NCBI RefSeq assembly: GCF_000500935.1
Contig: NC_022998.1
Location: 186,001-250,000 of the forward strand
Source of the DNA: Spiroplasma apis B31
Lineage (GTDB): Bacteria; Bacillota_I; Bacilli_A; Mycoplasmatales; Mycoplasmataceae
Direction: 5' to 3'
Length of the DNA stretch: 64,000 nucleotides
Shown: positions 1 through 64,000 of the stretch, piece by piece
How positions within the stretch are numbered: the first letter of the stretch is position 1
Layout of the letters: each line of letters starts with the position of its first letter
Translations under genes and position numbers: made by a program
Notes under the pieces: generated by a model
Told to the model about the DNA's origin: nothing
Database searches by the model: none
What the model saw: only the letters and a program-made list of their open reading frames with translations

Positions 1-1120
1 TACAAGTGAATCTGTATCTGAAGGTCACCCAGATAAGTTATGTGATCAAATATCGGATGCAATCCTAGATGCTTGTTTAGAACAAGACAAAGAATCTAGA
101 GTTGCATGTGAAACTCTAGCAACTGCGAACTTTATTATTGTTACTGGAGAGATTACAACTAAAGCAGTTGTAAATTACGAAGAAGAGGTTCGAAAGATAT
201 TAAGACGTATTAATTATAAAAGTGCAACAACTGGAATTGATGCAGAAAAATGTGAAGTTGTTATAAAGCTAAAGGAGCAATCGCCAGATATAGCTCAAGG
301 AGTGGATGGTGATGAACAAGGTGCTGGCGATCAAGGAATTATGTTTGGTTATGCAATTAAGGAAACCGAAACTTTTATGCCTTACTCAATTCAACTAGCT
401 CATGATTTAGTTCACATGGCTTCAAAGTTAAGAAAAGCGGGCATATTCAAATATGCACAGCCAGATATGAAATCACAAGTTACTATGGACTATACAAACC
501 CAAATAATCCATCTATTTCAACTATTTTAATGTCAGTTCAACATGATGAAGATTATAACAAAGAGGAGTTTGAAACATTCATTAAAGAAAACATTATGAA
601 TGTGATAGCTAAGCGACATGGATTGAATACAGATTTTACAGTTTTGATAAATCCAACTGGTAAATTTGTTATTGGTGGACCTTTGGGAGATGTTGGTTTG
701 ACAGGTAGAAAAATTATTGTCGACACATACGGAGGTTTTGCTAGACACGGTGGTGGGGCTTTCTCTGGAAAGGATCCTTCAAAAGTAGATAGAAGTGCAG
801 CTTACATGTGTAGGTACGCAGCTAAAAACTTAGTTGCTGCTGGGTTAGCTAATCAAGTTGAAATACAAGTTAGTTATGCAATTGGTAAACCAAACCCGAT
901 TTCAATCCACATAGAAGCTTTCGGAACTAATAATGTTTCAATGCCAGTGTTGTATAAAGCTTTGTTGGAAAATTTTGACTTTAAAGTAAAACACATAATA
1001 GACCACTTAGATTTAAAAAAACCTATTTATTTTAGAACATCTAAGTATGGGCATTTTGGGAAAAAAGAATTCTCTTGAGAAAAACTGGATAAAGTTAGAG
1101 AGCTTGAGGCATATTTATAA
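1..1120 (+). CDS. metK: S-adenosylmethionine synthetase, 5' end cut by window
   Basis: Makes S-adenosylmethionine from methionine and ATP in the cytosol. The frame is open from base 2 and gives 372 residues; the family is usually about 380, so only a few N-terminal residues are missing. Family motifs are seen in order: SEGHPDK near the start, GAGDQGIMFGYA near residue 108, DVGLTGRKIIVDTYGG near residue 230, then the glycine-rich GGGAFSGKDPSKVDRS loop. A TGA at 1076-1078 is read as Trp and the gene runs on to TAA at 1118-1120. The next gene (cutC) starts at the very next base, so the two are probably co-transcribed and translationally coupled. A promoter or SAM-responsive leader, if any, lies outside the window. 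Confidence 0.97.
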
Positions 1121-1780
1121 ATGTTTCTAGAAGTTATTGCTCAAAACTTAGAAGATGTTATTTTAATCAATAAAACTAAAGCAAGTAGAATTGAACTTTG
1201 TGCAAATTTAGAACAAGATGGGTTCACTCCTTCGTACGAAATAATTAAAGAGGTTTGTGATTATTCTAAACTACCTGTTAATGTAATTGTGAGACATAAA
1301 AATAATAACTTTGTTTCTGAAAAAGAAGAAGTGTCCTTGATACTAAAAGATATTGAATATATTAAAAGTACTAAAGCTAACGGTATAGTAATCGGGTTGC
1401 TTAATGAAAACCTTTCTGTAGATGTAGAATTTCTCAAGAAGGTGATAGAAATAAAAGAACATTTGACAATAACTTTTCATAAAGCCTTCGATCATGTGAA
1501 AGACTTTTTAAAAGAATATAAAATTCTAAATGACCTAGGCATAGATTTCGTTTTGACTTCTGGTGGTCCAACACTAAATATAAACATCATAAAAGAAATG
1601 AAAAAATTGAATTTAAAAACTAAAATTTTAATTGGTGGAGGTGTAACTTTGAATAATGTTAAAGATTTAAAAAAAATCTCGAAATATATCCATATAGGTA
1701 CTGCGGCAAGAGTAAACAATAGTTTTAATAATGATATTAGTATAGAAAATATTAACTCTATAACAGGTGTTGTTCAATAA
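1121..1780 (+). CDS. cutC: CutC family protein
   Basis: 219 residues with the features of the CutC TIM-barrel family: [13 protein letters not shown] start, [32 protein letters not shown], and LTSGGPT followed by ILIGGGV. CutC was named for copper homeostasis in E. coli, but its biochemical activity is not settled, so the name describes the family rather than a proven role. The ATG directly follows the metK stop codon, and the stop overlaps the trmFO start by one base, which makes metK-cutC-trmFO a tight operon. Length is slightly short of, but consistent with, bacterial members. Confidence 0.88.
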
Positions 1781-3093
1781 TGGGAGTCATTATTGTAGGA
1801 GCTGGACTTGCGGGGTGTGAAGCAGCATTACAACTAGCTAATAGAGGAATTAAAGTTAAACTTTATGAAAAGAAAAAAACAAAGAAAAATGAAATACAAA
1901 AAAGTGATTTTTTTGCAGAGTTAGTTTGTTCAAATACATTTAGAAGTATGTCAACTCAAAACGCGGTTGGGATTTTAAAAAAAGAGTTAGAATTATTTAA
2001 CTCCTTTATTTTAGATTGTGCATACAAAACTGCAATACCTTCTGACGATGCTTTGGCAGTTGATAGAGAAGCATTCTCTTTATTAGTTGAAAAACTAATC
2101 AGAGAAAATGAAAATATTGATATCATAGAAGAAGAGTTTAAAGAGTTTGATGAAAAAATCATTACTCTAGTAACTTGCGGTCCTTTGATAACTCCTGAGT
2201 TTCAAAATAAGATAAATGAGTTAATTGGTAATCAAAAACTATTCTACTTAGATGCTTCTTCACCAATCATAGAAAAAAACTCTATCGATTTTTCAAAAGT
2301 TTATTACAAATCAAGACATGGTGATGATAAAAGTTATATTTGTATACCATTAGATGAGAAAGAGTTTGAAGCATTCCATTCAAAGTTAGTTGATGCAGAT
2401 GTAGTAAAACTAAAAGACTTTGAAAAAGAGATCTATTTTACTGGTTGTCAACCAATTGAACAATTAGCAAAAGTATCAAAAAAAAATTTATTGAATGGTC
2501 CGATGTCGCCAAATAATTTAGAAAATAATAAAGGTGTTAAACCATACGCAGTAGTTCAATTAAGAAAAGATGATGCAATGGATAATCTTTATAATATGGT
2601 TGGATTTCAAACTAACATAACATGATCAGAACAACAAAGAATATTCTCATCTTTACCGGGATTAGAAAATGCTTCTTTCAAAAGATTCGGAGTCATGCAT
2701 AAAAATAATTATATTAATTCACCAAAAATTTTAAATAAAAAACTACAAGTTATGAGAAGAAAAAATATATTCTTTGCAGGTCAAATAACAGGTGTTGAAG
2801 GTTATATAGAATCCTTTTCATCTGCAATTGTAGCATCGTTGGGCATTATTAGTACGATTAAAAAAACTAAGTTTTTAGAAATACCGAGCGAAACTATTTT
2901 AGGTTCATTAATAAATTATATTACTAACCCAAAGATAAAAAAGTTAAAACCAATGAAAGCAAATTTAGGAATAATAAAACAAGATTTCGGTATCTTCCCT
3001 ACTAAAGAAGAAAAAATTAACTTTATTTATGACAGAAGTATAAAAGTCTTAAAACAATATTTAAAACAAGTTGAAGTAAATTTAAAAGTATAA
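1780..3093 (+). CDS. trmFO: tRNA (uracil-5-)-methyltransferase, folate/FAD dependent (TrmFO)
   Basis: Methylates U54 in the T-loop of tRNA using methylene-tetrahydrofolate and FAD. The N-terminus carries the dinucleotide-binding [17 protein letters not shown]. Further family segments are [20 protein letters not shown]-like (FYLDASSPI), [27 protein letters not shown], and [15 protein letters not shown]. 437 residues, the normal length. One TGA at 2623-2625 codes Trp. The start overlaps the cutC stop by one base. No clear intrinsic terminator follows. Confidence 0.96.
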
Positions 3094-3435
3094 GGTTATT
3101 TCTTTTGTTCTTAGCGAAACTTACATAAAATTCGAACACTATTTAATTTATATATAAACTATATTGTAAGTCGAAGAGATAAAATATTTGATTATTATCT
3201 AAACTATAAAATGTGCAATAAGAGTTTTGTAAACTTTTCACCCGATTATCTTAAGTCTCAATTTTGCAAAAAAATTAAACTTTCATTTTTTTTAAAATAT
3301 GACTTATCTAAAAACACAAACCACCCTGTTATGACGATCGTTTTACAACTTATAAGTTAACGAAATTATTGTTATTAATGTGGCAATAAAAAATGAGCAT
3401 TTTTCATAATTTTATAGCAATATAAAAAAATTTGT
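3094..3435. other. intergenic stretch before tRNA-Ser
   Basis: About 340 AT-rich bases between trmFO and the tRNA promoter. I see no convincing reading frame, RNA gene or strong hairpin in it. It probably holds upstream parts of the tRNA promoter at its right end. Confidence 0.5.
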
Positions 3436-3441
3436 TATAAT
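3436..3441 (+). promoter_or_regulatory. -10 box of tRNA-Ser promoter
   Basis: Perfect TATAAT ending 10 bases before the tRNA 5' end, correctly placed for a start a few bases upstream of the acceptor stem. The -35 region is weak (TTATAG around 3412-3417, 18 bases upstream). Confidence 0.7.
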
Positions 3442-3451
3442 CTTTTTGTAT

Positions 3452-3542
3452 GGATTGATACTCAAGTTGGTGAAGAGGGCACCCTGCTAAGGTGTTAGGT
3501 CGGGCAACCGGCGCGAGAGTTCGAGTCTCTCTCAATCCGCCA
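3452..3542 (+). tRNA. tRNA-Ser (anticodon GCU)
   Basis: 91 bases. The acceptor arm GGATTGA pairs with TCAATCC, with G discriminator and encoded CCA. It has a long variable arm typical of class II tRNAs, the T-loop GTTCGAGTC, and the anticodon loop CTGCTAA giving GCU, which reads AGC/AGU serine codons. A consensus -10 lies just upstream and an intrinsic terminator just downstream, so it is a single-gene unit. Confidence 0.96.
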
Positions 3543-3558
3543 TTTAGAAAATACAATT

Positions 3559-3594
3559 CTCCGTAGTTGCTAATTCGCAAAACGGAGTTTTTTT
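3559..3594 (+). terminator. intrinsic terminator after tRNA-Ser
   Basis: CTCCGT pairs with ACGGAG, and an inner TTGC/GCAA stem extends the hairpin. A run of seven T follows. Confidence 0.85.
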
Positions 3595-3676
3595 ATGAAA
3601 ACAATTAAGAAATATATATATTTTATTTAAACTATTTTTTATAAAGTAAAATATTTATAGTTAAAGGGGTAATAGT

Positions 3677-4315
3677 ATGGCTAAAAAAGAACTTAAAGAG
3701 AATAAAAAGAAAAACACAAAAAAGAAAACTAAAGACGAGAAAGGCCCGATTATCGACTTAAAAGAAGGAGCACCTAAAAAAGGTTTATTTAAAAAAATTG
3801 TTGCTGGGAAAAATGAACAAAAAAAAGTATTACAAATAATAAAAAATAAAAAAATTGCAAATTTATACTTTTATACTGATGTTAATAATATACTTCTAAT
3901 CCTAGAAAATGGAATTAGACTTGTTAAAGACCAACAACTTAAATCTAATGAGGAGTATGTTGTTTGAACTTATCTTGAAAATAATAATTCTGTAGGTATG
4001 GAGTTTGATTCTTCATCAAGAGCTCATTTTTGAAAATGGGCTAGTGAAGCAAACGTAGATGTTGAAAAAATATCTGTAGTAGGTATAAACCCACAAACCC
4101 TAGCTAAATTAACAAAAAAAGATTGAGCATATGATCAAGTAGCAAACATAGTGTACGTTTATGAAAAAATACCTGTGGAAGCAATTGATTTTATAATGAT
4201 TAAAGATAAGGCTAATCTAAAGCGTATTCAAACATATGTCCAAGCTAATGAAATTGAAATTGATGTTTACTTTGGTGAAACAGGAAACATAGAAAAAAAG
4301 AATGAGGCAAGTTAA
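3677..4315 (+). CDS. hypothetical protein, weakly DarT-like (DUF4433) fold
   Basis: 212 residues, not firmly assigned. Residues 1-55 are a Lys-rich, low-complexity tail (about half Lys/Glu), followed by a globular part. That part has an order of segments resembling DarT-type ADP-ribosyltransferases: LYFYTDVNNILLILENGIRL (compare the I-Y-H-T-x-x-x-N-L-x-x-I-L-x-x-G pattern), a central hydrophobic strand ending in INPQTL, VYVYEKIPVEAIDFIMI, and a short VYF strand at the end. The catalytic Glu expected before the last third appears to be Asn, so activity is doubtful. There is no DarG-like partner next to it. The ATG follows an AAAGGGG ribosome site, and it ends 2 bases before proS, so it is probably co-transcribed with it. 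Function unknown. Confidence 0.75.
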
Positions 4316-4316
4316 A

Positions 4317-5741
4317 ATGACCCAAAAAATTGAAAAAATAACCCCAAGAGATGAAAACTTCTCCCAATGATATACTGATGTAGTAAGAAATGCTGGTTTG
4401 ATAGACTATGGACCAGTTAAAGGAACCATGATATTCAAACCTTATGGTTACGCAATTTGAGAAAACATACAAAATATATTAGATAAAGAATTTAAAAAAG
4501 TAGGAGTAAATAATGTTTACTTCCCATTATTGATACCAGCTAGTTTATTTAACAAAGAAAAAGACCACATTGATGGTTTTGCTCCTGAGGTTGCTACCGT
4601 AACTAAAGTAGGGGACAAACAATTAGCAGAAGATTTATATATCAGACCAACAAGTGAAGTTTTAATGGCAGAACATTTTGCTAAAGAAGTAAAATCTTAT
4701 CGTGATCTTCCATTGATTTATAATCAATGAGTAAATGTTATGCGCTGAGAAAAAACTACAAGACCTTTTCTAAGAACTAGTGAGTTTTTATGACAAGAAG
4801 GACATACTGTTCACTCAAGTAGTGATGAAGCAAGAGATTTCACATTAAAGATTCTTGATATATATAAAAAGTTTGCGACAGAGGTTTTGTTATTGCCAGT
4901 TATAAGTGGTAGAAAAACAGAGAAAGAAAAGTTCGCGGGTGCTAAAGAAACGTATACTATTGAATCTCTTATGCACGATGGGCAATCACTTCAGGCTGGT
5001 ACTAGTCATTTTTTTGCAGATAACTTTGCAAAAGCATTTGACATTAAATTCCAAAACAAAAATCAAGAAGAAGAGTTTGCATATTCATCAAGTTGAGGAG
5101 TTTCAACAAGACTTATAGGTGCAATAATAATGACACACTCAGATGACTATGGTCTTGTTATTCCGTCAAAAATATCTCCTGTACAAGTACAAATAATAAA
5201 TATAAATAACTCTGAGGAAGTTGAATCTAGATCAAACGCTATATTTGAAGAGTTATCACAAAGCTATCGTGTTTATATTGACAGGTCAGAAAAAAGTTTT
5301 GGTTACAAAATCTCTGAGGCAGAAATTAGGGGTGTGCCAATAAGAATTGAAGTTGGTCCAAGAGATTTAGCAAATGGAGTAGTGACAGTTTCAAGAAGAG
5401 ATATTAAATCAAAAGTGAGTATTAAGTTTGATGACATCAAAAGTTATATTGATGAACAAATTGTGGAGTTTGACAGAAACATTTATCAAATAGCTTTAGA
5501 TAATAGAATCAATAGAACATCAAAAGCAGATTCTATTACAGAGTATCAAGATATTTTAAATACAAAACAAGGTTTTGTGTTAGTTCCGTTTTGCGGTGAT
5601 ATCACTTGTGAAAATGATATTAAAGAAAAAACACAAACCAACTCAAGATGTATACCCGATGATGTTGAACAAGTTAAATCAAATTGCTTTAACTGTAAAA
5701 AGGAATCAAATTATATGGTTTATTTTGCGAGGTCATATTAA
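4317..5741 (+). CDS. proS: prolyl-tRNA synthetase (archaeal/eukaryal-type)
   Basis: Charges tRNA-Pro. 474 residues, the short type 3 form lacking the bacterial editing insertion. Class II motifs are visible: YGPVKGTMIFKPYGYAIWE (motif 1 region), RPTSEVLMAEHF, then the motif 2 region [24 protein letters not shown], and motif 3 STRLIGAIIMTHSDDYGLVIP. The C-terminus carries a Cys cluster (CGDITCE, then CFNCKK) and ends in ...FARSY, as in ProRS type 3 zinc domains. Seven TGA codons read as Trp. Start ATG is 2 bases after the upstream hypothetical gene. A strong terminator follows. Confidence 0.96.
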
Positions 5742-5750
5742 AAATAACTA

Positions 5751-5803
5751 CTAAGGTTTAAAAAATTTGAAAAAAGTTTTTTTAAAAGCCTTAGTTTTTT
5801 TTT
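5751..5803 (+). terminator. intrinsic terminator after proS
   Basis: Long hairpin closed by CTAAGG/CCTTAG with an AT-rich inner stem, followed by nine T. Confidence 0.85.
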
Positions 5804-5888
5804 ATTTTTTGGTATGAATAGAAAGGTTAGGAGTTTTATATTAAAAGTAATAACAAAAAAAGAAAAGCGAAAGAAATGAGGTAGAAAA

Positions 5889-6596
5889 ATGTTAGTTGCA
5901 CATAGAGGTTTTAGATCAATAAATGGTGAGAATCGAATGGTTGATTTCGAAAACGCATTGAAGTATTGCAAGGCTGTTGAGTTCGATATTCGCATCACAA
6001 AAGATAAAAAAATAATAATATTTCATGATCACAATTTTTCAAGAATAGGAGATTGTAAAGAAAGGGTAAAGTCGTTAACCTATGAAGAAATAAAAAATAT
6101 AGACTTTTTTAAAAATAATAAAGAATTTTTACCACCATTATTTATAGAAGATTTTGTTGATAAATTAGCTTTCAAGTATTCAATGATTAATGTTGAAATA
6201 AAACCTGATAGGTATAGCATTCAAGACTTTCACATAATAAATGAAGCTCTTTTGATTTTGAGAAAAAAAACACAAGCAGAAATTATCGTATCGTCTTTTG
6301 GAGTTTCTTGTTTGGAGTTTATAAATAAACTTCCAGTCGAATTTAAAAAAGCTTATTTAGCGGTAGGCTTAGGAAATATTGATTACTCCCTTTTAAAAAA
6401 TTTTGATTATCTTAATTTGTGTATAACAACATTAAAACAAAAGAAAAATATCTCAATCATAAAACAAATTAATATGCCATTGAATATATGAACTTTTAAA
6501 AATAATGAGGAAGTTAAGCTGATGATTAGTTATTATGGTTTAGATCTTATTCATAGTTTTATTAGCGATGTATCAGACTTAGATGTTGATATTTAA
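5889..6596 (+). CDS. glpQ: glycerophosphodiester phosphodiesterase
   Basis: Hydrolyses glycerophosphodiesters to glycerol-3-phosphate and an alcohol. 235 residues of the GDPD TIM-barrel family. The catalytic segment is at the N-terminus: MLVAHRGFRSINGENR (the His-Arg pair and metal-binding Glu), then VEFDIRITKDKKIIIFHDHNFSR with the second metal Glu/Asp and the catalytic His. Further on, NVEIKPD is the third metal ligand. One TGA (6489-6491) is Trp. There is no signal peptide, so the enzyme is predicted cytosolic; substrate must be imported, perhaps by the MFS permease 25 bases downstream. The product can enter glycolysis through the GlpO at 44.9 kb, a reaction known to yield hydrogen peroxide. 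Confidence 0.92.
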
Positions 6597-6621
6597 TTTT
6601 ACTTAAAAGGAGGGAGTATTT

Positions 6622-8028
6622 ATGAAAAACAAAGTAATTAATAATACAAATAAAATTAGTAGAAAAACAGTTGGTATAATATCCATTCTAGCCCTTGCGG
6701 ATGTTTTGGTTATGGCTGCACCTTTCTATTTGAAAAACGTTATGTCCTCTGTGTTGATCGCACAGTCCTTAGGGATTCAAGCTTCGGAGTTTTCACAGGC
6801 AACATCGATTTATGGTTACGTATCATTACTTAGTTATTTTGTAGGTGGTTATTTCGCGGATAAAATAAGTTTGAAAAAGTTAACCTTAATAGGTCTTTTC
6901 ACGAGTGGACTTGTTGGTATTTGATACGGATTTATACCCTTTATAAGTTCTGGAAAACTAGTACAGGTATATGTTATTTTCTCCTTATGAAGTTTTATAA
7001 CTTGTTTTATATTTTGAAGTGCTTTATGAAAGTTGTTATCTGAACAAGGAACACCAGAACAAAATGGAAAGCTTAATGGTGTACATGGTAGCTTAAACGG
7101 TTTAATTGGTTGTTTTGTTATTGGTTTAGCATATCTATTATTTTGACTATTTAGCTCAGTTTGAAAAGATAGCTTAGGAAGTTGAGCATTCTCGGGTTTA
7201 GTATTTGTACTTTGTGTTTTAATATTTATGAATTGTATATTATTGTACTTTTTTGTGCCTGAAATAAAAAAGGATAAGATTGCTCAAAGTAACCAATTTG
7301 ATATAAAAAGTTTTTCGAGTGTTTTGAAAAATTACAAAATTTGACTAGTGACACTTCTTATTATGGGTGTCTATATGTATCAATCTGGTTTAAGTGTGTT
7401 TGTAACCTTCATTCAAGATGCACTAGGTGTGACAGCGATAATAGTAATAATTCTTGGGGTTTGTAGAACCTACTTGTTTAGATTTCTTTTCTCAACATCC
7501 GCTGGTAAAATTGCTGACAAAAGTCAAAAATACATTCTATTTATCATCATAGGATTAATAATTGCATCGATATTATGTATTACAGCAACATTACTTCCCG
7601 GTTTTACATCAGAGTCCTTTAATAATATGTCTAAAGGAATCAAAATTGCTATACAAGTAATTGTAAGTGGTCTTTATTTAATGCTTGGGATAACTTGTTG
7701 AGCATTAGTAACAAATAGATGAGCTACAATTTATGAGATAAACATAGATCATAAACATTACGCTCTTTCTGTTGGATTTATATCATTTATAGCTTTCTCA
7801 CCTGATGCTTGGTTTTGACAACTAGACTCAATTATGCTTAAAAATTTAGGGACTGAGGCTGGTTACTCAACTAATAAACTAGCTAATCAGGCAAGTCTAT
7901 TAATAATCACAATTATTGGTTTGATTGCCACATTAGCTGGTGTCTTACTTCTAATATGTTTGAAAAAAGAGAGAAAAAAAATCAATGATACTCAAAGACA
8001 ACAATCAAATGTCAAATTAGATTTATAG
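6622..8028 (+). CDS. MFS transporter, possibly for glycerophosphodiesters
   Basis: 468 residues with about 12 membrane helices. The MFS loop signature is present between helices 2 and 3 (GGYFADKISLKK), and a similar loop opens the second half (AGKIADKSQK). It has a good AGGAGGGAG ribosome site, and starts 25 bases after glpQ, so the two are likely one operon. The substrate is inferred from this pairing only: a mycoplasmal glycerophosphocholine permease of the MFS type is known, but I cannot show orthology. It could be a general sugar-phosphate or organic acid carrier. Nine TGA codons are Trp. Confidence 0.88.
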
Positions 8029-8055
8029 AAATCCTATAAATTTGATTTCGATAAT

Positions 8056-8085
8056 AAAAAACAGATTTTTAAAATCTGTTTTTTT
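8056..8085 (+). terminator. intrinsic terminator after MFS gene
   Basis: AAACAGATTT/AAATCTGTTT hairpin with a very short loop and a following T run. Confidence 0.85.
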
Positions 8086-8468
8086 ATATTTAAATATAAG
8101 GTTTTATGAACACAAAACCTTTTAAATTTAATTTTGTGAATCTTATATCAGAGTATTGAAAGCATCTTACATAATATAATATATATAATCAATCTAGCCA
8201 CTTCGATTCATAATTTTAGGAAATATTTATTAGATGCCTTATTTTTTATAATATTTCTACAGACTTTATAAAACAAACAAACGTAAGTCTTTAATGAATT
8301 TTCTAAAAACTAAAAAGCTAAGTATAAAATATTTAAAGTAAAAATCCGCACTTTTGTTTATTATGTAAAAATAGAATAATGTTATATAATAATTTTGTGC
8401 CTAATTTAAAGTATTGTATTTTTAAATAAATAATTATAAAGAATAAGAATGAAAGGGGGGTTTTACCT
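8086..8468. other. intergenic stretch with hairpin and promoter
   Basis: No reading frame seen. A small hairpin AAGGTTTT/AAAACCTT lies at 8098-8121 without a T run. A TATAAT at 8385-8390 is the likely -10 for the DUF402 gene, leaving a leader of about 70 bases. Confidence 0.5.
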
Positions 8469-9002
8469 ATGAATAAAGTAAAACCAGGACAATCAGTTCT
8501 TGTTCATGCATATAAGCATAATGGAAGTTTATATAGATGTTGGGAGAGTGTAAAAGTTCTCGAAGCCAATGATGACCGTATTATTTTAATTAACGAAGAA
8601 GTTTTAATTACTGAGTTAAGTGGTAGGAAATGAAAAACAAACGAACCAGCAATTTGAGTTTTCTATAAAAAAAATTGGTACAATGTAATATGTATGTTTA
8701 AAGAGCGCGGAATTAATTACTACTGTAATTTAGCATCACCGTATATTATCGAAGAAAATACAATTAAGTACATTGATTATGACTTAGATATAAAAGTTTT
8801 TAATGATGGAAGTTTTAAAATTTTAGATTTAAAGGAATTCAATAGAAATCGTTTAGCATTTAACTATTCACGTTCTATTATAGAAGTGGTTTGAGAAACA
8901 GTTGATGTTCTTAAGAAAAAAATCAAAGCTAAAAAAGATGAATTTGATCACGATTATGTCAAAGGATTGTGATCAGAGTACGAAAATAAATGAAAAAAAT
9001 AA
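8469..9002 (+). CDS. DUF402 nucleoside di/triphosphatase-like protein
   Basis: 177 residues of the DUF402/Ntdp family. The N-terminal half is beta-rich (SVLVHAYKHNGSLYRCW, RIILINEEVL). The conserved core is AIWVFYKKNWYNVICMF, then INYYCNLASPYIIEENTIKYIDYDLDIKVFNDG and the DLKEFNRNR segment. Acidic residues here are metal ligands in characterised firmicute relatives, which hydrolyse nucleoside di- and triphosphates. It has a strong GAAAGGGGGG ribosome site and stands alone between terminators. Three internal TGA pairs read as Trp. Confidence 0.85.
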
Positions 9003-9053
9003 AAACCGATTTTTATTAAAAACTGTATCAAAAATAAAAGCGAAAGATGCACT

Positions 9054-9084
9054 CTTCATATGATATTCGTATGAAGTTTTTTTT
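9054..9084 (+). terminator. intrinsic terminator after DUF402 gene
   Basis: CTTCATATG/CGTATGAAG stem (one G-U pair), 5-base loop, then eight T. Confidence 0.85.
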
Positions 9085-9560
9085 ATTCATTTAATATAAT
9101 TTTTTTGATAATGTCTAAAGCGTATTTAATCAAAAAAACAAGCTATGAAAATTGATAGATATCAATAAATAGTTTTATCTAAAGGTGTTTTGCTATAATT
9201 CATATTAGTTAGACGACTTAAAACTTTTAGTAATTTTTTATCATTTAGGAGCTAAGTTTGATGATTTCATTGTAACGGGATCGCATTAATGAATAACTTA
9301 GCCTTTATGTTTATTAGTAAGTCAGTTTTCAAAAAACCCAGTTAATGGTGATTATTTAATTTCTTTCAACTGAAAGAGTATTTTTCTTTTGAGTATGATT
9401 ATAACGAAAATATAAGGTCAACGCATTGGACTTATCAAAACTTTATATAATCTAGTTACCAACCTTTTATTTGATAATTTTCTAAACTGATTTTTTTAGT
9501 TATTCTAAACTCTTATATTACTAATTAGTGTATTGCAAATAAAAAGTCTTATTGTTTTAT
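9085..9560. other. decayed intergenic DNA left of the IS element
   Basis: No intact gene in any frame under code 4. Short open pieces (for example around 9240-9340 and 9330-9410) are broken by TAA/TAG and match nothing I recognise. A TATAAT-like box occurs near 9193-9200, but nothing sensible follows it. Probably the remains of a lost gene whose terminator was later hit by the IS. Confidence 0.4.
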
Positions 9561-9579
9561 AAAAACATATTCTATACTT
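9561..9579 (+). terminator. left half of a terminator split by the IS
   Basis: AAAAACATATTCT followed by the left part of the loop. Its partner AGAATATGCTTTTTT lies at 10847-10861 on the other side of the IS. Removing the IS and one CTT restores an 8-bp stem with flanking A/T runs and a 9-base loop. Confidence 0.7.
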
Positions 9580-9601
9580 TAAAGGGTCACCCCAAACTAC
9601 A
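9580..9601 (+). repeat. IS left inverted repeat
   Basis: 22 bases, exact reverse complement of 10819-10840. The CTT target duplication lies immediately outside each end. Confidence 0.92.
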
Positions 9602-9643
9602 CAAAAATTATGTATATAATTTTTATAAGAGGGTTCTTTTTTT

Positions 9644-10001
9644 ATGGCTAAAACAAAACTATTTACTGCAGATGAAAAAATGAAAATAGTAAATGAATTT
9701 TTATCATCTGATATAAGTGCAAAAAAATAGCAGAAAAATATAATATTAAACAACCATGTACTATTTATCAATGACAGAATAGGTATATAACTAGTGGGAT
9801 CTCTGGTTTATTTGTCAAAAAAGAGGCAGAAAATCCAGTATTGATAAACAAAAAAACTTCGAAAACATAAAACAAGAGTTAAATTTTTTAAGAAAAGAGA
9901 TGCAAAATAAAAATAAGGTAAATAGAGAGTTAATTAATAAGGTCAAAATTATGGAAAAGTTCACAGCATCTCTGGTAAAGGATTTAAAAAACAAAAAATA
10001 A
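9644..10001 (+). pseudogene. IS3 orfA remnant (HTH protein)
   Basis: Starts MAKTKLFTADEKMKIV with a helix-turn-helix region typical of IS3 OrfA. The frame is lost near 9728 (A run) and resumes as KIAEKYNIKQPCTIYQWQNRY. It is lost again near 9820 and resumes as KRGRKSSIDKQKNFENIKQ, followed by a leucine-zipper-like helix ending KDLKNKK at 10001. At least two single-base frameshifts, both in A runs. Non-functional. Confidence 0.85.
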
Positions 10002-10816
10002 ACATTGAATTTTATAAAATAATAAGTAAATACTTGCAAAAAAATATAAAACTTTCATGATTATTAAATATATTAAACATTAACTTTAAAACTTATAAAA
10101 GTTGAGTTAATAATGGTTCAAAAGATTATAAAACAAAAAGAAATACTTCTTATGATTTATTCATAAAACTAGTATTTAATGATTGTGACTTAAAATATGG
10201 TACACACCGTAAATGAGGGCATAAAAAAATAGCTTTAAAATTCGGTATTGGTAGAAAAACAGTTTTAAGTTCAATGAAAAGTCAAGGACTTTTTCCTGAT
10301 AATTGTGAAAAAAGTAGAAAGTGAAAATCTTATGTTAGTGACAAAAAAGAACCTGTAAATACTGCTCCAAATTTATTGAAAAATCCAATTACTGGTAAAG
10401 TAGATTTTTTTGCTTCAAGACCATTGGAAAAATATGTTTAGATATACCAGAATTTAAGTTTAGTAACTCTAAATTATATATGTTTGCATATATTGATGTT
10501 TATTCTAGATTACCTTTAAAAACTTATTTTCAAGTAATCAAACTACAAAAGAATTAATAAAATCACTATATATATATTAAAAGATAACTACAATATAAAT
10601 AATTCAATTATCCATACAGATAGAGGAGCCCAGTTTAGAAGTATTAATATGATGAATTTTTGTAAAGCAAATAAAATAAAACAAAGTATGACGGATGGTT
10701 ATGCTTTATGACAAAACGCAATAGTAGAAACATTCTTTAATAGTTACAAACAATAGAATAGTAAATAAATTAAAAATTACTCCTATAGAAATGTACAAGA
10801 GTAATTTGTTAAAATA
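10002..10816 (+). pseudogene. IS3 orfB remnant (DDE integrase)
   Basis: The first part reads KYGTHRKWGHKKIALKFGI and KTVLSSMKSQG, the HTH_21-like region of IS3 OrfB. After a TAG at about 10439 the frame shifts to MFAYIDVYSR (first catalytic Asp). Further indels lead to IHTDRGAQF (second Asp), and ALWQNAIVETFFNS supplies the Glu exactly 35 residues later, the D35E spacing of this family. A deletion then joins to a C-terminal piece ending KITPIEMYKSNLLK. Several frameshifts and a deletion make it inactive. Confidence 0.88.
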
Positions 10817-10818
10817 AT

Positions 10819-10840
10819 TGTAGTTTGGGGTGACCCTTTA
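10819..10840 (-). repeat. IS right inverted repeat
   Basis: Exact reverse complement of 9580-9601; ends with GGGGTGACCCTTTA on the plus strand. Confidence 0.92.
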
Positions 10841-10861
10841 CTTGACAGAATATGCTTTTTT
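10841..10861 (+). terminator. right half of the split terminator
   Basis: Carries CTT, the rest of the loop, the AGAATATG arm and a T6 run. It pairs with 9566-9573. Confidence 0.7.
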
Positions 10862-11133
10862 ATCTAATGATTTTTTAATAATAGCTATTGATATTTTGAT
10901 ACTTCGATATGTAAAAAACATTGGAGCAATCCTAATGTCGTCATAGAAGTCATTCTTTGTTTTTTTAAAAAATTAAATTTTTGTATCATTATATATCAGA
11001 AGTAAACTTTCTTATATTTTTTAAATTATTTTTTATAATTTAAAAAATATATATATAACTATTTAGAGATTAGTTTTTTTGTTTTTTTTGATAAAATGCT
11101 AATAAGTTTTTAAAAAACAAAAGAGGAGTAAAT
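10862..11133. other. spacer with promoter for the accessory locus
   Basis: No gene seen. The right end has TTGTTT (near 11077) and GATAAAAT (near 11090) in promoter-like order, followed by an AGAGGAGT ribosome site for the gene at 11134. Confidence 0.45.
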
Positions 11134-11899
11134 ATGTTTTCAAAAAAAATAACAAATTTAAGTGATTTGGAACAATCTTACTATTATTATCATCTGTAAT
11201 TTTTTTATTTTTGCAACTAAAAATAAAATTGAATTTACCAAAAAAGTAGAATCAAATATATCAATTAAATCTAAATTGAGTGACGAGTCACAAAAATTAG
11301 ATTATCTTTTTCAAAAGAATTCTAGTTCTAGATCATTAAACGTTTTTAATTCAGATGTTGCTTACAGTTATATTGTTTATGATAAAGAAAGCCGTCGTTT
11401 ATTTTTTGATATTAATTCGTTAATAAAAGAAGGAGCAACAAGTGAATTTATTGATATATTCACATCGGAATCATTTTTAAAAGAATTAAATTATTCATTC
11501 AAGCAAGGAATTTTTACAGTTAATTCCGATGGAACTGTTCATAATGAATTACAAGAATATGTTTATACTCAAAATAATGCATTGTTATCCAGAAGTGTAT
11601 CAAATTACAGTTGAGGTAGTATTGAGTACAGATGATATTGGTTTATTAAATATAATTTAACTTTAACTTCAGAAAGTCTAAATAAGGTTACAATATCACT
11701 AGTGTCTGCAACAAGCCTTGCTGGTGTTGTGTCATGAGTTTTAAGTGGTGTACCATATGCTGGTATAATTTTAAAAATTGTTTTAATAGTTATTTCTTAC
11801 ATAATTGGAAATGTAGCTACAGCTTTAGCTATTGATAAAGGTAGAGGTGTTAAATTTACTGTAATAGGAATATTTGTAGTAAATAAAGAAGCTTTATAA
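11134..11899 (+). CDS. exported/membrane protein, N-terminus frameshifted
   Basis: Not recognised. A strong ribosome site (GAGGAG) precedes ATG 11134, which gives MFSKKITNLS and then runs out of frame. The long frame is open from GTG 11162 to TAA 11899 (245 residues). One or two indels near 11162-11250 are needed to join them; two alternative frames there both encode a hydrophobic stretch, so an N-terminal signal or anchor is likely. The middle (about residues 20-150) is hydrophilic and Ser/Lys-rich. The C-terminal 70 residues form two Gly/Ala-rich hydrophobic segments (about VTISLVSATSLAGVVSWVL and VLIVISYIIGNVATALAI) ending in GRGVKFTVIGIFVV. Such a tail recalls small pore-forming peptides, but I infer no function from it. 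A small membrane protein follows 30 bases later. Confidence 0.55.
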
Positions 11900-11929
11900 T
11901 TACATACTAAATAATGGAAAGGAATTTTT

Positions 11930-12283
11930 ATGAAAAATTCAAAAAGAAAGCCATCAGCTAAATTTTATTTATCTTCAATTTTATTTTTAGATATTTTCGG
12001 GTTTGGAATATTTATAGCTGGAATTTTTCAAATTATCAACGAAAATACAATTTATGGACAAAAATTGAATGTTGGACTCATATTTTTAGACTCTTTTGTG
12101 CCTTTTATTTCAACTTATGTCTTAAGTGTATACATAAGAATAAAATATAAATCCTATTTTATAAGTAGTACAGATAAATCGGAAAGAAAAAAATACATGA
12201 TTTTTTCTTTTATTTTTATAATAAATTTTTTTGCAATAATTTATTTTTACATTAAAAATAAAAACAAACACGAAGTTAAATAG
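11930..12283 (+). CDS. small membrane protein, 3 helices
   Basis: 117 residues, family not recognised. Three hydrophobic segments, about residues 14-36, 47-65 and 86-106, separated by charged loops. Both ends are Lys-rich, so the N-terminus is probably cytoplasmic. Ribosome site GAAAGGAA is well spaced. It lies 30 bases after the exported protein and is probably co-transcribed with it. A small multi-helix membrane protein next to an exported hydrophobic protein is a common layout for self-protection proteins, but that is inference only. Confidence 0.7.
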   Translation: MKNSKRKPSAKFYLSSILFLDIFGFGIFIAGIFQIINENTIYGQKLNVGLIFLDSFVPFISTYVLSVYIRIKYKSYFISSTDKSERKKYMIFSFIFIINFFAIIYFYIKNKNKHEVK

Positions 12284-12344
12284 TGTTAGTTATCTAACAT
12301 TTATAATGAATAAACAACTTTTAAAAACGTTTTTAGGAGAAAAA

Positions 12345-12524
12345 ATGTGAAAAAAATTATTAAGTGTATTAGGAGCAGTAGGATTATTGCCTTAAACTAG
12401 GAGTGTTATTGCATGTAATACAAAAAGTGAAGATAACAATGAAAAATCTGAAACATATGACGATTTACTTAAAAAATACAAATTATTAGACTGATGAAAA
12501 TATTTTGTTAAGTATAGATTATAA
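12345..12524 (+). pseudogene. broken lipoprotein gene
   Basis: A TTAGGAGA ribosome site and a start MWKKLLSVLGAVGLLP look like a Mollicutes lipoprotein signal. TAA at 12393-12395 then interrupts it, and the same frame resumes with SVIACNTKSEDNNEK, where VIAC is a lipobox with the Cys. Only about 35 codons remain before the next stop at 12524. Both the in-signal stop and the truncation indicate decay. Confidence 0.75.
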
Positions 12525-12780
12525 AAATATTCTGTCAAATATATAGTAGGATTATACTCACTTTGCTTTTAAATGTGTTTTTTATTATAAATCAAAAACA
12601 AATCTTAGAAGTTTTAATGACACAAAATATTTTATTATTTACTTTTGTTTATAGTTAACCATAAACAACTTTTATTTTAATAAAGACTTTTTATGAAGTA
12701 TAGGAATATAATTAAAATATCATTATGTTTCAAAATGTTACTATATTTTTTTATATGTGTGTTGTTCTAGAGGAAAAGTT

Positions 12781-13434
12781 ATGATTAAAAAAAGTTTATT
12801 ATATTTTATAAGTTTATTTCCCTTGTTTGTAAATAATAATCTTAACAGTTTTGAAAGATATATTTGTTTAACTAATAAAGATTCCAACGAATTTTTATCA
12901 TCTTATGAACAAGAAGAATTACATTTGAGTTATGCTGTCCCGATTGCTGAAGGCGATTATTCTAGAAATGGAAAAATAGCAGAGCATGATTTAACAACAA
13001 GGTCAAAGTATGCATATGCTAATAACTACTCAAGTAATAGGGAATTAATTGAAAATTTTAGACAAATTAGAATAAAATTTGATGTTAGAGTCGGAATAAA
13101 TGAAAATTCGGGATCAGATTACAATTACTACGATTCATATTTATGGCTAATTGTAGACCTAAGTTCCGCAATCAATGGAGACACAAACAAACTTTCTGAA
13201 TCGGGGAAGAAAACAAATAGAGAAATGTTGGTCCCTGGCTGGAAAAACAAGGAAGCTGGTTACTATACAGGTGATGATTATTATGTAACTTATGTTTTTG
13301 AGCATACAACAGGAAATTATGATAAATGAGTTTTTCTGAACACCTGCGTAGTTTTAGGAAAGTCCTTAAATTTTGAAATTAGATATAACGGTGCTTATAG
13401 ATTCAGAAGTGCTAGTTTTTCTAAAAATATATAA
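12781..13434 (+). CDS. secreted protein of unknown function
   Basis: 217 residues. MIKKSLLYFISLFPLFVNNN is a signal peptide; no lipobox Cys, so secretion or anchoring by the signal is expected. The rest is hydrophilic, aromatic-rich (many Tyr) and predicted beta-rich, with no motif I recognise. ATG 12781 is chosen over an in-frame ATG at 12757 because AGAGGAAAAG lies just before it and the protein then begins with the signal. One TGA near 13327 is Trp. It is 93 bases upstream of the ABC exporter genes, which may export it or respond to it; that is inferred from position only. Confidence 0.75.
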
Positions 13435-13527
13435 ATATATATGTAGACCCTATTATGGCATTTTTGTCTAAATAAACACAATTAAAATTTATGAATGAAA
13501 TTTTAGTATTGGTACGAAAGGTTTTTT

Positions 13528-15180
13528 ATGAATAAAATAAATTTTTATATTTTTAAAGTTAACTTCAAAAACATCATTTTCAATAAAGTGTTTATAACAA
13601 TGTTTTTCATTTTTATTTCATTATCGATGGTTATGGAACTAATATCATTTGCCAATTATTTTGACCTTAGTAATAAATATATAACAGATGTTGACCATTT
13701 ATTTAATTCTGTATTCTTTTTCAAAAAGATATTTGACGTAGTATTTTTATCTGTAATTTTTATTTATATAACGTCATTACTTTTTTCGAGAGATATAAAA
13801 GAAGGAAAAACCGACTTGGAGATGAAGGGTGGAATCGGGGTTTTTCAAACTTTCATTCAAAGATGTACAATAATTTTATTTTGTATTGTTATTGTTGTTG
13901 TATCTAATTTTATCTTGCAAAGTATCTTGACATTCACAATAAGTAATTTATTTATTGAGTCAAAACTAAAACTAATAAGTTTTCTAGGTTATCAGTTTTT
14001 GATTGTATTTTTAATCTCAACTTTCACATTCTTGACATTAATGATTATGGATAATAAGTTTGCACTTTGTTTGATGGGAATAATAGCATGTGTAGTTTCA
14101 GTATCACATGTTATAGGAAGTACTGTTTATACAAAAAATAGCGAGCTGTATAACTATGAAACAAATTATTTTACTCTTTATAAACGTAATGATTTTTATA
14201 AAAAAATTACACAAGATGAAAACTTTAAAGACATTTTCACTAGGTTTGAAGAAGTTTATGATTACACTAAACAAGATGAAAAAATTAAGCAATATCAGTT
14301 TGGTAATTATGAATATATTTTAAATAATGAGCGCAAATTATCAGAAAGACTTTTTGGAAAAAACTATATAGATTTCATTGATTATCTTAATCAAGTATTT
14401 TCTGAACATTATAAAGAGTTCAGAAACTATGATGATAGAGGTTTTAAAATTGATGATACCTATGTTTATAATTATAGAAGGGGTTATAACCCACTTTATA
14501 TAAGAACTAGAAATCCATTATATGTAATACTAAATAAAATAATTAAATTATCTAGTGATGTTAAATATCTGAACTTTTTAAATATTCTAAAAGATTACTC
14601 GAATGATTATTTAGCTTTTATGGACTTTTATAGTAGTAATGGGTCATATGACTCTCGTAGCGACTTCGACCATTTCATAAAAACAAGATATTTCGAAAGT
14701 ACATTGAAAAGCTATAAGACTCCTGATCAATTGGATCTTTATTATTTTATTTCATCTATTTTTTTCACCATAACAAATAGTAATATCAATTTTCGAAAAA
14801 ACTTTGAAGAAGGTAAAATAGAAGAATTGACACCTCCAAAAGAGTCATTAGAACTATTGAAAAAGGTTGCTAAATACAACCCTTTCAATCAGTTATCACA
14901 ATTACAGTTTGGTAATTATTACAGTCAAAATTATAAATACTACTATGATACATTTTCGTTTTCATCAAAACAAAAAAACTTTGAAAGTCCTATTATGCCA
15001 TTGCAATATAAATATTTGAAGAAATCATCAAATACAGAGGGTCCCTATAAAATAGGAGAACTTGAGGAAGTTACAGTCGAACCAATAAACTATACATACC
15101 TATATTTTATGTATCTATTGATTCTTACAATCGTTTGAACTTTAACATACTTTAGATATAAAAGAATATTTAAAAATTAA
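13528..15180 (+). CDS. ABC exporter membrane subunit 1
   Basis: 550 residues. The N-terminal 200 residues hold about five or six membrane helices (for example FITMFFIFISLSMVMELISF and VVFLSVIFIYITSLLF). Then comes a hydrophilic domain of about 320 residues rich in Tyr/Asn/Asp, and one C-terminal helix followed by a basic tail (FRYKRIFKN). It is paralogous to the next gene: both share the order helix, KxGxGxxxxxxxRC loop, helices, large domain, final helix. Ribosome site GAAAGG. The layout (two membrane subunits plus one ATPase) suggests a heterodimeric ABC-2-like transporter with big extracytoplasmic domains. Substrate unknown. Confidence 0.8.
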
Positions 15181-15201
15181 TTTAAAAAAAGGATTTAACT
15201 T

Positions 15202-16806
15202 ATGAAAAAAAGAACTCACAAGATTGATATCAATTTATACTTGCTCAAATTTTTGTTTAAGAGAGTAGTTAAAAAATATTTATTCATGACTTTATTCTTT
15301 ATGATAATTTTACTTTCATTGATTTTTGAGATAATCATTATGAAATATATCTCAAGTGAAAAATATTTTGATTATAACCCTGTCAGCATGTTTTTTAAGT
15401 TGCTATTATATAAAACAATTTTATGTTCAGTTTTTGTGATTCTGTTTTCATTTATGATAACTCAACATTTTTTATTTGACGATAGGCAAAAATCAATTTT
15501 AAGTTTAGAGATAAAATCTGGTGTTGGTTTGAATAATAGTTTGTTATTGAGGTGTATTGTAATTTTTTCTTTTATATTTTTTTTAATAATTAGTATGTTG
15601 GTCGTTGACTCTATATCATTGATATGAATACCTCACAATCTTAGATATATTCAAAAAGCAATATTAACAAAGTATAGTTTTTACATATTATTAGCAATAA
15701 TGACAGTTGCTGTTACTTTCTTTTTGTTAAACTTTGTAAATGAGTATTTAGTTTATATTTTAGTCGGTGTACTTTCTTTTTTCACACCTTTGTCATCTTT
15801 CTTTAATTCTTTAATTTTAGATTCTAACTCTAATTTACAAAATATACAATCTAACTCAACTTCATTAAATAATAATTCATTAATATATAAAAAACTATAT
15901 AAATTAGCTAACAACTTGAATGAAGATGAAAACTTTAATAAGCTTTTCTCAATAGATTTTGATATAAAAAATTTAAAAAACTTTTCTATCTTGCAAGGCA
16001 ATCTTTTAAATGATGATTTTATGAATCTAGTTGAAAAAAAAGCGCCGGAGTTTAAAGAGTTTTTATCCTACGCACATGAATATTATTTGACAAAAGAACA
16101 GCACTTAATTAAAAATATAGATTTTAGTAACTTTATATTTAATAAAAATGATAATATTATTAATTATGATTTTTCTTATTTTTTTAACATACTAAATAGT
16201 TTTGAAAACAACATTGACAATATTAAATACAAAAAATTCATAAACTATTTTATACCGTTTTCAAAAGAGTTTTTAGTGTTAAATTCATTCTCTAAAGATA
16301 TTTTTGTAGATTCAAGTGGAACAGCTAAACTTACACCCTATATTTGAAAAAGTGATATCAACAAATACGCGAACCTTGATGAGATCTCGTTATATTATTT
16401 TATATCAATGACTTTTAATTTACTTTATAATTACTCTAACAATGAAATTATAGAAACGATGTTACCTCAAAATCAAAAAGGTTTAGTTAACCAAATTAAA
16501 ACTCATTTATATTTAAATCCAATGCTTTTGTATAATAACATAACATACGGTGGAATGTATAATTTAGAAAATGAGCAAATTTCAATTATCAATAATAACA
16601 CTAATGAATTCTTAATATTAAGAAATTATTATGAGTTCAATCTCAAAACAAATTATGAAAACAAAACAAATTATAATATACTAAATCACAATATCAAGAA
16701 CATCACAATATTTAGTTATGAAGGATTTTATTTATTTATTGTTTTAATAGCCACAGCAATTTTATATTTAAATTATTTTAGACTTAAAAGAATATTAATC
16801 GAGTAA
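15202..16806 (+). CDS. ABC exporter membrane subunit 2
   Basis: 534 residues. Same architecture as the gene before it: helices near residues 28-48, 70-95, 110-135 and 150-200, a hydrophilic Asn-rich domain of about 300 residues, and a final helix (FYLFIVLIATAILYLNYF) ending in a basic tail. The loop IKSGVGLNNSLLLRC aligns with MKGGIGVFQTFIQRC in subunit 1, supporting tandem duplication and divergence. It is 21 bases after subunit 1 and 14 bases before the ATPase, so it is part of the operon. TGA at 15624 and 16345 are Trp. Confidence 0.8.
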
Positions 16807-16820
16807 AGGGAGAAACAGTT

Positions 16821-17558
16821 ATGATTGAAATAAAAAACTTAAGTAAAAAATACAAATTCAATAAAAAATCAGCCTTAGAGAATATCAGCTTTAAAATCAA
16901 TGAGAAAGAAGTTTGCTTATTTTGCGGACCTAACGGAGCGGGTAAAACAACCACTATAAAAGCGCTTTTTCAAGAGTTAAATTATAAAGAGGGTGAAATT
17001 AAATACAATAATGAGATAATGTCTAACAAAGACTTGAGAGATTTTGCGTTTTTCCCAGATAGCAATAATATCCCGTTATCATTAACGGTTAGACAATATA
17101 TCGAGTATATTGGTAATATACATAGGATAAATAAAAGTAAGTTAGAAGAAAAATTGTCTTTCTTAGTAGATTTTTTTGGATTAGAAGAACACATCAATAA
17201 AAAGTTGAAACAACTAAGTGGTGGATGAAAAAAAAGAGCTATCTTTGCCGGTACATTGGTCAATGAACCAAAATACATCTTTATGGATGAACCAACTGCT
17301 AATTTAGATATTGGCTCAAAAGAATATTTTGTTAGAATTGTGGAGGAACTAAATAAAAAAGGAGTAACGTTTTTTATTACCACACATCAAATCGAGGATT
17401 TCTCAGAGATAACTGATCACTTGATTTTAATTAACAATGGAAAAATATTATATGATGAGTTTTTAGATTCTAATAAGGCTGACGCTAAAAAAATTTATTT
17501 AAAATATATCAAAGATGAGTCTAAGGATGTAAAGAATATTGATAATCTATATAAATAA
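16821..17558 (+). CDS. ABC transporter ATP-binding protein
   Basis: 245 residues. Walker A GPNGAGKTTT near residue 38, signature LSGGWKKR near residue 134 (W encoded by TGA), Walker B YIFMDEPT, D-loop NLD, and H-loop TTHQ. Most like the CcmA/NatA branch, which serves ABC-2-type exporters. Ribosome site GGGAGA. It powers the two membrane subunits immediately upstream. No terminator is obvious. Confidence 0.93.
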
Positions 17559-18063
17559 AATGTTCTTTCTATTTCATGAATAATCTGATTTAATGAAGAA
17601 CAAGTGGGTTAGTTATAATAAATAACCTAACTAAAATTTGAGATACAGATAGTAATATAGAATCTCTATGGTCAATTTAAAATCTTTGAGGCATGACTTG
17701 AAATTACTCTATTGCATTACAAGCGTTAGTTAAATATTTATTCAATTTGAAGTTTTCTAAATGTTTTTCTAAACTCGTATTCTTTGTTTTTAAATATTAG
17801 ATCATAAATACTCTTTATTTTTGTTCTATCTTCTCATATAAAGTATTGTCCATTTTTTTAAGAATATAAGACATATGGTTCCACGCTTCTAGTTAAGGTT
17901 TTTTATTCATTTCCATTTTTTTTGCGTTTATGTATGACGAGATTTTTAAACACATCATGTCTTTATCTTGTTATTCATACTATATAAAAAAACACCTTAC
18001 TATAAATCCGAATAAAAAATATCTTTTTTTAGTTGATTTATTTCAGATGTTTATATAGGGTTC
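17559..18063. other. decayed DNA between ABC operon and ROK gene
   Basis: No intact gene. Read on the minus strand, 17560-17870 gives broken coding-like fragments, including TNACNAIE followed after a stop by FQVMPQRF and then a hydrophobic stretch ending ITNPLVLH. This recalls the last part (catalytic Glu region) of a DDE transposase, but it is too damaged to classify. An imperfect inverted repeat GGTTAGTTAT/ATAACCTAAC sits at about 17608-17633. Confidence 0.4.
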
Positions 18064-18942
18064 TTATTGTGAAACACATCCTAAGAGAGTTGCGTTTGTT
18101 AAATCTTTTGAGAATTCGAACTTAGTTTGGTAATTGATGTCATATGTTACTCGTAATGTTCGTTTAAATATATTTTCAAAAAATCTTTTATTATTTTCTG
18201 CAACACTACCGCCCACAACAATCAACTCAGGATTGAAAAAATAGATAGCAGTTGCAAATAATTGTACTAATTTATTTTCTATTTCTTTAAAAAAATCATT
18301 AACAATTGGATTGCTATTTTGATCTAAAAGCTCAAAAGCTTGTTTTGCTGATGAGACATTAACTCCTCTTAAACTTAGCTGCTTAACTATATTATTTCCG
18401 CTTGCAAAATACTCAATACCAACTCTATCTGTGTCTTCTTTTGAATTATTAAGGTCAGGTATTGCGTTTGCAATCTCACAAGCCATTGATTTGTATCCGT
18501 TAAATATTGCACCCTTGTATATGAATCCAGATCCGATACCGGTAGAAATTGTGAAATATAGAAGGCTTTCGTTGTTTTTGTTACCTCTAACTACTCATTG
18601 ACCTAATGCTGCAATATTTGCATCATTATTTATTGATATTTTGTTAATGTCTAAATTCAATTTTTTTGCAAGAGTAACTTTAATGTTTTTTCCATTTCAA
18701 TCGGGAAGGTTTGGTGAATTTAAAATCAAACCAGTTTGTATATCTAATGGTCCCGGAGAACAAATTCCTACAAATGATATATCTTCCTCAATTTTTCAAG
18801 AAGTAATTACTTCGTAAATTTCTTGAATTGATTGGTTAAAATCATTTGGTTTTGTTTCAAATGTTTGTACAGACTCGATAACATTATTTTGAATCAACCC
18901 AACTCTTATGGTAGTACCACCAATATCTATTGCTATTTTCAT
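18064..18942 (-). CDS. ROK family sugar kinase (glucokinase-like)
   Basis: 292 residues. The N-terminal phosphate-binding DIGGTTIRVG, CSPGPLDIQTG, INNDANIAALGQW (catalytic Asp) and STGIGSGFIYKG are all present, and FFNPELIVVGGSV is the second ATP-binding loop. ROK kinases phosphorylate glucose or other hexoses and N-acetyl sugars; there is no N-terminal HTH, so it is not a ROK repressor. The usual Cys-rich zinc segment (GHxx...CxCGxxGC) after the substrate loop is missing: NGYKSMACEIANAIPDLN runs straight on. Substrate therefore cannot be assigned. The gene is divergent from lepA; GGAGT precedes the ATG. Confidence 0.9.
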
Positions 18943-19089
18943 ATGTGACTCCTTTTAAAAAAATTTTACCAAAAATTGATAGGTGTTTAGGGTATTAAAT
19001 CAAAAAAATATATTATCAAAATATCTACAAATAACAAGATATTTCTAGTAAAATGGATTAGTGTTATAAAACATTGGGGGGCAATAATA

Positions 19090-20892
19090 GTGGATAAAAC
19101 AAAAATAAGAAACTTTAGTATAATTGCTCATATCGATCATGGTAAATCAACTTTGGCAGATAGGATTCTAGAATTAACTGGAGCTGTAGACAAACGTGAT
19201 ATGCAAGCGCAATTACTTGATTCCATGGATATAGAGCGTGAAAGAGGAATCACTATAAAATTGAATTCAATTCAGTTGAGGTATAAGGCAAAAGATGGTA
19301 ACGAGTATATATTCCATTTAATTGATACTCCTGGACATGTTGATTTTACATACGAAGTATCTAGAAGTTTGGCTGCATGTGAAGGAGCCTTATTGGTTGT
19401 TGATGCTAGTCAAGGTATTGAAGCCCAAACACTTGCTAATGTTTATTTAGCTATAGATAATAATCTAGAAATAATACCAATTATAAATAAAGTTGATTTA
19501 CCAGCTGCAGAACCAGATAGGGTAAAAGAAGAGATTGAATCAGTTATTGGTATAGATTGTTCTAATGCTCCAATGATAAGTGCAAAAACAGGACTAAATG
19601 TTAGCGATGTTTTAGAAGCTATAGTAAACTTTATTCCGTTTCCACTAGATGCAGATGACAAAAAACCTTTGAAAGCTCTAATATTTGATTCTTATTATGA
19701 TAAGTACCGTGGAGTTATGGCTTCTATAAGAATAGTTGAAGGAACAGTTAAAGTAGGACAAGAAATTAAAATGATGCAAAGTGGTGCTGTATATGAAGTA
19801 ACTGAGCTAGGTGTTAAAACTCCTTTTGAAATTAAAAAAACAAGTCTTGAAGCTGGTGAAGTTGGTTGATTAGCGGCTTCTATCAAGACTGTTAGAGATG
19901 TTCATGTTGGTGATACGATCACCACCAAAGAAAATGGCGCAACAGAACCATTGCCAGGCTATAAAAAAATGAACCCAATGGTTTATTGCGGTATTTACCC
20001 AATTGATACAGCGAAATATAAAGATTTAAAAGATGCTCTTGAGAAAATTTCTTTAAGTGACGCTAGCCTTGTTTATGAAGCGGAAAGTTCACAATCACTT
20101 GGCTTTGGATTTAGATGTGGATTTTTGGGATTGCTTCATATGGATGTAATTCAAGAAAGGCTCGAGAGAGAATATGATTTAACATTGATTGCAACTGCGC
20201 CATCAGTCGTTTACAAGATTACTCAAACTGACGGAAACATTATTGAGATCGATAATCCCGCACACTTACCAGATCCCCAAAAAATTAGCACTATAGAAGA
20301 ACCTTATGTAAAAGTGTCAATAATGACACCAGACCAATATTTAGGTGATTTGATGGGATTATGTCAAGATAAAAGGGGTATATATGTAGATATAGATTAC
20401 ATTGATGACAACCGAAGAACCTTATTCTATGAAATGCCATTAAATGAAATTGTATTTGATTTTTTCAATAAGTTAAAGTCAATTTCAAAAGGATATGCAT
20501 CCTTTGACTATGAACTAATCGGTTATAAAGTCTCTAAACTTGTTAAAATGGACATTCTTCTGAATAGTGAAGTCGTAGATGCATTATCTACTATTGTCCA
20601 CAAGGATTTCGCTTATCACAGAGGAAAAGTTCTTACTGAAAAACTTAAAGAAATAATACCACGTCAAAATTTTGAAGTTCCAGTACAAGCGGCAATTGGA
20701 AGTAAAATTATTGCTCGTGAAACCATTAAGGCAATGAGAAAAAATGTCCTAGCAAAATGTTATGGAGGGGATATATCACGTAAGAAAAAATTATTAGAAA
20801 AACAAAAAGAAGGTAAGAAGAGAATGAAAGCAATTGGTTCAGTAGAAGTTCCTCAAGAAGCTTTTATTGCGGTTTTGAAACTCGATGACTAA
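19090..20892 (+). CDS. lepA: elongation factor 4 (LepA)
   Basis: Ribosome-binding GTPase that acts on translation complexes. 600 residues, the normal size. G1 AHIDHGKST, switch I RERGIT, G3 DTPGH, G4 NKVD, G5 SAKTG are seen in order. The LepA-specific C-terminal domain runs from about residue 400, with [21 protein letters not shown] and [21 protein letters not shown] near the end. GTG is the start, placed behind a TTGGGGGG ribosome site. A single TGA (19867) is Trp. Stands alone. Confidence 0.97.
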
Positions 20893-21026
20893 TATCAATG
20901 ATAGATATACTTATAATTGAAAGTAACAACCTTATAATTTAAACTTCTAATTAGGTAGAATTTTATTGCTATTGCTTATTCCTTAACTAAAATATATAAT
21001 TAAATCAACAAGAAAGGGTATAAAGA

Positions 21027-21863
21027 ATGAAGAAGTTTAGTTTAGTAAAAATTGTTATAACTTTATTGTCAACAGTTTTTTGTGTAATATTATTGCCCTT
21101 TTTTAGCATAAATAGTTCTCTTCAATTAGTAGTTAATAACTCAAGTATCTCAAAGTTGACTTATTTTATATTAGCATTTGGCTCATTAAATTTTATATTG
21201 TCACTTTTAATTATTTTATTACAAAAGAAAAACACAATTATATTAAAATGATTTGGTTTTCTTAATTTATTAGCTTTAATATTAGCTTTGGCTTTTCAAT
21301 TGACATTTGCACCTACATTTTTTTCTATGGTCTCAATAATTTTAATTGCTGTTGACTTTGTTGTTCTTACAAGCTCTATTTATTTAAATTTTGATAACAA
21401 TGTTGTTAGTCAAAAAGTTAGCAATGAACAGTTTTTACAACAAGAAACTACCCAACCTAACCCTAACCAAGGTAATTTAAGAGTTCAAAATCAAAACGAC
21501 GAGGATTTAAAAACAAAAATAAACAACTTGAAGTCTAGTTTGATAAAAAGTTATGACGAAGCTATTGAAGAAATTGAAAAAACTGGTTCATTAAATGGTA
21601 TGGACCTTGGGGATGTTGAGATTAATAATCAAAATGAAGTTCCCAAAATAGAGCCTTTTGTCCTAACAGAAAGCCAAGAAGTAGAAGTCAAAAAAGACAC
21701 AATCTCTAAAAGGGAAGTTTACGAAGATGACGTCATTTGAGACAGTTTTAAAAATGACGATTATGAAAGTATTAGTTCAACTTCTTTAGCTAGAAAAGAT
21801 CCTTTATCAGATGGATACAAGTTTATTTCTAGAAGAGTTCGTGAAGAAAGCGACAAGCATTAA
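21027..21863 (+). CDS. membrane protein with acidic tail
   Basis: 278 residues, family not recognised. Four membrane helices in the first 115 residues (about 5-27, 42-64, 75-92, 95-115). A long hydrophilic cytoplasmic tail follows, rich in Gln/Asn then Asp/Glu, with several Ser-Thr pairs. A basic C-terminus (ISRRVREESDKH) ends it. AAGAAAGGG ribosome site; a perfect terminator overlaps the end. No functional call. Confidence 0.7.
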
Positions 21864-21896
21864 AAGAATTTGGCAAACAACCCAAATTCTTTTTTT
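21864..21896 (+). terminator. intrinsic terminator
   Basis: AAGAATTTGG/CCAAATTCTT 10-bp stem directly after the stop codon, 8-base loop, T7 run. Confidence 0.9.
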
Positions 21897-21930
21897 AAAG
21901 TTGTAGAAAAAATAGATGGGAGTAATGATT

Positions 21931-22869
21931 ATGGAAAATGCACTAAATCTGAACTTAAAAAATTCAAAGCAAGTAAAAAAAGAAAAAAAACTTGCCAAGA
22001 AAAATGAAAAAAAGGCAATTAGATATAAACCTACAAAAAGTATCACAATAACTTTTATTTATTTATTCAGGCTTTGTATGATCGCTTATTGAATTATTGT
22101 TCCAATCTTTTTCGCACTTATCTTCTATTATGACCCCGGTGTTAAACCACTATTTAAGTATGTAGTTATGGTATTATTTGCGAAAATATCTATCGTAGAT
22201 GGAGAATATATAATTACAAATGATGTAGAGAAACTTGCCTCTTTGTTAATATGAATTATCACTCCGTCGATATGATTTGTTAGTTTTCTCTTAATTTATT
22301 TATTTGTTTATAAACCATTTTTCAAGAAAAAAACCTATGGTAAGAGAGCGTATTTAGCTTTTAGATTCTTTTTTTGGTCAATTTTATTAACTGCATCGAT
22401 ATACATAATTTGATTCTCTATCGATTTTTTACCTCACAAACCTTCCGAGGGTATTGGTAATGGTTTTATAAATCCGAGCGATAAATATTGAAGTGCCGCA
22501 AAAGAGAATTTCTCACCATGAAATGGATGGATGATATTTTTCCAATGTATACAAGCTATATTACTATTTTTTGGAATATATACAGCTATAGAAGCAGATC
22601 TGATTAGAAGAAGAAAACTAGATTTTAATGAATTATTCAAGTCTGATATTAATGATAGAAGTATTGTTAATCAAGTTTTAGAAGGTAGACTTGAGTTTGG
22701 GCAATATGATTCTGCTTCTTTGAAAAAAGATTTGAAAGAACTAAAAACCAAAATGAAAGAAGAAGAGGTTGAGCGAAAAATCAAACAATATGAAAAGGAA
22801 GATGCTTTAAAGGCAACTTATAAGCTTAATAAAAAGAATGGCAAAGCTAAAAAAAATACTAAGTTATAA
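21931..22869 (+). CDS. membrane protein with basic ends
   Basis: 312 residues, not recognised. A Lys-rich N-terminus (KKEKKLAKKNEKK) precedes four or five helices, starting near residues 48-70 (IAYWIIVPIFFALIFYY), 107-128, 146-166 and 205-222. The last 90 residues are a highly charged, probably coiled helix. The predicted extracytoplasmic loop carries KPSEGIGNGFINPSDKYW and a Trp-rich end. ATG 21931 is used because GGGAG is well spaced; an ATG at 21925 is also in frame. The 3' end overlaps the next gene by 32 bases. Confidence 0.7.
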
Positions 22870-23509
22870 AGGTGAAAAAATAGCATATTATTTGGTTTTG
22901 CGTCAACAAAAATACATTAGACTTAAAATAGAAAATGAACAAATAATAATTTCTGCCCCATTAGGTGCTCATGATTGAGAAATTGAACATTTAATATATA
23001 AAAATATCTCAAAAATCATGAAGATTATTGAGTTAAACAAAAATCATAGAAACATACAAATAGAACACCCAAGTTTTGTCAAAATATTAGGAGAAAGAAA
23101 AGAAGTAACCTTTGTGAATGATAAAAAACTTCTTGATAACAACTCATTTATGTTATATGAAACGAGTGAAGAAACCATTAAAAAGATGTATAAAAAGTTA
23201 GCTATACAGAAATATAATTATTTTTTGAGCAGACTTCATCATTGAAAAACCATAATGGGCTTAGAGTTTGAAAACTTTACCTTGAAAGAGATGAAAGGTA
23301 AGTGAGGAATTTGTTATCCTTCGCAATCTAAAATAGTTTTAAACATAAGATTGATTCACTATCCACAAATTGCGATTGATTATGTTGTAATACATGAGTT
23401 AAGTCACTTGGTACATAAGAATCACTCAAAAGACTTTTGATATTTAATTGAAAAATATCTACCAAATTATAAAAGTGTTAGTGAACTATTAAAAGTGAAT
23501 GTTTTATAA
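22838..23509 (+). CDS. YgjP-type zinc metallopeptidase
   Basis: 223 residues, DUF45/SprT-like family. The zinc-binding helix VVIHELSHLVHKNHSKDFW (HExxH plus downstream His) is near the C-terminus, preceded by GICYPSQSKIVLNIRLIHYP, the usual WGSC...LNWRL-like region. The N-terminal part is beta-rich. Start ATG 22838 lies inside the 3' end of the membrane-protein gene, in another frame; this start matches the family's N-terminus (KLKKILSYKGEKIAYYLVLR). Relatives are annotated as metalloproteases; true substrate unknown. Four TGA codons are Trp. Confidence 0.85.
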
Positions 23510-23543
23510 AGTATAATTTAATAAAGATGGGAGATATATTTCG

Positions 23544-24512
23544 ATGGTATGGAAGAAAAATTTCAAAAAAATAAAGAAAGAAAAGCCCAAAAAAAAGTTT
23601 GTTTATGAATTCTCGGAAGGAGAATCTAGTTTTATTGAATGAAACAGATCATTGGAAGAGGTAAATCACTGAAATGTTGAAAATCTTGTTGGTTTAATTG
23701 AGAATTATAATTTAGAGCTAAAAAATGTTCTTAGTTCTCAAACAATACCAACAGTTAAGGAAAATGGTTTCAAATGAGATTTCAAGAAATACTCAATTTC
23801 AGAAAGCTTTTTTTCATATCCAGCAACCAGTCTCTTTAAAAACGTTTTCGACTTTCTAAAACAAAAAGTTGGAGTATTTGGAGCTACTCTTGGTATAACA
23901 TCTCTTTCAAAATTTAATTACTATGTTACTCTTAGATTTTGGAAGGTTTTTAATTATACATTCACCAATAATGATTTGAACGATAATAACATACTTAGGG
24001 TATTTGATGTAATGCAAAGAACCACACTTGATGCTTATGAAGGGATAATTGAAAAAATCTTAATACTTTTAGAAGGTATTGAAGTCTCTCCATATAGGCA
24101 TCACTTATTGATAGAGGAAGTTTTGGAATTAGGTCAAGATTTCACATATCATTGAAGCAGAATGTTGGATCAGGTGATTGATTTGACTTTAGAAACATTT
24201 GTTTTTCAAAAAGAATACGGCAAGACGAGTTCATCTACTTATACTTACGAAGAACCAGAAGAAGAAAATTTTGAAGACTTTTTTGAAAAAACAAAAACAA
24301 TGGTTTTCAATGACGAAGTTAATGATGCTTTTGCTTACTTTGATTTATCGAAAATGGACCCGCCAAACGAGTTTAAAAGAGTTTATAGAAAACTTGCAAA
24401 AAAATACCATCCAGATGTTAATCCTGACCCAAGCGCAGCTAATGAAATGAAAAAAATTAATATGTTCAAAACTATAATTGAGCAGTACTACGAAAAGTAC
24501 GATATTTTTTAA
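23544..24512 (+). CDS. protein with C-terminal J domain
   Basis: 322 residues. The last 65 residues form a DnaJ-type J domain: AYFDLS, FKRVYRKLAKKYHPDVNPD with the HPD tripeptide that stimulates Hsp70, and a final helix. The first 250 residues are basic at the start and then mostly helical, without zinc fingers or Gly/Phe region, so it is not DnaJ itself but a specialised co-chaperone. Having the J domain at the C-terminus is uncommon. GGGAG ribosome site; 34 bases after the metallopeptidase. Six TGA codons read Trp. Confidence 0.85.
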
Positions 24513-24867
24513 TGTAATTAGAAATTTAATTAAATGTATTATGGATGATAATTCAATTAATAAAAAAATATATCTAAATTTTCATTTTGATAAACTCCGC
24601 AAGAAAATTTTTTTTAACTTTATAAATACAATTTAAAACTAATAAATTGTTGGTCAAAAAATATATAATAGAGTGAGTAATTTATTATTGGTTATAAAAT
24701 AGGTACTATGTTTATCAAAGCAACTATAAAAAGTTTACTAAGTAAATTTTCATAATAGTTTATTTAAAATGACCTTGCTGATAATATGATATTCAACTTA
24801 TGAACCATATTAACAGTGTATATAAGTTATTGTGTTTACATAATTACTTATTGAAAGGATTAAAGTT
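24513..24867. other. intergenic stretch
   Basis: Very AT-rich, no gene or RNA recognised. TATAAT-like boxes near 24661-24667 and 24780-24790 could be promoters for the gene at 24868. No strong hairpin. Confidence 0.4.
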
Positions 24868-25680
24868 ATGAGTTATAGAGAGTGGGAATATTATAGTTTC
24901 ATTCCTTATGAAACTATAAATAAAGAAGTTTTTATATTATTGTCTCTCTTCGGAGAAGATAATAAGTTTTTACAAGCCATACAAAAAAATTGATTCAAAT
25001 ATAAAGATGTGGCAATGTTTAGAAATTATATAGAAACAGCATTTGAACAAATAGAGGTAGAAAATAAAGCTGAAGTTGACCGTGATAGTCTTAGTTGTCT
25101 CTTGAGAATGATGTCGATATGCGATACGTTTACAGATTATGAATATATTTATGGCATAACAAGAGATTATTATATAGAAACTAAAAAAAATCAACAAAAA
25201 GAGTTGCGTCTCTATGATTACTCATTCAAACAATATTTTGATTTATTAATTAAAGGCTTCAAAGAAGAGTTAAAAGATATCAAAGTTCCATCTCGTTATG
25301 TAACAAAAACAGGCGAAATTTCTAGAACTATGGAAGGTATAAAAGGTATAAAAGATTTTAAAAAAGTTATTAAAGAAAATTACAAAATAAATGACTTAAT
25401 AAGTGACTTACTTGATGACCTTGAGGATGATAGTGACGGTAACTCAGAGTTTGAAAGTGACCACGAAGTTGTCTTATATAATTTTGCAATATATTACTCA
25501 ACTAAATTCTACTTTGGTTTACTTTTAAGAGAAAAAATAATTTTAGTTGAAGAAAAAAATACAAATTGTATAATCGAAGAATACAAACCACTTATCGAAG
25601 AAGATGATATGAGGCTAACCGAAACACAAATGTTGACGGATCAATCATTGGAAATATTTTATAAAACGTTGAAAAACTAA
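24868..25680 (+). CDS. hypothetical helical protein
   Basis: 270 residues, no known motif seen. Soluble, strongly charged, predicted helical; contains a very acidic stretch (LLDDLEDDSDGNSEFESDHE) at about residues 180-200. No signal or membrane segment. GAAAGGA ribosome site. Followed 17 bases later by another small helical protein, likely the same operon. Confidence 0.7.
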
Positions 25681-25697
25681 ACACTAGGAGTCTTGAT

Positions 25698-26147
25698 ATG
25701 AGAAAACATCTGAAATTTCCGTTTTGTTGCAAAGAAGACTCAATTTTCTTTTCTACACTGTTTGAAAACTATATAAGCCAAAGGGAAGATAATAATGGAT
25801 TTTCAATAATCAATGAAGATTATAAATTATACAGTATATTAAGTGATAGTGATCTAGAATTGCTTTTTGCAAGACAAGAAGAAAAAATATCTAAACTAAA
25901 AGCCAACATCTTAGAAGAAGTTGAAAAAAAGTTTAGAAATGTAGCAGGCTTACTATTTATTTATTACATAAAGTTACTTTTCAATAAGTTACCTTCAAAG
26001 CTAGATAAATCAGCTTTTTTAAACTTTATCGAAGGTCAAAGTATTTATTTACACACAAGTTTAATTTCAAGCGAAGCCGAAAGACTTATTGAGTTTATAA
26101 AAATATTAATTAAGGATATCAGTGTTTATGAAGCGGCAAATATATAG
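25698..26147 (+). CDS. hypothetical helical protein
   Basis: 149 residues, not recognised. Starts MRKHLKFPFCCKEDS with a Cys pair; the rest is predicted helical with one moderately hydrophobic helix (VAGLLFIYYIKLLFNKL). CTAGGAGT ribosome site, 17 bases behind its neighbour, with which it may form a complex (inference from spacing). Confidence 0.7.
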   Translation: MRKHLKFPFCCKEDSIFFSTLFENYISQREDNNGFSIINEDYKLYSILSDSDLELLFARQEEKISKLKANILEEVEKKFRNVAGLLFIYYIKLLFNKLPSKLDKSAFLNFIEGQSIYLHTSLISSEAERLIEFIKILIKDISVYEAANI

Positions 26148-26240
26148 AATTTATTTGTAAAATAATCTAGTTTTGTATATATTAGTTGCACATAATTTGA
26201 TATGATTTTTTTGTTATACGATTTTTAGGAGAACCAGATT

Positions 26241-28064
26241 ATGAATAAAAAAATTATAAACATTGCTGTTATTGCCCATGTAGACGCAGGTAAATCAACC
26301 TTGGTTGATGCTTTCTTAAGTCAATCAGGAGTATTTAGAGCAAATGAAGAAGTTAAAGAGCAAGTTATGGACAGTAATGATCAAGAAAGAGAACGAGGAA
26401 TTACTATTTATTCTAAAAACTGTGCTATTGAATATAATGAATACAAAATTAATATTGTGGATACACCAGGTCATGCCGATTTTTCTAGTGAAGTTGAAAG
26501 AATTATGAAAACTGTTGATACAGTAATTTTGTTAGTAGACTCAGCAGAAGGTCCAATGCCACAAACAAGATTTGTTTTATCAAAAGCATTAGAACTTGGT
26601 TTAAGACCAATTTTATTAATTAATAAGATAGATAAAAAAGACCAAAGAGCTATGGAAGTTGTTGATGAAGTTCTAGAGTTGTTTATGGAACTAAATGCAA
26701 ATGATGAGCAAATTGAATTCCCAACTTTATTTGGAGTTGCTAGAGAAGGAAAAGTACAATATTCATTGGATGAACCTAGTGAAGATTTATCTCCATTGTT
26801 TGAAACTATTATCAAACAAGTAGGTAATTATCCCTTAGAACTTAGTCAAGAACCAGTGCAATTGCAAATTTCTTCTCTTGCTTATGACTCATTTATTGGG
26901 AGATTGGGAATTGGAAGACTTTTCAAAGGAGTACTTAAAGAAGGACAACAAGTATCAATATCAAAAAACGATGGATCAGTTATAAAAGGTAAACTATCAG
27001 GTTTATTTATATATCAAGGAATGAAAAGAGTCGCTGTTAAAGAAGCGCAAGCTGGAGAAATAGTTGTTGTTTCGGGTATAAGTGATTTGACCATTGGTGA
27101 TACTATCTGTGACCCTAATAACATTGTTCCTCTTCCACCAATCATCATTGAAGAACCTACAATGAGTATGAATTTCTTAGTAAATACTTCACCTTTTGCT
27201 GGACGAGTTGGTAAATATGTTACAACTAGAAACATAAAAGAAAGATTAGATAAAGAACTTGAAGTCAACGTTGGTTTAAGGGTTGAACCACTAAGTGATT
27301 CATCTGCTGATGGGTTTAAAGTTTTGGGTAGAGGTGAACTTCACCTATCAGTCTTAATCGAAACTATGAGAAGAGAAGGTTTTGAACTAGGTATCTCAAG
27401 ACCTGAAGTTGTTTTTAGAAAAGACGAAAATGGAAACAAACTTGAACCTATGGAAAAGGTAATAATTGATGTACCAACTGAATACGCTGGAACAGTAATA
27501 AATAAATTGAATATCAGAAAAGGTTTAATGTTAGACATGGACAGTGATGGAGTTAGAGATAAAGTAACTTATATAGTTCCAACAAGGGGTCTAATAGGTT
27601 TTAAATCTGAATTTACAAATGACACTAGAGGAGAAGGTGTTATGGTTAAATCTTTAATGGGGTATGAACCATATAAAGGAAAAATCGAGGGAAGAGTTAA
27701 TGGTACATTAGTTTCAATGGCCAATGGTGTAACATTACCTTATGCATTGAATAACTTGGAAGAAAGAGGTATATTGTTTGTCGGACCACAAGTAGAGGTA
27801 TACGATGGAATGATTGTTGGTCTTCACTCAAGAGATAATGACCTTAATGTTAATCCTACAACAGGAAAAAAACTAACAAATACAAGAGCATCAGGAAGTG
27901 ATGATTCTGTTAAGTTAACTCCACCAAAAAAATTCACTCTTGAAGAAGCGCTTGAATTTATTGAGTGAGACGAATTAGTTGAAGTTACCCCAGATGACAT
28001 TAGATTAAGAAAAAAATGACTATCAGAAAACGAAAGAAAACAACATAGAAACGATCCTCATTAG
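26241..28064 (+). CDS. typA: ribosome-associated GTPase TypA/BipA
   Basis: Translational GTPase involved in ribosome assembly and stress adaptation. 607 residues, usual size. G1 AHVDAGKST, RERGIT, DTPGHADF, NKIDKKDQR are present; the C-terminal BipA domain includes PTRGLIGFKSEFTNDTRGEG and ANGVTLPYALNNLEERG. Two TGA codons near the end extend it past 27968 to TAG at 28062-28064. Ribosome site TTAGGAGA. Its stop lies in a terminator hairpin. Confidence 0.96.
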
Positions 28065-28080
28065 GGGATTTTTCTATTTT
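28054..28080 (+). terminator. intrinsic terminator overlapping typA stop
   Basis: ATCCTC/GGGGAT stem with one G-U, loop ATTA (contains the stop codon's start), then a T-rich tract interrupted by C and A. Moderate strength. Confidence 0.6.
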
Positions 28081-28165
28081 TTATAAGAATTCTGAAAAAT
28101 ATTCTAATGATTCTCACAAAAATCTTTTCATTTCAGTATTTTTTAGGGTTATTATAAAAAGGTAA

Positions 28166-29530
<1,365 letters not shown>

Positions 29531-29568
29531 AATACTTAAACAACTAGTAAAGTAGTATGTTAATTTAG

Positions 29569-29597
29569 CTCCGCACACAAATGTGCGGAGTTTTTTT
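29569..29597 (+). terminator. intrinsic terminator after eno
   Basis: CTCCGCACA/TGTGCGGAG, loop CAAA, T7. One of the most GC-rich stems in the window. Confidence 0.95.
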
Positions 29598-29693
29598 CGC
29601 CTGAACTCTATTGGTATTTAACTATCAATGACAAAAAATTCTTTATTAAAAGATTCGGTATATAAAAGTTCCTATAAATAGGTTACAATTTAA

Positions 29694-30629
29694 ATGGTGA
29701 GAATTTTGAAGCTAAAAAAAGAAATAAATAAAAAAGTTGTGTACTGGGTTTTGGGTGTGGGTATCTTTATACCATTTTTTATTACCTTAGGAATTTATGA
29801 TTTTAAAATTGCTGAGATTATAAAGACTAATATATATTCTCAATGAAATTGATTTAAGTATTCGTTTGATGTTGTTGGGAAAACTATTATCGCAATACCG
29901 ATTTACTTAACTTTGTTCGTTTCTATTTTATGTTTTTTGAATTACTATCCTATTAGCAAAAGTTGGGGTAAAACTATCTTTGTTATTTTTCATCTGATAG
30001 TGATTTTAGGATTATTATCATATAGCATTGACAAAAGTTGATTCAACAACAAGTTTGACGAAAAAATCTTAATAGAAGTAATTGCCATTTCAATTATGTA
30101 CTTAATAATATTCACATTTATACTAATAATAAACATAATAGTATTTAGAAAGAAACTGCATAAAGACAATTATTTTTTGTTTAATATGTCTCGAAAAACT
30201 ACACATTTAGTTGTTTTTTTATTCCTATCATTCGTTACTGTTCAATTTCTTAAATATTTCTTTGGAAGACCAAGACCTTATCAAATATTTGAAAAAGAAG
30301 ATCCTTTCATTTCTTTTAAGTATGTATTCGAAGTTTATTTTGGTGCTTCAAGAGGTAATAGCTTTCCCTCAGGTCATACGCAATCAACATTATCATTAAT
30401 GGGATTACTGTTTTATTTAAACAAAAAAACAAAAAAACAAAAAAATATATATAAAGTTTTTTTCGTTGGAATAATATTTGTTACCATACTTGTTGCTATT
30501 TCAAGAATTCTAATTTTAGCTCACTTCGCAACTGATACTTTATTCTCAATAGGGCTAGTCTTGATTTATTTTTATACTACCCCTTTAATAATTGAAAGTT
30601 TTAAAAAGAGGTTTAGAAAAAATGGCTAA
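29694..30629 (+). CDS. PAP2-type lipid phosphatase
   Basis: 311 residues, six membrane helices. All three PAP2 motifs are visible: KYFFGRPRP (K-x6-RP), FPSGHTQST (PSGH), and SRILILAHFATD (SR-x5-H-x3-D). Such enzymes dephosphorylate lipid phosphates such as phosphatidate or phosphatidylglycerol-phosphate at the membrane. ATG 29694 lies close behind a TACAAT box; TTG 29706 with a GGTGAG ribosome site seven bases upstream is an alternative start. The 3' end overlaps ruvX by 8 bases. Four TGA codons are Trp. Confidence 0.9.
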
Positions 30630-31044
30630 GTTTTATGGTTTGGATGTTGGGAGTAAGACTATTGGTGTAGCATATAGTGAAGGGTATTTTGCAAATGTTC
30701 ACTCTACTATAAGATTTAAAGAGGATGACTTTTCAGAAGCGGTTGAACAATTTATGAAAATTGTAAATCAAGAAAACTTTGAAAAAATAATAATAGGTTA
30801 TCCTAAAAATATGAACGGAAGTTTAGGTCACAGAGTTGAAATGGTAGACTTATTCATTGATACCTTAGTAGAAGAAGGCGGTATCCAAAAAGACAAAATT
30901 GTACTGATTGATGAAAGGCTAACAACAAGGATGGCAAAAGCCTTGATGATTGAAGCTAATTTATCAAGGAAAAAGCAAAAGGTAAATAAAGATCAAATCG
31001 CCGCAAAACTTATCTTAGAGACTTTCTTGCAACAAAATAAGTAG
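30622..31044 (+). CDS. ruvX: YqgF/RuvX family Holliday junction resolvase-like protein
   Basis: 140 residues with an RNase H-like fold. GLDVGSKTIGVAYSEG (catalytic Asp), IIIGYPKNMNGSLG, IDERLTTRMA (Glu), and DQIAAKLILETFL (last Asp). Members are linked to Holliday junction resolution or to pre-16S rRNA 5' end maturation (B. subtilis YrrK-type evidence). Start ATG 30622 is chosen because AAAGAGG precedes it; it overlaps the PAP2 gene. Confidence 0.93.
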   Translation: MAKFYGLDVGSKTIGVAYSEGYFANVHSTIRFKEDDFSEAVEQFMKIVNQENFEKIIIGYPKNMNGSLGHRVEMVDLFIDTLVEEGGIQKDKIVLIDERLTTRMAKALMIEANLSRKKQKVNKDQIAAKLILETFLQQNK

Positions 31045-31073
31045 TATAATAAATAAGTATTTTGGAGGTACAA

Positions 31074-31640
31074 ATGAAGCATCCATTAGTAAAAAAAATA
31101 ATATTTACAAATGAACAAATTGAAGCTAGGACAAAGCAATTAGGAGAAGAGATTACTAATTATTATAAAAACTCAAAAGTTAAGGAAAACACTGTTATTT
31201 TGATTGGTTTATTAAAAGGCTGTGTTCCTTTTTTATCAACATTTATGAAGTATTTCGACTTTCAATGTCAAAGTGAGTATATGGCGGTGTCATCTTATTT
31301 AGGGGGAACCAAAACCTCTGGCGAACCTAAAATTAACCTAGATTTGAACTTATCTTTAAAAGATAAACATGTCTTGATAGTAGAGGACATAGTTGATTCT
31401 GGAATCACATTAAATTATATAAAACAATATTTGTCTCTTAAAGGGGCAAAAGAAGTTAAAATAGTTTGTCTGTTAGATAAACCCGAAGGAAGAAAAATCG
31501 ACATAAAACCCGATTGGTTTGGTTTTGAAGTAGAAAATCAATTTCTAATAGGATATGGACTAGACTATCAAGAAAGATTACGTAACTTGCCTTATGTAGC
31601 CGTATGTGATATTGAAAAACTTGAAGATTGAAAATGATAA
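31074..31640 (+). CDS. hpt: hypoxanthine-guanine phosphoribosyltransferase
   Basis: Purine salvage enzyme joining hypoxanthine or guanine to PRPP. 188 residues. GLLKGCVPFLSTFMKYF, YLGGTKTSGE, and the PRPP loop HVLIVEDIVDSGIT are in order; KPDWFGFEVENQFLIGYGLDYQERLRNLPYVAV matches the family C-terminus. TTGGAGG is the ribosome site, so ATG 31074 is the start, not the TTG within that site. Two TGA codons at the end are Trp and the true stop is TAA 31638-31640, inside the terminator stem. Confidence 0.96.
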
Positions 31641-31658
31641 CTAACGTTATCATTTTTT
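31632..31658 (+). terminator. intrinsic terminator overlapping hpt stop
   Basis: AATGATAAC/GTTATCATT, loop TAAC, then T run. The left arm holds the hpt stop codon. Confidence 0.9.
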
Positions 31659-31694
31659 TAAACAAAATTTTAGGCCACAAAGAACAAAAAGTTA

Positions 31695-31700
31695 TATAAT
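31695..31700 (+). promoter_or_regulatory. -10 box of pfkA-pyk promoter
   Basis: TATAAT 24 bases before the pfkA ribosome site region; no good -35 seen. Placed between the hpt terminator and pfkA. Confidence 0.55.
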
Positions 31701-31724
31701 GTTAGAGAATATGGAGGCAAAATA

Positions 31725-32696
31725 ATGATTAAAAAAATCGGAGTTTTAACTTCTGGAGGTGACGCTCCGGGAATGAATGCTGCAATTGCAGCAGTAATTA
31801 AGTCGTCAATTGCCAAAGGGATCGAGCCTTATGTAATAAAAGACGGTTATAAAGGCTTGGTTGAAAATTGGATCGAAAAAGTAGACCTTGAATTCGCAGA
31901 CAATATTATCGCCAAAGGTGGTACCGTAATTGGTTCTGCCAGATTACCTGAATTTAAAGAAGAAAACGTTAGAGCTAAAGCTGTAGAAAATCTTAAAAAC
32001 AAAGGTATTGAAGCTTTAGTAGTTATTGGTGGAGATGGTAGTTACCAAGGTGCAGAAAAACTTACTAAAATGGGTATAAATTGCATAGGATTGCCAGGTA
32101 CCATAGATAATGATATCGTTTCTTCTGACTTTACAATTGGATTTGATACTGCTTTGAACACAGTTGTAAGGTCTATTGATGCCATTAGAGATACAATGCA
32201 ATCACACAATAGATGTAGTGTTGTTGAAATAATGGGAAATGGATGTGGTGATTTAACTTTATTTGCCGCAACAGCAACGGGTGCAGAAGTTTTTTCAACA
32301 ACAGAAAGTACTTTGACTGAAGAAGAAGTCATTAATCAAGTACTGGATTTAGCAAAGAAGAAAAAAAGAAGCGTAATAGTGGCTGTAGCAGAAAAAGTTT
32401 ACAAAGATGTTCACATGTTGGCTGAAAAAATAGAGAAAGCAACAGGATATGTAACAAGAGCGACAGTATTAGGACATGTACAAAGAGGTGGAGTTCCATC
32501 TGCAATGGATAGATATTTAGCAACTAATGCAGGTATCTTTGCAGTAGAACAGTTAGTTGCAGGTAAAGGTGGTTTATATATCGGAATGAGTGAAAATAAA
32601 TTAGTAGCTAGAAATATTGAGTCAACCTTAAATATGCCAAAAGTAGATAAAACTGAAGAATATCAAAAAATAAGACAAATAAATAAAGCATTATAA
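31725..32696 (+). CDS. pfkA: 6-phosphofructokinase
   Basis: Phosphorylates fructose-6-phosphate with ATP, the committed step of glycolysis. 323 residues of the classical bacterial PfkA family. [39 protein letters not shown] (catalytic Asp region), and [15 protein letters not shown] are seen. ATGGAGGC is a strong ribosome site. pyk follows 21 bases later, the widespread pfkA-pyk operon. Confidence 0.98.
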
Positions 32697-32717
32697 ACTA
32701 TAGCGAGGAAATAAATA

Positions 32718-34175
32718 ATGAATACAAAAAATATAGAGTTTTATGAACCTAGCAAACTAAAAAGTAAAATTAAAAGAACTAAAATAGTAACAACAATAGG
32801 TCCTAGCACAGGAACAAAAGACGACATGAGAAAGTTATTTGAATGTGGTATGAACGTTGTTAGACTTAACTTCTCACACGGAAGTCAAGATGAACACATT
32901 TTAAAAATCAATGCAGCAAAAGAATTGCGCGAAGAATTAGACAAACCAATTTCAATATTACTAGACACCAAAGGTCCTGAAATTAGAGTAGGAAGAATGG
33001 TTGAAGGATCACAAAAAATAAAAGCTGGAACTGATATTCGAATTTATACTACTGAAAATGAATTCAAAACAAGAGAATGTAAAGCTGGAGAAATGACTGT
33101 TTCTTATGATATGAGTATTGATTTGAAGTCTGGTGACATTATTTTAGTAGATGATGGGAAGTTAACATTAAATGTTTTGAATGTTGAACCTGGAATCGTA
33201 AATTGTCGAGCTTTCAATTCTCATGTAATTAAGACAAATAAGCGTATAAATTTACCAGGTGTAGATTTCTCATTACCATTTTTAAGTGATAAAGATATTT
33301 CTGACATAAGATTTGGGGCAAATTTAGGAATAGACTATATTGCAGCAAGTTTTGTAAACACACCAGAAAATGTAAATGATATAAGAAAAATACTTAAAGA
33401 AGAAAATGCCGAACATATTCAAATTATTTCAAAAATAGAATCAAAAATTGGGATATTTAATATCGATGAAATCATTGATGCAAGTGACGGGATAATGGTA
33501 GCTAGGGGAGACCTTGGTTTAGAAATACCTTATTACGAAGTTCCTTATTGAGAAAAACAAATGATTAGAAAATGTCGTGAAAAAGGAAAGCTTGTGATAG
33601 TCGCTACTCAAATGTTGGAATCAATGACTGATAACCCACAACCAACAAGAGCAGAAGTTACCGATGTTTACTATGCTACTGAACTAGGTACAGATGCCAC
33701 AATGTTGAGTGGAGAATCAGCTGCTGGTATCTATCCTTTTATTACAACTGAAACTATGGCAACAATTAATAAACGTGCTGAGCTTGGTTATTATGGAAAA
33801 GTTTATTACGACAGAGCTTTAGAAATTGCAAGAAGCACAACTCAAGGACCAAGAGCAAAAATCGCAGATGAATTAGCTAATATTACTCGAAATGGTAAGT
33901 ATGAGTTTGCAATTGTCTTATCTAGAACTGGAGAATTATTGAAAACCATTTCTAAGTTTAGACCGAATGTTACTATTCTAGGTATTTGTGAAAATGAAAA
34001 ATTATGAACAGCGTTTGGTTCATGACATTCAATTTTTATGAATAGAGTAGAAAACATTGATGAAGCAGTGGCAAACCCAAGCCTTTTAAGCGAGATTGCC
34101 AGATCATGAGGTGCCAAAAAAGGCGAAGAAATTTTAATCGTAAGATCAGAAAACATAAAAGTTCATACTGTTTAA
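32718..34175 (+). CDS. pyk: pyruvate kinase, copy 1
   Basis: Makes pyruvate and ATP from PEP. 485 residues: TTIGPSTGT, MNVVRLNFSHGS, LDTKGPEIRVG, DDGKLTL, the catalytic ISKIESKIG (Lys), MVARGDLGLEIPYYEVP, and ATQMLESMTDNPQPTRAEVTDV. C-terminal allosteric domain present. Five TGA codons as Trp, including one right after the catalytic domain (PYWEKQ). In operon with pfkA. A close paralogue is at 42586. Confidence 0.98.
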
Positions 34176-34179
34176 AAAA

Positions 34180-34201
34180 AATTACTTCGGTAATTTTTTT
34201 T
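34180..34201 (+). terminator. intrinsic terminator after pyk copy 1
   Basis: AATTAC/GTAATT stem with a stabilising TTCG tetraloop and T8, flanked by an A run upstream. Confidence 0.9.
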
Positions 34202-34284
34202 AAAATATAATACGGGTCCTGTTCGATGTAGCAATTGTACCAATTTGTAATATAATTAATTAATATATAAAAGAGGTTATTAAA

Positions 34285-35301
34285 ATGTCTTATAAAAAAA
34301 GTTACAAAAAATTAAGAAAATATCAATACAACTGATTTGCTTTATCTTGTACTTTATTTCTTTTTCCTATTGTGATTATCTTTGTTACAATCTTTTCAAT
34401 AGCCTTTGTTCCATATTTGTTCAAATATAAAAGAAGCGGAATTGGAAAAGGGGGTCAAGAGTTAAATACCCTTAGTGACTTAGAATATGATGGTCAAGTC
34501 AAAAAAATGCCAAAATATAATATTAAAGAAAACTCTTACAAAGAGTTTTTTATAGGAAATGAAGAAGAGAAAATTAGTGTTCTAACGATGGAACACGAGA
34601 ACAGCGATAAATGAGTTATCGGTGTTCATGGTTTTAAACGAAATAAATATATTGGTGTAAGGAATGTATTTCATTTTTATAAAGAGGGTTATAATATATT
34701 AACTTTCGATGCCTATGCACATGGGAAAACATATGGAAAGAAATCAGATTTTGGTTTAACTAATTCAAAAATTCTTGATGTGTTAGTAGAGTGAATTAAA
34801 AAAACTAAAAAAACAAGTAAAATAGGAATTTTAGGGGTTAGTATGGGAGCGACAACATCGCTTATGTTTGCTAAGAACTATTATCTAAAAAATAAAGTTG
34901 ATTGAATTATTGCTGATTGCCCATTTATGCAAGCAATTCCGCAAATTAGATTCTTTTTACAAAAATATACTAAATTACCTTGATGATTAGGTACATTATG
35001 AATTAATTTTTTATTTAGACTACATAGTAAAACTAACATAAAAGAAGTTAACTTATTTTGAGGATATGAAAAAATCAAAGATTTACCAATATTATATATT
35101 CATGGTAAAATAGATGACTTCATTATGTATGATAACTCAGTAGTTATGCATTATAAAAAAAGTCTTTTCGATAACAATAAAGAGAACTTGATTATATATG
35201 ATAATGCCAAACATAGTCAGTCTATTGTTAATAATTATAAGGACTATACCACTAGAACACTAAATTTTGCATCAAAATATAATAATACAAAAACAAAGTA
35301 A
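34285..35301 (+). CDS. alpha/beta hydrolase, membrane-anchored
   Basis: 338 residues. A single N-terminal helix (LSCTLFLFPIVIIFVTIFSI) anchors it. The hydrolase fold follows: WVIGVHGFKRNKY (oxyanion strand), GILGVSMGATTSL with nucleophile Ser in GxSxG, ILYIHGKIDDFI for the Asp, and NAKHSQS for the His. Relatives in the S33 group are lipases, esterases or peptidases; substrate unknown. Its end codes the hairpin that terminates fba from the other strand. Nine TGA codons are Trp. Likely -10 TATAAT at 34251. Confidence 0.88.
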
Positions 35302-35318
35302 AATATTATTTACTTTGT
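35293..35318 (-). terminator. terminator for fba, inside the hydrolase 3' end
   Basis: ACAAAGTAAA/TTTACTTTGT hairpin. Read on the minus strand it is followed by a TTTTTG tract, so it fits fba. On the plus strand it spans the hydrolase stop codon. Confidence 0.75.
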
Positions 35319-35353
35319 TTGTCTAAAACATTGTTTAGAATTGTAGTGTGTTT

Positions 35354-36202
35354 TTATTTATATCGATTGTTAGAGCCGAAGGCTCTAATTTTTTTTCTCA
35401 CTTCATTTTTGACCTCATCGATTGAAGATCTACCATACTTACGAGCGTCATACTCATTAGGGTGATCTGTTAATCAATTTCTGATTCCATTACAAGCAGC
35501 AATTTTTAGATCTGTACCAATATTTATTTTAGTTATACCCAAACTGATTGCTTTTTGTAGGTCGCTCAATGAAACTTGGCTTGCCCCATGTAATACAAGA
35601 GGTGCCTTTATTTTTTCGCTTAATTCTTTTAGTAGCTGAAATTGTAGTTCGATTTTACTCTTGTTTAAACCGTGACTTGTTCCTATCGCTATCGCGAGTG
35701 CGTCTATTTGAGTCTTATTTTCAAAGGCAATTGCATCTTCTAAAGAAGTATATTTTTTATTTGATGTATCTCTATCATCTTCTTTTCCACCAACATGGCC
35801 AATTTCTGACTCAACATCCACATTTCTAGTTCTTGCATATTCAACAACTTCCTTTGTTTCCTTTACATTCTCTTCGAACGGTTTAAGTGATGCGTCTAGC
35901 ATCACACTTGAAAAACCCACATCACATGCTCGTTTAATTAATTTAATATCGAAGCCATGATCTCAATGTAACACAACTGGTATTCGAGCTTCTTCTGCTG
36001 CTTTTAATGAAAGAGCAAATACATTCTCAATTCCGATATATTTAGCTGCACTTTCAGTAACCATTAATATTACAGGTGATTTTTCTTCCTCTGAAGCTTC
36101 AATAATTCCTTTCATCATCTCGAGGTTATCAAAGTTAAAGGCTGGAACTGCGTAGCCTTCTCTTTTCGCTTTTGCTAGTTCTAATTTTAATTTGGCTTTC
36201 AT
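35354..36202 (-). CDS. fba: class II fructose-bisphosphate (or tagatose-bisphosphate) aldolase
   Basis: 282 residues, zinc-dependent class II aldolase. Seen in order: AVPAFNFDNLEM, VLHWDHG (zinc His and catalytic Asp region), GFSSVMLDAS, VESEIGHVGGKEDD, AIAIGTSHG (second zinc His), LVLHGASQ (third), KINIGTDLK. It cleaves fructose-1,6-bisphosphate in glycolysis; given the AgaS-like isomerase and PfkB-like gene nearby, tagatose-bisphosphate use is possible. AAAGGAGG precedes ATG at 36200-36202. Divergent from deoR, across an array of 10-base repeats. Confidence 0.93.
35369..35396 (+). terminator. terminator for the hydrolase, inside the fba 3' end
   Basis: TTAGAGCC/GGCTCTAA with GAA loop, followed by T8 on the plus strand. 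The same bases encode the IRAFGS residues near the end of fba on the minus strand. Confidence 0.88.
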
Positions 36203-36252
36203 AATTGATACCTCCTTTTGTGATAAACTATACACATAAGTATTTTACATTG

Positions 36253-36307
36253 TTTTAAACTTTTTTAAACTTTTTTAAACTTTTTTAAACTTTTTTAAAC
36301 TTTTTTA
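36253..36307. repeat. tandem 10-base repeat TTTTTTAAAC
   Basis: Four exact copies (36261-36300) with partial copies on both sides, at exactly one helical turn per unit. Sits in the divergent fba/deoR control region. Phased A-tracts like these bend DNA and can act as UP-elements; alternatively the units could be operator sites. Confidence 0.95.
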
Positions 36308-36332
36308 ATAAATAACAACGAGGAGAATTTGA

Positions 36333-37073
36333 ATGTTAAAAGAAGAGAGATGAGCTAAAATATTAGAATTAGTAGACACAAGGGGCTTTGTAAAAAATAA
36401 TGAACTTGCTAGATTAACTGATTCAACTATTCAAACTATAATAAGCGACATAAATTCACTAGATAAGGAAAATAGAGTTATAAAAGTTTATGGTGGCGCT
36501 AAGTCTATATTCGAACATAAAACTAATAGAGAATCTTTTGATGAGGAAAAAATAAATTTAAATAGTTTTGAAAAAGATTTGATAGCTAAAACAGCTGCGG
36601 ACTTAGTTGAAGAGAAAGATTATATTTTTTTAGATACAGGAACAAGCACAAAAAAATTAATAAAATATTTAGCAGATAAGGATATAAAAATAGTAACTAA
36701 CGGGTACTCAATAGCACTGGAACTAATGGAGCAAGATATTGAAGTTTGTTTAGTTGGTGGAACAATAATCCCATCAACCCATGCTACTGCGGGTGTTTTA
36801 TCTTTGAAGTTTTTAGAAAACTTTTATTTTGATAAGGCATTTATTGGTATCAATAACGTTGACAAAGAGGGAATGTACACCACTAACATAGAAGAAGCTA
36901 TGATAAAAGAAAAAGTAATCAAATGTTCAAAAAAGGCTTTTATTTTGTGTGATTCTAGTAAATATGGTAAAAAAAATAGTGTCAAAGTGGTTACTCAGGA
37001 AAACACAACTATAATTAGTGAAAAAGCACCCAAGTTTGATTTAAATAATATAATAATTGCAAAAACTGAGTAA
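36333..37073 (+). CDS. DeoR family regulator 1
   Basis: 246 residues. N-terminal DNA-binding domain (LKEERWAKILELVDTRGFV, then a helix pair and VYGGAK), less canonical than usual in the recognition helix. The DeoR sensor domain follows: FLDTGTSTKKL, VTNGYSIALEL, LVGGTII, FDKAFIGINNVDKEGMYT, CDSSKYG. Such regulators usually sense a sugar phosphate. GAGGAGA ribosome site. Divergent from fba, which is the likely target together with the downstream genes (inference). Ends in a terminator. Confidence 0.92.
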
Positions 37074-37096
37074 AATAGATTTTCTACTCTTTTTTA
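37069..37096 (+). terminator. intrinsic terminator after deoR 1
   Basis: GAGTA/TACTC with inner AAA/TTT pairs, stop codon inside the left arm, T6. Confidence 0.8.
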
Positions 37097-37240
37097 TTGA
37101 CAATTAACCTTTTGAAGGTAAAATATATATCTATGAAAACTAATGTTTATAAAGACTATAATTTTTAAGCAGAAATAATGAAAGGAAATGATTATTTTAA
37201 TCTACCAAACTTTTTTTGGTGTTAAAATTTCACATTGAAA

Positions 37241-38179
37241 ATGGAGAAAAAAATTTACATTACTTCCCTGAACCCTTCAATTGAATACAAACTATATTTC
37301 GATGAGTTAGTTAAACATAAAAAAAATCAATCTTATAAATCTAAAATGAAGCCATTTACTAAAGTTCTTCATATCGGAAGAATATTTAAGAAGATGGATT
37401 GAGATGTTATACCTATATTGTTCATTCCTCCTCATTTTGGATCACTTTTTAAGAACGAAATGGAAAAAGAGAATATGAACTTAAAATGATTTCAAGCGAA
37501 GGGAGATATTAGAATAAGTGTTAAGTTGGCGGATAATGATATAACTGAATGTAACACTTTTGGTGCTCCTGTATCCCAACTTGAACTCAGAAAGATGAAA
37601 TCATATTTTTATGATGTTTTGCAAGAAAACGACATTGTAGTTTCTACTGGAACAGTTCCACCAAATGTAGATAATTCTATCATAAGAGATATTTGCGAAA
37701 TAGCTAACATTAATAAAGCGAGATTTGTGACAGATGTTTTTGGTGAGCCCTTAAGAAAATTATTGGGAAACAAAGTTTTTTTATACAAGACAAACATTGA
37801 AGAACTTGAATTAACAATGGGAAAAAAAATAAACAATCAAAATGATTTAATTATTTCTATGTCCGTTTTACTTAATAAAGGGATAGAAAATATTTTAGTA
37901 TGTAAAAATAACAACCTCATCTTAGCAAATAACCAAAATATCTTAGAAGCCTCTTTTGAAAATCTGAATTTACAAAATAAAGAAGTTATTGATCTTAATT
38001 ATGGAGTTTTGGCAGGGTTCTTAGATACATTTATTAAAACTAATGATTTCGAATCAGCACTCAAGAGCTCATTATTAGTTGGCAATGCAATTATAATTTG
38101 AAAACATAGTATTACAAAAGAAAAAATTAGTACTATTTTAAAACAAACCGATCAAATAAAAATAAGAGTAGTGCGTTAG
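37241..38179 (+). CDS. PfkB-like protein lacking catalytic motifs
   Basis: 312 residues, aligned by eye to the FruK/LacC branch of PfkB kinases: YITSLNPSIEY at the start, GDIRISVKL, VVSTGTVPPNVDNSI, and LYKTNIEELELTMGKK. Three essential motifs are gone: the N-terminal AGGKGIN is replaced by PFTKVLH, the ATP loop (GxxG) by CKNNNLILANN, and the anion-hole/catalytic GAGDS by NYG before VLAGFLDTF. It is therefore probably not a working kinase. ATG 37241 overlaps the only GGAG; the family-like start IYIT may instead use a non-ATG codon at 37253. The gene sits between two DeoR regulators, so a sensor or regulator role is conceivable. Confidence 0.8.
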
Positions 38180-38266
38180 TATAAAAAATTCCAAAATTTG
38201 AATAAATTATTTCAATATTCTCCAAATTATTTCATATTGATATAAAATAGGCAATGGGAGGATATT

Positions 38267-39043
38267 ATGCACAAAATTAAAAGAAAGGAATTGTTTCTAG
38301 AAAAACTTAAAAAATCAAAATTTATAACATCTAGAGATTTTATTAAGTTTGCTAATGAACTAGGAATTAATGAAACTACAGCGAGGAGAGACCTTAAGGA
38401 GTTAGAACTTGAAGAAGCTATTAGTTTATCTTTTGGAGGTATATCGTTAAAAATTAATGATGACTTCGAAGAAAGCAGGGTTAAAAAATTAACTATCGAG
38501 ATAGATAAAAAATGCTTGATAGCAAAAACCGCTGTAAAACTATTGTGTGATCAAGACATTATTTTTTGTTCAGCAGGTACTACAATGGAAAAGTTTGTCT
38601 CTAAGATAAAAAAAACTATTAAGATGGTAGTTACTAACTCATTAACTGTTTTTAATGAGTCCAGAAAAAATCGCTTTATTAAAGATGTAGTTTTATTAGG
38701 TGGACTTTTTAGAGAGAAAAGTCAAGTCTTTTCCTCGAAAAATCAAGCAAATCATTTTAATGAGATGCGCCTTTCAAAGACGTTTTTTAGTGCCTTAAGT
38801 ATTGATGATAAAGGAAATGTATATGATGATTTTGACCCTGAAATCGATGTGATTTTAAAAGCCATGAATAATTGTCAAAGTTCTTATTTACTAATAGATT
38901 CTTCAAAGTTCATAAATATTGGTGCTAATAAAATAACTAATATCAATAGTATTAAATATATAATTACAGACAATTGTAGCGAACAAATGAAAGAATTGCT
39001 AAAAGATAAACTTATTTTAGCGAAGAGGGAGAATAATGATTAG
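38267..39043 (+). CDS. DeoR family regulator 2
   Basis: 258 residues. HTH with INETTARRDLKELE (classical TIRRDL-like recognition helix) and the FGGISL end; sensor domain with CSAGTTMEKF, VVTNSLTVF, LLGGLFREK, KTFFSALSIDDKGN, LIDSSKF. GGGAGG ribosome site with a TATAAAAT box upstream. Overlaps agaS by 8 bases, so it leads the agaS operon and probably controls it. Confidence 0.93.
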   Translation: MHKIKRKELFLEKLKKSKFITSRDFIKFANELGINETTARRDLKELELEEAISLSFGGISLKINDDFEESRVKKLTIEIDKKCLIAKTAVKLLCDQDIIFCSAGTTMEKFVSKIKKTIKMVVTNSLTVFNESRKNRFIKDVVLLGGLFREKSQVFSSKNQANHFNEMRLSKTFFSALSIDDKGNVYDDFDPEIDVILKAMNNCQSSYLLIDSSKFINIGANKITNINSIKYIITDNCSEQMKELLKDKLILAKRENND

Positions 39044-40151
39044 TTTTGAAAATATAGAAACAATAAAAGAAATACGCCAACAACCCATCATATTTAAAAA
39101 AATTTACGAAACGTTCGTAAATAATATTAATCACTATAAAGAATTTGCCCAAAAATATAAGAATTACAAAATCCTATTGGTAGGGGCAGGAACCAGTGAA
39201 TTCATAGGAAATGCAATCCAACCTTATTGATATAGTAAAGGTTTGAATATAATATCTGTTTCATCAACAGAGTTAATTTTAAACCCAAAATATTACGTAC
39301 GTAAAAATGAAAAAGTGGTTTTAGTTTCGTTTGCTAGAAGCGGTAATTCTCCAGAATCGGTTGCTTCACTTGATGTAATGAACAAATATATGAAAAGTTA
39401 TTTTAATTTAATTATAACTTGTAACAAAAACGGAGAGTTAGCAAAGCAAGTGAACTTTTTAGAAAATATAGAATTAATACTATTACCCGATGAGTCGAAT
39501 GACAAAGGTTTTGCAATGACATCAAGTTACTCTGGAATGATGATGGCTGCCAATTTGATATTTTCTTTAATGACTGACAGCTTATTTTTTTTAAACTTTG
39601 AAGATAATTTGAGCAAATATTCAGATGCTGTGCATCATATCGAACAAAATATACATATGTTAGAAGAACTTTCATTCAAAAGAATAATTTATTTAGGAAG
39701 TGGTGTTATGAAAGGTATTGCCCAAGAGTCTAGTTTAAAATTCCTCGAACTAACACAGGGGATAATCCCTACATTTTTTAATGATATTTTAGGTTTTAGA
39801 CATGGCCCGAAATCAATTTTAAATAAAGAAAGCGCCGTTTTAGTTTTGAGATCATCGAACTCACACTCTAGAAAATATGAACAAGATCTTATAGAAGAGC
39901 TAAAAAATGAAAATAGAATAAAATTAATTTTAGAGTTAGATTATAAAGGTATCAATAAAAATCAAAATCTTAAATTGTTTATAAATACTAACTTGAATGA
40001 CGAAATTTGAATTGGGGTTTATTACATCTATTTTGCTCAATTATTTGCAATTATGAAATCTTTATCTTTAAATATTGATCCTGATAACCCTTGTCCTTCT
40101 GGTGAGGTTAATAGAGTTGTCAAGGGTGTACGTATTCACGAGTATAAGTAA
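39036..40151 (+). CDS. agaS: AgaS-type sugar-phosphate isomerase/deaminase (SIS domains)
   Basis: 371 residues with two SIS domains. TIKEIRQQPIIFKK, VGAGTSEFIGNAIQPYW, SSTELILNPKYYV, and VSFARSGNSPESVA match the AgaS family closely; second SIS around GSGVMKGIAQESSLKFLELTQG and FRHGPKS; C-terminal NPCPSGEVNRVVKGVRIHEY. AgaS relatives convert galactosamine-6-phosphate to tagatose-6-phosphate plus ammonia. Overlaps deoR 2 and is joined directly to a small membrane protein gene. Two TGA codons are Trp. Confidence 0.9.
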
Positions 40152-40397
40152 ATGACTGCAACACAAATAGGCTTATTAGTTGGATTATTTGCGGGTATTT
40201 TAGGAACAATTCTCACCATTATCTATATATTAAGAGTGAAACAAAAAAATAAACATAAAGCTAAATCATTCGATTCAGATAATCATAAAAAAGGGAGCGT
40301 TTACTCATTCTTTTACAAGTGACTAATCGTCTTTTTCTTATTTACATCAATTGTTGTTACTCTGTTTTGCATTTTTATGTTAGTTTCGTATATATAA
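40152..40397 (+). CDS. small membrane protein
   Basis: 81 residues; two membrane helices (about 6-28 and 58-80) joined by a basic, His/Lys-rich loop. The ATG starts at the base after the agaS stop, so it is translationally coupled. Followed by a terminator. Not recognised; possibly a helper of the PTS permease encoded next. Confidence 0.65.
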
Positions 40398-40408
40398 AAA
40401 TTCAAAAA

Positions 40409-40454
40409 CAACCAATTTCTGCCATAATATTTCAGAAAAAGGTTGCTTTTTTTT
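40409..40454 (+). terminator. intrinsic terminator after the agaS operon
   Basis: CAACC/GGTTG outer stem with inner TTTCTG/CAGAAA, then T8. Confidence 0.8.
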
Positions 40455-40465
40455 ATCTCTTAATA

Positions 40466-40514
40466 AAATTTCCAAGAAAGGAGAATTAAATAAATAAATT
40501 TCCAAGAAAGGAGA
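40466..40514 (+). repeat. direct repeat carrying two ribosome binding sites
   Basis: The 19 bases beginning AAATTTCCAAGAAAGGAG occur at 40466-40484 and again at 40496-40514. The second copy is the working ribosome site of the PTS gene; the first is followed by ATT AAA TAA, a possible minimal leader frame. Confidence 0.9.
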
Positions 40515-40521
40515 GACACTG

Positions 40522-42459
40522 ATGAATACGGTATCTAAAAAACTACAAAAGGTTCCTAGGCAAAAAAAAGAGAAAGACAGTAAGAATCTTAATAAGGCCG
40601 GGAATACATTTTGAAATAATTTATTAACAAAACTACAGGGGTTAGGTAAATCCCTAATGTATCCAATTGCATTGCTTCCATTTGCTGCCTTACTTAATAG
40701 ATTTGGGTCTTTGGGTATGGAACTAAATGCAAATAGTCAAGGGAATGTGGGTTGATGATTTGGTTTCATAATACAAAAACCAGGTGTAACAATTTTTGAT
40801 CAACTTCCATTAATTTTTGCTATTGGAACTGCTTTTGGTTTATCAAAAGACCAAAGGGGGGAAGCGGCATTAGTTGGTGCAGCATTTTATCTAATTATTG
40901 TTGCATTTTTGATAGAAGGAGGGTTGCCTTCACTATTTTACAAAAACACTTTAACTTTCGATGTTCATAGTCTTGATAAGGAGGGTCATCTACAAGTAAC
41001 AAAAAGTTTATCTGAATTATTTTATGTACCAAATTGAGGTAGGTTAGAAGGTTATGACGGCCTTTACCGAACAGGTGGAACTTATATATTAAATATAGGT
41101 GTACTTGGGGGGATTGTTGCTGGTTGTCTTTCTGCATACTCATACAATAAATTTAGAAATATCAAATTACCCCATTCACTAGCATTTTTTGGAGGTCGTA
41201 GATTTGTACCTATGATTGTGATGGTTGCCTCTATTCCTGTAGCATTCTCATTTGCTATTATTTGACCTTGATTCCAATATGGGTTAGTTTCATTTGGTAA
41301 AGCTATTTCAAATGATGCATTCGCTATACCGGGAGCATTTTTCTACGCATTTATAAATAGATTAGTTCAACCAACTGGGCTACATCACATTATCAACACA
41401 TTTCTATGATTCCAAATGCCAATAGATGGTCATTTAGTTGATTTTAGTGGTAAGTTCATAGTTTATAATGATATATTTTTAGAAAATCATGAAATAAATA
41501 GCGAGTATTTATTTAAATTAGGAGCATTAATAAATAAAACTATTACAACCGAGAATTATCAAGAATTCATATCTGTAAGAGATCAAGCTCTCCCATCAGG
41601 TATGTTAAGTAATAGTAATGGATCTTACACAATTTTTGGAGATATTAATGCTTTCCAAAAATCAATGGTTTCAGGTAACTTCCAAACAGGTTACTTCCCT
41701 ATGTTCTGAGGTGGATTACCTGGTGCTGCCTTAGCGATGATATATTGTGCTAAGAAAGAGAAACGTAAAGAGACTGCAACCTTTTTAATTGGTGTAGCCA
41801 CTGTTGCTGCTCTAACTGGTATTGACGAACCGTTGATATTTGCGTTCATATTTGTAGGACCAATTCTATGAGTTGTTAATGCACTATTTACTTCAATATT
41901 TGCTGCAATAGCAATAGCAATGCATATGCACATCGGATTTGGTTTCTCTGGTGGATTTATCGATTATGTAATCTCCTTTGCAAACTCATGAGGAATGAGT
42001 AAATACGAAGGAAATGTAAACGGGGCATTTTATGGTGTTATCTCTAACCCGTTATGGATGTTTGCGTTAGCTGGATTGGCTTTCCCAACATACTTCTTTA
42101 CTTTCTCATTTATAATCAAAAAAATGAACATTATGACACCTGGTCGTGAAAACAGTTCAAATAATGGAGAAGTTATTAATCAAAAACCAGTTAGCAAAGA
42201 AACTAAGTCGGATAAATACAGTAATATGGCTAAAAAAATAGTTGATATTATAGGTATAGATAACATAAAAAAAGTGGATAATTGTGCAACAAGACTTCGA
42301 TTTGAAGTTATTGATAATAAGACCAACATTGACGATAAGCTTTTTAAAGAAGCTGGATGTTATGGTGTTAAAAGGCTCGGTAATTCTAATCTACAAGTGA
42401 TAATTGGCACCGATGTTGAACATGTAGCAGATATTATTCACGATTTAACAGGAAAATAA
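40522..42459 (+). CDS. PTS sugar permease EIICB, glucose/N-acetylglucosamine family
   Basis: 645 residues. Basic N-terminal tail of about 40 residues, then the EIIC membrane domain: LMYPIALLPFAALLNRFG, FIINRLVQPTGLHHI-like (FINRLVQPTGLHHI), FPMFWGGLPGAALAM, TGIDEPLIFAFIFV (sugar-binding motif with Glu). A linker leads to the EIIB domain with the phosphorylated Cys in NCATRLRF near residue 588. It imports and phosphorylates a hexose or amino sugar using PEP; the neighbouring AgaS favours an N-acetyl or amino hexose. EIIA must be elsewhere. Many TGA codons are Trp. Confidence 0.93.
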
Positions 42460-42470
42460 AAAGGACTTTA

Positions 42471-42496
42471 AACACAACATATGTTGTGTTTTTTTA
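42471..42496 (+). terminator. intrinsic terminator after PTS EIICB
   Basis: AACACAAC/GTTGTGTT perfect stem with ATAT loop, then T7. Confidence 0.92.
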
Positions 42497-42585
42497 TAAG
42501 CTAACAAAATAATCAATAACAAACTACTACTATATAACACTAAGTGATATAATGGTTTTGTTAGACAAAAGGAGAATAATAATAT

Positions 42586-44022
42586 ATGAAAATTTATAAC
42601 TTAAAAGACAAAATGAAGCGCACAAAAGTTATTACTACAGTTGGACCATCAGTTCATACTAAAGAGGCAATTAAAGAACTTTACGATAAAGGTATGACTA
42701 CAATACGTTTAAACTTCTCACATGCTGATTTTTCAGAACATGGTGAAAGATTTGAATGAGTCAAGGAGTTAAGAAAAGAACATAAACTTCCAATCTCAAT
42801 TCTATTAGATACAAAAGGACCTGAAATCCGTGTAGGTAAAATGAAAGATGGAAAACAAGAAATTAAAGCAGGAACAGAAGTAACTGTTTATACAAACCCA
42901 GAAGACTTTAAAACAAGGGAATGTGGACCTACTGAGTTACAAATGTCTTATGATATGTCACAAGATGTTAAAGTGGGAGATGTTGTTTTAGTAGACGACG
43001 GGAAACTTACTATGCACGTTACAGATGTAAAACCTGGATTAGTGATGTGTAAAGCATTTAATAATCACGTTGTAAAAACAAACAAACGTGTTAACCTTCC
43101 GGGTGTTGATTTCACTCTTCCTTTTTTGGCTGAAAAAGACTATAACGATATCAAATTCGGTATTGAAAATAATATAGATTATATTGCAGCCTCATTCGTT
43201 AATACTGCTGATAATGTAAAAGAAATCAGAAATATTTTAAAAGAAAATAACGCAGAGCATATTCAAATTATTTCAAAAATAGAATCACAAATTGGAATTG
43301 ATAATATTGATTCAATTATTGATGCAAGTGATGGAATAATGATCGCTCGTGGTGATCTAGGTTTAGAAATTCCTTATTATGAAGTTCCATTCCAAGAAAA
43401 AAGAATAATCAGAAAATGTCGTGAAAAAGGTAAACTAGTAATAGTTGCAACACAAATGTTAGAATCTATGACTGATAATCCTCAACCAACAAGAGCAGAA
43501 GTAACAGATGTTTATTATGCAACCGAATTAGGTTCAGATGCAACAATGTTAAGTGGTGAATCAGCTAATGGTGATTATCCATTCATAACAACTGAAACTA
43601 TGTCCACTATTAATAAACGTGCAGAAATTGAATTTTATACAAAATTATATTATGAAAAACAATTAGAAAATGCTAGAAATACTACAAGTGGTAAACGTGC
43701 CGATATTGCAAACCAATTAGCTAATACTACTATGGATGGTAAATATGAGTACGCAGTTGTAGCATCAAGAACAGGTGAGTTACTAAAAACTATCTCTAAA
43801 TTCAGACCAAATGTTACAATTTTGGGTGTAACAGATGATGAAAAATTATGAACATCATTCGGAGTATGACACTCAATATTTATGAGTAAAGTAGAAAACT
43901 TCGATGATTTCCTAAATGATGAAAAAGCAGTGTCTGAGATTGCAAAATCTTGAGGTGCAAAATCTGGGGAAAAAATTCTTTTCGTTAGAAATGAAAACAT
44001 CAAAGAAATCTCAGTTTTATAA
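42586..44022 (+). CDS. pyk: pyruvate kinase, copy 2
   Basis: 478 residues with every pyruvate kinase motif: TTVGPSVHT, TTIRLNFSHAD, LDTKGPEIRVG, ISKIESQIG, MIARGDLGLEIPYYEVPF, ATQMLESMTDNPQPTRAEV. Long blocks are identical to copy 1 at 32718, so the two are clear paralogues; the N-terminus and part of the regulatory domain differ most. Ribosome site AAGGAGA; TATAAT-like box near 42546. Standing after the sugar PTS rather than pfkA, it may be tuned to different growth conditions. Confidence 0.97.
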
Positions 44023-44036
44023 TATAAAAACCTATC

Positions 44037-44068
44037 AAAAACTCTTTTTAAAAAAAAGAGTTTTTTTT
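44037..44068 (+). terminator. intrinsic terminator after pyk copy 2
   Basis: AAAACTCTTTTT pairs with AAAAAGAGTTTT; T8. Confidence 0.9.
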
Positions 44069-44180
44069 ATTATTCTTGGAAAATCTTTTTTACCAATATT
44101 TGTCTATTAGATTGCTATTTTAGTATTATTTGATACTTTAAATTTGCTTGGCACTTTGGCAAGTATGGAAAGGAATTTTT

Positions 44181-44918
44181 ATGGAGAATTGATTTACACA
44201 TTTTGGAACAGAATTATTAGGAACTTGTTTCTTAATTTTGTTGGGCAATGGAGTAGTAGCCAATGTTATTTTAAGGGATACTAAGGGTAACAAAGGTGGA
44301 TTTATAGCTATAACAACGGGTTGAGCATTAGCTGTTGCATTAGCTGCAACAATTTCATCAGCTCTTGGTGGAGCAGCACATTTAAATCCAGCTGTAACGA
44401 TTGCTGTTTTGACTAATGGATGAAAGGAAAATGTTGGTGATTTTTGTTTACTACCAATATTTCTAATTGGTCAATTAATTGGAGCAATATTAGGGCAAGT
44501 AATTATTGATATATTTTATATTAAACATATTTTACACACAGCAGCAAGTGGGGAAGGTGCTAATGTACTAGGAATGCACTGTACAGCACCAACTTATCGC
44601 AACGTAGCACTTAACTTTTTTGCAGAGTTTGTAGGAACCGTTGTTCTTATTGTTGCAATATTATCCATTAAAAAATTTTATTCTAATGCTGGATGAATGG
44701 GTCCATTGTTTGTTGGATTAACTGTGTTTGGTATTGGATTATCTTTAGGGGGAACAACTGGGTATGCCATAAACCCTGTAAGAGACATAGTACCAAGAAT
44801 AGTTCACCAATTATTACCTATTAAAAACAAAGCGAGCTCAGATTGAAGTTATTCTTGAATACCTGTAATAGCACCGTTGGCAAGTGGGTTAGTAGTTGGA
44901 GCAGCATTTTTGATTTAA
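44181..44918 (+). CDS. glpF: glycerol uptake facilitator
   Basis: 245 residues, six membrane helices of the aquaglyceroporin family. The two pore motifs are HLNPAVT (near residue 74) and the second half [12 protein letters not shown], with the Asp after NPxR that marks glycerol-permeable channels. [20 protein letters not shown] is the typical start. GAAAGGAA ribosome site. First gene of glpF-glpO-glpK. Confidence 0.96.
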
Positions 44919-44943
44919 AAAATCACGTTAGATTGGATTACAT

Positions 44944-46098
44944 ATGGAAAAGTTCGAATATGATATTTGTATCATAGGCGCTGGAATAATAGGTGCCTCA
45001 GTAGCAAGAGAATTATCGAAATATAAATTAAATATTATTGTCCTTGAGTCAAATCCCAGTTATGCAATGGAGACATCAGAAGGAAATTCTGGTTTAATAC
45101 ATGGTGGTTTCGATGCTAAAACAGGAAAACTAAATGCATCTTTGAATATACTCGGTAAGGAAAGGTATAATGACTGATTTAGAGAGTTGGATTTTAGTCA
45201 CAAGAATATAAATTCTTTAGTATTAGCTTTCAATGATAATGAGGTAGAACATTTGAATATTTTGTATAACAGAGGGATAGATAATGGTTTAAACTCAAAA
45301 GAAATGCAAATCATTAATCAAAATAAAATCTTAGAAATGGAGCCAAATATCAATAAAGATGTGAAAAAAGCTTTATTATGTAATAGTTCAGTGGTAATTG
45401 ATCCAGTTGAACTAACAGGAGTTTTATTAAAAAACGCCATTAGAAATGGAGTTAAAGTTAAATTTAACAGTAAAGTTACTCATATTTCTAAAAGTGAAGA
45501 TCGTTTTGAAGTTTCATTTAATGAGGAGACTGTTTCTGCAAAAAGAGTCATTAATTGTGCTGGACACTATGCGGATGTAATCTCTAAGATGGCAGGATTT
45601 GATGATTTTACTTTAAATACAAGAAGGGGCGAATATTTGGTTTTAGAGAAGTCTGTGAATAATAATGTGAATAATGTTTTATTTATGGTTCCAACAATTC
45701 ACGGTAAAGGGGTTCTCGTAGCCCCTACATTGAAGGGAAAAATACTAGTTGGACCAACAGCTGAAGAAAATGTTCCAAAAGAGGAGACAAGAGTGATAAC
45801 ACCAGAGAAGGAACAAGAAATAATAAAAATCGGTAAACAAATATTACCTAATTTAGATATTAAGTTAACTAGTCTTCGCTTTTCTGGATCACGACCTATC
45901 TATTTAAAGACAGATGATTTTTATATCAATTACGCATCAAAGGATAAAAACTTTATTAATATCGCAGGTATTAAGAGCCCTGGAATATCTTGTGCTCCGT
46001 CAATTGCTGACTATGTAATAAATCTCTTGAAACCATTTCTAAAAATGGAAATAAACCCAAATTATCAACCAAATGAGAAAAACATATTTTATAAATAA
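44944..46098 (+). CDS. glpO: glycerol-3-phosphate oxidase
   Basis: 384 residues. FAD site ICIIGAGIIGASVAREL, GNSGLIHGGFDA, VINCAGHYAD, TRRGEYLVLEK, and the C-terminal FRFSGSRPIY-like LRFSGSRPIY with NIAGIKSPGISCAPSIADYV. It is the short form found in mycoplasmas, which oxidises glycerol-3-phosphate to dihydroxyacetone phosphate and passes electrons to oxygen, giving hydrogen peroxide. Lies between glpF and glpK in one operon. Confidence 0.94.
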
Positions 46099-46128
46099 AG
46101 ATAAAATAATTAGGAAGGAATGCACGAA

Positions 46129-47634
46129 ATGGAAGAATATATTGTAACACTAGACGAGGGGACAACAAGTGCAAGAACACTTGTTGTCAATAAAAAAGGG
46201 GAAATTGTTTCCTCAAATCAGAAAGAATTGTCTCAGTTTTATCCAAATGAGGGATGAGTTGAACAAGACCCTGTTGAGATTTGAAATACTCAACGTACAA
46301 CACTTATAGGAGCCTTAAATGCAAGCGATATAAGTCCAGAACAAATAAAAGCGATTGGAATTACTAACCAAAGAGAAACAGTTATAGTATGAGACAAAGA
46401 GACTGGGAATCCTATCTATAATGCAATTGTTTGACAGGATCGAAGAACCGATGCCTTTTGTATTGATTTAGAAAAAACACATAAAGAATTTATTAAGGAA
46501 AAAACAGGTTTAGTGGTGGATGCTTATTTCTCAGCTAGTAAAGTGAAATGAATTTTAGATAATGTTAAGGGAGCAAAAGAGAAAGCAAAAAACGGAAAAC
46601 TTTATTTTGGTAACGTTAATACATGATTGATATGGAGATTAACTGGAGGAGAAGCATTTGTAACAGACCACACTAATGCGTCAAGAACAATGTTATATAA
46701 CATCAATACTCATGATTGAGACGATGATTTATTAAAATTATTTCAAATTCCAAAATCAATGTTACCCACAATTAAAAGCAATAGTGAAATTTATGGATAT
46801 ACATTTTTTGGCCTACTTTCAAAAATGTCTGATTGTAAAATACCAATTAGCTCTTCTATTGGAGATCAACAATCTGCACTATTTGGGCAAATTTGTTTAG
46901 AACCAGGTGAGATAAAAGCTACATATGGAACCGGTGCTTTCATTTTAATGAATACTGGTACTAGTAAAGTTGAGTCAAAAAACGGTCTTTTAACAACTAT
47001 CGCATATAATATCGGGAAAAACTTTGTTTATGGACTTGAGGGGTCTGTAATGATGGCTGGAGCAACACTACAATGATTAAGAGATGAACTAAGAATTATT
47101 TATAAGACACAATTGAGCGAATGATACGCAGAGCAAGTGAATGACGATAGACAAGTTTATTTTGTACCAAGTTTCTCAGGTCTAGGTTCTCCATATTGAG
47201 ATCCATATTCAAGGGGTGCTATTTTTGGACTTGATAGAGGTGTAACTAAAGAACATATTATAAAAGCAGGTTTAGAATCAATTGCTTTTCAAACCAACGA
47301 TGTTTTTGATGCTATGGCTGAAGACTCTGGGTTAGAAATCAAAAATGTAAAAGTTGATGGTGGGGCCGCTAAAAATAATTATTTAATAAAATTTCAATCA
47401 AATATTAGTGAAACAACCATAATTAGACCTAAAAACATAGAGACAACAGCCATGGGTGCGGCTTTCTTATCTGGATTAGCTGTTGGTTTTTGAACTAGTA
47501 TTGAGGAAATAAAAAGTATTTGAGCAACAGATACCAAGATTAATGCTGATACTAACTTCAACAAGGAGAAATATCTAAGGGGATGGAAAGAGGCGATTTC
47601 AAGAACAAGAAACTGACTTAAGGATACAAAATAA
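46129..47634 (+). CDS. glpK: glycerol kinase
   Basis: 501 residues. [14 protein letters not shown] at the N-terminus, [78 protein letters not shown], and [14 protein letters not shown]. It makes glycerol-3-phosphate for GlpO. ATG 46129 is preferred to the in-frame ATG 46120, which touches the AGGAAGGA ribosome site. Last gene of the operon. Many TGA codons are Trp. Confidence 0.97.
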
Positions 47635-47796
47635 TTCTTAGTCCATTTTTGGGATAAATAAAAAATAAAAAAAACTATAACTTTATCTATTTTCCTATAT
47701 ACTTATAAAGTATTTAAATAAATACCTTTTTAAGTTGAGAATGTTACGTAGATATTACCGTTTAAAAAGATGTATAAATGGCAGGAGGTAATATGT

Positions 47797-47973
47797 ATGG
47801 GATTTGATCGTGATAATAGAAGAAGCAATGACCGTCCAAGATTTAACAATAATGGTAGATCTGGTGGCGGAAGTAACGGTCCAAGTAATGGTAGAATTGA
47901 AAATTTTGAAAAACCATTAATGGAACTATTGAAGTCAATAGATGAAAAATTAGAAGCAATTCTAAACAAATAG
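47797..47973 (+). CDS. small RGG-like protein
   Basis: 58 residues. The first 37 are disordered, made of Arg, Asn, Gly, Ser and Asp with RSGGGSNG, similar to RGG RNA-binding tails. The last 20 form one amphipathic helix (FEKPLMELLKSIDEKLEAI). A perfect AGGAGG ribosome site eight bases ahead and a strong terminator behind make a real small gene likely. Possible RNA-binding or ribosome-associated role is inferred from composition only. Confidence 0.75.
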   Translation: MGFDRDNRRSNDRPRFNNNGRSGGGSNGPSNGRIENFEKPLMELLKSIDEKLEAILNK

Positions 47974-47980
47974 TTTACTA

Positions 47981-48008
47981 AAAAAATGTTGATAATCAAC
48001 ATTTTTTT
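47981..48008 (+). terminator. intrinsic terminator
   Basis: AATGTTGA/TCAACATT with TAA loop, T7. Confidence 0.9.
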
Positions 48009-49193
48009 ATTTTTTAAAAATATTTTAAGGTTTTAAAAAAATCTCTAAATTCACACTTTTTGTGTTATAAATAAATTGAAATAAAAAGTACTATATGAGT
48101 TGAGTTACCAATGTTTATCTCTCTAATTCAGTAGGTGTATTTTTATTAATAAATTATCAAGTTACAAAGGCTGGTTAAATAAACGTTTAATTATGCTCTC
48201 AAGACTTTTTATTTCACAATTAATAAAATAAACATATCAATTAAATTGTTTTTCGCTTATTTGTTCTTATTTAAAACAAGTTTAAAAAAACAAAATATTA
48301 ATTGATAGTTTTCGTAAAATATTCTTGCACCAAGAAACCTATTTGATAGCTTTCTATAAGTTTTGAACATATTTTAATGAATTGTGAACAAAATAAACTT
48401 GTAACTGAATTATAGTTACATTAAGTTTCTATCATGTTATTTCGTTAACTAAGAAACTCTTCAAATAATTGCTATATTATCATAATCGATTGATTTAGCT
48501 TAAATGTTATTTGCATTAACTTCAATATTTCATAATTTAATTATCTAAAGTATTTCTAAAATACTATGGTGCTGGTGATTATCAATTACTAATATTAATA
48601 AATTAAAAAACTATTATTTTTTATAAATAAACAAACAACATATTTTTAGATAATGTTTAGATACTATTAATCAACTTTTCTTGTTAAACATGAATATTTA
48701 TTTGATGAAATTTTATACTTTCTATAATTATCGATAATTGTTCAAATTTTCTCTTCTTTTAAATAGTCATATAATTAACGGAATATCTCCTTCTGATAAT
48801 TGCTCCAATAAATTTCATAATAGATCGTATATCTTTACATAAAACATCTAAATTTATTAAATTTCCGTGTTTAACAGAAATATAATTTAAAAAACAAGTT
48901 TTTTCTAATATTAGAAAAAATGTTGAGTATAAGCAATAAGAATAGAACATATTGATGCTATGTACTTTATTCATCATTATTGCTTTCGTAATACTTGAAA
49001 ACCTATCATAATAAAAAAAATATAATGAGTAAACATAATTGCTAACTTCATCAAAAAAGTAAAATATATTTTATAAATTTAAATACAATGTTTAAGTAGT
49101 TCTGTGACCTATAAGTTCTACTTTCATCAATATAAAATATAAATTTAATCAAAGACACATAAATTAAATAATACTTTTTTGCTATAGTATAAC
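48009..49193. other. long AT-rich stretch without recognisable genes
   Basis: Nearly 1.2 kb with no plausible gene in either direction under code 4. The longest open piece is a 72-codon minus-strand frame at 48759-48977 without a ribosome site or known motif. Codon-like periodicity is not obvious. It may be a dead gene region or a landing site for lost mobile DNA. No tRNA or DnaA-box cluster seen. Confidence 0.5.
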
Positions 49194-49199
49194 TATAAT
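49194..49199 (+). promoter_or_regulatory. -10 box upstream of the deoxyribosyltransferase
   Basis: TATAAT about 88 bases before the ATG; a second box TATAGT at 49183-49188 overlaps this region. No clear -35. Confidence 0.55.
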
Positions 49200-49214
49200 C
49201 AATAATTTTAAAAT

Positions 49215-49244
49215 AAAAAAATTTCTTATATAAGGAATTTTTTT
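49215..49244 (+). terminator. leader hairpin with T run (attenuator-like)
   Basis: AAATTTCTT/AAGGAATTT stem (one G-U), loop ATAT, upstream A run pairing with the downstream T7. It lies between the -10 box and the gene, so it would stop most transcripts before the coding region unless regulated. Confidence 0.65.
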
Positions 49245-49286
49245 ATTTTATTAGTATTATTTATATATAGAGAAATGGAGATAAAA

Positions 49287-49835
49287 ATGAAAGATAATGT
49301 AATATACAATGCTGGCAGTATGTTTACTGAAGCTCAATGAAATCAAAGAAAGATGGAGGGGAAGAAATTAAGAGAAATGTTTCCTAGTTTTGAAATTCAT
49401 AATCCTGTTGATTTCGATTCAAATCAAGTAGAAAGACCAACTAATACATTTATTTTTGAACAAGATTATAATGGTCTTACTGATTCTAAATTTGTAATCT
49501 TTGAAATAGATGGTTGGGATTCTGGTACTCATATGGAATTTGGTTTAATGGTAGAACAAGCAATAAACAACCCAAATAAGTACCTTTTACCAATAGTTTC
49601 TGATTTTAGAGTGAAACAAGGAATACTGGAGGGTGAATTTCCAGGATTTGGCATAAATGAAATGTTTAGTGGTGCATTTCATTATGAAAAACTTAATAAG
49701 GGAGATGTACCTCAAATGATAGTTTGCGAGTCTCATGAAAAGGCTAGGGAAGCAATTAAAGCTATATGTGATAATGACACTAAAAACTTTAGGGATAGAT
49801 TTGATATAAAAGATATTTACAAAAAAAATAACTAA
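49287..49835 (+). CDS. nucleoside 2-deoxyribosyltransferase
   Basis: 182 residues. VIYNAGSMFTEAQWNQRKMEGKK-type start (YNAGSMFTEAQ) binds the deoxyribose; FVIFEIDGWDSGTHMEFGLMVEQ contains the conserved Asp and the catalytic Glu in SGTxxE; ERPTNTFIFEQD precedes it. The enzyme swaps bases between deoxynucleosides, part of salvage in organisms unable to make nucleotides. ATGGAG ribosome site. A terminator shared with the convergent nrnA gene follows. Confidence 0.9.
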
Positions 49836-49836
49836 T

Positions 49837-49878
49837 AAAAAAACCTACATAATCTTTTGATTAAATGTAGGTTTTTTT
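49837..49878 (+). terminator. bidirectional terminator
   Basis: ACCTACAT/ATGTAGGT with inner AATC/GATT and loop TTTT; T7 to the right and A7 to the left, so it can end both the deoxyribosyltransferase and the convergent nrnA transcript. Confidence 0.88.
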
Positions 49879-50809
49879 ATTTTATAAATTTTTCACAAAA
49901 ATTTACAACTTTTTCATAATCAGCTATTGTATCGAGTTTTGCACCTGATGCAGTTTCGTGACCGCCACCACCAAAATGGTTTGCGATTTCTCTAACTGAG
50001 ATCTTGTTAGAGCGAAATTCTACTCTACAATTATCTATATTTTCTACAAAAAATATTCAAATCTTTACGTTTTTAACTTCACCTAGTAAGTTAACTCATA
50101 ATGAAACCAAATGCGGTTCACTCACTTCAAATTTCTTTAGTATATCGCTAGTAATCACAGAGTAAGCTATACCGCTTTTTGTTAAACAAAAGTTTGATAA
50201 TATATATCCTTTTAATTTCATGTAATTAACTGGTAGACTATAAATATTTTCATATACCTTTTTGAAGTTTATTCCTTTTGACAGTAGAATAGAAGCCATA
50301 TCAAATGTTCTTGAACTTACACTTCTATACATAAATCGATCTGTGTCTGTAACAAGCCCGTGAAACAAATAATATGCTGTTGACTCTGAAAATAACAAAG
50401 ATGAACTATCGAATAGTTTTGTTAATAGTTCACAAGTTGCCGGATAGGTATCATCAACTATTTCAAATGTCCCATATTTGTCGACATTCACATGATGATC
50501 AATTTTGAATACCACGCTGGCAGAATGTAGAAAATCGAGGTTTGGAATATCAATTCTATTTAATGTAGCAGTGTCAGTTATTATTACTAGTGCTTTATCA
50601 AAATCTTGCTCTTGTAATTTATCGACTCTACCGATTGTTCGGTACTCATTTGGTAAGTTACCACCAAGAAGAACTTTTTTATCCTTGAAATTATCTTTAA
50701 TAAAGCTGTAGAGAGCCATTTGTGAACCTATTGCATCATAATCTGGAAAAATATGCCTTAATAATATTATTTTATTATGTGATTCAATTTCTTTAATCAG
50801 TGTATCCAA
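49877..50809 (-). CDS. nrnA: NrnA-type DHH phosphoesterase
   Basis: 310 residues. DHH motifs: FPDYDAIGSQ, ITDTATLNRID, and FKIDHHVN (DHH); then the DHHA1 domain with VEFRSNKISVREIA and FGGGGHETASGA. NrnA enzymes degrade nano-RNA and/or hydrolyse phosphoadenosine phosphate. Start codon is TTG with AAGGA nine bases before. It is 17 bases after the p69 gene on the minus strand, so probably the end of that operon. TGA codons at the ORF middle are Trp. Confidence 0.92.
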
Positions 50810-50826
50810 TATTTTATTCCTTCCAA

Positions 50827-53421
50827 TTAAGCCAAGCTACTTCTTTTGTATTTTAAAATATCCTTGGCATTTTTCTTACTTTTTTTATACTCAATTTTAA
50901 AATATTTTGTATTAGTGTCGATTTTTTTATCTAGGTTTTCTTTTAATGTTGTTTTATATTGTTTTATATTCTCTTTGTAATCTAATTTGATGGAGTTCAA
51001 ATAGTCTATTCTATCCTTAGTCAATTTGTATGTGATTAGTCGGTATCTTGAAGATAGCTCTTCATAAGATTCAAAGGTCGTATTTGCTAATCTAGAGAAA
51101 GCTTTAAGATAAGCTTCTTTATGACTAATACCATTTTCCTTGCGAATTTGTTTTTCTAACTCGAAAAGTTTTTTATTTATGTATGAATAAAAAGCTCTTG
51201 ATTCATCATAACTATAAATTGCTTTTTTATTTATTAAATACTCGTTTGCTTTATATTTGATATACATTTTATTTTTTATTTCAATAATTAAATAATCAAT
51301 AAATTTTGGGTTAACTCCTTGATTAAGTTTTGTTCTAAGTATTGTAGCTATGTACTCGATTAAAAGTGTGAATAAAGCAATACCGAATAAAAGTGCCCCA
51401 AACTCGTTGAATAATTGATCATTAAAGTAAGTTGATAACAAATAACCTAAATTACCAGCACCAACTATACCTAAAGATGAAACCTCTTTGAAATTGATGT
51501 CAAATCGGTAAATTATATATGAAATTATGCTACTTGTTGTTTGCGGAATTATTCCATATCTAAATCTCTGCAAACTATTTAAGCCTGTGGCTTGTAACTG
51601 TGATGATATCTTCAAATTAACATCTTCAAAAATTTCTCTATTATATTTTGTAAGCATTCCAGTTGTCCCCATAGCCAAAGCAATAGCACCATTGAATGGA
51701 CCTAGTCCCACTAATGAAATAAAAATAATGGCATATATATATGTTGGAACTGCCCTAATAATTGAAGTTATTATTACAAATACTTTTGCTACATATATAT
51801 TTACAATTGTCTCAGCACTTAATAGCCCAAGAATATAGGCCATTATTACACCAAGAACTGTTCCGACTATTGCAATAGACAAGGTTTCGAATAAAAGATA
51901 TATGACAGAATAGGGTGCTACATCTGTTTTAGAAAATAATGAGTTTCAACTTATATTTAATATACTTTTTATATTAGAGTTAGTTTGCTTGATTGTTGCT
52001 TCTGACTCTAGGTGAAAATTAATTTTTGAGAATGAATATATAAATAAAGCAATGAGAACCGTATAAAGAATCGCTCTTTTAATTCATTTTTTCGGTGCAC
52101 TCTTAAGAGCCTTTTCGGTTGTTAATTCCTTTAAATACTCCTCATGTTTTTTAGCGATTTCAAGTTTAGATTCTTGATATAACTTTGATTTCATTGACTC
52201 TACTTCGATGTTGAATTTGGTCAAGTAAGTTTTATCTAATCTAACATTTTGTTTCAAAATATCGTTATAAACAAATCATTTTTTACTATTTACCTCTGTT
52301 TGTTTTACAGTCTCAAAGTGAAGTACGTCTTTTTTGATATTGTTTTTATGTTGATATTTGAAATACTTGACTTCTTCTTTTTGTTTATTCTTTAGATTTT
52401 TCTTTTCTGCTTTTGACAAATGTGTAGTTTCTTTTATTTTTTTGTATTTTTGAATGATTACTTCTGAAATATAAAACTTTAAGTTTGTCTTTTTCAATCT
52501 CTTCTTAGTATTAGATAACATAGATTCTCGTTCTTTAAAATCCAATATAAAATCTTTATCCTTTAAAATGAAGTTTTTCACAAAATATATTATTATTTCC
52601 AGTATTAATACTACCATTATCAATAAGAACAGTAAGAATCCTGCACGATCTCACTGTTGAAAATCGATATTATTCTGTATTAGCTCACCAATCCCAACGG
52701 AAGACATACCACCAATAATGGCAATATATCTTATGTTTGTTTCTAATGAATAGAATGTAATTGAAAGAATATTATGCGATATTTGAGGTACAATTGCACT
52801 TCTGAATGACCTCATTTTTGAAGCACCCGTTGCTTGCATTGCACTATAAATTTTAAAGTTGACGTGTTCTATTCTCTCTAAAAACAATTTACCTGTTATT
52901 GAAAAGGTGAATATGGCGATTGCAATCGTAACAGACAAAGTAGTTTGACCAAAATAACCTATCAATATAAGCGCAAAAGTAAATGCAGGAATTGTTCTTA
53001 ACAATGCCATGATTGTTTTGCATAAGTTATTTATAAACTTATTATGAATTATGTTAAACGAAGAACACATCGCTACTGGTATTGCAATTGCAACACCTAT
53101 AATTGTTCCTGAGAAAGACATAATTAAAGTAGAACCCAGTGAAGTAAAGGCCTTTCCTAAAAATGTGTCTCCAAAACTATTTGGCGTTGAGAATTTTTTA
53201 AAGTCTCACTTCAACATTTCCTTAATAGTGTCTCCTAATTGGGAAAAACTACTAAAAAATTCTTCTCAACTATTCTTTAAAAACATAAATCCAAATATTG
53301 TTAATATGATTGCAATTATAATCATTAATCATGTAAACAATTTTGTTGGTGGTTGAGCATACCTATTGTTTATTTTAAAAGTTTCCCTCGTTGTTAAACT
53401 ATTTAACTTTCTTTTTAACAT
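50827..53421 (-). CDS. ABC permease with two fused PhnE-like units (p69 type)
   Basis: 864 residues. Two binding-protein-dependent permease domains in one chain: the first at about residues 95-250 with EAA loop QATGASKMRSFRSAIVPQ, the second at about 510-690 with QATGLNSLQRFRYGIIPQ. Between them are a helix (LIMVVLILEIIIYFVKNF), a 140-residue highly charged cytoplasmic linker, and another helix; the last 170 residues are again charged and helical. This matches the p69 subunit of the mycoplasmal p37-p29-p69 transporter. Many TGA codons (52276, 52651 and others) join what would otherwise be four short frames. Starts 2 bases after the ATPase. Confidence 0.9.
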
Positions 53422-53423
53422 AG

Positions 53424-54185
53424 TTATTCTTTACCGTAATTTTTTCCATATATTATTTCCAATTTGTTCTGAGTTAATTCCGAGGGTTTGCCATCAAAAA
53501 CAATTTGTCCATTATTCAAGCCAATTATTCTAGAAGCAAACTTAATTGCTAAGTCAATATGATGTATGTTTATTATAATAGTGATATTGTCCTCCTCATT
53601 TATTTTTTTAAAGTCATTCATTACTTGATTTGCAAGTACTGGGTCTAGTGCGGAAACGGGTTCATCTGCAATTATAAGTTTTGGCTCTTGTGACAGTGTT
53701 CTGGCTAGGGCTATTCTTTGTTGTTGTCCACCACTTAGGTTTTCAACTCTAACATAAGAATAGTCTAGAAGGTTTAATTTCTCTAAATTTCTTAGAGCTA
53801 TTATTTTGTCCTTTTTATTAAAAAAACCCACACAAGATCTAAGGAAGCTCATTTTAGAGACTCTTGCATTTAGAACGTTTCTTATGACTATTTGTTTTTC
53901 GATATTATTATATTCTTGTGACATTAAACCAATTTTTTTTCTAAGTTCCTTTAATTCTTTTCCCTTAATATTGTTGACCTCGTAATTTTTGTCTTCAAAA
54001 TTTATTAAGATTTCTCCCGAGTTTATAGAACTAAATTTATTGATTGTTTTTAAAAGGGTAGTTTTTCCGGCTCCAGATAAGCCAACAACCGCAACAAATT
54101 CTCCTTCTTTGATTTGTAGATTAATATTATTTAAGGCATGTTTACCATTAGGTCACACCTTGTTAACATTGTTAAAATATATCAT
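53424..54185 (-). CDS. ABC ATPase, p29/PhnC type
   Basis: 253 residues. Walker A VGLSGAGKTTLL, Q-loop MSQEYN, signature LSGGQQQRIALAR, Walker B LIIADEP, D-loop SALDP, and H-loop NIHH. Sequence type is PhnC-like. TTGGAGG ribosome site. Separated from the lipoprotein gene by a terminator and joined to the permease by 2 bases. Confidence 0.95.
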
Positions 54186-54195
54186 TGTACCTCCA

Positions 54196-54228
54196 ATAAA
54201 AAAATATGTAATTTATATTACATATTTT
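54196..54228 (-). terminator. intra-operon terminator between p37 and p29
   Basis: AAAATATGTAAT/ATTACATATTTT perfect 12-bp stem, 4-base loop. On the minus strand a TTTTTTTATT tract follows, directly ahead of the p29 ribosome site. Stem is AT-only, so read-through should be substantial. Confidence 0.8.
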
Positions 54229-54245
54229 AAACTTTTCTAAGATGT

Positions 54246-55472
54246 TTATGAAGTTATTTCCTTCAAAAGGTCTTGTATGATGCTTATACTTTTTAAGTTA
54301 TCTGTTATTATTTGATCTTGTTCTTTCTCATATTCGATAGAAGTTTTGCTTCCAACACCAACATAACCTTTATGACTATAAATATCAAATATTTCTGAGT
54401 TTGCTTTATCAGCAACTAACTCTAAGAATGATTCTCTTAAGTTATTAGCCAAAGTTTCATCAACTGTTTCTCTAGAATACATAATTCCATCATTTGGTAT
54501 TCCTCGTGAAGCACCAATTGTTTGTGTGTTCTTATATGCATCCTTCATTTTTGTTGGATCGTTAATATCGTATCTTATATCTGCATAACCTACTGCAAGT
54601 TCAACAGTACCGTTACTTACTTTTTCAGCGGCATCTGTATAACTTGCTTGTTTATATTTGTTTTCATATATATTCTTAAGTTCGTTATTGTCTAAACCAA
54701 GGTGTTCTTTCATTCATAATAATGGATATAAAACAGAAGCACTAGAAGTTGGGCTTCCTCCTAATGATAATTTTTTATCTTCGGAAGCTTTTTTAATCAA
54801 TTTTTTAGCATTTTCTTTGCTTCTGAAATCTTCTTCACCCAAAGTGTCTTTTATAAATTTCTTGTTAGCATAAATGTAAGATCTATAATAACTCACTTTT
54901 TCATCTTTGTTATATAATTTCTCAGTTAATTTTTCTTTATTAAAAGAATCTTCGTCCTTTAATATATTTTCAATTATTTGATCATAATTTTTTGATAGTT
55001 TTGCTAAGTTGTCTCCATTTGATTCTGCTTTTGCCTTTGCATCATCAAATTTCCCGTTTGTTTTGAATTCTTCGAAGTTACTTTCTGCTGCAAGAGACTC
55101 TCTAGAAGAAACTAATAAGATACCAGCTTTTGAGTAGGTACCATCTTCCTTTATATCACCACGATAGCTTTCATAAGTGTTTATTGGTAAAAATGCCAAG
55201 TCTGATTTACCTTTTTTCATTGAATCCCCGGCTGCTTCGTAATTTGTTGCTGCAGTTATTTCAACATTTTTATTAAATGATGAATCTTTTTCTTTTAACT
55301 TATTTTTAAGTTTTTCCTCCAAAGGTTTAACGGTTTTTAAAATATCTGTAGCATTTCTTGATGGAACAAAAGCGATTCTAAGTGTGTTGCTTTTTCCACC
55401 ACAAGATACTATTGTTGATACTGGAGTAGTAAGTATTGAGAAACTTCCTACTAAAAATAATAATTTTTTCAT
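54246..55472 (-). CDS. substrate-binding lipoprotein, p37/PhnD type
   Basis: 408 residues. Lipoprotein signal with Cys at residue 24 (STIVSC). TLRIAFVPSRNATDILKTVKPLEEKLK is the PhnD/p37 start; SDLAFLPINTYE and ELAVGYADIR are typical of the two lobes, and SRGIPNDGIMYSRETVDE near the end. The protein is anchored outside the membrane and delivers substrate to p69. In M. genitalium the homologue was crystallised with a thiamine-like ligand; true substrate here is open. The gene follows a purine-riboswitch-like leader. A TGA at 54711-54713 is Trp. Confidence 0.92.
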
Positions 55473-55564
55473 TTACCCTCCATATGCTTAGACTTATTAT
55501 TTTATCTAAAACATTGTAATTTTGATATTGTAATTAATAGAGACACTTAATTTTAAATTGTCAA
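55473..55564. other. leader between aptamer and p37 start
   Basis: On the minus strand this leader starts with TTGACA (55566-55561) and TATTAAT about 19 bases later, which could be a second promoter. It ends with GGAGGG before the ATG. I found no terminator hairpin in it, so how the aptamer would act is not clear. Confidence 0.45.
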
Positions 55565-55642
55565 TAATAGTTATATTAGTATCGGATTGGTCCGATGTAG
55601 AAACGTCCACCCAATATGTGAACTTATAAGAGTAACTATTAA
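55565..55642 (-). promoter_or_regulatory. purine-riboswitch-like aptamer
   Basis: Read on the minus strand. P1: AATAGTTA with TAACTATT, plus TTA/TAA next to the junction. P2: GTTCAC/GTGGAC with the 7-base loop ATATTGG ending in GG. J2/3: GTTTCTAC, the invariant purine-riboswitch core. P3: ATCGG/CCGAT with a loop containing CC, able to kiss the GG of L2. J3/1: ACTA, with C at the position that selects guanine-like ligands. L3 is shorter than normal and P1 has an internal loop, so it is a variant. A TGATAAT box lies upstream (about 55653-55660). Confidence 0.72.
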
Positions 55643-55785
55643 CTACACTATTATTATCATTGAAAATTTTAAAAAATCTTTTTTATTATTAAGTTTTTTT
55701 TGAATATTATTAACCTTTCAGAAAGTTAAATTTTAACTAATATCGGGCGGAGATAACTTAATTCCTTAATAAAGTATTTTTGATG
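55643..55785. other. divergent control region
   Basis: AT-rich, no gene. Contains the presumed promoter of the p37 operon on the minus strand and an inverted repeat AGTTAAAATTTAACT (about 55723-55737). To its right begins the thrS promoter. Confidence 0.4.
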
Positions 55786-55791
55786 TATAAT
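55786..55791 (+). promoter_or_regulatory. -10 box of thrS promoter
   Basis: TATAAT, 73 bases upstream of the ATG. Leader hairpin follows. Confidence 0.6.
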
Positions 55792-55804
55792 TCTTGTGTA
55801 GAGA

Positions 55805-55836
55805 TTTTATTTAGGTTTCTTAAGTCCTAAATAAAA
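55805..55836 (+). promoter_or_regulatory. thrS leader hairpin
   Basis: TTTTATTTAGG/CCTAAATAAAA 11-bp stem, 10-base loop, followed by A rather than T, so not a terminator. It lies just before the AAAGGAG ribosome site. No T-box sequence is visible. Confidence 0.6.
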
Positions 55837-55863
55837 AAACATATTTTTAAAAAGGAGTAACTA

Positions 55864-57813
55864 ATGAAAATTACATTATTGGACGGACAAGTAAAGAGTT
55901 ACAGTGAACCAAAAACAGTTTTAGAAATTGCTAATGACATAGCTATTAGTTTAGGAAAAAAATGTCTAGGAGCACTAATTAATGACAAAGAAGTTGTTCC
56001 AGCACAAGCGAAAATAAAAAGAGATTGTAAGCTAGAAATAATAACTGAGAGACACGAACTATTTGAACAAGTGGTAAACTACACAGCAAAACTAGCTACA
56101 AGTCTAGCTCTGAAGTTTTGCTTCCCAAAAGGTAGTGCAGTTCCACAAGATGAAAAGTCTTCTGAGTATGAGTTTTATGCATTCTTTGATTACCAAGAAG
56201 GACTTAAATTAGAAGACCTGAAAAGAGTAGAAGACAAAGTAAATGAAATAATAAAAGATTCACCTGAAATAATATTTGGAAAATATACTAAAGATGAATA
56301 CATTAATATTTTGAGAAACATGGGTGTGAAGGAAGACTACATTCAAGCTACAATCGAAGAAGACAAAAAGAAATATATCGATTTTGCAATTGGTGAACTT
56401 TACAATGTTCCATTTTTATCAAGATTTGCAACTCTTACAAACGTAGGTCAATTATTTAAAGTAAGTTTGACTAATTTAACTGGTTCTTACTTTCAAGGTA
56501 ATTCTAATAATCAAATGATATATAAAATTCACGGAGTTACTGCCGTTAATGAAACAGAATTTAATAGAAAAATCAATGCTTTGGAAGAAATCAAAACCAG
56601 AGACCACAAATATATTGCTAAAAATTTGGAAATATACAATTTGGATCCTATAATCGGACAAGGACTGCCGATTTGACTTCCAAATGGAACAGTTTTAAAA
56701 CAAGAGATTAAAAAATTCTTAATGGAAAAAGAATTTGAATATGATTTTATTCAAATTGAAACACCTGTGATTGGTACTAGTGATTTGTATAAAAAATCAG
56801 GTCATTGAGATCATTATCGAAATGATATGTTTGCTCCAATGCAGTTACCTAAAGAAGAAATGGTTTTGAAACCAATGAGTTGTCCACATCATATTAGTGT
56901 CTACAATTATAAACAAAGAAGTTATCGTGACTTACCTTTAAGATTTGCCGAACATGCTTTACAACATCGATATGAATCATCTGGAAGTTTAACTGGATTG
57001 GAAAGAGTAAGAGCAATGGAATTAACTGATTCACACATATTTGCTCGTCCAGATCAAGTTAAAGATGAGTTCGTAAGATGTTTTAATTTGATTCAAGAAG
57101 TGTTGGCAACTTTTGATATAAAAGTTGATTACTTATCTTTATCTTTAAGAGATCCAAAAGATAAAGAAAAGTATTTTAATGATGACAAAATGTGAAATGA
57201 AGCTGAATCTCAATTAGAAGATGTTCTAAAGGAATTAAAATTAGATTATAAAAAGATGATAGGTGAAGCGGCCTTTTATGGTCCTAAACTTGATATTCAA
57301 GCTAGAACGGCTCTTGGTCATGAAATAACTGTATCAACTATTCAATTAGACTTTTTATTACCTCAAAAGTTTGACTTGTCTTATGTTGGGTTTAAGGGTG
57401 ACTTATTAAGACCTATAATGATTCATAGGGGTTTAATAGGAACTTATGAAAGATTTATTTCGGTATTATTAGAGCAAACAATGGGAGTATTACCATTGTG
57501 ATGTTCACCTGTTCAAGTAGAAATAATACCTGTATTGGCAACAAAAAATTCAAATTATGCAGAAAAGGTTAGAGATAAACTGAAGAACAATTTGATTAGA
57601 ACGCACATAGACAACAGAGATGAAAGATTAAGTTATAAAATAAGAGATGCACAAATTAAAAAAATACCATACCAATTAGTGTTAGGTGATAATGAAGAAA
57701 AAGATAATACAGTTACATACCGTGAATATAGTAGTAGTGAACAAATAACTATACAATTAGAAGAGTTCATTAATTTATTAAATTCAAAAATCAAAGATAA
57801 GACATATGGTTAG
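55864..57813 (+). CDS. thrS: threonyl-tRNA synthetase
   Basis: 649 residues. TGS domain at the N-terminus, editing domain (less conserved here), then the class II core: SGHWDHYRNDMF, VLKPMSCPHHISVY (motif with zinc Cys), RDLPLRFAEHALQHRYESSGSLTGLERVRAMELTDSHIF in pieces, GPKLDIQARTALGHE (zinc/ATP region), and motif 3 HRGLIGTYERFISVLLEQ. The anticodon-binding domain closes it. The editing domain lacks a clear HxxxH, as in many Mollicutes synthetases. Start has AAAGGAGT in front. Three TGA codons are Trp. Confidence 0.96.
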
Positions 57814-58855
57814 TAAGGAAAGTATGGATACAAAAGAAAAAAAGATAAGAGCTGAAATAGAAGAGTTGAAAAAACTCGATTATAGTCTTTTAGATGAAAC
57901 AGAGAGTTTTATGCTTAATGGATTATTAAACGGCTTTATATCTTCGATTAATAAAATCCGTGTAACGTTTTACAAACAAGTCTTGTTGGGAATCTTGAGC
58001 GGTATTATTCTTGGTTGTGGTTATACAGCATGTATTATTGCAAGTAATTCTTTACCTCAATTTTTAAAAGAGTCTGGTCTAGGAAATATATTAATGGGAC
58101 TTATTTTTCCAGGGTGCATAATATTGATAACATTCTTGGGCGGTGGTTTATTTACTTCACACGTTGTAGCTACAATACCATGACTAAAGAAGGCGGTAAC
58201 AACAAAAGAATATTTAAATGGTATTTTTGGAGTACTAATAGGAAACCTACTAGGTACATTGATTTTCGTTATTGTTTTCTTAGTTGGTGGAGGTCTGCTC
58301 CTAAAAATCGGGTCGAATAGTAGTTCTGTATCCTTTATGGATGCTGCTTATGAAAGTGGTATAAAAAAGTTATACGAATTGAGCTCATTTGTAAAATCAA
58401 ACTCAAATAACTACACAAGTAAGATGATTTTCTTAAGTGTCCTTTACTCATTTGGTGGAGCAATCCTTTGTAACATAATGGTTTCTTCAACATTACAATT
58501 AACTAACTCAACTAAAAATCACGCTGCAGTATTCTTACTTATGATATTTCCAATTTTCTTTTTTGTTATTTCTGGATATCAACATGGTCCGGCCAACACT
58601 TTTTTCTTTTGGATAATAATTGCACGCAATATTTTCAATCCAGAAAACTCTCATGGAACAGAAATAATTTTATTTCTTTTTGTAAGTTTGATCCCCACAT
58701 TATTTGGAAATTGGGTTGGGGGTTCATTTGTAATACCGGGTATTCTAAGTTTAGTTAATAAAAAATATACAAACTTATTGTTTAAAAAAGAAAGAATCAC
58801 ATTATTGAAAAATAAATTATCAAATAACAAAAACAACAAGCATTCAATCAACTAG
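57806..58855 (+). CDS. formate/nitrite transporter (FNT) family channel
   Basis: 349 residues, six helices. Family landmarks: FLGGGLFTSHVVATIPWLKK (the GAELFTxN loop), GVLIGNLLGTLIFV (WxxVxxGNxxG region), LCNIMVSSTLQLTN, and ISGYQHGPANTFFFW (compare FxHCVANM). FNT proteins pass formate, lactate or related monocarboxylates with protons; in a lactate-forming mollicute, acid export is a fair guess. The N-terminus has an extra charged helix. ATG 57806 overlaps thrS by 8 bases; ATG 57824 behind AAGGAA is an alternative. Confidence 0.85.
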
Positions 58856-58873
58856 TTTTAACTAGTTTTTTTA
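58850..58873 (+). terminator. intrinsic terminator overlapping the FNT stop
   Basis: AACTAG/CTAGTT, loop TTTTAA, T7. The stop TAG is in the left arm. Confidence 0.85.
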
Positions 58874-59220
58874 TTAATAAATTATGATTGATATTTCAAA
58901 ATACTTTAATAGAGGTGAAAGGAATAAAGTTTCTATATTCTTTTGTAATATTTTTTTAAGATATTTTGTGAATATATTTAATTCGATGATTTATCAATTC
59001 TCATTACTACTACTTAATTTTAAGAAAGTAATTATTCAAAATATATTTAATATATAATAAAAAAAGAATTAATGCATTTGGGTTCAAAATGATAAGTTTA
59101 TATAAACACGAGAGTTTTATATAGGAGTACAGTTAACAAATTTACTTATATGTGTTAAATTAAAATAATATTAAATTAATATATCAATATTCAATAATTA
59201 TAGAATGCGAGAGCCAAAAT
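58874..59220. other. intergenic stretch upstream of the YfcC gene
   Basis: No gene recognised. Very AT-rich with repeated ATATTTAATATATAAT-like sequence near 59040-59056, any of which could be a -10 box. The ribosome site of the next gene (GCGAGAG) is poor. Confidence 0.4.
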
Positions 59221-60792
59221 ATGTCTAATAAAAAAGACTCTTTACCATTTACGGAGAAAAGAAAACAAAAAAAGAAAATTAAAATGCCTACATCATTCAC
59301 TATAATTTTTATGGTTTTAGTAGCACTTATGCTCATATCTTGAATATTACATTATAGTGGGGTTACAACAACAGTAGAAAACTCTAGTGAACCTAGCCAA
59401 AAGGTAAGAATAGCTGCAATTGGTATTGTAGATCTTTTTGTTTCTATATTCGAAGGTTTCAAAGATAAAATCAGTATCATTGTTTTTATATTTTCAATTG
59501 GAGCTTTTATCTATGTCGTTATGAAGTCTAAATCATTAGATGCATTAACACAAACTATAGCTTGAAAATTTAAGAATAAAATAATATGAGCTATACCTAT
59601 TATTGTTACTTTTTTAAGTTTCTTGGGTTCAACTTATGGATTAGCAGAGGAAGCGATTGGGTTTCACATGGTAATTATTCCTTTGATGCTTGCTGCGGGA
59701 TTTGATAAATTTACAGCTATAAATACAGTATTACTTGGTGGAGGGATTGGACCGATGCTTGCAACATTTGATCCATTCCTGATTTTTGCAGCTGTTGATG
59801 CTTCTAACGGAAATGGACCAGAAATAGTTTCGCAAACGGATGGTTTAATTTTTAGATTATTAGCTTTTGTTATTGTTACAGCCTTTACTTGCTCATATAT
59901 TATGATTTATGCTAACAAAGTTCATAAGGACCCAACCAAGTCATATACATTTTCAACTTTGGAAGAAGACAAAGTATTCTATTTGAGCGAGCAAACCGAA
60001 CCAGTGAAATTAACAAAAAAAAGAATATGAATAAATATCATATTTTTACTAACTTTTTTCATAATGATATCTTATTTATTTGCTTGGGATAAAATTCTAG
60101 GTTATCCAAAAGATACCGGACCTTTAAAAGACTTTGGAGATTGAATAAATAATAACATGCCATTTTTAGCTAGTTTTGTACCCGGTCTTGGAGTTGGAGA
60201 TATGGAACATGTAGCAGCTTTTTTCTTAATATCATCTTTAATTATCTCTTTTCTAATATGAGAAGATGAAGAAACAATGGTAAAAGATTTATTGAATGGT
60301 GTAAAGGATATGGTTGGTGTAGCATTTATTATTGGAGTAGCAGGAGCTATAACAGTTTTACTTAAAAAATCTTATATGAGTAATTTGTTGAGCGATGGTA
60401 TTAATTTAGTAGGTGTGAATATTAATCCCTTTGTATTTATAATCATAACATTCTTATTATTTCTGCCTATATCATTGGCAATACCTTCCACAACGGCATT
60501 CGCAACAGCTATTTTCCCAAATTGGGGGAAATTAGCTTCTAAAGTTACTACAGGAACAGGTGTTTCTATGGTGAGTGGTAGCATAACTGCATTTGCGTTC
60601 GCAAATGGATTTTGTAATATGATTTCTCCTGCTTCAGGAATCGTTGTTGGTGCAGCACAAGTGGGTAGAATGGACTATGCATCTCTTGTCAAAGGTAATC
60701 TTAAATTCTATGCAATTTTATTTATTCTATTATTTATCTTGCTTTTGATAGGAACATCATTCAATTATATTAACGAAACCGTATTTTTTTAA
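59221..60792 (+). CDS. YfcC/DcuC-family carrier
   Basis: 523 residues, about 12 helices, long basic N-terminus. The hallmark region is FLGSTYGLAEEAIGFHMV, TAINTVLLGGGIGPMLATFDPF, and the second half FPNWGKLASKV, ANGFCNMISPASGIVVGAAQVG. YfcC relatives are proposed to move amino acids or dicarboxylates, including arginine-related substrates; no metabolic partner is in the window, so the substrate stays open. Single-gene unit with a terminator. Six TGA codons are Trp. Confidence 0.87.
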
Positions 60793-60812
60793 AACTTGTA
60801 AAAGTTTTTTTT
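60791..60812 (+). terminator. intrinsic terminator after YfcC gene
   Basis: AAAACTT/AAGTTTT with GTAA loop and T8; begins inside the stop codon. Confidence 0.85.
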
Positions 60813-60986
60813 ATTTTCCAAAAACTGATAAATAATTAATAAATTGATATATAAAAATTGATAATAATTATAAATTAAGCAACAATGAGTGGTTTTAGAA
60901 ATTAATCTAACATTGATTCTTACTATACAACTTGTTTCTTGAATAATTCATATTATTTGTTATATTATTATAAAAAGAGGTTAATT

Positions 60987-61880
60987 ATGAAGAAGTTATA
61001 TATTATATTTTCAACATTATTTTTATCAACCCCAATTATCATTTCTTCTGCGAACTCAGTTTCTTGCGCAGAGACTTATTCTTCCAAAATTAAAGAAATT
61101 TTGGAGTTGGATAGAGAAAATATAACTAAAAAAAACGAATACAAGATAGAATATGATTTTGAAAATAAATTTGATCTATCTAAGGATACCAATTTTACTT
61201 CAAATGAAATTGTAGATATTGTTCGTAAATCCTTAATTTTATTCAAAGAATACAAAGTATTCTGAAATACTTTTATAAGCAAAACAGATGATGATGGAAA
61301 TAATAGGTTTTCTAAATGAATCACTTATTTGTTAATGGATTATTCCTCATATGGTGTATCTAAAGTTATGAACTATGAATCAGAAGTTAATTTTTTAACT
61401 TATTTAGAAGATTTTATTTTAGAACCATCATTTCAACTTTTAACCACTGCATTTGCGGTCCTTAGAAAAAATTTAAATATCATTTCAAGTTGTTATGAAA
61501 GCGTAATGAATAAAAATAAAGAGGATTTACAATCCTATGATTTTACAAATTCAGAACTATATGAAATTGATAGTTTGATAAAAACAATAAAAGTAGGACA
61601 ATTTGTGCCGTTTTTTAAAGTTATTTATTTAAAAGTAGTCAAATCTATGGGTGCAAGCAATACACAAATCAAGTTCGACGAAAACCTTTATAACTATATA
61701 AATGTAGGTAATTTCGATATGAATGATTTATTAAAAAAATACGATATTGATCGTAGTTGTCTTGATTGCATTAAATGTAATAAAAGTATCAAGTACTTAG
61801 AAAGATTTAATGTATCTTCAACTAATTCTCTTTATTTTTATGATATCGAGGCAATTAAAAAAGACTGATACCATGATTAA
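60987..61880 (+). CDS. lipoprotein of unknown function
   Basis: 297 residues. MKKLYIIFSTLFLSTPIIIS then SVSC gives a lipoprotein signal with Cys at about residue 27. The rest is hydrophilic and mainly helical, with a CLDCIKCNKS Cys trio near the C-terminus, unusual for a surface lipoprotein. ATG 60987 is chosen behind AAAGAGG. It lies 24 bases before the PTS EIIC gene and may be co-transcribed with it. Three TGA codons are Trp. Confidence 0.75.
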
Positions 61881-61904
61881 TTAATAGAAGGGAGATATTA
61901 AATA

Positions 61905-64000
61905 ATGGATCGATATGTCAAATATCCCAAAGTTAGCTATGTTTATGGAACGATAAACAAACTTGAAAAGAATATTAAAAAAAACAAAGTCGAACTTAGA
62001 GAGACTAACGACCTCATTTTAGATAAAAAACATGACTTAAGAAGTATCAAAAGCAGATTCACAAAAATAAAAAAAGATAAACTGAAAGAGATACAAGATG
62101 AGTTTAATGTTCAATTATTAAATGCAAAATATCAAAAACAAAATATCAAAAAAATGTTTTTAGATTACGAGATAAAAAAAGCCAAATTAATCAAAGAGTA
62201 CCAAGAGAAAATTATAAATCGTTCAAACACATTAACAAATGAAATAAACTCTATTACATCCGCAAATAAGTCTTTAAAAGATAAAAATAAAGAGATGAAA
62301 TTGAAACTCAAAGCGAGTAAACGTTTATTGAAAGAATGCTGAAACGAAACCAAAGGTGAACGAGAGGTTAACGAAAAACAATTGTTAGAATCTCTTCGTG
62401 AAAGCAAGAAAAGCTCAAAAGAGAATATTTTAAAGTTCAAACTTGAGTTTAAAGAACAGTATAAAAACTTAATAGATGAGTTCAAAGCAAATAATCCGGA
62501 ATTAAAATTAAGTTGATGAAAGATCCGTAAGTTCGCTTCAAAAAGAGTCTCAAATTTTAAAAGTGAGGCCGAAGAAAGTCTATATGACCTAACCGTAAAA
62601 ATTAATACTCTTAAAATAGTTCTTCGAAATAAAACTTTATTCCAAAAATCGAAAATTAACAATATCAAATTAGAATTGAGATACAACAAAGGAAAAACTG
62701 GGGCTATTACATTTAAAACTTTTGTTGATAAGACTACATTATTTTCTGGAAAAATCTCAAATTGAAAGATACTTGTAGCACTTAGAAATGGTTTTTTTTC
62801 TTTAATGCCCTTAGTTATAATAGGTGCTTTATTTATATTGATTAATAACATTTTGCTAAGCGCATCTAATGGTGGTTTATTTAGTCTATTTTCATTATCG
62901 ATAGACCAACTTCAAGTTTTGAAAAATTTACAAGATATTGGTAACAATATTTGAAATGGTACCTATGCATTCTTTGCGTTTATGTTAGCAGGTTCAATTG
63001 CCTATCATCTTGCACCATTTTATAAGGTTAATCAATGATCTAGTGCTGTTGTTGGTATGGGATCATTTCTAGCAATGAATCCATTATTTGTTAAAGATTT
63101 ATCTAGTTTCGGTACTACTGGTATGTTCACTTCTATCGTGGTTTCTATTTTATCAACTATCATTTTTGGAAAGATATCAAAGAATAAGAAACTAAAAATA
63201 AAAATGCCAAAATCTGTTCCTGAGGGTGTTTCTAAGTCATTTAACGTATTGATTCCGTATGCTTTTACAATGATGACATTTGGTTTTACAGCATTTGTAA
63301 TTACTCAAGTGGGTATCTTTGTTGGACCTGTTTATGTAATTCAAGGCAAACCCCCAATATCATTTTCGACAATAAATGAATTGATTGTAATTTTGATACA
63401 AAAACCATTAGTTCATGCAGTATCTGGTCTTGGAGGCATGATAGTTATCGTTCTTTTATGACAAGTGTTATGATTCTTAGGGATACATGCTGGTGGAGTT
63501 TTATCACCAATAATTGAGCCAATCCAATTAGCAGGTATAAGTGAAAATCAGAATGCTGTTGCCTCTGGAGGTATTCCTTCTTATGTTTTTACAAACCCAT
63601 TCATGAATAATTTTATTCATATTGGTGGAACTGGTGGAACTTTCGGTCTTATATTAGCAATTTTTATTTTTTCAAAAAGAGTGGATTATCGTTTTATGGC
63701 TAAAGTAACGCTTGTGCCATCAATATTTTGTGTGAACGAACCTCTGTTATTTGGTTTACCAGTTGTTTTAAATCCTGTTTTATTTATACCATTCATTTTG
63801 GCGCCATTATTAGCTGGTTTAATTGCATATATATCTACTGTGACAGGTATTATGAATTATTCTTCGGTAATTGTTCCGTGAACGACACCACCAGTTTTAG
63901 GTGGCTTGTTAGCAACCAAAGACTTATGAGGTGCTGTTGTAGCTTTTGTTAATATAGGAGTATTGTTTGGAGTATACTCTCCATTTGTTATCTTAGCTAA
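61905..64000 (+). CDS. PTS EIIC, cellobiose/lactose family, with coiled-coil N-terminal extension (3' end cut)
   Basis: 698 residues visible. Residues 1-270 are hydrophilic, Lys/Glu-rich and almost wholly helical, with heptad-like patterns (KLEKNIKKNKVELRETNDL, then long Lys-rich helices), i.e. a coiled coil. The canonical CelB-type EIIC begins only at about residue 275: FVDKTTLF, ILVALRNGFFSLMPLVIIGA, then GIHAGGVLSP, FTNPFMNNFIHIGGTGGT, and NEPLLFGLPVVLNPVLFIPF, the sugar-binding motif. It transports a disaccharide or glucoside with separate EIIA/EIIB proteins. GGGAGA ribosome site. Continues beyond the window. Confidence 0.9.

Follow-up and report, generated by a model that had tools for sequence, protein, structure and literature searches.

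The p37-type operon

The window, a stretch of 64 000 nucleotides of Spiroplasma apis B31 DNA, carries on its minus strand an operon of four genes, coding for a p37/PhnD-type transporter and an NrnA-like phosphoesterase. A purine riboswitch aptamer lies in its leader, on the minus strand between thrS and the first of these genes. The translated part of the locus is as follows.

55476-55481, minus strand: Shine-Dalgarno sequence GGAGGG of the p37/phnD gene, read from the sequence
54246-55472, minus strand: p37/PhnD-type substrate-binding lipoprotein of 408 amino acids (PF12974; AlphaFold model nearest to Mh-p37, Z 25.5)
53424-54185, minus strand: PhnC-type ATPase (p29), above the TIGR02315 cut-off
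50827-53421, minus strand: PhnE-type permease (p69) with two PhnE domains in one chain, above the TIGR01097 cut-off over two stretches
49877-50809, minus strand: DHH/DHHA1 NrnA-like phosphoesterase, the fourth gene of the operon (228 bits with the NrnA model, below its equivalog cut-off of 350)

The permease gene encodes a chain of 864 amino acids in which two PhnE domains are fused; its linker and tail are long and charged, and this arrangement is kept in relatives. The NrnA-like gene is a conserved partner of the operon, found in the window and in nine of the other loci examined.

The AlphaFold model of the p37-type protein (mean pLDDT 87.5) has the same fold as Mh-p37 (3e78), with Z 25.5 and an rmsd of 4.1 over 324 residues at 13 per cent identity. 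The next structures by fold are MG289 (Z 24.9), PtxB (20.4) and XAC2383 with ATP bound (18.7). Sequence and profile searches of the PDB with the same protein returned only PtxB, weakly; the identity to Mh-p37 comes from the structure alignment. The name p37, used in the first-pass annotation, is thus reasonable at the level of the fold, Mh-p37 being the nearest solved structure, while its sequence places the protein in PF12974, at the head of a phnD-phnC-phnE-nrnA-like operon.

Structure and pocket of the aptamer

The elements of the aptamer, all on the minus strand, are listed below.

55651-55557, minus strand: purine riboswitch aptamer, Rfam match (RF00167, 38.3 bits; genus model R1, 69.6 bits)
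55624-55628, minus strand: UAUAA, the end of the inner P1 and J1/2 (RF00167 match and sequence)
55605-55623, minus strand: P2-L2 hairpin, pairs 55623-55618 with 55610-55605, seven-base loop AUAUUGG (covariation)
55597-55604, minus strand: J2/3, GUUUCUAC, which holds U51 of the guanine class
55581-55596, minus strand: P3-L3 hairpin, pairs 55596-55591 with 55586-55581, loop CCAA (covariation)
55577-55580, minus strand: J3/1, ACUA, with the guanine-type C74 at 55579

The score of 38.3 bits (E = 5e-5, one-genome search) exceeds the RF00167 gathering cut-off of 37 bits. It does so barely because P1 is interrupted: in the window this helix consists of an inner part of three pairs and an outer, switching helix of nine pairs. 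The interruption had been noted in the first-pass annotation, which proposed a purine three-way junction in this leader and a search with the Rfam purine model; the match and the covarying P2 and P3 (see below) bear the proposal out, and the parts it named (P2 with a seven-base GG loop, J2/3, P3 with CC in its loop, and ACTA in J3/1 with a guanine-type C) are all present. The genus model R1, whose 33 source sequences from the genus included the window aptamer itself, gives it 69.6 bits. Two more purine aptamers of the same genome lie above the RF00167 cut-off; two weak RF00167 matches in this genome, of 20.5 and 16.6 bits, are absent from the search with the genus model. Weak R1 matches in the loci L041 and L043 were set aside, as they lie away from the phnD leader.

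The pairing of P2 and P3 was compared across the 33 related aptamers. Over the 12 pairs, 98.5 per cent of the cells (12 × 33) are formed, and both sides have changed in 10 of the 12. Shuffled sequences give a mean of 71.8 per cent paired, none of 500 shuffles matches the observed value, and slid controls also stay far below it. Covariation so far above the controls argues that the structure of the aptamer is real.

The letters of the pocket (J1/2 UAUAA, J2/3 GUUUCUAC, J3/1 ACUA; U51, U22 and C74) are those of the guanine class, and from them and from the relatives the expected ligand is guanine or hypoxanthine. The first-pass annotation had considered the short L3 to be unlike the standard class and to recall the deoxyguanosine variants of Mesoplasma. 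However, a four-base L3 of the form CC-N-A is the ordinary one in the genus, occurring in all of its listed aptamers except the purE-type, and the same loop is found in guanine-type and dG-type aptamers alike; we therefore rejected it as a mark of deoxyguanosine specificity.

An aptamer for 2'-deoxyguanosine (or guanosine) like those of Mesoplasma, controlling the uptake of deoxyribonucleosides, would fit the CCAA loop that the window shares with 2'-dG-I aptamers, and also the orthologous phnD genes of G010 (M. florum L1), G009, G011 and G059, which lie behind authentic 2'-dG-I aptamers. The pocket speaks against it. The C at position 51/58 of dG-I and dG-II is critical for nucleoside preference (PMC8872408), and the window has U there, together with U22, so that by letter it falls outside 2'-dG-I. 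Moreover, the 2'-dG-I model RF01510 (cut-off 51 bits), searched against the same genome at E<=0.05, lists only another locus (L001) and not the window site. We consider deoxyguanosine sensing at this locus unlikely.

Predicted transcription start and alternative pairings

Four further strands and a promoter element complete the leader.

55653-55658, minus strand: -10 box GATAAT, one mismatch to TAWAAT, in the same place as TAWAAT in related leaders
55636-55646, minus strand: GUAGUUAAUAG, the 5' strand common to P0 and the outer P1 (sequence and comparison of leaders)
55633-55641, minus strand: UAAUAGUUA, 5' strand of the outer P1, nine pairs with 55573-55565
55565-55573, minus strand: UAACUAUUA, 3' strand of the outer P1, pairing with UAAUAGUUA
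55530-55540, minus strand: CUAUUAAUUAC, 3' strand of P0, pairing with GUAGUUAAUAG and competing with P1

In M. florum, transcription starts 6-7 bases after a TAWAAT -10 box, and a conserved -35 box is absent (PMC7745072). Of the 44 related leaders, 42 have a TAWAAT motif between 38 and 16 bases 5' of J1/2, against a mean of 10.2 and a maximum of 21 after shuffling, and the GATAAT of the window stands at the same distance from J1/2. On the basis of this conserved box and the M. florum spacing, transcription most likely starts near 55646 (±3), which would place the aptamer core and P1 within the mRNA.

The caveat had been raised that a TTGACA next to the aptamer could be the promoter, leaving the aptamer outside the mRNA; the aptamer might then also be a relic. 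The motif does lie directly 3' of P1 (55564-55559), but the scan finds no -10 box at 16-18 bases from it, and mollicute promoters lack a conserved -35 box (PMC7745072). In addition, P2, P3 and the pocket letters are maintained under substitution, the TAWAAT of the related leaders is upstream of the aptamer, and the P0 strands flank it. A promoter at TTGACA is, in our judgement, highly improbable.

The sequence UAAUAG within GUAGUUAAUAG has two possible and mutually exclusive partners, either the CUAUUA of P1 or CUAUUAAUUAC further downstream (P0). Both P1 and P0 accordingly contain a copy of CUAUUA, not only in the window leader but also in the phnD leader of G030 and the NCS2 leader of the window's own genome. 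The P0 pairing beats shuffled sequences (p<0.05) in 26 of the 44 leaders of the genus, with p=0.02 for the window leader and a combined Fisher value of 2e-21, which overstates independence since the 44 leaders are related. In several leaders of the genus the P0 strands differ in sequence yet match each other; those of L092, L010, L114 and L090, for example, are quite different and still match across the aptamer. Taken together, sequence and comparison give good support to both of the competing pairings, and the comparison suggests that P0 may be an expression platform common to mollicute purine switches in general. The computed energies are -35.4 kcal/mol for the P0 state, which is the minimum, and -29.3 kcal/mol for the P1 state, a gap that ligand binding could bridge.

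In the mechanism that we propose, the message would start at about 55646 and include the aptamer. Without ligand, its first 11 bases would pair with CUAUUAAUUAC (55540-55530) to form P0, and the operon would be expressed. Binding of guanine or hypoxanthine would hold P1, in which UAAUAG is taken by CUAUUA; P0 would then be blocked and expression of the operon would drop. This OFF response is drawn by analogy from two switches. In the M. florum dG switch the ligand holds P1, whereas without ligand P0 acts as an antiterminator and the gene is ON (PMC12268651). The NCS2 leader of the same genome has a stem GUCUC...GAGAC followed by T's, placed as a terminator would be, adjoining and overlapping the 3' strand of P0. 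The terminator scan found no intrinsic terminator in the phnD leader of the window, and a stem of the NCS2 type is absent from it. The accessibility of the Shine-Dalgarno sequence shows no useful difference between the P0 and P1 folds. A candidate anti-Shine-Dalgarno sequence, UCUCUAU (55543-55537) facing AUGGAGG, was rejected, because 49 per cent of shuffled linkers give an equal or better energy.

Recurrence of the association and the transported substrate

We surveyed 60 genomes of the family, 20 of which carry p37/phnD, in 23 copies. A purine-class aptamer lies directly upstream of 8 of these 23 genes, so the comparison of p37 leaders that the first-pass annotation had called for reveals a recurrent association. 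Against an assumed background of 0.5 per cent of genes, its probability by chance is about 2e-13, or 2e-10 when near-identical genomes are counted once. Four of the eight aptamers (the window, G030, G034 and G054) have guanine-type letters, and four are true 2'-dG-I aptamers (G009, G010 and G059 with 86-91 bits, G011 with 79.8 bits). One target gene is thus coupled, in related genera, to two ligand classes of one RNA scaffold. In the protein tree the dG-coupled phnD genes occupy one region and the guanine-type ones several places, and these positions indicate repeated gain, loss or change of the coupling.

Of the three relatives closest to the window in p37 sequence, two (G031 and G037, of the window's clade) have no aptamer, which counts against the explanation proposed here. 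By eye, their leaders keep the -10 box, the GUARUU start and the matching UAAUUAC partner, as though an excision had removed the aptamer and left the P0 strands on either side. The P0-like strands and the -10 box can be seen at about 1390-1500 of the loci L037 and L038, in the phnD leaders of G037 and G031. In some leaders the switching helix therefore seems to have outlived its aptamer.

Other phnD leaders of the family show further variation. That of G003 (L053, reverse strand) looks by eye like a decayed 2'-dG-I aptamer; the GG of L2 and the CC of L3 are lost, a terminator-like hairpin is kept, and no model matches. The leaders L056, L057, L044/L045 and L040/L041/L043 have no known riboswitch and no Rfam match. 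Some of them carry terminator-like hairpins and conserved-looking upstream sequence, and they possibly hold other regulators of the same transporter.

Of the other two purine aptamers in the window's genome, one stands before a BMP nucleoside-type lipoprotein and one before a Xan_ur_permease. In the family, the domain scan places such aptamers before BMP lipoproteins, NCS2 permeases, nrdF and a nucleoside hydrolase and, by eye, they also precede genes resembling purA, guaA, guaB, purE and hpt. The gene nrnA, the last of the phnDCE operon in the window, stands behind 2'-dG-I-type aptamers in G051 (L069) and G059 (L129). In G037 a second phnDCE copy (L165, G037:C1:834500-844600) stands before pyrR, pyrB, a pyrC-like gene, carA and a carB-like gene, so that a p37-type transporter there heads a pyrimidine synthesis operon.

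Mollicutes rely on imported nucleotide precursors, and purine-class control of the p37 operon argues for the uptake of a purine base, nucleoside or nucleotide, and against thiamine. The competing assignment, import of thiamine (diphosphate) with only indirect control by purines, follows the proposal made for Mh-p37 and MG289. These two have the solved structures nearest to the window protein (Z 25.5 and 24.9) and have been reported with thiamine-type ligands in work cited in PMC6609329; a minimal-cell model likewise takes the substrate of a p37-like protein to be thiamine diphosphate (PMC6609329). The likeness to Mh-p37 amounts to only 13 per cent identity, however, and the operon partners and the pyrR-type paralogue link the transporter to nucleotide metabolism. 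TPP riboswitches are present in 52 of the 60 family genomes. Judged by coordinates, none of them adjoins a phnD gene, and the gene behind them is ThiT (Thia_YuaJ) in two of the three cases scanned, which argues for thiamine uptake by another route and for nucleotide-related compounds as the cargo of p37 in this family. Thiamine import by this operon is, on this evidence, rather unlikely; the most probable substrate of the transporter is a purine base, nucleoside or nucleotide.

Our main reading, to which we assign a probability of about 0.78, is that a guanine-class riboswitch with P0/P1 exchange, OFF with ligand, heads the p37/phnD-phnC-phnE-nrnA operon, and that the operon encodes a purine importer rather than a thiamine importer. 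The earlier suggestion that a purine aptamer points to nucleobase or nucleoside uptake is supported by the recurrence in 8 of 23 genes, four with 2'-dG-I, and can be extended to nucleotides. Of the earlier reading as a whole, the purine switch and the purine-type uptake stand; the deoxyguanosine variant and the TTGACA promoter do not. More tentatively, the operon might import phosphorylated purines (NMPs or short nucleic-acid fragments) that are processed by NrnA, and be shut by guanine or deoxyguanosine, the pyrR-type paralogues now serving pyrimidines. The thiamine assignment of mollicute p37, including that in minimal-cell models, would then be up for revision. The repeated coupling of guanine and deoxyguanosine switches to the p37 gene amounts in any case to a concrete prediction of substrate that is easy to test.

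Judged by its sequence and its relatives, the element is a real and functional-looking guanine-class riboswitch. The class is known; the target gene is unusual and informative. What is new is the gene link and the detail of the P0/P1 platform, not the aptamer, and the link in M. florum may already stand in Kim et al. 2007. With guanine-I aptamers (RF00167) it shares the three-way junction, the GG and CC loop letters, the J2/3 sequence GUUUCUAC and C74 in J3/1; it differs in the four-base L3 usual in its genus, the split P1, the P0 platform and the p37/phnD target. The 2'-dG-I aptamers of Mesoplasma florum (RF01510) have the CCAA-type L3 and the exchange of strands between P0 and P1 in common with it, as well as the target gene in M. 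florum L1, G009, G011 and G059; they have C at 51/58 and 22/31 where the window has U, and the window leader is without a terminator. Mh-p37, MG289 and the PhnD/PtxB-type proteins resemble the window protein in a near full-length fold (Z 25.5 and 24.9 for Mh-p37 and MG289), in the lipoprotein signal and in the order of binding protein, ATPase and permease; the window system is set apart by identities of 13-15 per cent, by PF12974 with PhnC and PhnE partners, and by the NrnA-like gene.
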